Shown here one piece after another: positions 1 to 36,599 of a DNA stretch of 36,599 nucleotides (the first letter of the stretch is position 1; each line of letters starts with the position of its first letter). The notes beneath the pieces are model-generated. The model had not been told where the DNA came from. It worked only from the letters and a program-made list of their open reading frames with translations, and ran no database searches. The position numbers and the translations under genes are program-made. The DNA lies in IMG/VR virus record IMGVR_UViG_3300043429_000464, positions 1 through 36,599 of that record; one strand, given 5' to 3'. The DNA comes from a virus.

Positions 1-19
1 AATGTGGCGTACGTCGATG
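1..19. repeat. Terminal direct repeat, left copy (circle closure)
   Basis: These 19 bases are identical to the last 19 bases of the window (36581-36599). The helicase reading frame continues across the join without a stop or shift, so the repeat is best read as an assembly overlap of a circular or circularly permuted genome and not as a biological terminal repeat. The non-redundant unit is 36,580 bp. Confidence 0.93.
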
Positions 20-900
20 GCACCACGTCAAAAGGCGAGCGTGCGGCGATCCTGGAAGGGTTCGCTGCGATGCAGTTCGGCTACTTGGTGAACATCGATG
101 TGTTGACAACTGGCTTCGACGCTCCCTGCATCGACTCGATCGCTTTGCTGCGGCCGAGCGAATCGAAGGGTCTGGTTTACCAGATGATCGGGCGAGGGTT
201 GCGAAAGCACGAATCGAAAGCCGATTGCCTGGTGCTTGACTTCGCGGGAAACCTCCTCCGTCATGGTCCCATCAACACGTTCGCGGACGATGATGGACGG
301 GACAAGGAGAAGCGAGAGGGAACCGGCGAGGCACCAGGGAAACCGTGCCCAGAATGCAAGGAGATCGTCCCGGCAAGTGCGTCGCGGTGCTTTTCCTGCG
401 GGCATGAGTTCCCACCTCGGGAGATCAGGCACGGGATCAAGCCAACCGAGGCACCAGTGATTGGTCCCGATGGATCACGGATAGAGATTGCGAACGTCAG
501 GGAGATGCGAGTGAGCGTCTACGCACCTGAGCACAAGCCTAGGATGATCCGCATCACCTACAGCCTGGAGGATCAGCCAGGCGTGACTGAGTACGTTTGT
601 TTGGAGCATCCGAGCGGATCGTATCAGCGTCGCCAGGCTGAGGCATGGTGGCGTGACAGGTGCTCAACTCCGATCCCTCCTCATTGCTGGGCAGCGTACC
701 GACTGTGGAAGGCGTGCCCTGAGGCGTTCGGGATCCCGCAACAGCTTGAGCTCCGCTGGCAGAAGGGTAAGAAGTGGCCCGACATCGTGCGGGCAATCGG
801 TATCCAAAAGTGCATTTTCGAGGACGGGTATTTAGCCGATCTGATGGATGACATCACGATCGATAGCGACATTTTTCAGAGTCTACGGAGGGTGAAATGA
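1..900 (+). CDS. DEAH-type superfamily 2 helicase, C-terminal part (continues from 35768)
   Basis: This is the C-terminal half of one 570-residue helicase that starts at 35768 and crosses the circular join; codon 272 (AAT) is at 1-3. The segment holds the second RecA-like domain: a TTGFDAP motif and the motif VI sequence QMIGRGLRKH, which carries the arginine finger. A four-cysteine zinc ribbon (CPEC...CFSCG) follows, then a Trp-rich C-terminal region of unknown role. Phage helicases of this type unwind DNA during replication or recombination using ATP. The stop overlaps the next start (ATGA at 897-900), implying translational coupling. A short version starting at GTG 4 would lack Walker A and is only an artefact of the cut. 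Confidence 0.92.
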   Translation, partial: NVAYVDGTTSKGERAAILEGFAAMQFGYLVNIDVLTTGFDAPCIDSIALLRPSESKGLVYQMIGRGLRKHESKADCLVLDFAGNLLRHGPINTFADDDGRDKEKREGTGEAPGKPCPECKEIVPASASRCFSCGHEFPPREIRHGIKPTEAPVIGPDGSRIEIANVREMRVSVYAPEHKPRMIRITYSLEDQPGVTEYVCLEHPSGSYQRRQAEAWWRDRCSTPIPPHCWAAYRLWKACPEAFGIPQQLELRWQKGKKWPDIVRAIGIQKCIFEDGYLADLMDDITIDSDIFQSLRRVK

Positions 901-1508
901 CAAAGATCAGCAAGTACATGACGAAGCAGGAAATTTCCGACAGAATTCAGATGATGCACGAGGCTTTGACGCTGCACAGAATGAGCCTGAGCACCGATCC
1001 AGAGGCAAGGCGAAGGCTTGAGGCATCCATCGAGCGTCACGCTCGGCAGCGTTTCACGCCAGTTCAGCGGCTCCATATTCTTGCTAATGTTCGGGCGACG
1101 ATGGACACGCCATGCGACACTGGGTTGCCGTGGTTGCCTCCTCTCGGTGAGGCGTTCATGGAGCATTTGATTCATAAAGACGGCGCAAACGTCCCGCTCA
1201 CAACTGAGGAGGAGGCGTGGCGGGATGCGGTGTACGCTGAGCGGAAGTACGTGCAGGACACTATCCGCAAGGCGTTCTGTTCACCGACTCAAACGCTGTG
1301 GGAGGGCCTGAGTCGGTTCGGTCACGATCTGCTGAACATGCACAATCGTCCTGATCTCAACAATGCAGCGTTCAGGAAGTCAGTGCGTGCGGCGATGATC
1401 GACGCCTGGGGTCGGTACCAGGCTGGCCAGCGATCCGGCTACTACTACGAACAAGAGCGACTGCAAAAACAGGAGGCGGACTGCATCGCCCGAGGTGCGA
1501 CAACGTGA
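897..1508 (+). CDS. Hypothetical protein, 203 aa, replication operon
   Basis: I do not recognise this protein. It is soluble, charged and probably mostly helical, with a Lys/Arg- and Glu-rich N-terminal third and a C-terminal stretch of aromatic and Gln residues (a run of three Tyr followed by EQERLQKQ). It has no signal peptide or membrane segment. Its ATG overlaps the helicase stop by four bases and its own stop overlaps the next start (GTGA), so it sits tightly inside the helicase-primase operon. A helicase or primase accessory role would be a guess from position only. Confidence 0.8.
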   Translation: MTKISKYMTKQEISDRIQMMHEALTLHRMSLSTDPEARRRLEASIERHARQRFTPVQRLHILANVRATMDTPCDTGLPWLPPLGEAFMEHLIHKDGANVPLTTEEEAWRDAVYAERKYVQDTIRKAFCSPTQTLWEGLSRFGHDLLNMHNRPDLNNAAFRKSVRAAMIDAWGRYQAGQRSGYYYEQERLQKQEADCIARGATT

Positions 1509-1699
1509 ACATCGAGTTCATGGGCGGGCCTTTGGACGGTGAAACGAGATCGTACATCATGCATCTTTGGCCGCCTGCCAGGATCATGGTGAGGCGTGAG
1601 GCGGAAGACGGGCGGGTCGTCGTTCACGTCTATCGGTACGCGGGCGGGAAAACGATGTCGGTGGTTGCGTATGAGTTTGAGCGCAGCGAGGAGGGCTGA
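1505..1699 (+). CDS. Small hypothetical protein, 64 aa
   Basis: This compact 64-residue protein starts at a GTG that overlaps the previous stop. It opens with the pattern FMGGPLDGE, which resembles small phage proteins with a beta-rich 'GGP.DG' start that are common beside replication genes. A predicted beta content (VVVHVYRY, VVAYEFER) suggests a single small beta fold. No catalytic residues are evident. It ends three bases before the primase gene and has a GAGGAG ribosome site for that gene inside its 3' end. Confidence 0.7.
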   Translation: MNIEFMGGPLDGETRSYIMHLWPPARIMVRREAEDGRVVVHVYRYAGGKTMSVVAYEFERSEEG

Positions 1700-1702
1700 G
1701 CG

Positions 1703-3844
1703 ATGGGAACCTGGGAGCACATCCCGCAGGAGCTGAAAGAGCTGAGGCAGTGGACGACATGGTGGGCGACTTCTGACGGGCGAAAGGGATTCGCCGGGAA
1801 GTCAAACGAGCCATCAACCTGGCGGACGTTCGATCAGGTGAAAGCGGCTGAGAAGATCGCGTTCGTCATCGGCGAGCGTGGCGAATTTGTGGGCGTCGAT
1901 CTCGATGATTGCATCGTCGATGACGAATTCACCGATCAGGCGGCCGAGATCCTCCAGGCGTTCGCGGGCGTGTCGTACGCTGAAATCTCGCCATCGGGAA
2001 CCGGTGCGAAACTGCTAATTCGCGGCAGCAAACCAGACTGGGCTGTGTCCCGTGCTGGAACCTGGCTGGAATGCTACGACAACCGGCGTTTCTGGTGCCT
2101 TACCGGTCAGGTAATCGGGCCAGAGTGGGCGACGATCGGCCAGGATGAGGGACAGGTGGAATGGCTGTGCCAAAACTGGCTCAGGAAGCCCGAAAATAGC
2201 CCGCCAGAACGCACGGAGGCACCGATTCGTCTGGAGAGCCAGGCAAGCGTGTGGGATCGTGCGATGGGGTACGTTGAATCCTGCCCGCCTGCGATGGTCG
2301 GCGGCCGGGATAACGCAGCCTACAGCCTGGCCGGGAACCTGATGGCGATCGTCGACGAGTACGGGCAGGGACTCACCGACGAGGAGGTGTATCAGCTCCT
2401 CGCCCTCTGGAACGGGCGGAATCCCGAGCCACTGAGCGATCATGAGATCCAGACGAAGGTGAGATCAGCCAGGCAGAACGGAACGCCTCGCGAACTGAAA
2501 CGACCGGAAGTGGCTGGATGGCCTTCGATCGATGCCATCACGATCCAGGCTGATGACGAAGAAATCGATGTGAACCTCGATGGGTTCCTCGACCGATCGC
2601 GGGAGTCAAGGAATTCAACCTGGCCGGAAGCGTTGCTCTACCCTCCAGGATTCTTGGGCGATGTTGTCCGGTGGATCAACTCGCAGAACAGCAGGCCAAG
2701 CCCGATCCTAGCCTTGCCTGGTGCTTTGGCGCTGCTCAGTGTGCTCTTGGGATCCAAGTGGAAGGACAAAACCGGCCAACATGCCAATCTGTATTTGATT
2801 TCAGTTGGCGGGCCTGGTTCAGGGAAGGCTGCGCCGATCCGAGTGGTTCAGGATGTGCTCAACGATTGCAATGCCTCAAAACTCTGGACCGGGAAGACGA
2901 CCAGCGATTCTGCGATCGCATCGTGCATGAAAACCTGCCCGACGAAACTGTTCATCTGGGACGAGTTCGGCAAGTTCCTCCAGAAAACGAAGATGGCCTA
3001 CGGTGGAGGACCGCTGAACAGCGTTCAAGATGCCATGCTCGAACTGTGGGCACCTGGCAAGGTCTGGAAGCAGAAAACGTACAGTGATAGCAGCCACAAC
3101 AAGGAAATCGACAATCCATTCATGTCCCTCCTTGCTGCAACCACGCCTCAGACCCTCTGGGCCGGATTCGATGAGTCGAACCTAGTCGATGGGTTTTCAG
3201 CGCGCCTGCTGGTGTTCGTCGAGCCCAACTACGCGCCACTCATCGAGCGAGAGCGTCAGGATGTGCCAGAGTCGATCCTTGCACCCGCTCGATGGTGGCT
3301 GAGATTCACTGAGAACCAGGGCGACATGAAAGCGGTGCATCCAGGTTGCAGGGTGATTCCAGACGGTGAGGGAGCGTCGGACATCTTCAAAGCGATGGCG
3401 CAGCATGTCGACAGCAACCACAAAGACGAGGTGGCATGTGCTCAGTGGGCACGGGCACCAGAGAAGGCCCGCAGGCTAGCCATGCTTTACGCTTGCAGCC
3501 GAGATCAAGAGGCACCCGTCGTCGACCGAGCGGCTGCCAACTGGGGTTGTCAGGTTGTTGAGATTGCGACGACGCAGTTCCTCAAGCACGCTCGCCGGGA
3601 GATCGGTGGAAGCGATCATGCAGCTCAGAAGTGGCGTCGAATCCTTTCGTTCATTGTTGCCGAGTCGAAGCAAAAACGAGTTGTCACAAGGCGGCAGATT
3701 TTGCGGAAGTTTAGCATCCCAGTGAGCGAAGCCGACAAGATCCTTACTGCGATGCTGGAGGCTCGCCAGATTGCATTGGTGAAGGGTTCCGACGCGCCGC
3801 AGAAGGGCGGGAAACAGTCGGTGTACTTTCGGGCGATAGACTGA
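1703..3844 (+). CDS. Primase-polymerase / DUF3987-type ATPase fusion, 713 aa
   Basis: This is a large replication protein. Residues about 55-135 resemble the archaeo-eukaryotic primase fold of NrS-1-like primase-polymerases: GVDLDDC (64-70) supplies the metal-binding acidic motif, SPSGTGAK (97-103) sits where the 'sxH' motif normally lies, and YDNRRFWCLTG follows. Residues about 200-258 look like a PriCT linker domain. The C-terminal half is a P-loop ATPase of the DUF3987 kind, with Walker A GGPGSGK (369-375) and Walker B LFIWDEF (416-422). Together these would prime and unwind DNA at the phage fork. The usual His of motif II is Lys here. The stop lies in a head-on overlap with the minus-strand gene 3744-4076. 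Confidence 0.85.
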   Translation: MGTWEHIPQELKELRQWTTWWATSDGRKGFAGKSNEPSTWRTFDQVKAAEKIAFVIGERGEFVGVDLDDCIVDDEFTDQAAEILQAFAGVSYAEISPSGTGAKLLIRGSKPDWAVSRAGTWLECYDNRRFWCLTGQVIGPEWATIGQDEGQVEWLCQNWLRKPENSPPERTEAPIRLESQASVWDRAMGYVESCPPAMVGGRDNAAYSLAGNLMAIVDEYGQGLTDEEVYQLLALWNGRNPEPLSDHEIQTKVRSARQNGTPRELKRPEVAGWPSIDAITIQADDEEIDVNLDGFLDRSRESRNSTWPEALLYPPGFLGDVVRWINSQNSRPSPILALPGALALLSVLLGSKWKDKTGQHANLYLISVGGPGSGKAAPIRVVQDVLNDCNASKLWTGKTTSDSAIASCMKTCPTKLFIWDEFGKFLQKTKMAYGGGPLNSVQDAMLELWAPGKVWKQKTYSDSSHNKEIDNPFMSLLAATTPQTLWAGFDESNLVDGFSARLLVFVEPNYAPLIERERQDVPESILAPARWWLRFTENQGDMKAVHPGCRVIPDGEGASDIFKAMAQHVDSNHKDEVACAQWARAPEKARRLAMLYACSRDQEAPVVDRAAANWGCQVVEIATTQFLKHARREIGGSDHAAQKWRRILSFIVAESKQKRVVTRRQILRKFSIPVSEADKILTAMLEARQIALVKGSDAPQKGGKQSVYFRAID

Positions 3845-4076
3845 GAAGGGCGATCGATTTGATGGTCGATCTCAGGATCGTGTAAACGTGTTGGTTCGGG
3901 TCGTCTGGCTCATACTTTGGACGATCCACCAGCCAGCAGCCGAGCGTGATGGATGATCTCGTCTTCTTCACCAGTTCACCGACGAGGCGGATGGTGTAGA
4001 CTTCATCGCCTTCCGCATGGTCGAGAAAGACCACCTGGTAGATGCTGCCGATTTCAAGCTTCGTCTGGGTGCTCAT
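3744..4076 (-). CDS. Small hypothetical protein, last gene of the leftward operon
   Basis: This 110-residue product has a regular, beta-rich N-terminal two thirds (KLEIGSIYQVVFLDH, YTIRLVGELV, ITLGCWLVD) and a low-complexity Ser/Pro/Ala tail. The tail is encoded in the stretch that runs antisense to the last 101 bases of the primase gene, so it may be under little selection. The start overlaps the preceding gene on the same strand (stop at 4054), as expected in this tightly packed operon. No family recognised. The N-terminal part is probably real; the exact C-terminus is less certain. Confidence 0.62.
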   Translation of the reverse strand: MSTQTKLEIGSIYQVVFLDHAEGDEVYTIRLVGELVKKTRSSITLGCWLVDRPKYEPDDPNQHVYTILRSTIKSIALLSLSPESTPTVSRPSAARRNPSPMQSGEPPASQ

Positions 4077-4422
4077 ACTGTTCGCCTTGTTCCTCGGATT
4101 CGATGGCCAGTTGCAGAGCGAACATAACGCGGGCGGCAGCGTTTACTAGGTGCGGTTCCGATCGGTCGCCACACTGCCACTGAACTAGGTGGCCCATAGC
4201 GTGGCCCATGTGCTCCTCAATCGGGATCCGCTTCCAGTTGTCCTGCCCGTACTTACGCAGTCCAAACCCGACGCATTCGGCGAGCACCCTGAGAGCCTGC
4301 ATCGGGAGAGCGTCATAACGGGCACGGGTAAAACTGTGCTTCCCTCCGTCCTTCGTCGTGACGGTTTCGCCTTCCTTTGGAACCGGCACCCAGTCCAGCC
4401 TGGTGTCCTTCTTCTTCGTCAT
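4054..4422 (-). CDS. dATP/dGTP diphosphohydrolase-like protein (PF18909/DUF5664 type), 122 aa
   Basis: The central pattern RYDALPMQALRVLAECVGFGLRKYG followed by NWKRIP, a conserved EEHMGHAMGHLVQW helix and a PHLVNAAARVMFALQ helix fits the phage all-alpha, MazG-like NTP pyrophosphohydrolase family annotated as dATP/dGTP diphosphohydrolase. Such enzymes convert deoxynucleoside triphosphates to monophosphates, balancing or purging nucleotide pools in the infected cell. No PurZ-like adenylosuccinate synthase homologue is present, so this is not evidence of base Z. It overlaps its neighbours by a few bases on both sides. Family assignment is from motif memory only. Confidence 0.75.
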   Translation of the reverse strand: MTKKKDTRLDWVPVPKEGETVTTKDGGKHSFTRARYDALPMQALRVLAECVGFGLRKYGQDNWKRIPIEEHMGHAMGHLVQWQCGDRSEPHLVNAAARVMFALQLAIESEEQGEQYEHPDEA

Positions 4423-5300
4423 TGTGCCCTCTGCGCATCGATCAACAATCTGCCAGGTCGCCCGTCAACGTCTGGTGTCACCTGCAGCCAGAGGGCACCG
4501 ATTCCCTTTGGCCCGTGTCGCTTTTCCACCTCGAAACCATGATCGCCATCGTCCCAGGCATCTTTGTACCCTGGTGCTCGCAAGTGCAGCTGGTCGTCAT
4601 GGTAGATGCTTCCCTTCTCGCTGATCCGCTGCCGACGAATGGGAAAGATCCAGGAGTCGTGAGTATGCCCCGTGAATACCACTCGGGCGTCTGGCGTATC
4701 GGCCGCGATTCGGTTCGTTTGGATGGTGCCTTTTGTCACTGGACCACCTCCGCCAGTTCCGTGGTAATGATGCAGCCAGAACGATCCCTTGTTGGTCGGT
4801 TCCTTTTTGGTGGATCGCTTGAAAGTGATTCTAACCCACCCACCGTAGCCTGATGTCTCAACTGGTGAGCCATGCGACCGAAGGCCAACGGCTAGCCGGT
4901 CGGTCAGGTCGGTTTCGTGCACGTCCTGAATTTTCGTTTCGTGATTGCCTCGGCCGAGGATCGCAAAGATCGATGCAAACGGGCGGTAGAAATCGACAGC
5001 CGTTTCGACAAGCGAATCGAGATACTTCGCGGTTTGGTGCTCAGGTCTGATCGCTGTTTTGTTGTTGCGGCGATCGTACTTGCCCTGCATCGCACAGAAC
5101 AGGTCGCCGTTGTCGATCACTGGTGCGTTGTACTCGGACGCTTCGTTCAGGTGCTTGCGTTCGACCTGTTGCAGGCATTTCGGGTTGTCGTGATGGACAT
5201 CGGTGCGAAGCAGCAACCACACCGATTCACTCGCTGGCACATCCCAGAAGGTGATTTCATTTACGTTTCGGCTGATCTTTTTTAGCGTCCAGGTTTGCAT
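4419..5300 (-). CDS. Calcineurin-like metallophosphoesterase, 293 aa
   Basis: All hallmark metal-binding blocks of the metallophosphoesterase fold are visible in order: DVHH (34-37, the DxH motif), NGDLF (64-68, GD), GRGNHE (116-121, the GNH(D/E) motif), HHYHG (177-181) and TGHTHD (210-215, GHxH). The enzyme probably uses two metal ions to hydrolyse a phosphomonoester or phosphodiester, which could be nucleic acid or a nucleotide; the substrate cannot be told. It lies among non-structural genes at the distal end of the virion operon, next to a dNTP diphosphohydrolase. The 3' end overlaps the next gene by four bases and the 5' end is overlapped 44 bases by the upstream gene. Confidence 0.9.
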   Translation of the reverse strand: MQTWTLKKISRNVNEITFWDVPASESVWLLLRTDVHHDNPKCLQQVERKHLNEASEYNAPVIDNGDLFCAMQGKYDRRNNKTAIRPEHQTAKYLDSLVETAVDFYRPFASIFAILGRGNHETKIQDVHETDLTDRLAVGLRSHGSPVETSGYGGWVRITFKRSTKKEPTNKGSFWLHHYHGTGGGGPVTKGTIQTNRIAADTPDARVVFTGHTHDSWIFPIRRQRISEKGSIYHDDQLHLRAPGYKDAWDDGDHGFEVEKRHGPKGIGALWLQVTPDVDGRPGRLLIDAQRAQ

Positions 5301-5487
5301 CTCGGTCGGCTCCTAGATTGAGTCGTTGCCTGATCTCCGAAACTCGTTTCTCGCTCCACGCATCCAGCCACCCAGCGAACCACCAGAAGCGATCCGAACT
5401 GCCGATCGGGTGCGGGCAGTCGTCAAACGGTGTCCCGTTCTCAAACGCCTCCGAACCAGTTGTGACGGCCATCTTCTTTTTCGCCAT
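5257..5487 (-). CDS. Ribosome modulation factor-like small protein, 76 aa
   Basis: The start is placed at the ATG beginning MAKKKMAVTTG; longer versions add unrelated residues read from the upstream gene. The core EAFENG...DCPHP then S-DRFWWFAGWLDAW resembles the ribosome modulation factor/CrpP family, whose members carry a CPY-like turn followed by a WLAGW motif. RMF binds the 16S rRNA region near the anti-Shine-Dalgarno sequence and causes ribosome dimerisation; phage homologues are of unknown use. The C-terminus is strongly charged. The gene overlaps both neighbours (47 and 44 bases). Assignment rests on one motif, so it is moderate. Confidence 0.6.
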   Translation of the reverse strand: MAKKKMAVTTGSEAFENGTPFDDCPHPIGSSDRFWWFAGWLDAWSEKRVSEIRQRLNLGADRDANLDAKKDQPKRK

Positions 5488-5950
5488 CGCAATCGTCTTT
5501 CGTTCGCTTGCACGCCTCACGGATGATCGATCGCCACGGATCGAAAGGGTTGAGCCAAAGTATAGCACCGGTCGCCACGGCTCGGACAGAAGCAGCCAGC
5601 GTGACGCTCCAGTTGAACTGCTTGGCGTTCGCTTCCAGGTCGTTTGCTAGCCTGTCGATTTGATCGAGGCATTTTGACCAGCCCAGAGCGTTCATTTCAT
5701 GCTGAACGCGACGGCACCCACAACCTTTGGGTGGATCGATGCCGAAATGGTGCTTGATGATTTTGGCGACGTGATCGCCTGGTCGGTCGGCTCGGTTCTC
5801 AACGAAATGACGCTCGGCGGTGCGTCTGATGGTCTGCTTGAGCGAGACATCGACCACAACCGGCGCGTCATTTGGACAGCAGGCGAACTGCGTCACCGGG
5901 ACCGGTGCGAGGTGAACAACTCCGCATCGCGGGCAGGTTGATTCGATCAT
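5441..5950 (-). CDS. Zinc-binding-type hypothetical protein with GCGC motif, 169 aa
   Basis: The ATG at 5950 overlaps the stop of the upstream Cys-rich protein (ATGA), which decides the start; a GTG nine bases earlier is less likely. The N-terminus has a zinc-knuckle-like CPRCG...CCPND. Residues about 60-105 carry GDHVAKIIKHHFGI followed by KGCGCRRVQHEMNALGW, a pattern seen in small phage and planctomycete proteins that combine a 'CxC' turn with two helices. A hydrophobic helix near residues 118-135 could be a membrane or core helix. Function unknown. The 3' end overlaps the RMF-like gene. Confidence 0.68.
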   Translation of the reverse strand: MIESTCPRCGVVHLAPVPVTQFACCPNDAPVVVDVSLKQTIRRTAERHFVENRADRPGDHVAKIIKHHFGIDPPKGCGCRRVQHEMNALGWSKCLDQIDRLANDLEANAKQFNWSVTLAASVRAVATGAILWLNPFDPWRSIIREACKRTKDDCDGEKEDGRHNWFGGV

Positions 5951-7488
5951 GGAGCGCACGCGATGGTGAGAGTAATTGTCGAGCCTGGCCAGCCAGAACT
6001 AAGCGCAATGGCAACGGTTGACGGTGCGGGTCCAGAGTCGAGGCAGCATTCGTCCAACCAAAGTTCACTGACTCCAGACTGGCAGATCGGATCAGGTGCG
6101 TCAATTCCTTCGCTGCACTGGCTGAAAACACATCGTGTGAATTCCATCGTGATATCTTCGGCAACATCACCACCTGCTGCGTTCAGCGTGTGACTCGCAC
6201 AAAGGCTATTGCAGGCAATCGTGATTGTTGCTCCGTAGCTTTTCGTGTAGTCAACAAAACTCCCGCACTTGTGGCCGAAGCACTCGGGAGCAATCGGTAG
6301 GCATGGCACCTCGACGTTCGCTGGTTTCCAGTTGATGACATCATCACCGATCTTGGCGTCGCAAGTTGCCGACATCGGTGAACGTGGCCCGAGTTGGTTG
6401 TATTGTGGCCAGTCGCTGAAATCGTCTGGAATTCGGATCGGCAAGGCGTTTGGATCCTCGTATATGAAATAGCAGAGCGGGTCGCCTGGCGTCTGTGCTT
6501 TCCAGTTCGGGATGTCATTGTCGCCAGCCACGCAGGCCTCGATATCCCAGTTGCATTCGTCGCAATGCGGATCGAAGCAGTATTTAGAGGTGGTAAGTTC
6601 AACCCAGACCGGCGTGTCGTCGCAACCGAGGTAGCGATTCTGTGCCGATGTCGTCATGTCTAACGGATCGACTCCATTGACGGGAGCGAACTGCTGGCCA
6701 AACTCGCACCACCAAGCCGCCCAGCCTTCATAGGAGGATGTTCCAGGGTCGAGAGGGTCAAAGTTCGGATCGTCTGGGTCGCATGTCACAGCGGGTGCTG
6801 TGTTGCAATCAACATCTTTCGGGCAGTAGGTGTTGTAATAATTCACCACCTCGTATTTGAGAAACGACTGCACTTCGGTTTTTCTGTGGACCGTCACGCC
6901 AGCAGAAAATACCTGGTCAGGCGAGCCACCGAGAAACTGAAGGTTGACTTCTACCTCATCCCATACTTTGAGCTTGAGGCGAACGTGAACATCGTTGACT
7001 GCCTGAGTCACGATGTGGTACCGCTGCACCTCGCAGTCGCTGACCAGCCCGATCTGGCTTGGAGGAGCCAATCGATACATCGCGGCCCATGTCGAGCAAA
7101 GCGTGCAAGTTCCAGGCGTCACCGGTCCACCCGGACCACCGCCAGGGCCACCGCCACCACCACCGGGAGGAGGCGGAGACTCAACACACCAGCAAGCCGA
7201 GCCAGTCGTTGTGAATGGATATTGAGGAGGCGAGAACGCTTTCCAGCAGTCTCCGATTCGCCCGTCCCACGCCTCGTCGATCGAGTAATCGAGGAGATCA
7301 TAAACCGTTGGCGTCCCGCAGTATCTCAAAACGAGCGTACAGCCTGGGATTGCGTTGATCGCCTTGTTGACTGCCCAGGAAACAGTTTCTTCGCCGTATG
7401 TTACCGAGACGTTCGTGATCGTCTTAGTACACGGCGAGCATTCGCCACCCGCGCAACATTGACATCCGGCAGCATGCTTGTTTGGCAT
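5947..7488 (-). CDS. Cysteine-rich structural (tail-tip/adhesin-type) protein, 513 aa
   Basis: The start is ATG 7488, one base beyond the stop of the preceding gene. I count 35 cysteines in 513 residues (6.8%), starting with a dense cluster GCQCCAGGECSPC at residues 8-20. A Pro-then-Gly linker (four Pro and more than ten Gly, around residue 106-124) separates an N-terminal segment from the larger Cys-rich body. The position at the end of the tail module argues for a distal tail, fibre or host-contact protein. Disulphides or metal sites would stiffen it outside the cell. There is no signal peptide. I do not recognise a named family. Confidence 0.82.
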   Translation of the reverse strand: MPNKHAAGCQCCAGGECSPCTKTITNVSVTYGEETVSWAVNKAINAIPGCTLVLRYCGTPTVYDLLDYSIDEAWDGRIGDCWKAFSPPQYPFTTTGSACWCVESPPPPGGGGGGPGGGPGGPVTPGTCTLCSTWAAMYRLAPPSQIGLVSDCEVQRYHIVTQAVNDVHVRLKLKVWDEVEVNLQFLGGSPDQVFSAGVTVHRKTEVQSFLKYEVVNYYNTYCPKDVDCNTAPAVTCDPDDPNFDPLDPGTSSYEGWAAWWCEFGQQFAPVNGVDPLDMTTSAQNRYLGCDDTPVWVELTTSKYCFDPHCDECNWDIEACVAGDNDIPNWKAQTPGDPLCYFIYEDPNALPIRIPDDFSDWPQYNQLGPRSPMSATCDAKIGDDVINWKPANVEVPCLPIAPECFGHKCGSFVDYTKSYGATITIACNSLCASHTLNAAGGDVAEDITMEFTRCVFSQCSEGIDAPDPICQSGVSELWLDECCLDSGPAPSTVAIALSSGWPGSTITLTIACAP

Positions 7489-7489
7489 C

Positions 7490-7846
7490 TTAGACGATCC
7501 CGAAAACCATCTGGAGCGTACGGGCAGCACCTTCAGCCGATCCGCTGACAACCTTCACCACGGTCGGAGTTGTCGTTGGCCCACCGATCGCAGCCTTGAA
7601 AGCGGTTTCATCCAGTGCGACATGGCGACTGGTGCCCACGTTCACGCTGTAGGCTGTGCCTTCCTTGTAGACCGGCTTGTACGTGACGCCTCCATCGTCT
7701 GAGACTTCAAACGTGAACGACGTACCGGTGAGAGCGGCTGGCGTCACGATCGCCAGTGGTGTTTTGTCGAGTGGCACCGTCACCGCTGCCGATGTGGTCG
7801 CGGCGCTTGCAATCGTCACGTTCGAGCGTTCAATCTTCGTTGCCAT
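7490..7846 (-). CDS. Probable virion/tail-associated protein, 118 aa
   Basis: The chosen ATG (MATKIERSN) lies two bases after the upstream stop; an earlier in-frame start would run into that gene. The sequence is Thr/Val/Ala rich with alternating hydrophobic positions and the segment FTFEVSDDGGVTYKPVYKEG, which looks like a small beta-sandwich of the kind found in phage decoration, collar or tail-tip proteins. It has no cysteine and no membrane segment. It lies between two other tail-end genes and is almost certainly co-translated with them. Precise role unknown. Confidence 0.72.
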   Translation of the reverse strand: MATKIERSNVTIASAATTSAAVTVPLDKTPLAIVTPAALTGTSFTFEVSDDGGVTYKPVYKEGTAYSVNVGTSRHVALDETAFKAAIGGPTTTPTVVKVVSGSAEGAARTLQMVFGIV

Positions 7847-7847
7847 G

Positions 7848-8462
7848 TTAGCAGTCCTCAAAATCTACGAACCAGTGGCCAGTGTACCATTCACGCTTGC
7901 ACTGCACCCAGCGATCGGCAGCAATCGCAGCGTCGCTAAGATTGTAAACCGTCATCGTCTCGCCGGTGGCGGTGATCGTCGTGCCGACGAGCTTGTGGGC
8001 TGTCACGCTGCCCGATCCGGCAGTTGTCCCACTGCGGGCTGTGATGCCACCAGTGTTCACCTTGGCAATCATTCCCGAGCCTGGGCGAGCGTAGACGTCA
8101 ACGACGATCAAAGTGCCGTCCTGGGTGCGAGTGGCCAGGAAATAGTCGTCGTTCTTGATTAGGCGATCCGACATATTGAACACGGTCGTTGAAACCGGCG
8201 TGCTGTTCGGCTCATGCGGTGCGATCGCGTTGGTGGTCTTGTTCCGGCTTGCCACCTGAGCGCTGCCAGAGGTGAAAACCGGTGTCGCTGATCCATAGTT
8301 GCCGTGGTCAATGTCCGCCTCGGCACGCATTAACCAGGTAGCACCCACGTTTCCAGGCATCTGGCGAGCACCTGGCGTTGAGTGCGCGGCCACCTGTTCG
8401 CGAACCATTCGCTGGACCGCTGCGGCGAGCTCAGGACTGAGAACGGCGACCGTGCGTTTCAT
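7848..8462 (-). CDS. Hypothetical tail-module protein, 204 aa
   Basis: The start ATG 8462 shares one base with the upstream stop (TGATG arrangement). The N-terminal 30 residues form a likely helix (ELAAAVQRMVREQVAAH); the rest is beta-type with many Thr, Ser and Gly, ending in a Trp-rich tip (WVQCKREWYTGHWFVDFEDC). This helix-then-beta layout is common in tail-tip or fibre-attachment proteins, where a helical bundle anchors a beta head. No enzyme motif seen. Function is inferred only from position between the tape measure and the Cys-rich protein. Confidence 0.72.
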   Translation of the reverse strand: MKRTVAVLSPELAAAVQRMVREQVAAHSTPGARQMPGNVGATWLMRAEADIDHGNYGSATPVFTSGSAQVASRNKTTNAIAPHEPNSTPVSTTVFNMSDRLIKNDDYFLATRTQDGTLIVVDVYARPGSGMIAKVNTGGITARSGTTAGSGSVTAHKLVGTTITATGETMTVYNLSDAAIAADRWVQCKREWYTGHWFVDFEDC

Positions 8463-9370
8463 CAGGCCCAACTCCAAGGTCCGAGGTTGAGCGAATTGAA
8501 ATCAGCCGCCTTGTAACGGTTGAAACTTGGGCTGATGAATACCGGTGTCGTCAGGCTAGTATTCCTGCCACCGGTTCCGTTGAGGTTGCCGGTCGTCTGC
8601 TGGAATGCGTCATCGCCGAATGGCAACTTTGCTCCGCTTCCCTTGCTTCCGCCAGACCAGTAGAACGTGCCCTCATCGAGCAGTTTCACCCGCCAGCCTT
8701 CGCCGTTGTTGTCCCAGAATTTGAAGCGGTACTCAACTTGCCAGTACTTGATGTTGTCCTTCCGCTGCTGGGTCGCTGAGATGTCAGAACACAGCACCTG
8801 GTTTTGTGATGCGCCCCAGAAGGCGGTGGAGTTCACCCGGTTGCGGTAGCCTCTGGCGACGGTGTAGTCGTAGTACAGTTCCGCTCGGCTGATCGTGAGA
8901 ACATCGACCGACTCGGGCGTTGTGATCGGTGGCAGTTGCTCACCGGCACTATTCAGCAGCGGGCGAGTCGGATCCTGAGCATCGAAGAGGAGCGGCACTT
9001 CAATCGTTTCGCTGGACCAGCTCCAGGTGGGCGTGAGGTCCCACGGTTCCTGGCCTGCCTCCTGGGCACGAGGTGCGATGTTTGAGAATCGACACTCAAC
9101 TTCCCAGACTGCGGGCCCGACTTCTGAAAACTGGCGACCGATGCAAAACATGCCGGGCGTGTGGGTTGACTGCGATCCCTCAAGCGGCAGGCCAGGCACC
9201 GACGCGACCACGTTGATGTCGTCGGTGTAGTCGTAGGATCCGGCCAAGCCAGTTCCGGTGGTCATCACAACCACGTACGTCTCGGAATACTCTCCGTTGA
9301 CGCGGATCTTCTCCAGGTCGATCGAGTCACTGGCCGAGGTGCCGAACTTCTTGCCTACAACGGCGCTCAT
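8462..9370 (-). CDS. Probable distal tail/baseplate protein, 302 aa
   Basis: Directly downstream of the tape measure, where siphophages encode the distal tail protein and hub, this 302-residue protein shows a long beta-rich sequence with many aromatic residues (WEVECRF, YWQVEYRFKFWD, GWRVKLLDEGTFYWSGG). There is no transmembrane segment. It starts at an ATG that overlaps the tape-measure stop by four bases. No sequence family is recognisable by eye, so the baseplate or hub role is a positional inference. Confidence 0.7.
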   Translation of the reverse strand: MSAVVGKKFGTSASDSIDLEKIRVNGEYSETYVVVMTTGTGLAGSYDYTDDINVVASVPGLPLEGSQSTHTPGMFCIGRQFSEVGPAVWEVECRFSNIAPRAQEAGQEPWDLTPTWSWSSETIEVPLLFDAQDPTRPLLNSAGEQLPPITTPESVDVLTISRAELYYDYTVARGYRNRVNSTAFWGASQNQVLCSDISATQQRKDNIKYWQVEYRFKFWDNNGEGWRVKLLDEGTFYWSGGSKGSGAKLPFGDDAFQQTTGNLNGTGGRNTSLTTPVFISPSFNRYKAADFNSLNLGPWSWA

Positions 9371-11010
9371 GTCGTGAACTCCATGATGGCGGTCTGTGGA
9401 TCCTTGAGCACCTTGACGATCTGCTGGAGGAACGCTGCCTGCTGCTTTTGCAAAACGATCTGCTGATTCATTGCGTTCTCTCGAAACTTCTCAAACGTCC
9501 CAACGGCAGTTGCTTCAAGTGCTTGCGGCGAGGCGAGCTGAACAGCACGGTCGGCGGCTTGCTTGGCTTCCGTTTCGGTCTGCTGCATTTCCGCCGGTTT
9601 TGGTGGTGCTGCATACGCTGCCAGTGCTTCCTTGCTGAACGTCTTGAAGGCTCCAGAGATTGCGTCTGCTGCTTGCTGTCCACCCTCAACGGTAATCTGG
9701 TCCTGTTCGGCTAGCTTCTCTTCTCTGGCCAGTTTAGCGGCTTCTACCTGGGCGTCGAATTTGGCTTTCATCTCCTGCATCTTGGAGGTGAACTGCTGGA
9801 GGGCGGTTTCGCCCAGGTCGCCTGGCTGAGTGGCGATCTGGAACGACTCCATCATGACTTCGCGGTTTTTGTCCATCGCCTCTTTGGCAGTCTGCTGAAC
9901 CGCTGCGGCGATGGTGTCCACCTGGCGCACGAAATCTTCGCCGAACAGCCCACGGGTGAGCGGGTTGTTGGCGAGCAGTCTGAACAGCCCCACAAAGACG
10001 TCAGTGGCACTTGCTGCCATGCCAACGACGAATGCCAAAGAACCTCGAAGCAAGTTGAAACCACGAATGACGAGATCCAGCGGCTTGGTGATGTACTGGG
10101 TTGCCTCACCCAGCAGGCTGAAAACCTTGCCGGTGTTGTCGGCAGCCGTCGCGTTCAGACCAAGCGAGCTCACTAGCTGGCGGAGGTAATCAAGCAGAAC
10201 CGTAGCGTACGGCAAGAACGCCGTACCGATCGCGGTGGAAAGATCGATCCAGGATGCCTGGAGGGCTTTTAACTGGTTGGCGAATGAGAAGCTCGATCGC
10301 TCAACGTCACCCTGCATCATCTTTGAGTTTTCAAGGATCATGTTGTAGCGTGTCATTGCCTTCTGTGCTTCAGTCGCCTCGGTTGGCTTGATGCCATCCG
10401 CAAGCATTCGCGCAGAAACTGCTGCGTCAGTCAAAATGACGTCCAGCCCCTTGAGTGATTCCGTTTCTCCAAGAATGGCTTTTTTGAGTGCGTCAAACGC
10501 TTCTGGATCGCTTGCATTCGTGAAACTGGCGACATCGAACGCAAGTTGAGTCAGTGTCTGAGACATTGCAGCGGCATCGTCTTGGTTGATTCCAAGAGGG
10601 ACAGCCATGCCCTGAGTTGATGCCATGAAATCGAGAACCTGTTGCTGCGATCTGCCAACACGGTCGGCGAAGTCCTCAGCCCATTTCCGCTGAGAGTCCG
10701 CTAGGTCGCCGAATACAACGTTGAATTTGTTCAGCGTCTCTTCTAGCCTGCTGGCGTTGTCGATCGCATCCTTGATTCCAACCGACAGCCCAAACGCAGC
10801 ACCAAGGGCGGTGGCCTGGCCGATGAGGCTTCCCATCATGCGTCGCATCGTCGTCAGTGATCCGATCACGCCACGAAACGCGGTGCCACCGATCTTTTGG
10901 ATACCAGCCTGGAACTGACGAACCGACAGTTGCATCTGGGCAAAAGCAGCCTTGAACGCTGCCTGCCCAGTCACTCCCATCTCAACGTATGCGCGGCCAG
11001 CGAAAGCCAT
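9367..11010 (-). CDS. Tail tape-measure protein, 547 aa
   Basis: This long, Ala/Gln/Met-rich helical protein has a hydrophobic N-terminal zone (GSLIGQATALGAAFGLSVG, about residues 60-80), then the pattern LEETLNKFNVVFGDLADSQRKWAEDFADRVGRSQQQVLDFMAS, which is typical of siphophage tape-measure proteins. A central hydrophobic region (about 300-350) and a coiled-coil C-terminal part follow. The protein sets tail length during assembly. By the usual rule of about 1.5 angstrom per residue, 547 residues would correspond to a tail of roughly 80 nm. Its position after the tail tube and chaperones agrees. Confidence 0.9.
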   Translation of the reverse strand: MAFAGRAYVEMGVTGQAAFKAAFAQMQLSVRQFQAGIQKIGGTAFRGVIGSLTTMRRMMGSLIGQATALGAAFGLSVGIKDAIDNASRLEETLNKFNVVFGDLADSQRKWAEDFADRVGRSQQQVLDFMASTQGMAVPLGINQDDAAAMSQTLTQLAFDVASFTNASDPEAFDALKKAILGETESLKGLDVILTDAAVSARMLADGIKPTEATEAQKAMTRYNMILENSKMMQGDVERSSFSFANQLKALQASWIDLSTAIGTAFLPYATVLLDYLRQLVSSLGLNATAADNTGKVFSLLGEATQYITKPLDLVIRGFNLLRGSLAFVVGMAASATDVFVGLFRLLANNPLTRGLFGEDFVRQVDTIAAAVQQTAKEAMDKNREVMMESFQIATQPGDLGETALQQFTSKMQEMKAKFDAQVEAAKLAREEKLAEQDQITVEGGQQAADAISGAFKTFSKEALAAYAAPPKPAEMQQTETEAKQAADRAVQLASPQALEATAVGTFEKFRENAMNQQIVLQKQQAAFLQQIVKVLKDPQTAIMEFTT

Positions 11011-11012
11011 GC

Positions 11013-11669
11013 TCAGCGTCTCCTGGCGTTGTAGTAATCAATCCAGATTTGAGTCATGTTGTTTTTGTGCTTGTCGAATGCCGGTGCCATCGTAGGTCGC
11101 TTTGGCATGTTGAACGTAACGGGTCGACCATACCGGCGAGATTCGACAGGGACAATGCGAGTCGATTTCCTGGTGCGCGTCAGCATCCCGTTTTTGCGTC
11201 GCGTCTGAATGTCCTGCTGCGTTGCATCGGTTCTCATCATGAAAACGCGGGTGTTAAACCGTCCGCCAAACTCATGCAGCTCGGCACCCGACTTGCCACT
11301 GTACTTCACGCCAGTTTCCCAGAACCCGATTTGGACCAGCTTGCGGTTGTAATCGGGCAGATACCGAATGTTGCGAAGCGTTGCAAACTCATTGCCACTG
11401 AACCTGGCCCGAGGCGGCTTGCCTGGTGCCCTCGGCGCAACGGCCGGCGTCGTGATCGTGATGACTCGTTTTTCATCATCGAGGTACACTTGGCGAAACT
11501 TTGGAGCCCTCACTGGCGATCCGATCAGCTTCCTGGCATCCTGGCGAACGATAGCACCAAAGCGACCGAGCGCTTTCACCGTCGCCTTGTCAGCTCTGCT
11601 CGCTTCCGCCTGCGCATCCGCTAGCAGCTTCTTGAATCCCTGCCCCGGTTTGGCGGTGATCTTGAGCAT
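11013..11669 (-). CDS. Tail completion/gp10-like minor structural protein, 218 aa
   Basis: This basic protein has an N-terminal helix (KLLADAQAEASRADKATVKALGRFGAIVRQDARKLI), a Pro-rich APGKPPRAR turn and a GAELHEFGG motif, features shared by phage tail-completion or HK97 gp10-like neck proteins ('RAPGKPP...LHEFGG'). Such proteins usually sit at the head-tail joint. Here the gene is displaced to between the tail chaperones and the tape measure, which is unusual. The start overlaps the frameshifted chaperone frame by 80 bases. Family assignment is moderate. Confidence 0.72.
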   Translation of the reverse strand: MLKITAKPGQGFKKLLADAQAEASRADKATVKALGRFGAIVRQDARKLIGSPVRAPKFRQVYLDDEKRVITITTPAVAPRAPGKPPRARFSGNEFATLRNIRYLPDYNRKLVQIGFWETGVKYSGKSGAELHEFGGRFNTRVFMMRTDATQQDIQTRRKNGMLTRTRKSTRIVPVESRRYGRPVTFNMPKRPTMAPAFDKHKNNMTQIWIDYYNARRR

Positions 11670-12248
11670 CGGTCCTCGCCTCCCTGGGTAAGATCAGTTT
11701 CAGCATCGAAATAGTGTCGCCAGTCAGCTTCCAGCGTTCGCGTTTGTCCTTCTGCTGTAGCCTGGTCGAAAACAGCTCGGGACGCTTGCCACGGGCCATC
11801 TCCATCACCTGCCACGCTGTCAGCTCGGAGGGATCGATTCCGACGATCCCAGCGAGTCGAAACAGAGCGACGAAAACGCTTTCCTGATTCTCTCCGCCTG
11901 AACCTCCTGGCCCCGCTTCGCTCCCTCCCAGACCCCCGCGATCAGTTCCTTTTTCGCGGGAGCCAGGCGGGTAAAAAAATCGGCCCATTCCTCCATCCAA
12001 GCGTTTACGGCATCAGCGAGCGCACCACCATCGAGACGCTCGCCGAATTGGATGTCAGTTAGGCCCAGAGCCTTCGCCTCGTCGATGCAGGTGAACCACA
12101 ACAGGTCCATCAGCGTCGGGATGTCATCGGGCACCTGGTCTGGATGATCCAGAAGGTTCAGACCCATGTTCTGTTTGACGGCCAGCAATTTGCCGACCGT
12201 CAATTTGACTTCCCAGCTATGGCCTGTCGTGTCCTTAAACGTCCGCAT
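11590..12248 (-). CDS. Tail assembly chaperone, -1 frameshift fusion product (G-T type), about 219 aa
   Basis: The second frame (11590 to about 12000) holds a typical 'T' domain, with FVALFRLAGIVGIDPSELTAWQVMEMARGKR, but has no good start of its own. It lies in the -1 frame of the upstream chaperone. Slipping on seven consecutive T residues (minus strand, 11979-11973) joins 92 codons of the first frame to 127 of the second. This is the classical layout of lambda G/GT: the long form carries a tape-measure-binding T domain made at low frequency. The segment just after the slip is Gly-rich, which would act as a linker. Confidence 0.82.
11820..12248 (-). CDS. Tail assembly chaperone, short (G-type) form, 142 aa
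   Basis: This is the unshifted product. It begins MRTFKDTTGHSWEVKLTVG, a beta start common to siphophage gpG-type chaperones, followed by helices (LMDLLWFTCIDEAKALGL; DAVNAWMEEWADFF). It ends in a helical tail after the slippery site. In lambda the G protein binds the tail tube and tape measure during assembly and is absent from the finished particle. The gene sits directly between tail tube and tape measure, the conserved place for this pair. Confidence 0.85.
   Translation of the reverse strand: MRTFKDTTGHSWEVKLTVGKLLAVKQNMGLNLLDHPDQVPDDIPTLMDLLWFTCIDEAKALGLTDIQFGERLDGGALADAVNAWMEEWADFFTRLAPAKKELIAGVWEGAKRGQEVQAERIRKAFSSLCFDSLGSSESIPPS
11973..11979 (-). other. Slippery heptamer for programmed -1 frameshift (T TTT TTT)
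   Basis: Seven consecutive T residues on the minus strand are aligned as X XXY YYZ with the zero frame of the chaperone: GAT TTT TTT ACC becomes TTT TTT TAC after the shift. Both ribosomal tRNAs can re-pair perfectly. A second, weaker candidate (G AAA AAG, with AAA at 11954-11952) lies downstream. I have not folded the downstream RNA. Confidence 0.75.
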
Positions 12249-12283
12249 CGCTCAGCCCTCAAGGTAAACTGTTTCCCGAATCA

Positions 12284-12736
12284 CTACGGGACAGTGTACC
12301 AAGTAGGTGCCGAGTTGGCATTCTTCACGGGACGCAGCGAAACGTCCACCATCAAGGCTTCGCCCAGGTTCTCATTGCGAGTGAACGACTTGACCATGAA
12401 ATGGGCTCTGAGTCCCTGGTTGCCAGTCGATCCGGCGCCCGTGATGATGCCATCCATAATGGCACATTCCAAAGCGGTGTTGTTCACGAAGGCGTCCTTG
12501 ATCGCGGTAAAGTCTGCGTCTGCGTTGTCCCAGAGCATTCCGAACTCGACCGTGGCGTCCTTCATCCCGTCGACGAATTCCTTCCAGCCACCGCTGGCGC
12601 GGGTCGTCACGTCGGTTTCGTCCTTCTCAAGGCTCAGCGTCAGGTCTTTGACGTTGCCGATGAGATCCCAGGTTGGTGTGGCGTAGGTACCGGTGTTACG
12701 GTACAGCTTCGCGTTCTGGCTCAATACGTGCGCCAT
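12284..12736 (-). CDS. Major tail tube protein, 150 aa
   Basis: The N-terminus AKLYRNTGTYATPTWDLIGNVKDLTLSLEKDETDVTTRASGGWKEFVDGMKDATVEFGML closely follows the pattern of TP901-1/lambda-V-like tail tube proteins: a short strand, 'W..IGNVKDL', then 'E.D.T.R...GW....G..D....F'. It is an all-beta protein that stacks as hexamer rings to form the tail tube. It is preceded by the tail terminator gene (one base gap) and followed by the chaperones, the standard gene order. Confidence 0.9.
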   Translation of the reverse strand: MAHVLSQNAKLYRNTGTYATPTWDLIGNVKDLTLSLEKDETDVTTRASGGWKEFVDGMKDATVEFGMLWDNADADFTAIKDAFVNNTALECAIMDGIITGAGSTGNQGLRAHFMVKSFTRNENLGEALMVDVSLRPVKNANSAPTWYTVP

Positions 12737-12737
12737 G

Positions 12738-13175
12738 TTAAATTGTTCCCTTGTATCGAATGGTGATGGTGGTTTGCATCAAACCCGATTCCGACACCTT
12801 ACCGATGTCGTACGGGTCATCCTGCTCAATCTCAATCGGATAGACCCCGGCCAGATTCAAGGCCCCGAGGTTATCCATCAGCTCTTGGCAGACGCGGAGG
12901 AACTGGGCTGCTCTGGTCTCCTGGTCGGCAGCCGATCCGCTCGCATCTGTTCGTACGATCAGACCAACCGAATACGTTTTGGTCCAAAGGTTGGAACGAC
13001 TCAGGTGCTCACGGGTCTGCTGGCCAGCGTAAACGTCAACAGTCCAGCCGGTGACGTCTTCGCGGTCGTAGATCGGTGCGAGCTTCTTCGCCGTCACCAA
13101 AGTTTGACTGTACGTTCCGCCCTGGATCGCTGCGACAACAGCGTCGACGAGATCCACTGGCATCGGCATGGTCAA
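12738..13175 (-). CDS. Tail terminator-like protein, 145 aa
   Basis: A helix start (VDLVDAVVAAIQGG) is followed by alternating strands (TKTYSVGLIVRTD) and a central helix (ETRAAQFLRVCQELMDNLGAL), ending with TTITIRYKGTI. This alpha/beta layout and the length match siphophage tail terminators such as lambda gpU or HK97 gp10-like caps, which stop tube growth and join the tail to the head. Position between connector and tube protein supports this. It overlaps the upstream gene by four bases. Confidence 0.72.
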   Translation of the reverse strand: MTMPMPVDLVDAVVAAIQGGTYSQTLVTAKKLAPIYDREDVTGWTVDVYAGQQTREHLSRSNLWTKTYSVGLIVRTDASGSAADQETRAAQFLRVCQELMDNLGALNLAGVYPIEIEQDDPYDIGKVSESGLMQTTITIRYKGTI

Positions 13176-13531
13176 ACTTCCTTGGTGTGTATTCGGATGG
13201 TCTTTTGCGTTTGGTCTTGGTACTTCCAGGCTGCCTCGCCAGCAAGGCTCAGCACCTTGAAAACCCGACTTCCTTCTGTGATCTGATCGCCACGCTGAGG
13301 CAACGTCTCGACGTTGTTGATCTTGAGTTCCGAGGTTAGCAAGATGAAATCGCGGGAATGGATCCGCTCGATCACCATGCCGTCCTGCGTGAGATCATGC
13401 GTCGAGCTGCCGGGAACGGCTCTGGAGATCGAGGTGCTGTGAGCACCCCTGGTGTACGTGATCGCCACGCCATGAACAGCGCGGATGGCTTTGTGCGAGG
13501 CGATCACTGCGGATTCCAGAGCCGTTGGCAT
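13172..13531 (-). CDS. Head-tail connector / head closure protein, 119 aa
   Basis: A short beta-rich protein (VAITYTRGAHSTSISRAVPG, FILLTSELKI, GDQITEGSRVFKVLSL) with the size and feel of head-completion proteins such as SPP1 gp16 or lambda FII. These seal the capsid portal and provide the tail docking surface. It lies directly after the major capsid gene and before the tail terminator, the standard connector slot. No individual motif is diagnostic, so the assignment leans on synteny. Confidence 0.68.
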   Translation of the reverse strand: MPTALESAVIASHKAIRAVHGVAITYTRGAHSTSISRAVPGSSTHDLTQDGMVIERIHSRDFILLTSELKINNVETLPQRGDQITEGSRVFKVLSLAGEAAWKYQDQTQKTIRIHTKEV

Positions 13532-13554
13532 CGTTCAACCTCATGCGGTTAGGA

Positions 13555-14484
13555 TCAGGTCAACAGGGTTTCGGTCGAGTTGATCTGATCGGTCACAACG
13601 ATGGGCACCCCGAAGGCTTCCTGCGGGAATGGTGCAGGTGCGCCGGTCGGGTTGGTCGCGGTGCGGGATCGCTGCAACTGACCCAGCGATCGGCGGTTCA
13701 TCACCACGTAGTTCGGACCACGGCTGGCTGGGAAGATTTGCATCGCCCGAGACAGCAGCGCATCGGTCAGACCCTTGCCGGAATCTTCCGTCAGGTTGGC
13801 GATGCGAACCACCGAGTGAACCGAGCCGATCTTGAGCCCGCACCAGCCGACAATCGGGTGGTAGTAGGCTGGGAACCGGCCGGTCACCGATCCAGCACGC
13901 TCGACGATCTGGCGTTCGCCAATCTCGATCATCCCGGACTGGCCCCAGAGAACCTGGCAATCGGCGTCTCCGGTGCGAACCAGGTAGACCGACGAGCCGG
14001 TCGAAGCAGTCGTTCCGGTTGCGTTCACAACCTGAGCATCGGCGATGTTGTTCAGGTTCGACTGGCCAGCAAAGCCGACGAATCCCTTCGCATCGTTGCC
14101 CGTGCCGTAGAAAATCTGCTGTTCAACTTCCGCCATCGCCTGGCGAAGGTGGGCCAGCCCTTCGATGGCCATCAGGTGCTCAAGTCCGCGTTCGTCGGAC
14201 TGAGCGGCCGCAACGTCGACACCGAACGATGCGTCGAGAACCTTGAGGTCCAAGGTGATCGAGGTGTAGGTGCTCTTGGTGTTCTCAACGCCATCGTTCA
14301 CATCACGGAAACCAGCGGCTGCATTGCCGGTGATCTTCGTGTACTTGAACGTGTTGCCCAAAACAGTCCGAGCGGCAAGCACCGACAAGAATGGTGCATC
14401 GTCGAGGACGTCGGACACCAGGATGTCCATGTCGGTTTTGTTGAAGTGTGCAACGTCCGAGGTGGTCAGGTAACTATCTGGCAT
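13555..14484 (-). CDS. Major capsid protein (HK97-type fold), 309 aa
   Basis: This 309-residue protein follows the protease/scaffold gene and precedes the connectors. It has the N-terminal helix DMDILVSDVLDDAPFLSVLAAR, a strand-loop FKYTKITGNAAAGFRDVNDG and the long spine-type helix GLAHLRQAMAEVEQQIFYGTGNDAKGFVGF, typical of HK97-fold capsid subunits. The ending VVTDQINSTETLL matches the usual C-terminal strand. No large N-terminal delta domain is present, consistent with the scaffold being carried on the upstream protease gene. Several hundred copies would form the shell. Confidence 0.88.
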   Translation of the reverse strand: MPDSYLTTSDVAHFNKTDMDILVSDVLDDAPFLSVLAARTVLGNTFKYTKITGNAAAGFRDVNDGVENTKSTYTSITLDLKVLDASFGVDVAAAQSDERGLEHLMAIEGLAHLRQAMAEVEQQIFYGTGNDAKGFVGFAGQSNLNNIADAQVVNATGTTASTGSSVYLVRTGDADCQVLWGQSGMIEIGERQIVERAGSVTGRFPAYYHPIVGWCGLKIGSVHSVVRIANLTEDSGKGLTDALLSRAMQIFPASRGPNYVVMNRRSLGQLQRSRTATNPTGAPAPFPQEAFGVPIVVTDQINSTETLLT

Positions 14485-14522
14485 CTTAAATGCTCCTTGC
14501 TTGGTGTGGTTTCAAACGCGGT

Positions 14523-15596
14523 TCAGTTGGAGGTTTTGGAAGCGAAAGCACCAGCCCAGCGAAGCGTTCGTTCGTCCGCTCCCTTCTTGGCTAGCTCGGC
14601 ACGAAGGCGGGCACGGTCTCGCTGCTCAGGAGTCAGTTCGTTCGCCGGTGCAGCACTCACTGGTGCAGCTTCACCGAGATCGACAGCCGACAGCCTGGCC
14701 TGGAGATCGTCCACCTGCTTCTGGAGGTCAGCGTTGAGCTCGCCGATCTCCTTGTTCACGATGCTGAGACATTCAGCCATCGTTTTTCCTTCGAGGAACC
14801 ACTTGGCTCCACGATCGCCAAACGCAACCATGAAAGGTTGCGCGGCCTCCAGGCTCATGGCAGCGGGTGCAGGCGTCGCCACAGTCGCGGGCGCTGCTTC
14901 CTGCTGCTGATCCTGGCCAGCGTTTTCCGCTGCTACATCAGCCATCACATCTTCTCCGTAGTGGAGGGACAGAAAACCAAGCAGTCTTGCGACCACTTCC
15001 TTTCGAGGAACGCCCTCGAAGTGTTCGGAAATAAGCGACGACACCACTGGTGCCAGGTCGCGTTTGTCGTGGATGTCAAACAGTCCGCCACGGGTCGCCG
15101 CTGGCTCGTCAACGAAATCGACAGCCCGCAATCCCTTGAGTCTCAGCGGCAGCTTCTCGCCAGGCTGGAGGTCAGCCAGGTCGGCTTGCAGCTCCTCGCT
15201 GAAGTCGGCGACAATCGACAGCCCGAAGGATTCAGGATCCTCCTCGGCGAGATCCAGGATGTACTGCCCGATGTTGCCTCTCGGGCTGTAGTCGGAAGTC
15301 TTGAGAACATGGATGTCAGCGTAGACCGCGTTTCCTTCGACGCGGAAGTTCCGAGCACGCCCGACAGAGGAGCCCAGACCGTCATTGCTCATGCTGGGAT
15401 GAGTCCAGCGGGATTTGATCCCACGGGTTGCGGCGTTGCCGTGCTCAGCGACTTGCTGGAGGGTGACGTCATCGATGAACAGCGGCCGATCGTCGTTAAG
15501 CTCGCCAGCTTCGATGACTTTGGCTCGTCGGATGATGCGGTTCTCAACTGCTTCAGGTGCCGAGCGAACGACGCTGGAACGAAACTGGTTATTCAT
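14523..15596 (-). CDS. Head maturation protease fused to scaffold, 357 aa
   Basis: The start is set at MNNQFRSSV (15596), just inside the portal 3' end. Residues 20-150 form a phage prohead serine protease: RWTHP gives a candidate catalytic His66 and ESFGLSIV a Ser127, in the order expected for the herpes-like assemblin fold. Residues about 200-357 are Ala/Gln/Glu-rich with a coiled coil (LNADLQKQVDDLQARL), the usual form of an internal scaffold released by self-cleavage. This protease-scaffold fusion would shape the prohead and then clear it before DNA packaging. Confidence 0.85.
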   Translation of the reverse strand: MNNQFRSSVVRSAPEAVENRIIRRAKVIEAGELNDDRPLFIDDVTLQQVAEHGNAATRGIKSRWTHPSMSNDGLGSSVGRARNFRVEGNAVYADIHVLKTSDYSPRGNIGQYILDLAEEDPESFGLSIVADFSEELQADLADLQPGEKLPLRLKGLRAVDFVDEPAATRGGLFDIHDKRDLAPVVSSLISEHFEGVPRKEVVARLLGFLSLHYGEDVMADVAAENAGQDQQQEAAPATVATPAPAAMSLEAAQPFMVAFGDRGAKWFLEGKTMAECLSIVNKEIGELNADLQKQVDDLQARLSAVDLGEAAPVSAAPANELTPEQRDRARLRAELAKKGADERTLRWAGAFASKTSN

Positions 15597-17037
15597 CGTT
15601 GTTGGTCTCCTCGTCCTCTGGTCCTTCGTCCTCGGTGCCTTCCGACTCCTCAATCTCAGTTGTCGGTGTGCTCACCACGGGTGCCATCGGTGCGTCTGGT
15701 GCGGGATCGGCTGAGTAGCCATACTGGGCGAGAAACTCGTCTTCTTCATGCAGCTTGCGGACAACATCTCGCCAGTCGTCGCCGTACTTCTCCCGGCGGA
15801 TCTCTGAGCGGGTTCTCAGCTTCGCCTGGATCGCCATCACGTCGCCGTTGATCTCCTGTTCTGGGTTCCAGTAGGGCACGCCAGCAGGGATCCAGTCCCA
15901 GTTGATCTGGTCGATGTTTGTGACGCCTTCTGGCATCGTCAGCAGGCCCTCAGCAATCCATTGCTGGATCTTCCAGACGGTGATCCGGTCTAGTGCTTCC
16001 TTGAGGTCTTCACGCTTGGCCTTGCAGCTCTGCTGGTACTGAATCAGTGCAGCACGGGAACCGAAGAAATTGGTGTAGGCTTCGTCGTAGAAGCTCCACG
16101 GAATATCGAGCGACTTGAGGGCAGATTGCAGGCTCAGCGTGAGGAACGCCTGAAACTCCGTCGATGGGTGGCGAGATTCCAGGAATTCAGCCTTGTCGCC
16201 TGGGTCAAGTTCCAGCTTGACTGGGCCTCTGCCTAGATCGACGCGGTATTCGTCGCCATAAAGTTCGGCATCGTCGTCGGCCATTTCTCGGGTAATGGCG
16301 AGCGCGAATAGCTGCGTGATTTTCGCCTTCGCCCGTGCGTAGTCGGTGACTTCGAGGCTGTCCTGAAAGGATGCGATCGCACTGGTCAGCGGCGACACTC
16401 CGCGAATCTGATCGAAAGAGTCGAAGTAGGCCAACTGGATGACATTGCCAGCCCGAATCTCACGCTCGAAAGTGTAATTGCCATCCTTATTCCGCTCATG
16501 GACTGCGACTCGCTTCACTCGTCCGCCAGGCCCAAGCAGAACGCCATGAATCCAGTTCTGCGTAGGATCGGTAATCGATTGCGGGTCTCTGATCCGATCA
16601 CCTTCAATCGCTTGCAAACGGCCATCGGCGAGCTTGAGGAAAAACACGTCGCCATCGATGACGCGGCGAGCCTCAGCCAAGCGAATCATCCGCCGCAGCG
16701 AATGCCTGGCCGCCACGTCGCAGTTGATCGGGCGGTTGTACCAAGCCATCAGGCTTTCGAGCTGCTCGTTAAACTGAGCATCTTCAGTCGCAGCTTGAAA
16801 CGTGAAAGTGCTCACGTAGTCCAAGTGTTTGCGAATTGCCCAGGCAGCGACCGAGAAATTGCGGTTGAGTTCCCGCGCACCTTCGATGACTCGCCGGCGC
16901 TTGTCAGGACCCAGCAGAGCATCGCTGGTCTGGATGCGGGTACCCGGATCGCGGCGGTTCTGCCCAGGTTCCGCTGCGATGTACCGCCCGAAACTCTGGA
17001 GCCATCGTTTTGCTACGCTGGGTGCCTCACGAATCAT
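15589..17037 (-). CDS. Portal protein, lambda gpB family, 482 aa
   Basis: The pattern RRVIEGARELNRNFSVAAWAIRKHLDYVSTF, then RMIRLAEARRVIDGDVFFLKLADGRLQAIEGDRIRDP, and later RGVSPLTSAIASFQDSLEVTDYARAKAKITQLFALAI is characteristic of lambda-type portals. The dodecameric ring forms the DNA entry channel at one capsid vertex. The C-terminal 50 residues are acidic (runs of Glu and Asp). The gene overlaps the protease by eight bases and the gpW-like gene by eleven, as in lambda's W-B order. Confidence 0.92.
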   Translation of the reverse strand: MIREAPSVAKRWLQSFGRYIAAEPGQNRRDPGTRIQTSDALLGPDKRRRVIEGARELNRNFSVAAWAIRKHLDYVSTFTFQAATEDAQFNEQLESLMAWYNRPINCDVAARHSLRRMIRLAEARRVIDGDVFFLKLADGRLQAIEGDRIRDPQSITDPTQNWIHGVLLGPGGRVKRVAVHERNKDGNYTFEREIRAGNVIQLAYFDSFDQIRGVSPLTSAIASFQDSLEVTDYARAKAKITQLFALAITREMADDDAELYGDEYRVDLGRGPVKLELDPGDKAEFLESRHPSTEFQAFLTLSLQSALKSLDIPWSFYDEAYTNFFGSRAALIQYQQSCKAKREDLKEALDRITVWKIQQWIAEGLLTMPEGVTNIDQINWDWIPAGVPYWNPEQEINGDVMAIQAKLRTRSEIRREKYGDDWRDVVRKLHEEDEFLAQYGYSADPAPDAPMAPVVSTPTTEIEESEGTEDEGPEDEETNNDE

Positions 17038-17278
17038 GGCAGTTCCCCAGGTTGATTCCCGACATCCGAGAACGGGTGCGGCTGTAGCGGGTGACTTCCT
17101 TGCGCCAGTACTGCAATTCCTTCATCGCCTGGCCGCGATCAAACTGGACGTTCGTACCGTCCACTGATACGGACACGATCCCGGCACCGGAGGCGATCTG
17201 CTCCTCCAGTGCGGTTGCCATCGATCTGGCGAATTCGAGCTTGCGGTTACGCTCAGAAAAGTCTGGTTCTGTGCTCAT
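17027..17278 (-). CDS. gpW-like head-tail joining protein, 83 aa
   Basis: The pattern 'RKLEFARSMATALEEQI' followed by a beta hairpin (VSVSVDGTNVQFD), then a second helix (MKELQYWRKEVTRYS) and a basic tail matches lambda gpW, a 68-residue protein of helix-hairpin-helix layout. Lambda gpW attaches below the portal after packaging. Its position between terminase and portal is the lambda arrangement. The start ATG has a short leader and its end overlaps the portal gene. Confidence 0.8.
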   Translation of the reverse strand: MSTEPDFSERNRKLEFARSMATALEEQIASGAGIVSVSVDGTNVQFDRGQAMKELQYWRKEVTRYSRTRSRMSGINLGNCHDS

Positions 17279-17317
17279 ACGAACATAGAAACCAAAAAAC
17301 GCGTTTTTCAGCCGATC

Positions 17318-17554
17318 CTAACTATCAGGATCTGAGGATTTGGGCGGAAATTCCGAAACTTCCCGCAGGATGCTGAACTGGTTGCAGAATTTGCAACAGA
17401 CGCGAAACCGTTTGATCGATTGCCCGAGTTCGGGATGGTTCGCTGTCTGGTACGCTCCAGACTGTTTGACCAGCCCACCGCATTCCTGGCAGTGAGGGCA
17501 GCAGGGCAGCGTTTTGGTGACAACTGGCGGTCGTGGTCGCTTGTTGGTGCTCAT
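17318..17554 (-). CDS. Small zinc-finger protein, 78 aa
   Basis: The start overlaps the terminase stop by four bases (17551-17554). Residues 18-27 (CCPHCQECGG) and 53-59 (CCKFCNQ) give two pairs of closely spaced cysteines, enough for a zinc ribbon. The N-terminal residues are basic (NKRPRPP). In phage Mu and relatives a small zinc protein (Com) regulates translation, and zinc-ribbon proteins also occur as terminase accessory factors; nothing here decides between these. No separate terminase small subunit was found upstream. Confidence 0.68.
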   Translation of the reverse strand: MSTNKRPRPPVVTKTLPCCPHCQECGGLVKQSGAYQTANHPELGQSIKRFRVCCKFCNQFSILREVSEFPPKSSDPDS

Positions 17555-19701
17555 AGATAGCTCACTCTTCCTCGATCTCGCCTCGGTGGTGGTTGGTCAG
17601 GCTTGGTCGTCTCTGGTTGTGCAGGCTGATCGCCAGCGTTCGGGCTGGGCATCGCTGCTGATCGCTTCCGCTTCGGGCCAGCGTCCGATGGAAGCTTGCA
17701 ACCCTCCATCGAAGCAGCCACGCAGCAACCAACGAGGCAGTCCAGCCAGTGGTTGTCAGGTCGGTCGGGCTTGATCTTCCATTCGTCAACCGTGCGGCCC
17801 TTGCCCTCAGTCCTCACGGCGTACTCTGCGCGGAGGTGCTTGGCGATTGTCTCATGTTCCAGCGGGCTCGCCTGGTACAGCGTCAAACTGCCTGGCGTGC
17901 CTGGTTCAGTGGCTAGGCGACTGTGGAGGAATGACTTCCAGTAGTTCGCATCGAACAAAACGTGCCGAATTGGCGAGTCCTTCGCCCGATCGATTCGCCA
18001 GTGTGAACCGACAGCACGGCCCATTTTGCGCGTATGGTGGGCGTTCAGCGGATCGCTCGATGCTCCCACGCCTCGCCCGTGAGATGGGAACAGAATCGAG
18101 CGACTACCACTGCCCTGGCAGAACTGGTAAACGATGTTCCGAGACAGACCCCAGTTGGCGTCGATCATCATGCGAGACACCGGCAGCTCAAGCCCGTCCT
18201 CAGTCTTCCAGCGTCGATGGATGATCTGGTCTTCAATCGCCTTCAGTGCTTTCGCCAGCTTCGCCTCCAGCGACTCACCAGGCCAGAGTTTGGAGAAGTT
18301 GTTGCGAACATTCTGCATCCTGAAATTGGTCGTTCGCTGGCCAGGGTAGGCGCCGTATTCGACAACCGCTGCAGTGAAATCATCGCGGAACGCTGCCACA
18401 GCGTAGAACAGCAGCTCTTGCTGGACGTCAACAAATGCAACCAGCTTCGTAGAGTTCGACGGGAGAATCCCGCGTCCGGTTGATCCAGTCCGCTTGGTGA
18501 TCTCATCTTCGCTGAGGATCCGGTCGTCTGCTTTGATCTCTAGCGGCTGGTTCTGGTACTCAGCCCAGAATGCTGCCTCATCGCGGAAGTAAAGATTCAT
18601 GCAGTTTTGAACCGCTGAGATCTCATCCTCATTGAACCGATCAGGCCAAGCCGGCCGGCTTCCTTCGTCCATCGCTGCTTGGTTGTCACGATAGAACGCT
18701 GTCGCTTCGCTGGTATCTGAACCGTTTCGGAAGCACGCCTCCCGAATCTCCTGGTACCGGTTCCAGAGATCCATGTTGGTCGGCATTCCGTAGAGGATCT
18801 GCGTGCGTTCGCCGTGCCACTCTGGAGACTTCGCACGATCCAGCGACTGGTCGGCCAAGTCGCCTCGGGAAATCACCGTGCAAGCCATCACGCCGGCAAT
18901 CTTCACCTTTGGCCCAGAAAGGCCCAGAACATCGCCGTTGACGATGGCTAGCCGGTCGTCAGTCTGTGTGGCCGACTTGGCGGATTCCCGCGTCTGTGGG
19001 TCATCCAGGAGCACGTAATCGGGACGAATGACGTCACCTGATGGTAGCGTTTCTTGCTGCCCGCGAACGTCGCCGGTGATCCCGCAAACAGAGACGATGG
19101 AACCCGACGCCCGCGATCCTTCGATGGTCGGCAAACGGAGGTTGTCAGCGAGCCACTTGATACTGGTCGGCTGGCCCTGGTAGGTCTGGCCGTTGGTTCT
19201 CGCCGTCTTGCCTTCCAGCTTCACGATCGGGAGGCAAACTTCCGGGAAGTCAGCAAGCAGGAGCGGGTTAAACCTGAGCTCCGACTTGATCCCGTCGAGC
19301 AGTTTTTGCGCCTTCGGTTCAGTGGCACCGATTAGGCACAGCCATCGGCGCAGGCCGGTAAGCAGTGCCCAGGTCGCCGAGGTGATCGAGATAGTCGTCT
19401 TGCCGGATCCGCGAGGCATGGCAAGAGCAAACAGCCCGCCAGAGCGTGCGGTGGTTTCGATCCGCTCAATGACGCGAAGGTGGTCTTCGCTCCAGCCCAT
19501 GTGGAACGCTGACGGGCGGTAGATTTCGCAGAACGCCCGAAGGCTCGATTCAGCCTCAGCCCGACGCACGGGATCCGCCGGTTTCGGAATGTCGCCGATG
19601 TCCGATGCGGCTGCGTACTTGTCGCGCATCCGCTGCGCCATGTTCTCACGGTGCGCCCGGTATTCCTCGGCAAGTTGTTCCTTAGTCTTCTGAGTTCTCA
19701 C
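17551..19701 (-). CDS. Terminase large subunit, lambda gpA type, 716 aa
   Basis: The ATPase domain shows Walker A AMPRGSGKTT (94-103) and Walker B PDYVLLDDPQT (227-237). A conserved GITGDVRGQQ lies before it. The nuclease domain follows with VAFVDVQ (421-427; candidate metal-binding Asp425) and the C-terminal NHWLDCLVGCCVAAS segment typical of gpA-type terminases. The motor packages DNA through the portal and cuts concatemers. The start is a GTG that overlaps the fibre gene stop (GTGA). The tail after residue 680 is Pro/Lys/Arg-rich. A gpA type would suggest cohesive-end packaging, though no cos site is demonstrated. Confidence 0.93.
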   Translation of the reverse strand: MRTQKTKEQLAEEYRAHRENMAQRMRDKYAAASDIGDIPKPADPVRRAEAESSLRAFCEIYRPSAFHMGWSEDHLRVIERIETTARSGGLFALAMPRGSGKTTISITSATWALLTGLRRWLCLIGATEPKAQKLLDGIKSELRFNPLLLADFPEVCLPIVKLEGKTARTNGQTYQGQPTSIKWLADNLRLPTIEGSRASGSIVSVCGITGDVRGQQETLPSGDVIRPDYVLLDDPQTRESAKSATQTDDRLAIVNGDVLGLSGPKVKIAGVMACTVISRGDLADQSLDRAKSPEWHGERTQILYGMPTNMDLWNRYQEIREACFRNGSDTSEATAFYRDNQAAMDEGSRPAWPDRFNEDEISAVQNCMNLYFRDEAAFWAEYQNQPLEIKADDRILSEDEITKRTGSTGRGILPSNSTKLVAFVDVQQELLFYAVAAFRDDFTAAVVEYGAYPGQRTTNFRMQNVRNNFSKLWPGESLEAKLAKALKAIEDQIIHRRWKTEDGLELPVSRMMIDANWGLSRNIVYQFCQGSGSRSILFPSHGRGVGASSDPLNAHHTRKMGRAVGSHWRIDRAKDSPIRHVLFDANYWKSFLHSRLATEPGTPGSLTLYQASPLEHETIAKHLRAEYAVRTEGKGRTVDEWKIKPDRPDNHWLDCLVGCCVAASMEGCKLPSDAGPKRKRSAAMPSPNAGDQPAQPETTKPDQPPPRRDRGRVSYL

Positions 19702-21434
19702 TCGTCGTCGCCGTAGAACGAACCTAGTTCAACAGGGTCGGCTGGTGCCACCTCTGGCAGCGTCACGTAGAACGCTTTGTTGTCGGCGGCGCCTCGGTAT
19801 ACCTTGTACCGGCAGCCAGGGAACAGGTTGGTGAACTGTGCCACGCCTGAGCCGTTCGCCGTCACCGTGCGTAGCTTGGAATCCAGAGCCAGGCCCTTCG
19901 ATCCCTTCGGTACGTCAACGAGCTGCATCGTGACGCTGACGCCCGATTCGACGACGCCAAGATGGCTGTAGCATGTCCAGTAGCCGGTCATCTGGCCCGC
20001 TGGGCTCGGTGTGATCGAGATCGCGGTGAGGCTGTAGGAAACTGTTTCGTCGTCATCGACCACCAGCGACGCGCCGGCAAACGTCGCATTCGGTGAGGTG
20101 ATCGCAACGGCCCAGGTGCCATCGTCAACGTTGAACGTGATTTGGCCGCTAGCGTTGGTCGATCCGACGTACGTTTCGGCAGCCTTCGTCAGTCGTACCG
20201 ACGCGCCTTCGACGGGTGCGGCCGACAGCGTAACGGTGATGGCGACAGTTCGGGCACCGGTGCCAGTTCCGCCTCCGCCACCACCAGATGGAGCATTCTG
20301 GAGAGCGGAAGTCGAGAAACGAGCATTGGCGGTTCCGTCGTTGACAATCATCGTTGTCAGATCAACCATCTGAGTAAGCCCACCTACAGCCGTTGCAATC
20401 TCAGTCGCTGCCGATGCTGCGAGTGCATTGGAGTCGATCGCACCTGCGGCAAAATGGGTGTTGTCAATAACGGCTGGCTGTAGTTCGTGGATGTCGGCGG
20501 CTACGTGGTTGGAGCCGGTAACCATCACAGTGCGGTTGCTGTTCGCTGCAATCAAAACGGAATCGAGGTAGCCAGCCCTGGTGGCTGTCCAATTGCTGGC
20601 AAGTGCTGCGTTGTCAGTTCCTCGCATGTCAGTATTCGTGGTCGTGGTGTCAACCAGCGTGACGCGGGAGATGTGGCCCGAGCCATTGATTCCAAGCGCG
20701 GCAAAGTTTGACGGAAACGCCTGAGTCAGTGCGTAGCCTGTTTTGTCGTTGTTCGTGCCAACCGTTACCGGGCTGGTGACGCTGTTGACTGATCCGGCAA
20801 CATTCCCGCCAACGTTTCCAGTTACGCTCCCAACTGATCCAGTGACGCTTCCAACGGACCCGGATAGATTGCCCGTGATGTTGCCAGTGATGTTGATCGA
20901 CGCCGATGATGGCAAGGCAACTGCATCGGTGACAGCCTTGATCGTGGTCCCGCTAAGGCTAAGCGTAGCGGTTGGTGATCCCACATTGGCAAGATCGATT
21001 CCCGCCTCACCGCCAGCGGAAACGTCCAGTGTGCGTCCTGCTGTGGTCGGCTTGAGCGCACCGAATGCGTCAGTTTGGTAATCAACTGCATCAAGTTCGA
21101 TCTCGATGTCGACTGGGTGCATGTTTGCGGCACCACGCAAGCAGATTTCGACGAACCGAGCACCAGCCGCAAGGGCAGCATCGGGGATGTCGATTTCATA
21201 TCGACCCGTCCGCGATCCGCTGGCGACAATCCCGCCACTGGTAAACGTTCCAAGGGTCTTGGAAACCAGCGTTACGCTCGTCCATGTCGATTGGCCTTGT
21301 CTGCGATACTCAAGGACCAGCCCGCTCGTCGTGTGCGTCAAACCGCCAAGGCCCGCGCCGGTGGTCGAGGTGTTGTCATAGACGATGATCGGAAGGCTGA
21401 CGGATGTAATCCCCGCGCGTAATTTTCGCTTCAT
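19698..21434 (-). CDS. Tail fibre-type protein with Gly/Ser/Val repeats and Ig-like domain, 578 aa
   Basis: The N-terminal part (about 1-120) is a beta domain with the look of phage BppU-like fibre bases. Residues about 180-220 are a repeat tract of short GSV/GNV/TGN units, as found in triple-stranded fibre shafts. A Gly-rich hinge (six Gly) then leads to a domain with AAPVEGASVRLTKAAETYVG...ASGQITFNVDDGTW, a carboxypeptidase-regulatory/Ig-like fold often used for adhesion. Receptor binding is likely. The gene lies upstream of the terminase and not with the tail genes, and overlaps both neighbours by four bases. Confidence 0.82.
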   Translation of the reverse strand: MKRKLRAGITSVSLPIIVYDNTSTTGAGLGGLTHTTSGLVLEYRRQGQSTWTSVTLVSKTLGTFTSGGIVASGSRTGRYEIDIPDAALAAGARFVEICLRGAANMHPVDIEIELDAVDYQTDAFGALKPTTAGRTLDVSAGGEAGIDLANVGSPTATLSLSGTTIKAVTDAVALPSSASINITGNITGNLSGSVGSVTGSVGSVTGNVGGNVAGSVNSVTSPVTVGTNNDKTGYALTQAFPSNFAALGINGSGHISRVTLVDTTTTNTDMRGTDNAALASNWTATRAGYLDSVLIAANSNRTVMVTGSNHVAADIHELQPAVIDNTHFAAGAIDSNALAASAATEIATAVGGLTQMVDLTTMIVNDGTANARFSTSALQNAPSGGGGGGTGTGARTVAITVTLSAAPVEGASVRLTKAAETYVGSTNASGQITFNVDDGTWAVAITSPNATFAGASLVVDDDETVSYSLTAISITPSPAGQMTGYWTCYSHLGVVESGVSVTMQLVDVPKGSKGLALDSKLRTVTANGSGVAQFTNLFPGCRYKVYRGAADNKAFYVTLPEVAPADPVELGSFYGDDE

Positions 21435-22096
21435 GATCGGTAGCCTCCATCGTATCCGCGCGGAAGAAACATTGCACCAGCACTGCCGCCCGTCTGCTGA
21501 TGATCTTGTTCGTAAAGTTGAATCACCCCAGTCCGCCAGAATGCGGAGGTCGCAACAGTGACGTCAGTATTGGGCCAGCTCGTCAACGTAGCGTTGCTAT
21601 CATGCCACGCCATCTCCCAGCCCGTTCCGACTTGCCCGACAACAAAGCTCATGTTCGTAGGTGGATTCTCGATTGCGTTGGTGTCAAGACGCATCGCCGC
21701 AAATCCGGCGAACCAGCGATCGGCCGCGCCTTCCCGGTCGTTTGCTGCGGCGAATGCAGAATACCGTAGCGTCGTCGAGGTGCCGCTGTTACCGTTGGCG
21801 AATCCCGGCTGAACGGTGTACCCAGTTCCGCCACGATACACGACGACAATCAGCCCGTCAGCGCTGGTCCATGTGCCCGAAGTCTCGCTGGATGATGCTG
21901 CAATCTTGTATCCGATTCGGTAAGCCGTGAGGCTCCCTGAAACAGTCCCGTGATTGATCCAGCCAGATGGTAAAGCCGGGACGGTCGTTGCACCGTCATT
22001 GAAAGCAAAAGCCATCAGCAAGTCACCAGCGGCATGAGTGCCGAGGGTGACAGATGATGTTGCGGCTGCGGCTGAACTGATGCGGGAGATTGTCAA
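21431..22096 (-). CDS. Fibre-associated beta-rich protein, 221 aa
   Basis: The start is TTG at 22096, chosen because it overlaps the upstream stop (TTGA) and no closer ATG keeps the conserved start. The protein is Ala/Thr/Ser/Gly-rich and beta-type (LIVVVYRGGTGYTV; DLLMAFAFNDG), ending in a Gly-rich tail (RGYDGGYRS). This resembles jelly-roll tip proteins found beside phage fibres that bind cell-surface glycans. No enzymatic motif is evident. It is co-translated with the fibre gene. Confidence 0.74.
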   Translation of the reverse strand: MTISRISSAAAATSSVTLGTHAAGDLLMAFAFNDGATTVPALPSGWINHGTVSGSLTAYRIGYKIAASSSETSGTWTSADGLIVVVYRGGTGYTVQPGFANGNSGTSTTLRYSAFAAANDREGAADRWFAGFAAMRLDTNAIENPPTNMSFVVGQVGTGWEMAWHDSNATLTSWPNTDVTVATSAFWRTGVIQLYEQDHQQTGGSAGAMFLPRGYDGGYRS

Positions 22097-22590
22097 ATTT
22101 GCGGCTCCGTATCTGGGTTACCATCCCATGCGTCGATCGCCGCGATGTTGGCGTTGTGCTTGCTAGAGGACATCTTACGCAATTCGTTTTGACGTCTTTC
22201 TTTCTTCATCGCCTGCCAGGCAGCGACAATCTGGGCGTCCACCTCGGGCAGTTTGTTCAGCCCACAAAGCGACACCATCCGACGACCAACGGCCGCGATG
22301 GCCTGACACGATGGGTGAGAGATGGCGAGCAACTTCGCATTGAATTCAGCATCGCCAATCGGCAGACCTGATCCGCCAGCCTGATGAACCACCCAGCCAA
22401 GCCCGATCGACTGAAGGAAGGAAATTAACGGTTCGACATTCGCGTCGCCAATGATCTGTGCGATGCCCAGCAGCGTCCACATCTGGCGATCCACCAGCAG
22501 GTGTGATGGATCCTTCGCAGCGGCGAGGATCTCAGCTTCGGTGAGCGACTCCCAGTTGTCGATCGCCTCGATGACTTTTCGGTAGCTCAC
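22093..22590 (-). CDS. Hypothetical protein, 165 aa, fibre/lysis region
   Basis: Unrecognised. It starts at a GTG overlapping the upstream stop (GTGA). The N-terminal part has several helices (MWTLLGIAQIIGDANVEPLISFLQ) and the C-terminal third is strongly basic (KKERRQNELRKMSSSKHN) before an acidic tail. There is no signal peptide or clear membrane helix. It could be a fibre chaperone, since it sits directly upstream of two fibre genes, or a terminase small subunit given its place before the terminase, but there is no helix-turn-helix to support the latter. Confidence 0.7.
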   Translation of the reverse strand: MSYRKVIEAIDNWESLTEAEILAAAKDPSHLLVDRQMWTLLGIAQIIGDANVEPLISFLQSIGLGWVVHQAGGSGLPIGDAEFNAKLLAISHPSCQAIAAVGRRMVSLCGLNKLPEVDAQIVAAWQAMKKERRQNELRKMSSSKHNANIAAIDAWDGNPDTEPQI

Positions 22591-22844
22591 AGTGGGCCTC
22601 CTGCCTTGCGTTCGATTTCAATCAGCCTGCCTTCGAGCTGCGACACCTTGGAATTGATCTGCAACCGATCTTCGTAGCACTCATCCGACGCAGCAGAGCA
22701 TTCGTCCAGCCGCTTCTGCATGTCCGCAATCTGGGCTGCGTTGCGATCCTCGGAACGCTTCCAGAGAAACGTGGTTGCAGCAGCCAAGCCACCGATCGCG
22801 GTGACAAGCCAGCCAAAAACGGTTTGCGGGTTCTCAGGGTTCAT
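22587..22844 (-). CDS. Membrane-anchored coiled-coil protein (holin/spanin-like), 85 aa
   Basis: One N-terminal membrane segment (about residues 8-27, FGWLVTAIGGLAAATTFLW) is followed by a basic KRSEDR and a coiled coil reaching nearly to the C-terminus (MQKRLDECSAASDECYEDRLQINSKVSQLEGRL). The layout, a short membrane anchor plus helical rod, is that of inner-membrane spanins or of class III holins. It sits beside a peptidase gene in a likely lysis cassette. Without functional data either assignment is tentative. Confidence 0.72.
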   Translation of the reverse strand: MNPENPQTVFGWLVTAIGGLAAATTFLWKRSEDRNAAQIADMQKRLDECSAASDECYEDRLQINSKVSQLEGRLIEIERKAGGPL

Positions 22845-22853
22845 TGGGCGTCC

Positions 22854-23888
22854 TCAGTCAATGACAACAAGTGGCGGGCTGTCGGGCATGTCGATTTCTT
22901 CCAGGGTCATCGTGGTTGGCAACTTCGCTTTGTACCAGCGGTCGAGTTCCTCGGCCGGGATGTTGTACATCGCCTTCGGGCCCCAGGAAGTGTTGTTCAG
23001 GATGAAAAACAGGTTGCCAGAGCGGTCGTAGAAGTGCCCGCTCCAGCCCATGTTATGGGCCCAGCGATCGTTCGGGTTGCGGGCGTGAATGTCGAACCCG
23101 TCGCGGTGCGTGCCAGTCTTCCTGATAGCAATCATCGAGCACATGAACGCAGTCTTCATCTGCTTCGATGCTTCCAGGTGCTCATCGACTGAGTTGATTT
23201 TGACGGATGCCAGCAGGCGAGAGTCGCAGAACTGGCGAAGCGATTCGATATGCTCCCAGTTTCCGAAAGCACGGTAGAGCGATGGCTTGCCGATTGGCTC
23301 TGGCAGCATCTTGGGAGCGTCGGCATCAAGGGTTCTCAGCAGTTCCAGCAGCTTCGGTGTCGAGCAGTCGAGAACTCCATCTTTCATGAGACTTTCGGCC
23401 ATAGGCTCGCAGTAGAGCCCGTCGCTTCCCCGCATGTTTGCCCGCTTGCGTGCCATGCCGTACGTTTGAGGTGCGTAAGGTGCGATCGAACTGGGCCCAA
23501 ACTCCGTCGTCCCAAGATACTCCTCGCCGTCGCCTCTCGCCGCGATTTGGGCAATTGCCCGCTGTACCCAAACGCGAAAAGTATTCGAGGCAACACAAGA
23601 GCCAATGTCCTGCGGAAGCCAGTCGAATTTTCGGCCCCATGTGATTTCCTCTAGGGTGTTCAGGCAAACGCTGTCGGCCCGCATCCCTTTGCGTTCCATC
23701 GCCTCCGACCAGCGACGCTGGATGCCTGGCAGAACGCGGTTGGTGGTTGGCCTGGATCGGTACGCAACCGGCATGTCCGCCGCCGCTCGCTCATGGTACT
23801 CGGTCTCATACCGAACCATCTCCGCCTCGGTCAGCGTTCCATCGCCCCAGCCCTGCGGCCCGATTGCGTGATCCAATCCGGTGCTCAT
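22854..23888 (-). CDS. Papain-like (C1-type) cysteine peptidase, 344 aa
   Basis: The catalytic set of a papain fold can be read in order: a Gln93 oxyanion residue and Cys98 in QDIGSCVAS, His278 in WAHNMGWSGH, and Asn298/299 in NNTSWGP (papain: QGSCGSCWAF, H, NSWG). The domain between is long and includes a YGMARKRANMRG segment. No signal peptide. Peptidases of this kind are uncommon in phage lysis or tail regions; here the gene sits between a secreted protein and a membrane protein in the late operon. It may digest a host surface or wall protein for exit or entry, or process virion proteins. Confidence 0.8.
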   Translation of the reverse strand: MSTGLDHAIGPQGWGDGTLTEAEMVRYETEYHERAAADMPVAYRSRPTTNRVLPGIQRRWSEAMERKGMRADSVCLNTLEEITWGRKFDWLPQDIGSCVASNTFRVWVQRAIAQIAARGDGEEYLGTTEFGPSSIAPYAPQTYGMARKRANMRGSDGLYCEPMAESLMKDGVLDCSTPKLLELLRTLDADAPKMLPEPIGKPSLYRAFGNWEHIESLRQFCDSRLLASVKINSVDEHLEASKQMKTAFMCSMIAIRKTGTHRDGFDIHARNPNDRWAHNMGWSGHFYDRSGNLFFILNNTSWGPKAMYNIPAEELDRWYKAKLPTTMTLEEIDMPDSPPLVVID

Positions 23889-24658
23889 CTGCCAGCCTCC
23901 AGACCGGCCGCGATGCAGGACCAGTAGGAATTGAGGCTGGCTTTGTCGAGCGGCCAGCGGGCGGTAAGATCCTGGTTGATCTGGGCGAAGAGGTCGCGGA
24001 CGCGCTGCCGTTCGGTCTCAGGGATCGTCTGGGTGATCGCCCGGATGTCGTTCTGAAGCAGCCCGCCAGCGGTGGCAACCGTCAGCGTCGGGTCGTCAGT
24101 AATGCGGGCAGCGTAGGAGCGGTACACGGCAGCCAGTTCCAGCCGCTTCGGGACACCGACAGCCCAGGTGGCGACTCGTTTGGCGAGTTCGTCGAAATCC
24201 TTCGGCAGGTTGTCAGGGATCGGTGGCTGTGGTGGCGTTGGAGGTGTTGGTGGTTGCGGTGTTCCGAGGGTGACGACCATTGAGAACCGAGCGATTCCCT
24301 TTTCGGGATCGAAGCCGATCGCCTCGATGAGGTACTCACCTGGCTCGCCACTGAGGACTAGGGACTGCCGGCCGGTCTCCCGGCTGATCTCCTGCAGCTC
24401 GCCTTTCTCGGTCAGCGATCGGCGAGCGGTCACATCCCAGAACCGACAGTCAGTGCTCACCTCGATCAGTGCGACTTGCTGCTGTGTCACCTGCGCCTCG
24501 CCGTCGATCAGTACGAGCGAGCCAAGGAGGGTGGGAGGCTCAGATGAGGCGATCACAAGTGCCGAGCGGTTTTGAGCACTGAGCGTGATCATTCCGTACT
24601 GGCCGACGGCGGGCGAGGCGACTAGAGCAATCAGCAGGATCGAGGCGAGGAGCCGCAT
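23885..24658 (-). CDS. Secreted protein with signal peptide and Pro-rich linker, 257 aa
   Basis: Residues 1-19 (MRLLASILLIALVASPAVG) form a clear Sec-type signal peptide with a likely cut before Gln20. The mature N-terminal half is beta-rich (SLVLSGEPGEYLIEAIGFD). A Pro/Thr linker (PQPPTPPTPPQPPIP) leads to a helical C-terminal half. A signal peptide is unusual for a virion protein and suggests a periplasmic or surface role, such as a spanin-like or lysis accessory protein or superinfection exclusion factor. It overlaps the peptidase gene by four bases. No lipobox cysteine is present. Confidence 0.75.
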   Translation of the reverse strand: MRLLASILLIALVASPAVGQYGMITLSAQNRSALVIASSEPPTLLGSLVLIDGEAQVTQQQVALIEVSTDCRFWDVTARRSLTEKGELQEISRETGRQSLVLSGEPGEYLIEAIGFDPEKGIARFSMVVTLGTPQPPTPPTPPQPPIPDNLPKDFDELAKRVATWAVGVPKRLELAAVYRSYAARITDDPTLTVATAGGLLQNDIRAITQTIPETERQRVRDLFAQINQDLTARWPLDKASLNSYWSCIAAGLEAGR

Positions 24659-24659
24659 A

Positions 24660-24971
24660 TCACAGCCCCAGGAGTTTCAAAAGGATCGGAAGGACGATCG
24701 GCAGGATCTCTTTCAGGAAATTGGCGAGCCCGTCCCAATTGATCCCGTAGCCGGAATCGCCGTACCAGACAGCCGTGCCAAACTTGGTGGGATCGGCGTC
24801 GTACTGCTCGGCCAGTTCCTCGACCACGGTGTCCTGGAGCTGACGCAACCGGCCAGGGAACAGGCGAAGCGATCGAACGGCCAGGCGTTCACGCAGGCTC
24901 CCGTGCTCTTTGGCCCAACTCAGAACCTGCGAGTAAAATGCTTTTTCGTCAGCGGTGTAGCGAATGCTCAT
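24660..24971 (-). CDS. Small protein with C-terminal hydrophobic helix, 103 aa
   Basis: The first gene of the late block after a 295-base gap. A strong ribosome site (AGGAGG about nine bases upstream) decides the ATG. The N-terminal 70 residues are charged and helical; residues 84-103 (NFLKEILPIVLPILLKLLGL) form a hydrophobic or amphipathic helix rich in Leu/Ile/Pro that could insert in a membrane. A holin-type or membrane-active role is possible from this and from the neighbouring signal-peptide and membrane proteins, but no family is recognised. Confidence 0.72.
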   Translation of the reverse strand: MSIRYTADEKAFYSQVLSWAKEHGSLRERLAVRSLRLFPGRLRQLQDTVVEELAEQYDADPTKFGTAVWYGDSGYGINWDGLANFLKEILPIVLPILLKLLGL

Positions 24972-25266
24972 TGTGCGTACCCTCCTACCTACCTAGAAAC
25001 CAAAAACCGCGAAAATCGGAACTGCCGGAAGGAATTTTGTCGGATTTTTTTTGGCTCCGCTACTGGCGAGAGCGTGAACACTTGGGAGGACGATAAACGC
25101 CAGTATTAGCGATAGTAATAAATATCAGCGGACAGATGGTGTCTCAGTGCGAGGGCAGGATGGGTAGGCTAGGAAAGGACCCGCCATTTTGGCAGTCTAG
25201 GAATGAGACAAGAAAGTCTCAAAATGCGACGGCTACCCTGGGTGAGTGGGTGGTACTTTTTGGTCA
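24972..25266. other. Intergenic region upstream of late genes
   Basis: About 295 bases with no convincing coding frame. It contains an AT-rich stretch (about 25092-25128), one GGTGTC site near 25137 and a 6-bp inverted repeat with a 6-base loop (TGAGAC/GTCTCA, 25204-25221). A leftward late promoter is expected here or upstream of the resolvase gene, but I cannot point to a confident -35/-10 pair. Confidence 0.5.
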
Positions 25267-25614
25267 TCATCGCCTTCTCACCGCGACCACTAGCAGCCCG
25301 CCTGGCTTGCACTCTGCACGCTCCAGCACCAGTCGATCGATCTGTGAGTCATCATCGATCAGCCCGCCGTGAACGATGGCGTCGAGGCTTGCCTTCGTAA
25401 GGTTGTCAAGGTCTCGCCTCCTGCGATCCGGCGGGTGAACCAAAATCTCAACCTCGAGCCTAGCATCGCCGAACGGCTCCATCCCGGCCAGCAGCTCGGT
25501 GACGCGATCGCGGTACAGCCTGCCAGCTCGGCTCAGGATGGTACGTGCGCCGACTCGTCGCCAGAGCTGATTCACGCTGGGCGGGAACGGTAGCAGGATC
25601 TCAACTTGGTCCAT
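25267..25614 (-). CDS. rusA: RusA-type Holliday junction resolvase, 115 aa
   Basis: The N-terminus ILLPFPPSVNQLWRR and the core DLDNLTKASLDAIVHGGLIDDDSQIDRL carry the RusA signature, including the acidic residues (DxDN and the DDD cluster) that bind magnesium. Length (115) is close to E. coli RusA (120). The enzyme cuts four-way DNA junctions, resolving recombination intermediates or branched concatemers before packaging. It is the first leftward gene, reading away from the AT-rich divergent region. A GGAGG ribosome site lies eight bases before the ATG. Confidence 0.93.
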   Translation of the reverse strand: MDQVEILLPFPPSVNQLWRRVGARTILSRAGRLYRDRVTELLAGMEPFGDARLEVEILVHPPDRRRRDLDNLTKASLDAIVHGGLIDDDSQIDRLVLERAECKPGGLLVVAVRRR

Positions 25615-25618
25615 CGGT

Positions 25619-25657
25619 TCAGCCTCCGTGTCCGCCTTGTCTCTTATATATAGACAC
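25619..25657 (-). CDS. Possible 12-residue leader peptide before the resolvase
   Basis: A GTG start with a near-perfect AGGAGG site (25662-25667, four bases away) opens a 12-codon frame (VSIYKRQGGHGG) that ends five bases before the resolvase's own ATG region, overlapping the GGAGG that serves the resolvase. Ribosomes leaving this leader could affect resolvase translation. It may equally be chance. Confidence 0.25.
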   Translation of the reverse strand: MSIYKRQGGHGG

Positions 25658-25691
25658 TCTCCCTCCTTTTTACCATAAAACTACTCAAGGA

Positions 25692-25936
25692 GACACCCTT
25701 ACTGACACCTGACGATCGAAACTACTATATATATTTATTTCCTTATTTTTATTGGGTATTCTTCAAAATTAGGTGTCAGGAAAGGTGTCGGGATTTTTGG
25801 TATCGTCAATGACGCCTCAAAAAAAAACCGTTCGACACTCGACGGCTAATGGACGGATCGGTTGACGCATTACTTAGGAAATCTTTGACTCGCCACTAGC
25901 CAGTAATCTTACATTCGATACATTACAGTAGGTGTC
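25692..25936. repeat. AGGTGTC repeat set (putative operators or iterons)
   Basis: The 7-mer AGGTGTC occurs at 25771-25777, 25783-25789 and 25930-25936 on the plus strand and at 25704-25710 on the minus strand, with close variants at 25692-25698 and 25833-25839. Two copies are spaced 12 bases apart, start to start. TGACACCT (25703-25710) and AGGTGTCA (25771-25778) form an 8-bp inverted pair flanking the AT-rich block. The last copy lies 33 bases before the first rightward start codon. Confidence 0.55.
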
Positions 25937-25968
25937 TGTTTTGTTTTCTGTTTTGTAAGGAGCTTGGT

Positions 25969-26238
25969 ATGAGTTTTCGTCGTGTGATTTCGATTCCACT
26001 TCCACAGGGCTGGGCGGAAGCGATTAAAATCCAGTTGAACGGCATGCCGATTTCAACGTGGATTCGAGAGATTGCCATCCGCAACGAACTGGAGCGACGA
26101 GGCGTTCTAATGGTGCCACGTGACGTCGCCAAGAAACTGATGCGGGATGCAGTGCCGATCAGTGCCGATCTGCTGGATCGGGCGGATCCAGAGGTCGCAG
26201 AAGAGGCAATACTTGCGATGCGTCGAGCACAAAAGTAG
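25969..26238 (+). CDS. Putative ribbon-helix-helix-like regulator, 89 aa
   Basis: The first rightward gene, with an AAGGAG site (25957-25962) six bases before the ATG. The N-terminus SFRRVISIPLPQGWAEAIKIQLNGMPISTWIREIAIRNELERRG suggests a short beta strand followed by two helices, the layout of ribbon-helix-helix DNA-binding proteins, and it is basic there. The C-terminus is acidic (DLLDRADPEVAEEA). A regulator binding the AGGTGTC sites just upstream is an attractive but unproved idea. The gene is followed directly by a strong intrinsic terminator, so it is its own transcription unit. Confidence 0.68.
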   Translation: MSFRRVISIPLPQGWAEAIKIQLNGMPISTWIREIAIRNELERRGVLMVPRDVAKKLMRDAVPISADLLDRADPEVAEEAILAMRRAQK

Positions 26239-26261
26239 CCAGCTTTTCCCATCGAATTTTC

Positions 26262-26294
26262 AGCCACTTGGGCGATTTTCCCAGGTGGCTTTTT
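26262..26294 (+). terminator. Rho-independent terminator after the first rightward gene
   Basis: An 11-bp stem (AGCCACTTGGG with CCCAGGTGGCT, one G-U pair), a 7-base loop and a run of five T residues. It starts 24 bases after the stop codon of the putative regulator and isolates that gene from the following ones. Confidence 0.88.
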
Positions 26295-26334
26295 GCTTGC
26301 CAGAAAATATCTCAAAAATTATTTACGGTTGGCC

Positions 26335-26362
26335 TTGCATTGGTCGATCTATCCGCTATCGT
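26335..26362 (+). promoter_or_regulatory. Weak candidate sigma70-type promoter
   Basis: A promoter is needed after the terminator at 26262-26294. TTGCAT (26335-26340) and TATCGT (26357-26362) with a 16-base spacer is the best pair I see, 45 bases before the next gene's start. The match to consensus is poor (about 3/6 and 4/6). Confidence 0.3.
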
Positions 26363-26407
26363 TATTGATGTGCGGCAGGGAAATCAACTTCAACAGGAGA
26401 CACGACG

Positions 26408-26575
26408 ATGACGATTCAGCAAGCAGCAGACCGAGCGGCAGAATACCTGGCAGCAGTTTCGGCAGCAGTGGACATCGAGATTCAGGTTGTGACCTCTGCG
26501 GGTCACACGATGTACGCGATCTTTGATCGCAACGGCCTTGTTGATGCTAGCCTGGCTCCACGAATCTGCGACTGA
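26408..26575 (+). CDS. Small protein, 55 aa
   Basis: A 55-residue frame with an AGGAGACA ribosome site about seven bases upstream. It opens TIQQAADRAAEYLAAVSAAVDIEIQVV, a helix followed by a strand, and ends with DASLAPRICD. Codon use matches its neighbours. It is framed by an upstream and a downstream intrinsic terminator (26262-26294 and 26594-26624), so it is probably transcribed as a single-gene message. Function unknown. Confidence 0.65.
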   Translation: MTIQQAADRAAEYLAAVSAAVDIEIQVVTSAGHTMYAIFDRNGLVDASLAPRICD

Positions 26576-26593
26576 CGCAGTTCACGACAGTTT

Positions 26594-26624
26594 GCCGCCC
26601 GGTCGCAGTGGCCGGGTGGCTTTT
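26594..26624 (+). terminator. Rho-independent terminator
   Basis: A 9-bp GC-rich stem (GCCGCCCGG with CCGGGTGGC, one G-U pair), a 9-base loop and TTTT. It lies 19 bases after the 55-residue gene. The loop-side and stem sequence GGGTGGCTTTT resembles that of the previous terminator. Confidence 0.85.
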
Positions 26625-26648
26625 CTAACGACAGCAACAGGAGACACG

Positions 26649-26900
26649 ATGATGGCGACGACAGCGTTTGAAATCGTGCGGGTGGACGTGTTAGCGGCAC
26701 CGAGCTGGGAGTCTGGCTGGCGGGTGTGTGCAGTCAGGAGCGATGGAACCCGGGATTTGTTCTGGAGCGATGCGGACACCTTGAACGACGCCATTGAGGA
26801 GGCGATCGACCGGTACGATCTGCCAGCCACCCGCGATGACTTCGGCGTCTGCGCCCGTGAAGGCTGGGCCATCTGGGAGCGGGCGGAAGATGGCGAGTGA
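26649..26900 (+). CDS. Small hypothetical protein, 83 aa
   Basis: The start is placed at the double ATG (26649) preceded by AGGAGACACG; a longer frame running back to 26523 would cross the terminator and is rejected. The sequence FEIVRVDVLAAPSWESGWRVCAVRSDGTRDLFWSDADTLNDAIEEAIDRY looks like a small alpha/beta domain; the acidic DTLNDAIEEAIDRY helix recalls antirepressor- or DUF-type small phage proteins. The end overlaps the next start by eleven bases. Confidence 0.7.
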   Translation: MMATTAFEIVRVDVLAAPSWESGWRVCAVRSDGTRDLFWSDADTLNDAIEEAIDRYDLPATRDDFGVCAREGWAIWERAEDGE

Positions 26901-26979
26901 TTTGACCCTAGCCGATCTCATCGGCATCGTTGCGGTGTTCGTTTTGATTCTGGCGGTTTATCTGACTGGCGGTGAGTGA
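26890..26979 (+). CDS. Single-span membrane micro-protein, 29 aa
   Basis: Start ATG 26890 lies inside the preceding gene, with GGAAG-type sequence before it. After a polar ASDLTLAD come about 16 hydrophobic residues (LIGIVAVFVLILAVYL) and a short TGGE end. This is a plausible membrane micro-protein, common in phage early regions. Overlap with its neighbour suggests translational coupling. Because of its size, chance cannot be excluded. Confidence 0.55.
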   Translation: MASDLTLADLIGIVAVFVLILAVYLTGGE

Positions 26980-26987
26980 CAGATACT

Positions 26988-27104
26988 GGATCGGCGGCGT
27001 GGCGTGTCGACTGTTGCGCAGCAGTTGGCCGGAGACGCAACTTTCCTGCGGAGACTAATTACCTCCGGCGAAAGGAGACGCAGGTTCGATTCCTGCCCGA
27101 TCCA
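26988..27104 (+). tRNA. tRNA-like element 1 (T arm and acceptor intact; oversize interior)
   Basis: A perfect 7-bp acceptor-type helix (GGATCGG 26988-26994 with CCGATCC 27097-27103) encloses a textbook T arm (GCAGG-TTCGATT-CCTGC, 27080-27096) that abuts the 3' acceptor strand with no gap. The interior between 5' acceptor and T arm is 85 bases, twice the normal length. It includes a 6-bp stem with an AGTTGG-bearing loop (GTTGCG/CGCAAC, 27013-27041) and a hairpin CGGAG/CTCCG with a 9-base loop (27049-27067). No standard 7-base anticodon loop is found, so no amino acid is assigned. CCA is not encoded. Confidence 0.5.
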
Positions 27105-27143
27105 CTGGTTTTGGTTTTGTGGTTTTCAACAAGGAGATTGATT

Positions 27144-27362
27144 GTGCGACGTGACAAGAGAAATCGACTCGGTATCGGCATCATCGAGGCGTGGTTGATT
27201 TTCTGGGGCGTGGTGGGTGTGCTGGGTACCGTTGAAGGCTTTTTCCAGCCCGGCGAGCGACTGGCCGAATGGGTGACAGGCGAGGATGTTTTCATCGATG
27301 GCAAGCCGTCAGAATGGAATCCGTGGTGGGGCGACAAGCCAAAGCCTCCGACTGTGGAGTAG
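27144..27362 (+). CDS. Small membrane protein, 72 aa
   Basis: An AAGGAG site eight bases upstream selects the GTG at 27144; earlier in-frame starts would read through tRNA-like element 1. After a basic N-terminus (RRDKRNR) there is one membrane segment (GIIEAWLIFWGVVGVLGTVEGFF, about residues 11-33) and a polar Trp-rich tail (SEWNPWWGDKPKPP). The basic residues before the span predict an in-to-out topology with the tail outside. Function unknown. Confidence 0.68.
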   Translation: MRRDKRNRLGIGIIEAWLIFWGVVGVLGTVEGFFQPGERLAEWVTGEDVFIDGKPSEWNPWWGDKPKPPTVE

Positions 27363-27369
27363 GCGTGGC

Positions 27370-27415
27370 GGGTCGGCTCATTGGAGTTTAGCGGGTTCAA
27401 ATCCCGCCCGACCTG
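27370..27415 (+). tRNA. tRNA-like element 2 (mini: acceptor, small hairpin, T arm)
   Basis: GGGTCGG (27370-27376) pairs with CCGACCT (27408-27414; six Watson-Crick pairs plus G-U). The T arm GCGGG-TTCAAAT-CCCGC (27391-27407) abuts it exactly. Only 14 bases (27377-27390) take the place of D arm, anticodon arm and variable loop; they can form CTC-ATTG-GAG, a tiny D-arm-like hairpin with GG. Too short for an anticodon arm. The 3' half from 27391 to 27416 matches element 3 at all but one base. No CCA encoded. Confidence 0.5.
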
Positions 27416-27463
27416 ATGAGAAGTGTATAACGCTTGGGTTCATCGAGCCGCCAAAGGAAAATT

Positions 27464-27712
27464 ATGACTAAACCAAAAGACGTTGTGGGCGGCTTCGATG
27501 CAACCCATTGTTCCACGGCCATTACACGTTCAAAGATTGACGTTCGCATCATCGGAGATCATCCACACACCGGAAAGAGCGGGTGGATTCCTCTTCGCAA
27601 TGGCGAGCCAGAGACGGTCAATATGTTCGGTCGCCTTATGGCCAAGATTGAGTTTCCAGACGGCACAGGGTGCTACGCAGAAATGCGGCACTTTTCTATT
27701 TACAAGGATTGA
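27464..27712 (+). CDS. Small hypothetical protein, 82 aa
   Basis: The ATG at 27464 has an AAAGGAAA site seven bases upstream; a longer frame from 27434 is not favoured. The sequence has two conserved-looking blocks (CSTAITRSKIDVRIIGDHPHTGKSGWIPL and AKIEFPDGTGCYAEMRHF) of beta character. The HPHTGKSGWIP block resembles KOW/SH3-like folds seen in small RNA- or ribosome-binding proteins ('G..G.V'), but this is a weak hint. It lies between tRNA-like elements 2 and 3. Confidence 0.68.
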   Translation: MTKPKDVVGGFDATHCSTAITRSKIDVRIIGDHPHTGKSGWIPLRNGEPETVNMFGRLMAKIEFPDGTGCYAEMRHFSIYKD

Positions 27713-27714
27713 TT

Positions 27715-27963
27715 GTGAACGGTTATTTATTGATGGCACGCATGGAGATGGATGATCTGCCTTTGCGTTGGTTTGCAAACGAAGTTTCAATGGGGCATTG
27801 GTTGCAGTTTTCGCCGTCTTCGTTCCTCGATGAAATTGATGATTTGGTGGCAAAACATAGGCTATCAAGGTCTCCATTGCTCAGGATTGAAGCATGGCAG
27901 TATCAAGACAGCGAGTTGGTAAAGATTACGCACGTTATGGGTTTCGAGCACATTGAGGGATAG
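27715..27963 (+). CDS. Small hypothetical protein, 82 aa
   Basis: The likely start is GTG 27715, two bases after the previous stop, with AAGGA ten bases upstream; a downstream ATG at 27733 is possible. The product is acidic to neutral with an aromatic-rich core (LRWFANEVSMGHWLQFSPSSF) and a second half of helix and strand (RIEAWQYQDSELVKITHVMGF). No family recognised. Gene packing on both sides (stop and next ATG one base apart) supports it as coding. Confidence 0.65.
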   Translation: MNGYLLMARMEMDDLPLRWFANEVSMGHWLQFSPSSFLDEIDDLVAKHRLSRSPLLRIEAWQYQDSELVKITHVMGFEHIEG

Positions 27964-27964
27964 C

Positions 27965-28273
27965 ATGGCTAGTAACACGTTCACGATTGAAATTTGCGAC
28001 GAAGATCGACGCCGTATTGATGCGCTGGTCGATGCGTTGAAGAAAAGCGAAGGATTGTCCAAGTTGCTGGAGCAGCGAGACGCAAAGTTAAGTGTGGTGG
28101 TCGCACATTGCGAGCACCCAGTTGTCGCCCATGATATTGACGATGGAGCGACATGCAGTAAGTGCGGAAAAGACTTGGGGTGGTTTTGCCACATCTCACC
28201 GAAGCATTTTTGCGAGTACACCGACGACGACGAATTGTGCATTCATTGTGGTGCACCGGAAGAGCGCCAGTAG
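27965..28273 (+). CDS. Zinc-ribbon-containing small protein, 102 aa
   Basis: ATG 27965 follows the previous stop by one base. The N-terminal half is a charged helix region (EDRRRIDALVDALKKSEGLSKLLEQRD). The C-terminal half has paired cysteines, CSKCGKDLGWFC and CIHCG, plus His residues, enough for a zinc ribbon. Such proteins often bind nucleic acid. The stop codon TAG (28271-28273) overlaps the first bases of tRNA-like element 3. Confidence 0.7.
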   Translation: MASNTFTIEICDEDRRRIDALVDALKKSEGLSKLLEQRDAKLSVVVAHCEHPVVAHDIDDGATCSKCGKDLGWFCHISPKHFCEYTDDDELCIHCGAPEERQ

Positions 28274-28329
28274 GTCCGTGGAACAAGCGTTATACAGAGT
28301 AGCGGCGGGTTCGAATCCCGCCCGACCTG
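28272..28329 (+). tRNA. tRNA-like element 3 (D-arm-less, with a 5-bp/7-base hairpin)
   Basis: The T arm GCGGG-TTCGAAT-CCCGC (28305-28321) abuts CCGACCT (28322-28328), which pairs with AGGTCCG (28272-28278) at six of seven positions. Between them is a hairpin of anticodon-arm size, CGTTA-TACAGAG-TAGCG (28288-28304; one G-U pair), with a 7-base loop. The loop would place CAG in the anticodon position but has A where U33 is nearly invariant. There is no D arm and no variable loop, giving 57 bases. Its 5' end overlaps a stop codon. Function as a decoding tRNA is doubtful. Confidence 0.48.
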
Positions 28330-28385
28330 ATTTTGATTGCAGTGAACTGTTCGAAAAATTCGAAGGGTTGGCAAAGGAGACAGCG

Positions 28386-28793
28386 ATGGCGGACGGTTTT
28401 CGAGGCATCCCCGGCGTGCCGGAGGGGTGGGAGTTGGTGAGGATTACTGAAGATCCAAAGTCTGGTGAGTTTGCACTTGAATGGCCCAATAGGGCTGTTA
28501 TGGTGACTGATCCTGACATGTGGGAACTGGCTGTAATCATCCGCAAGATCGAGAAACCGAAGCGGTATCGCCCGTTTGCCAATGCTGCGGAGTTCAAGCC
28601 GCATCGGGATCGGTGGATTCGATTTGCTTCTGATGATTCATCTGCGTGCTGGAAGGTGAGCTGGTATCGAGATGATGGTGTTTTTTTAAATCACGGGCCA
28701 GAAAGGAGACATTTGACCTTTGGCCTCGTGTTTGAAGAATGGACGTTTGACGATGGCACTCCCTTCGGCGTGGAGGTGACAGATGGCGAGTGA
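28386..28793 (+). CDS. Hypothetical protein, 135 aa
   Basis: AAGGAGACAGCG precedes the ATG at 28386. The N-terminus MADGFRGIPGVPEGWELVRI is a pattern seen in small phage and planctomycete proteins ('PGVPEGWELVRIG'), usually found before short accessory domains of unknown role. The remainder is rich in Trp, Arg and Asp (YRPFANAAEFKPHRDRWIRF; FEEWTFDDGTPFG). No membrane segment. It overlaps the following gene by eleven bases. Confidence 0.72.
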   Translation: MADGFRGIPGVPEGWELVRITEDPKSGEFALEWPNRAVMVTDPDMWELAVIIRKIEKPKRYRPFANAAEFKPHRDRWIRFASDDSSACWKVSWYRDDGVFLNHGPERRHLTFGLVFEEWTFDDGTPFGVEVTDGE

Positions 28794-28977
28794 CGCAAGC
28801 AAAGACGATGACTGGGATGACTCTGAATCGTGCGCGGTCGAGTGCGATCGCTGTGGCGACGTGCTGAAATGCAAGCTTACCGAAGATCCTTACATCGCTG
28901 AAGTAAACCCAGAAGACGAGAACGGATTGGATTGGTGGTGCTATCGATGCTGGGACCAAAGGCATGGAGACATCTAA
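28783..28977 (+). CDS. Small zinc-finger protein, 64 aa
   Basis: A GGAGGTGACAG leader precedes ATG 28783. The first 20 residues are very acidic (KDDDWDDSES), then CDRCGDV...CKC... and WWCYRCW supply two CxxC knuckles about 30 residues apart. A structural zinc site is likely. The same GGAGGTGACAGATG block recurs before the next gene. Phage-encoded acidic zinc proteins often bind host proteins or act as DNA mimics, but nothing specific is shown. Confidence 0.72.
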   Translation: MASDASKDDDWDDSESCAVECDRCGDVLKCKLTEDPYIAEVNPEDENGLDWWCYRCWDQRHGDI

Positions 28978-28993
28978 GAAACGGAGGTGACAG

Positions 28994-29416
28994 ATGAGCG
29001 ACGTTGACGCGCTGGCCTGTGTGCTGGATGAGCGGTACGGCATGGATGGATGGGCCATGTGGCGAGCTACGATCGGTGGCTGGGTGGTCAAGATCGAGAG
29101 CGACAAGAGCACACACAGCAAGCCAACCATCAGCCAAGCACTCAAAGCAGCAATTGACTACAAGCCTTTGCCGGTGGTTCCGAGAAGGCCGGGCCTGTTT
29201 TCGGCTGCTGGTGCAGGCATATACAAAGCCGGCAAACGTGGTTGGGGGGTTGAGTATAAGGGGCGTGATTGTTGCGTCTGGTTGGACACAAAGAAGCTAG
29301 CCGAGCAATGGGCCAAGCAGGAAGAAGAGCGGGCTGATAAAGCCTACGACGACTGGATGGACAATCACGGCTGGACGTTGGGAAAGCAGGAAGGAGTGGA
29401 CTTTAGGTATGAGTGA
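28994..29416 (+). CDS. Hypothetical protein, 140 aa
   Basis: GGAGGTGACAG directly precedes ATG 28994. The sequence contains WAMWRATIGGWVVKIESD, TISQALKAAIDYKPLP and a C-terminal charged helix (KKLAEQWAKQEEERADKAYDDWMDNHGW). It reads like a single-domain accessory protein with a strand-rich first half. The 3' end overlaps the next gene by eight bases. No family identified. Confidence 0.7.
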   Translation: MSDVDALACVLDERYGMDGWAMWRATIGGWVVKIESDKSTHSKPTISQALKAAIDYKPLPVVPRRPGLFSAAGAGIYKAGKRGWGVEYKGRDCCVWLDTKKLAEQWAKQEEERADKAYDDWMDNHGWTLGKQEGVDFRYE

Positions 29417-29642
29417 CAACAGGCAGACCGATGCGGAGCTGGTCAAGTGCTTGCGAACGCTGGCGACCTGGAAAACACTGCCACTTGCCATTGAAGTTTT
29501 TGTGGCGTCAGCCGACCGGCTAAAGCAGTATCACAACGAGGTAACGAGCGTGCTCGAGCTACTCGACGGACTGGCGGAGCAATGGGGTGATGAAGCGGTT
29601 TTTCGACGTTGCCGGGATCGGCTAAGGGAGTTGGTAAAGTAG
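29409..29642 (+). CDS. Small helical protein, 77 aa
   Basis: This short protein is nearly all helix (AELVKCLRTLATWKTLPLAIEVFVASADRLKQYHNEVTSVLELLDGLAEQWGDEAVFRRCRDRLRELVK). Such simple helical proteins could dimerise. The ATG lies eight bases inside the previous gene with GGAGTGG-type spacing upstream. The stop TAG is five bases before tRNA-like element 4 begins. Function unknown. Confidence 0.68.
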   Translation: MSDNRQTDAELVKCLRTLATWKTLPLAIEVFVASADRLKQYHNEVTSVLELLDGLAEQWGDEAVFRRCRDRLRELVK

Positions 29643-29647
29643 TCTTC

Positions 29648-29719
29648 ACCCGTGGTGTAATCCAGGAAACACAATCAGCCTCGGCTGAAAGTTGCGGGTT
29701 CAAATCCCGCAGGCGGGTA
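29648..29719 (+). tRNA. tRNA-like element 4 (full length, anticodon arm with 4-base loop)
   Basis: This is the most tRNA-like in length (72 bases). ACCCGT (29648-29653) pairs with GCGGGT (29713-29718). A D arm GTGT-AATCCAGGAA-ACAC (29655-29672) contains the expected GG. A T arm TGCGGG-TTCAAAT-CCCGCA (29693-29711) is excellent. The middle hairpin is TCAGC-CTCG-GCTGA (29675-29688): five strong pairs closed by only four bases, not seven, so no anticodon loop can form unless that stem melts. Probably not a decoding tRNA; a remnant or a structural mimic. Confidence 0.5.
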
Positions 29720-29849
29720 TCCTGATGGCGAGCGTTAGAAACCGACATGGCGCGTTCGTCAGGGCTCCGGGTAGCTGTGAGAACCGGACAACAAACATCC
29801 GCAGCAGCAGTCGAGCGGGCGAGACTCCAATGTCCTGCGGCGATTGCAT
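29720..29849 (+). other. Non-coding spacer between tRNA-like elements 4 and 5
   Basis: No convincing gene. It contains a D-arm-like hairpin AGTC-GAGCGGGCGA-GACT (29809-29826) that could belong to a longer version of element 5, but I find no matching acceptor strand at the proper distance. A frame reading through both elements exists only because T-arm sequence happens to lack stops. Confidence 0.45.
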
Positions 29850-29894
29850 CGAGCTGGGTCAAGGCCCGTGGCGGTTCAAGTCCGCCAGGCTCGT
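29850..29894 (+). tRNA. tRNA-like element 5 (mini: acceptor, small hairpin, T arm)
   Basis: CGAGCTG (29850-29856) pairs with AGGCTCG (29887-29893) over five to six positions. The T arm GGCGG-TTCAAGT-CCGCC (29870-29886) abuts the 3' strand exactly. The 13 bases between can form a GGGT-CAAG-GCCC hairpin (29856-29867) that borrows one acceptor base. The plan (acceptor, mini hairpin, T arm) is the same as element 2 although the sequences differ. No anticodon arm and no encoded CCA. Confidence 0.42.
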
Positions 29895-29936
29895 TGGGTG
29901 GTTTGTGTGATGTGGGTTGAATCAGGAGAGCGGAAC

Positions 29937-30146
29937 GTGATCGTCTACTTTGTAGTCAAGTTGCGTGATGGAGGAATCGAACAGCGAGTCAATCTTGGAT
30001 TCAGCGCCCAAAGCCATTTGCCAGCAGTTGGCGATTCGGTGTCGCTTGGTGAAGGCATGGTCGCTCGAATCAAGCACCGTTTTTTTGAACTGGACGAAAA
30101 CGAAGGAGTTTTGGAAGTGATTTTTGTATGCAAGCAGATGAAATAA
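29937..30146 (+). CDS. Small beta-rich protein, 69 aa
   Basis: A CAGGAGAG site and GTG 29937 give a 69-residue product. The sequence alternates (VIVYFVVKLRDGGIEQRVNLGF; VGDSVSLGEGMVARIKHRFFELDENEGVLEVIFV), which predicts five or six beta strands in an SH3- or OB-like barrel. No catalytic residues. It is the last small gene before the HNH endonuclease. Function unknown. Confidence 0.68.
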   Translation: MIVYFVVKLRDGGIEQRVNLGFSAQSHLPAVGDSVSLGEGMVARIKHRFFELDENEGVLEVIFVCKQMK

Positions 30147-30165
30147 TCGGAGGTTGAAAAGTGCC

Positions 30166-30705
30166 ATGGATGAGCAATGGAAATTGATTCCAGGTTACGG
30201 CGAGCGGTACATGGTTAGCAATCTTGGGCGAGTGAGTTCGATGATCAACTACCGAATTCATACGCTGAAACCGGGAGCGACATCGAGAGGCTATCTGACG
30301 GTCAGCTTGTACGATGGCAGCATTCCTAAGAAACCAAGATCGGTTACCGTTCATCGCCTGGTGATGGAGGCGTTCGGACCGCCATTCGATCCAAGCAGAC
30401 CGCACATCAATCACAAGGACTTGGACAAAACCAACAACCGCATCGACAACCTGGAATGGTGCAGCCCGCTGGAGAACAACCGGCACGCTGTAGACAACGG
30501 AGTGAGTGGGCTCAAGAACGAGAAAAACGCTAACTCAAAACTGACCGACGCCCAGGTTGCTGAGATTCGGCAACGATTAGCAAACGGTGAGATCGCAACT
30601 CATTTTGCTCACGAATATGGCGTTTCATATCGCCACATTTACGACATCGGAAAAGGAAAGTATCGAAACAGCAGCCAGGAGGACCAAACGTGGCAAGTAT
30701 CGTAG
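30166..30705 (+). CDS. HNH homing-type endonuclease with NUMOD4 and C-terminal helix-turn-helix, 179 aa
   Basis: The N-terminus W.LIPGYGERYMVSNLGRVSS matches the NUMOD4 DNA-binding motif. The nuclease core reads VHRLVMEAFGPP then HINHKDLDKTNNRIDNLEWCS (catalytic His83 region, conserved N residues), the classical HNH layout of free-standing phage homing enzymes. Residues about 128-168 (LTDAQVAEIRQRLANGEIATHFAHEYGVSYRHIYDIGKGKY) form a helix-turn-helix. A GGAGG at 30149-30153 precedes the ATG by 12 bases. It lies just after the tRNA-like cluster, where such elements often insert. Confidence 0.92.
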   Translation: MDEQWKLIPGYGERYMVSNLGRVSSMINYRIHTLKPGATSRGYLTVSLYDGSIPKKPRSVTVHRLVMEAFGPPFDPSRPHINHKDLDKTNNRIDNLEWCSPLENNRHAVDNGVSGLKNEKNANSKLTDAQVAEIRQRLANGEIATHFAHEYGVSYRHIYDIGKGKYRNSSQEDQTWQVS

Positions 30706-30905
30706 TAACAATGTCAGATGAGATGAGAGACGCCATCGAGGCTGAAGCCGAGAAGTCAGGTCAGCAGCTCAGTAGATGGTGTCGGGACAAACTCAAAGCC
30801 CAGCTTGAGCAGCTCGGCCACAGCGATCTCGGAGAGACTCCTCGGCCAGGTCGGCCAGGTGCTTCGGTTCAGCGTGCGACTGGACCAGATTTTCACGGCG
30901 CGTAG
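30690..30905 (+). CDS. Small ribbon-helix-helix/antitoxin-like protein, 71 aa
   Basis: GTG 30690, with CAGGAGG nearby, lies inside the end of the HNH gene. The first 40 residues (ASIVVTMSDEMRDAIEAEAEKSGQQLSRWCRDKLKAQLEQ) form a strand then two helices, as in ribbon-helix-helix repressors and antitoxins, followed by a disordered Pro/Gly/Arg tail. No toxin gene adjoins. A transcriptional regulator of the early region is plausible. Overlap with the HNH gene implies coupled translation. Confidence 0.7.
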   Translation: MASIVVTMSDEMRDAIEAEAEKSGQQLSRWCRDKLKAQLEQLGHSDLGETPRPGRPGASVQRATGPDFHGA

Positions 30906-30932
30906 CGGTTGATTTCACAAAGGAGAACAGCG

Positions 30933-31334
30933 ATGGACAAGGCAATCGTCGAACGACTGAGCGAATCATGGTGGGTGACGTACCGGCAGCGAGGCCAGGC
31001 GTTTTGTGAACTGGTCGGGCCAGCGACTCTTACGCTCGACCAGGCATGCCATGAGGCGGAGAAGATCATCGGCCAGTACCTGGGACAGTGGCAGCACGGT
31101 CGTGACTGGGCGTTGTTCACGCCAGCGACGCTTCCACCGGTTGACCAGGTTGAGATGTCACCCGAGGCGAAGGCATACCTGAAGGATCAGCAGGCGGTGT
31201 TCCTAGATCCTCCAAAAGCGATCGATGCAGACTGGGAACCAGTGCCAGCGGGTGACTGGCTCTGGAACTGCATCATCGCGGCGAGCTTGGTCTACATCGC
31301 CGTCGCGGTGACGGTCCTCGCCTATTTCGGTTGA
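30933..31334 (+). CDS. C-terminally membrane-anchored protein, 133 aa
   Basis: AAGGAGAACAGCG precedes the ATG. The soluble part (1-105) contains WWVTYRQRGQAFCELVG and several charged helices. The last 25 residues (LWNCIIAASLVYIAVAVTVLAYFG) form a single membrane span, giving a tail-anchored topology with the bulk of the protein in the cytoplasm. The stop codon TGA overlaps the -35 box of the promoter that follows, so this closes its transcription unit. Role unknown. Confidence 0.75.
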   Translation: MDKAIVERLSESWWVTYRQRGQAFCELVGPATLTLDQACHEAEKIIGQYLGQWQHGRDWALFTPATLPPVDQVEMSPEAKAYLKDQQAVFLDPPKAIDADWEPVPAGDWLWNCIIAASLVYIAVAVTVLAYFG

Positions 31335-31358
31335 CCTGAAACCGATCACGTCTACAAT
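31331..31358 (+). promoter_or_regulatory. Strong sigma70-type promoter for the replication/recombination operon
   Basis: TTGACC (31331-31336) and TACAAT (31353-31358) with a 16-base spacer match consensus at five of six positions in each box. The predicted start is near 31365, only ten bases before a strong intrinsic terminator hairpin. The first downstream gene starts at 31435. Confidence 0.78.
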
Positions 31359-31374
31359 GTTGGCAGTTCTCCTG

Positions 31375-31420
31375 GGGAGGCGGGATCTGTCGCACAAACA
31401 ACCCGCCTCCCTTCTTTTTT
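31375..31420 (+). terminator. Intrinsic terminator directly downstream of a promoter (attenuator-like)
   Basis: A perfect 10-bp GC-rich stem (GGGAGGCGGG 31375-31384 with CCCGCCTCCC 31402-31411), a 17-base loop and TTCTTTTTT. It ends transcription from upstream genes but also lies at about +10 to +55 of the promoter at 31331-31358, so the operon would need readthrough or antitermination. CTCC (31369-31372) can pair with GGAG (31376-31379) as a small competing hairpin. Confidence 0.88.
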
Positions 31421-31434
31421 GTCAGGAGAACATC

Positions 31435-31851
31435 ATGGCAAAGCATGGCTTGTCTGCCGACGATATTGGAAACCTATTTGCAGACTTAAGGCGATGGGTG
31501 CGATTTGGGGCAGTTTTACGAGTCGTTGATGGAGACACCTTCGATTGTCGCCTGGATCTCGGCCATAGAATTTCAGTCGACTGCCGATTCCGACTGTTCG
31601 GTGTGAACGCACCCGAGCGAGGCCAGCATGGATGGGATGCAGCCACCAGTGCGATGAAACGGATTCTGCTGCCTCTCATCAAAGAGGAACTGGCGGTCGT
31701 CACCTGGAGGGACAAACGGGACAAGTATGGGCGGTACGTGGCCGATGTCGCGATTCCTCAGACCGCTGGCAAGTCGGCAGCTTGGACCACGTTTGCCTGG
31801 CTCAGTGATCTCATGCTAGCCACTGGCACCGTTGAGGAGTACCTACCGTGA
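31435..31851 (+). CDS. Staphylococcal-nuclease-like (SNase) protein, 138 aa
   Basis: The start follows CAGGAGAACATC. The SNase signature is clear: VVDGDTFDCRLD (metal-binding Asp32 and Asp34), FRLFGVNAPE (catalytic Arg53, Glu61) and KRDKYGRYVADV (second catalytic Arg100). The calcium-dependent enzyme cuts DNA or RNA to give 3'-phosphates; in a phage it could degrade host DNA or process ends. There is no signal peptide, so it acts in the cytoplasm. It is the first gene after the promoter/terminator leader at 31331-31420. Confidence 0.9.
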   Translation: MAKHGLSADDIGNLFADLRRWVRFGAVLRVVDGDTFDCRLDLGHRISVDCRFRLFGVNAPERGQHGWDAATSAMKRILLPLIKEELAVVTWRDKRDKYGRYVADVAIPQTAGKSAAWTTFAWLSDLMLATGTVEEYLP

Positions 31852-32132
31852 GCGATGCACTGATCGAACAGGCGAAGCGGTTCTACCACAAATTCGGGCC
31901 TGCGAACTGCTGGACGGGAACCAGCGGTGAGGCGTCAAGGATCATCAAACAACTGGTCGAGCGGATCGAGGAATTGGAGGGAGTTCAGAATGTCAACGAG
32001 GATCGAGAATATCACGGCTACCGAGTACGACGCAGCACGGCGACTGTACATGGGCAGCCACAGTTTGGAGTCGTTTATCCGGTCACCGAGGAGGTTTCAG
32101 CTAGAGGCAAAGGGATTGGTCAAAACGGCTGA
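31848..32132 (+). CDS. Small protein overlapping the exonuclease gene, 94 aa
   Basis: GTG 31848 overlaps the previous stop (GTGA). The first 47 residues (DALIEQAKRFYHKFGPANCWTGTSGEASRIIKQLVERIEELEG) look like a genuine helical protein. From codon 48 the frame runs over the exonuclease gene in another frame for 143 bases, and the residues there (RVRRSTATVHGQPQFG) look like a shadow. The real C-terminus may just be a passive overlap. The exonuclease ribosome site (GGAGGGAG) lies within this gene. Confidence 0.6.
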   Translation: MSDALIEQAKRFYHKFGPANCWTGTSGEASRIIKQLVERIEELEGVQNVNEDREYHGYRVRRSTATVHGQPQFGVVYPVTEEVSARGKGIGQNG

Positions 32133-32799
32133 TTCGTCAGCGTACGCTTTCGGTCGAGCGTTCCATTGCTGGCTGCTGGAAGGCGAGTCTACTTTCCTGA
32201 GTCGTTACCTTGTCAGTGAAGGCCCGATCAACGAGAAGACGGGCAACCCGTACGGGCGCGACACCAAAGCGTTCCAGGCGTGGCTCGCCGAGCAGACTTG
32301 CGAGCTGGTGACGGGTGAGGAGTTCGCTCGAATCCAGGGCATGGCGGCCTCAGTGGCTGAGACGGTTGGTAGCGATATTTTTCTTGGTCATGGCGAGCCC
32401 GAGGTGACCATTCGCGGGCAGATGATGGGCGTTGATTGCCAGAGCAGGCTGGACTGGCTTGATGTTGGTACCAAGACGTTTTGTGACGTGAAAACGTGTG
32501 CCAACCTTGAGGACTTCGAAAGGTCTTTTGCCAGGTACGCTTACGGTCGCCAGCTTGCGTTCTACCGTGAGATGCTCCGTGAGCTAGGCCAGGGATCGGA
32601 CTGGCGGGTCTTTGTGCTCGCCATCGAGAAGGATGAGCCGTTTCGAGGCCAGATGTACCAGGTGATGGACTCGACTTTGTTGGTGGCGAGGGAGGAGGTA
32701 TTGCGAGGGTTGGAGCAGTACCGAGCGGTGTGCAATGAGTTCGGCGACAACGTGTGGCCGATCAGTTTTCAGTTCGGACGATCAGTGAGGGCGATCTGA
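31990..32799 (+). CDS. PD-(D/E)XK exonuclease, RecE/YqaJ-like (DUF3799 type), 269 aa
   Basis: AFGRAFHCWLLEG (53-65) is the family's N-terminal signature. The nuclease core is RLDWLD (Asp155), FCDVKTC (Asp166 and Lys168, the D-x-K pair) and GRQLAFYREML (Gln188 and Tyr192, the QxxxY motif). Such phage exonucleases degrade one strand to give 3' single-strand tails for annealing, and work with the Sak4-like ATPase and ssDNA-binding protein encoded downstream. The ATG at 31990 is preferred over earlier frames because of GGAGGGAG nine bases before it. Confidence 0.9.
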   Translation: MSTRIENITATEYDAARRLYMGSHSLESFIRSPRRFQLEAKGLVKTADSSAYAFGRAFHCWLLEGESTFLSRYLVSEGPINEKTGNPYGRDTKAFQAWLAEQTCELVTGEEFARIQGMAASVAETVGSDIFLGHGEPEVTIRGQMMGVDCQSRLDWLDVGTKTFCDVKTCANLEDFERSFARYAYGRQLAFYREMLRELGQGSDWRVFVLAIEKDEPFRGQMYQVMDSTLLVAREEVLRGLEQYRAVCNEFGDNVWPISFQFGRSVRAI

Positions 32800-32996
32800 T
32801 GAAGCGGTTAGCAGTTGAGACGGAGATTCACGAAATTGAGGTGCCGGTGGGCCTGCTCAAGAGTGATGAGCGGCTGGTGTTGGCAGTGACTGAGGATGGC
32901 GACGAGTATTTGAATCTGAGTTTTGAGCGGATGGACTGCACGATCTCAGGCGGACTGTACCGTCCGGTGATCGTCAAAAAGGAGGCTGGCGAATGA
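32799..32996 (+). CDS. Small protein in the recombination operon, 65 aa
   Basis: The ATG shares one base with the exonuclease stop (TGATG). The sequence LAVETEIHEIEVPVGLLKSDERLVLAVTEDGDEYLNLSFERMDCTISGG predicts a small all-beta fold. It has no recognised family. The 3' end overlaps the Sak4-like gene start by four bases, so it is translated as part of the recombination set and may be a partner of one of those proteins. Confidence 0.68.
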   Translation: MKRLAVETEIHEIEVPVGLLKSDERLVLAVTEDGDEYLNLSFERMDCTISGGLYRPVIVKKEAGE

Positions 32997-33751
32997 CGTT
33001 GCAAGTTTACTCGACGAAGGTAATTCGCCCGCGAAAGACGTTCTTGTACGGCGTCGGCAAAATCGGGAAATCAACGTTCTGTGCCCAGGCACCAGGTGCG
33101 ATCTTCATCCAGTGCGAAGACGGGCTTGCCGACATCGACGCGGCTAGCTTCGGCGTCTGCACGGCGGCTGAGCAAGTGTTCGAACAGCTCGCCTGGCTGA
33201 AGACGGAGGCTCATGACTTCCAGAACCTAGCAATCGATTCGATCGACTGGTTCGAGCGTCTGGTGTACGAGCAGATTTGCCGTGAGGCCGGTATCGCGTC
33301 GATCGGTGACATCAGCCACGGTCGCGGGTACAACCTGGCGTTCGGCTGGTTCCAGAGACTGACGCGGGAGCTGGACGAACTGATCTTGAGCCGTGGCATG
33401 GGTGTTTTTCTCATCGCCCACGCTGAGCCTGTTCGGTTCGAGGATCCCGAGACCGCTGGCTACGATCGCTGGCAACCGAAGCTCCAGAACCAGGTTCTGC
33501 GTCACCTCCGCGAATGGTGCGACGAGATTTTCTTCGCCTGCGAAAAGGTGATGACGACGAAGGAGGAGGGGCGGATGGGAAAGGACGTTTACAAGGCCAA
33601 GAAGGTTGGCCAGAGGATTCTGAGAACCACTGGCAAGCCGTCGGCGGTCGCTGGGAATCGCCTGCGAGGCATCCCGGAAGAGATCGCACTCGACTACAAC
33701 GTTTACGCGCAGTACCTACCACAAAACCAAGGAGAGCATAACAATGGCTAG
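32993..33751 (+). CDS. Sak4-like RecA-fold ATPase (AAA_24 type), 252 aa
   Basis: Walker A is GVGKIGKST (20-28); Walker B lies in FQNLAIDSIDW (about 76-86). The N-terminal TFLYGVGKIGKSTFCAQAPGAIFIQCEDG and the later GMGVFLIAHAEPVRFEDPE follow the short RecA-like ATPases that phages use as single-strand annealing proteins (Sak4). With the exonuclease upstream and the ssDNA-binding protein downstream it would make a complete recombination system. Its end overlaps the next gene by eight bases. Confidence 0.88.
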   Translation: MTLQVYSTKVIRPRKTFLYGVGKIGKSTFCAQAPGAIFIQCEDGLADIDAASFGVCTAAEQVFEQLAWLKTEAHDFQNLAIDSIDWFERLVYEQICREAGIASIGDISHGRGYNLAFGWFQRLTRELDELILSRGMGVFLIAHAEPVRFEDPETAGYDRWQPKLQNQVLRHLREWCDEIFFACEKVMTTKEEGRMGKDVYKAKKVGQRILRTTGKPSAVAGNRLRGIPEEIALDYNVYAQYLPQNQGEHNNG

Positions 33752-34334
33752 ATTCAATATCGGCAACTGGGATGACGTGCCTGATCGCGGTGAGTATCAG
33801 CCGATTCCGGCCGGTGATTACCTTGTCGAGGTGACATCCGGTGAGGTTAAGGAGAATCACGAAGAAGGTTCCTCGACCGTTCAGTTTGTCTACACGATCA
33901 TCGATGGCCCGTTTTCAGGTCGCCAGCTCCGTAGCAATCACGCTGTTGAGCACCCGATCGAGCAACGGCTAGAAATTGGGCTCATCACGCTGAAGCAGAT
34001 GAGCCGGGCTGTCGATTTGCTCAACCCTAGCGGCGAGACGGATGAATACATCGGCCGCCAGTGCAACGTGCGGGTGTCGTGCGATCCAGGGAAGGATGGC
34101 AAGACGTACAGCAACATCAAAACCTGGTGGTCGCTGAGTTCTCAAGCTCCGCCGGTGCGTCAGTCTACGGTTCGCACCGTGGCGCCACAGGTGAGCCAGC
34201 AACCACAGCAACCACGCCAGCAGGCACCAGGCCAGCCGCAGATGTGGCAACCTGGCAATCGGCCGCAGCCGCCGAGGTCGCCACAGAGACCGTACAATGG
34301 AGGCCAGCAACAGGGCGACGGTGGACCGTTTTAG
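33744..34334 (+). CDS. DUF669-type ssDNA-binding-like protein, 196 aa
   Basis: The N-terminal 130 residues (WDDVPDRGEYQPIPAGDYLVEVTSGEVKENHEEGSSTVQFVYTIIDGPFSGRQL...) match the DUF669 family, predicted OB-like proteins found next to Sak4-type genes. The tail (about 135-196) is disordered, rich in Gln and Pro, and ends in DGGPF. Bacterial SSB also ends in a flexible Gln/Pro/Gly tail and a short acidic PF tip that recruits partners, so a functional SSB role is likely. It lies in the recombination operon. Confidence 0.85.
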   Translation: MARFNIGNWDDVPDRGEYQPIPAGDYLVEVTSGEVKENHEEGSSTVQFVYTIIDGPFSGRQLRSNHAVEHPIEQRLEIGLITLKQMSRAVDLLNPSGETDEYIGRQCNVRVSCDPGKDGKTYSNIKTWWSLSSQAPPVRQSTVRTVAPQVSQQPQQPRQQAPGQPQMWQPGNRPQPPRSPQRPYNGGQQQGDGGPF

Positions 34335-34348
34335 CGTGAGGCTCGATT

Positions 34349-34747
34349 ATGGATGGCCAGGAAGAATGGATTCAAAAAACGGCTTCCTGGCTGTCCTGCC
34401 GGTTTCGTGTGTCGCCAGATGATGCCAGGCAGGAGTTGTCGCTGTGGCTCATCAAAACGAACGGGAACCGGAAGTTCTCAAAGCTGAAAGCGATTCAGGT
34501 TTTTCTGAGTGAGGATCGGGCTTGGCAGGGTGCTGTGGTCGAGCGGGCAGCAGCACCTGAGCCCAGCGATATTGAGATCCTGGCGGGTGAGCTGCTGAAG
34601 GAGCGGGACTGGCTGGTCGTGCAGTTGCACGTTCAGCATGGCTTGAGTTTTGCGGCGATTGGTCGCCAGCTCGGGCTGAGTGGTCGGAGGGTGTCGACGA
34701 TGTACATGAAAGCAATCGAGGAGCTGAGGGAATCATGGGAGCAGTGA
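34349..34747 (+). CDS. Sigma region-4-like helix-turn-helix regulator, 132 aa
   Basis: The C-terminal 45 residues (ERDWLVVQLHVQHGLSFAAIGRQLGLSGRRVSTMYMKAIEELRE) form a sigma-70 region 4-type helix-turn-helix: 'GLSFAAIGRQLGLS..RV....KAIEELR'. The N-terminal part (ASWLSCRFRVSPDDARQELSLWLI) could be a small partial sigma region 2-like helix set, but a full core-binding region is absent at this length. It may steer host RNA polymerase to late promoters or act as a simple activator. It overlaps the next gene by 13 bases. Confidence 0.78.
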   Translation: MDGQEEWIQKTASWLSCRFRVSPDDARQELSLWLIKTNGNRKFSKLKAIQVFLSEDRAWQGAVVERAAAPEPSDIEILAGELLKERDWLVVQLHVQHGLSFAAIGRQLGLSGRRVSTMYMKAIEELRESWEQ

Positions 34748-35136
34748 GCGAAGACGGGAATCCGTTTGGCGACTTCTACACGATGTTGCGAAAGCAGCTC
34801 GCCAAGATGAAGCGAGAACTGTATGCGGGCGATGCGTGCGTTGTTCTGGCGAGGATCGACGCGATCGATTCGATGGTGGAGGTGATCCAGGGCGACGACT
34901 GGGCGAACGAGAAACGTGAGGCTGAGTTCGTTGAGGAGCTGAGAACCAGTTCGCAGCATGTCCAATCGATCATGCGATGCCTGGAGGATGGCGAATCGGT
35001 TCAGGCTGGCGATGAGGTGTACGACACTTTGGACCAGGACTGGCGAGCGGTTCCAAGTGATCTGGTTGGCACGGTGTTTTGTGCCTTCAGCCAGCATCCA
35101 GTGAGGCGGAAGGTTGTGGCGTGTGTTGAGGGTTGA
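34735..35136 (+). CDS. Hypothetical helical protein, 133 aa
   Basis: The ATG lies inside the end of the sigma-like gene. The sequence is mainly helical and charged (FYTMLRKQLAKMKRELYAGDACVVLARIDAIDSMVEVIQGDDWANEKREAEFVEELRTS), without membrane segment or catalytic motif. It resembles small replication-operon proteins of unknown role. Gene overlap with the preceding regulator supports a coding call; 23 bases separate it from the next gene. Confidence 0.72.
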   Translation: MGAVSEDGNPFGDFYTMLRKQLAKMKRELYAGDACVVLARIDAIDSMVEVIQGDDWANEKREAEFVEELRTSSQHVQSIMRCLEDGESVQAGDEVYDTLDQDWRAVPSDLVGTVFCAFSQHPVRRKVVACVEG

Positions 35137-35159
35137 TTTCACTTTTGGAGGGTTAAGCG

Positions 35160-35771
35160 ATGGAAGTGGATACCAATGAGCTATTGCATCGCATCGGTGC
35201 GGTGTTGCGTGGGATTAGCAAGAAGCTGGATCTGCTGGTTGAAATGGCATCTGACCATTTTGCCGACGCCAGCAAAATAGTCGCCGAGGAGCCAGCGAAG
35301 GAGGCGTCGCTAGGTGGCTTGCCGGACCTTCGGACGTTTGCACAGCCCAATTTGCGATGGCGAATCCTTGAACCGGGAGAGGTTGTGTGTTCTAGCGATT
35401 GGGTGACGGCAAAAACAAGCCCGCCGAGCGATCCGCCCAACGGCTTGGGATGGCGTCCTGTCGACGCTTCTGTTGGGACATCGGTATGTCAAGACGACCC
35501 GTGCATTTTCGCCCGTCTTGTTGCCGACGAGCCAGCGAAGGAGCCAGAGCCACCCAAGCCACCCGAGCCACAATACCGTGAGCCGGTGCTGCCTGCCGAT
35601 GCGGGTAAGTTGTGTGAGTTTTCGGACGATGACAAAACATGGCGCAGCGGCTACCTGAAGGGTTTTGATTACGACGAACACAGGCATCAAGGGGCAGGAT
35701 GGCGACGCAATCAAAACTGCTCATCCGATCGAGCAAGGCACAGCTTTGCCCGCATCAAAAAGGAATCATGA
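35160..35771 (+). CDS. Hypothetical protein with proline-rich linker, 203 aa
   Basis: GGAGGG about nine bases before the ATG supports the start. An N-terminal helix (NELLHRIGAVLRGISKKLDLLVEMASDHFADA) is followed by a Trp/Pro-containing middle and a linker EEPAKEASLG...DEPAKEPEPPKPPEPQ, in which an EPAKE unit occurs twice. The C-terminal part is polar and basic (RWRRNQNCSSDRARHSFARI-like composition) and includes FSDDDKTWRSGYLKGFDYDEH. The stop overlaps the helicase start (ATGA), so it is coupled to the helicase. Confidence 0.74.
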   Translation: MEVDTNELLHRIGAVLRGISKKLDLLVEMASDHFADASKIVAEEPAKEASLGGLPDLRTFAQPNLRWRILEPGEVVCSSDWVTAKTSPPSDPPNGLGWRPVDASVGTSVCQDDPCIFARLVADEPAKEPEPPKPPEPQYREPVLPADAGKLCEFSDDDKTWRSGYLKGFDYDEHRHQGAGWRRNQNCSSDRARHSFARIKKES

Positions 35772-36599
35772 TGCAGCCACGCTGGTACCAAACTGAAGCA
35801 GTTGAGGCGGTCGCGTCGTGGATGGCAACCGCTTCAGGCAACCCAGCAATCATCCTGCCAACTGGTGCTGGCAAGTCGCTGGTGATAGCCATGCTGGCCG
35901 ATCGAATCATCGCTCAAGGCGGGCGGGTGGCGATCTTCCAGCATCGGGAGGAACTCATCCGGCAAAATGCCGAAAAGTTCGTGACGCTTCGGCCAGATGT
36001 GCCCATTGGTATCTGGTCGGCATCACTGAAGCAGAAGAACGCACAGCCATCAGTCGTGTTCGCTGGGATCCAGTCAGCCTATCGGGAAGATGTCCTGCTT
36101 AACTTCGGATGGCGGGATCTCATCATCGGCGATGAGTGCCACCTGGTTCCATCGGATGGCGACGGGATGTGGCGGCAGATGCTCGGCTACTTCGCGAAGA
36201 TGAATCCGGCAAGTCGATTTGTCGGGCTCACCGCTTCGCCTTGGCGACTCGATTCTGGCTCCATCATCGGGCCTGACAAAATGCTGCACGATGTCGCGTT
36301 CCAGGCTCCGCTAGTGCGGCTGATCGAGGAAGGCTACCTTTGCAACTTGATTTCCAAGGATCCCGATTTCCATGTCAGCACCGATGGCGTCGGCAAGGTT
36401 GGCGGCGAATGGAACCTGAAGCAGCTTGATCAGGCAGCCAGCAAGGATGAGCAATTGGTTCGCCAGGCTGTCGCCGAGCTGCTGCACCGAACGGCCGGTC
36501 GTCATTCCTGCCTGGTGTTCTGCTGCGGTCGCAAGCACGGTCAGATGGTCGCCTCGATGATCGCAGATGCTCAGCCTGGGAATGTGGCGTACGTCGATG
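35768..36599 (+). CDS. DEAH-type superfamily 2 helicase, N-terminal part (continues at 1-900)
   Basis: The frame starts at an ATGATG overlapping the previous stop and runs to the end of the window, then continues at base 1, for 570 residues in all. The N-terminal domain has motif Q-like RWYQTEAVEAV (5-15), Walker A ILPTGAGKSL (29-38), a GIQSAY motif, the DECH box in IIGDECHLV and the LTASPWRLD motif III region. The product unwinds DNA in an ATP-dependent way. It is most like phage helicases encoded beside primase-polymerases, and the primase follows two small genes later. Confidence 0.93.
   Translation, partial: MMQPRWYQTEAVEAVASWMATASGNPAIILPTGAGKSLVIAMLADRIIAQGGRVAIFQHREELIRQNAEKFVTLRPDVPIGIWSASLKQKNAQPSVVFAGIQSAYREDVLLNFGWRDLIIGDECHLVPSDGDGMWRQMLGYFAKMNPASRFVGLTASPWRLDSGSIIGPDKMLHDVAFQAPLVRLIEEGYLCNLISKDPDFHVSTDGVGKVGGEWNLKQLDQAASKDEQLVRQAVAELLHRTAGRHSCLVFCCGRKHGQMVASMIADAQPGNVAYVD
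36581..36599. repeat. Terminal direct repeat, right copy (circle closure)
   Basis: This is identical to 1-19. Removing one copy gives a 36,580-bp circle with the helicase frame intact. See the left copy. Confidence 0.93.

Follow-up and report, generated by a model that had tools for sequence, protein, structure and literature searches.

A papain-like cysteine peptidase as a putative lysis enzyme of tailed phages infecting Planctomycetota

The window, i.e. the whole stretch of 36,599 nucleotides that was analysed, carries an exact 19-bp repeat at its two ends (1-19 and 36581-36599, no strand assigned), and joining these ends restores one continuous 592-aa helicase ORF. The IMG/VR record is classed as linear, yet the end repeat and the restored ORF indicate a complete genome that is circularly permuted, so that statements of gene absence are meaningful. 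An ORF of 344 aa, encoding a papain-like cysteine peptidase, is located exactly at 22854-23888(-), and its orthologues are found at 81-84% identity in 8 other viral contigs. It belongs to a small cassette whose order is: hydrophobic small protein, secreted partner, peptidase and one-TM coiled-coil protein. The first of these (24660-24971(-), 103 aa) has a C-terminal hydrophobic segment and a position conserved in the cassette. The secreted partner (23885-24658(-)), whose signal sequence ends in ASPAVGQY, is translationally coupled to the peptidase gene, the start of which overlaps its stop by 4 nt (ATGA). On the other side of the peptidase lies the gene of an 85-aa protein (22587-22844(-)) with an N-terminal TM helix followed by a coiled coil, a shape reminiscent of holins or i-spanins. 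It is followed by the gene of a 165-aa protein (22093-22590(-)) that is conserved in synteny, including in L062, a phage whose terminase is 66% identical to that of the window. A homologue of the 85-aa protein (L006:4477-4731) matches the Rz-like spanin family phrog_2466 (E 3.8e-4, with the caveat attached to coiled coils); assignments of holin and spanin in the cassette, made by shape and weak matches, are thus weak. The Pfam scan of the window also gave matches to barstar (E 6e-4) and to the ribosome modulation factor (E 6e-5).

The preliminary description had read a full Gln-Cys-His-Asn papain set in the 344-aa protein, and the first three residues stand. In a joint alignment of 53 members of the family, Gln93 (oxyanion-hole Gln, codon 23610-23612(-)) and Cys98 (nucleophile, 23595-23597(-)) are nearly invariant, and Trp276, His278 (catalytic His, 23055-23057(-)) and Ser301-Trp302-Gly303 are invariant. 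The Gln, Cys, His order of C1 peptidases is therefore kept, and each of the 8 window-clade sequences that span the three residues retains them. The Asn is less clear: the column ahead of Ser-Trp-Gly is occupied by Asn in the majority of relatives, by Gln in some clades and by Thr (Thr300) in the window clade. The motif of the window protein is L-N-N-T-S-W-G instead of N-S-W-G, Asn298 and Asn299 being shifted (codons 298 to 300, 22989-22997(-)), so the fourth catalytic residue of the set is not secure. When the protein was shuffled 20,000 times, the motif set never appeared. All fetched loci together contain 2,481 ORFs with a length of 250 aa or more, and each of the 144 motif matches among them belongs to the peptidase family; the shuffle test is the cleaner of the two, as homology or a related motif had served to select many of the loci.

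An AF2 model built on the 53-row joint alignment has a mean pLDDT of 54 and a pTM of 0.55, i.e. moderate confidence; an earlier model from nine near-identical sequences (pLDDT 31) was discarded. In the retained model, Cys98 heads a helix (98-118) and His278 sits in a strand (266-287) of the barrel, as the papain fold requires. Foldseek against the PDB ranked xylellain (E 4.8e-5), Lpg2622, papain and cathepsin S at the top, and VIA-align gave Z scores of 12.5 for xylellain, 11.1 for Cwp84 and about 10.8 for papain. Nearly all of its top 50 chains are C1 peptidases, papain-family enzymes scoring 10-11. Matches in a viral structure library include C1 peptidases of uncultured phages and, weakly, mycobacteriophage LysA proteins. 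At the sequence level, a search of the PDB retrieved papain alone with an E value above 1, and the window protein and ten relatives gave no Pfam (PF00112) or NCBIfam C1 match; the peptidase is therefore called C1-like and is not filed in PF00112. Because the model by itself is of moderate confidence, motif and profile were weighed with it, and the three predict, with moderate confidence, a papain-like (C1-like) fold, in agreement with what had been proposed from the residues. The protein resembles xylellain-type C1 peptidases in its predicted fold, in the order and role of Gln, Cys and His and in the Ser-Trp-Gly that follows the third residue; it differs from them by its variable Asn, the lack of a recognised propeptide and an identity of only 13% to xylellain in the structural alignment. 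It also shares the papain fold with Cwp84 of Clostridioides difficile, the second-ranked structural match, which acts on an envelope protein. However, Cwp84 is a bacterial surface-layer cysteine protease with a lectin-like domain and does not come from a phage, and the likeness of folds shows no common substrate.

The window clade appears to be one very divergent branch, on a long stem, of a large phage family. L062 carries at the syntenic position a very different gene whose product contains the motif in its canonical form, QGIGDCVSWGW...YHCM...VNSWGNSWG, and a DNA pattern for Q-G-x-G-x-C-V-x-W-G-W was found in at least 120 viral contigs. Forty-seven diverse members from these contigs were gathered in an alignment (A2). 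Comparison of the window clade with A2 by hhalign (E 4.8e-5, probability 68) aligned Gln, Cys, His and Ser-Trp-Gly; this match and the synteny with L062 argue for homology. The family comprises more than 100 phage genes that previously had no Pfam, NCBIfam or informative PHROG name, and tblastn found no relative of the peptidase in 50,697 isolate phages. Thirty-three long phage contigs were examined, and 25 of them (three from the window clade included) carry the gene; 19 of these 25 had been chosen for carrying it, while the other 6 are among the 14 chosen by terminase similarity alone. In the contig behind L067 (G033), the peptidase gene (25111-26109) is split into three consecutive frames and is apparently broken or misassembled.

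The preliminary description had placed the peptidase beside a secreted protein and a membrane/coiled-coil protein, and both neighbours were confirmed within a cassette that is conserved in relatives. There, a 103-159 aa protein with a hydrophobic segment, accompanied in many cases by a small TM protein, precedes a secreted or anchored partner of 140-260 aa and the peptidase, after which come small TM or secreted proteins. The partner family lies directly upstream of the peptidase in 110 of the 131 family loci with a candidate ORF; the partner of the window clade occupies the same place with weak similarity. Some downstream proteins of relatives have CxxCxGxG motifs or thioredoxin folds, and in many relatives secreted proteins of one or both kinds are encoded just downstream of the peptidase, as at L206:8963-9475, L213:5254-5955, L215:2647-3219 and L216:11337-11906. 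These proteins may act as redox partners for a cysteine peptidase in the periplasm. The cassette adjoins different terminases and, in one clade, lies between the genes of an S78 prohead protease and of the MCP; it is thus a modular unit, passed among phages whose head and terminase genes are unrelated. Of the 'lysis/tail-fibre region' initially assigned to the locus, a lysis-type context is supported, whereas the varied neighbours across phages do not place the cassette in a tail-fibre module as such.

Among the distinct full-length peptidase genes, 62 of 97 encode an N-terminal hydrophobic segment (TM or signal); for other genes of comparable length the count is 45 of 686. In the peptidases the segment typically lies within about ten residues of an ATG preceded by an SD sequence, and is largely the trait of one clade rather than the result of many independent gains. 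Its presence in most relatives suggests that the enzyme probably acts outside the cytoplasm. No export signal was found in the window peptidase or its clade, even when the upstream in-frame extension was included. Most relatives, with this segment after the start codon and small membrane proteins in the cassette, thus resemble the SAR and signal-peptide endolysins known from phages that infect Gram-negative bacteria, although others, among them the window protein, lack the segment. They differ from these endolysins by a papain-like domain in place of a glycosidase, transglycosylase or amidase, and release from an anchor would be hypothetical in their case.

The window virus probably infects Planctomycetes, as judged from the carriers of the peptidase family and from terminase homologues. 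The large terminase subunit of the window (GpA type, 17551-19701(-)) has full-length homologues in 54 of 392 sampled Planctomycetota genomes, with 46-51% identity at best, versus 26-28% identity over half its length with isolate phages. Most of these 54 genomes do not carry the peptidase. The peptidase family was found in 13 of the 392 genomes and nine times in a genome collection, where 7 of the 9 finds are in records named as Planctomycetes, including a prophage of Blastopirellula marina DSM 3645 (homologue at L216:9782-10951), and the other 2 are short or metagenome bins. Identified bacterial carriers of the family are hence almost all Planctomycetota. Searching genome contigs with the window-clade profile gave no match, the peptide patterns being too narrow.

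No muralytic family was detected among the window genes, whether by Pfam scans of all plausible genes or by a genome-wide search for six such families; the initial observation that none is visible therefore held. Amidase_2, Amidase_3, M23, SLT, NlpC/P60, lysozyme and CHAP were each found in 0 of 33-34 related contigs in a search for these seven families that had positive controls in known genomes. The genes of the B. marina prophage likewise encode no muralytic domain. The peptidase would thus be the only lysis-type hydrolase recognisable in the window genome. Classical endolysins had been expected in relatives devoid of the peptidase, but this complementarity was not seen: eight papain-negative contigs with related terminases were also without the families searched. 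The absence of these families is therefore not tied to the peptidase alone, and the papain-negative phages may use yet other lysis enzymes. The product of 4054-4422(-), for which PHROGs partly give the annotation 'endolysin; inhibits RNA polymerase', was rejected as a lysin, since it has no amidase domain and matches phrog_801, a diphosphohydrolase family. A dATP/dGTP diphosphohydrolase is reported among the window genes (Pfam, E 4.7e-18), the function of phrog_801, and this product is a probable dATP/dGTP diphosphohydrolase-like protein. The 'endolysin' label looks like a carry-over that could mislead automatic annotation.

Taken together, the Gln/Cys/His set, the predicted fold, the cassette, the restriction to phages of planctomycetes where hosts are known and the lack of a recognisable peptidoglycan hydrolase suggest, with a probability of about 0.55, that a group of tailed phages with Planctomycetota hosts uses the peptidase as its lysis enzyme, an analogue of endolysins. 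The lack of an export signal in the window clade, its divergence, the pLDDT of 54 and a third catalytic residue (the Asn position) that is not conserved speak against it. A precedent for papain-fold peptidases in phage lysis exists within the multi-domain LysA endolysins of mycobacteriophages, whose N5 papain-like cysteine peptidase domain is used in host lysis (PMC3314691). The present enzyme shares with N5 its papain-like nature. However, LysA usually combines an amidase or glycosidase with wall binding, whereas the peptidase is a single-domain protein according to Pfam and is accompanied by no other muralytic gene.

The lysis process could be viewed as follows. In most relatives, the N-terminal segment would take the peptidase through the inner membrane, as SAR endolysins or exported ones do; without this segment in the window clade, release would depend there on a membrane protein of the cassette acting as a holin. 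Once in the periplasm, the active-site Cys would attack peptide bonds of the envelope, either in wall or lipoprotein tethers or in the stem or cross-link peptides of peptidoglycan. In relatives, the thioredoxin-like or CxxCxGxG proteins of the cassette may keep this Cys reduced or loosen disulfide-rich wall proteins. The predicted substrate could thus be wall protein or peptidoglycan cross-bridges. Planctomycetes have a peptidoglycan sacculus and lysozyme breaks up their cells (PMC4432640), so a papain-fold enzyme that acts as a peptidoglycan endopeptidase is just as conceivable. A broader proposal, that in Planctomycetota phages as a group a secreted papain-like peptidase replaced muralytic endolysins, lysis proceeding by proteolysis of the envelope with the help of the secreted partner and of thioredoxin-like proteins acting on a disulfide-rich wall, is tentative and considerably less probable than a lysis role of the peptidase itself.

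The same cassette would also suit a periplasmic or secreted effector that, for instance, excludes superinfecting phages, degrades surface receptors or modifies the host envelope during infection or lysogeny. This alternative is rather doubtful: it would account for the secreted partner, the thioredoxin-like and zinc-motif secreted proteins and the presence of the family in prophages, but the cassette is surrounded by late structural genes and occurs in 25 of 33 long contigs (many chosen for it; 6 of 14 of those chosen by terminase), and these phages would then be left with no visible lysis enzyme. A virion-associated or maturation peptidase that processes capsid or tail proteins during assembly, the other possibility raised in the preliminary description, is less probable still. 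The peptidase does belong to the late gene block of the window, upstream of tail-like and terminase genes, and lies among head genes in one clade. However, its signature is that of a cysteine enzyme, whereas prohead proteases are Ser/His enzymes whose gene lies between those of the portal and the major capsid protein, and relatives have a dedicated S78 prohead protease adjoining it. The window itself encodes a probable prohead serine protease (14523-15596(-)) between the portal gene (15589-17037(-)) and the major capsid gene; its product has no profile match but resembles its counterpart in the B. marina prophage (blastp E 7e-10). Separate prohead proteases, together with export or anchor segments that would carry most relatives away from cytoplasmic assembly, disfavour a maturation role, and so does the mobility of the cassette among phages that are unrelated in their head and terminase genes.

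Lastly, the window-clade protein might be a catalytically degenerate papain fold with a structural or regulatory role, as the Thr in the Asn column and the long branch would allow. This is improbable, and the least probable of the readings considered here, since Gln, Cys and His are kept in the 8 clade sequences spanning them and since papain depends less on its Asn than on the other three residues of the set.

The putative lysis role is of interest because the envelope of Planctomycetes was for a long time regarded as made of protein, whereas peptidoglycan has since been established as one of its components. No paper on phage lysis of these bacteria was found in the literature library searched. 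With a family of more than 100 genes, a conserved cassette and a prophage in the cultured strain B. marina DSM 3645, the question can be put to a direct test. Should the enzyme lyse cells, it would represent either a proteolytic lysis route or a papain-fold peptidoglycan peptidase, neither of which, to our knowledge, has so far been described as the only lysin of any phage group. These phages may open their hosts with a peptidase in place of the usual endolysin.
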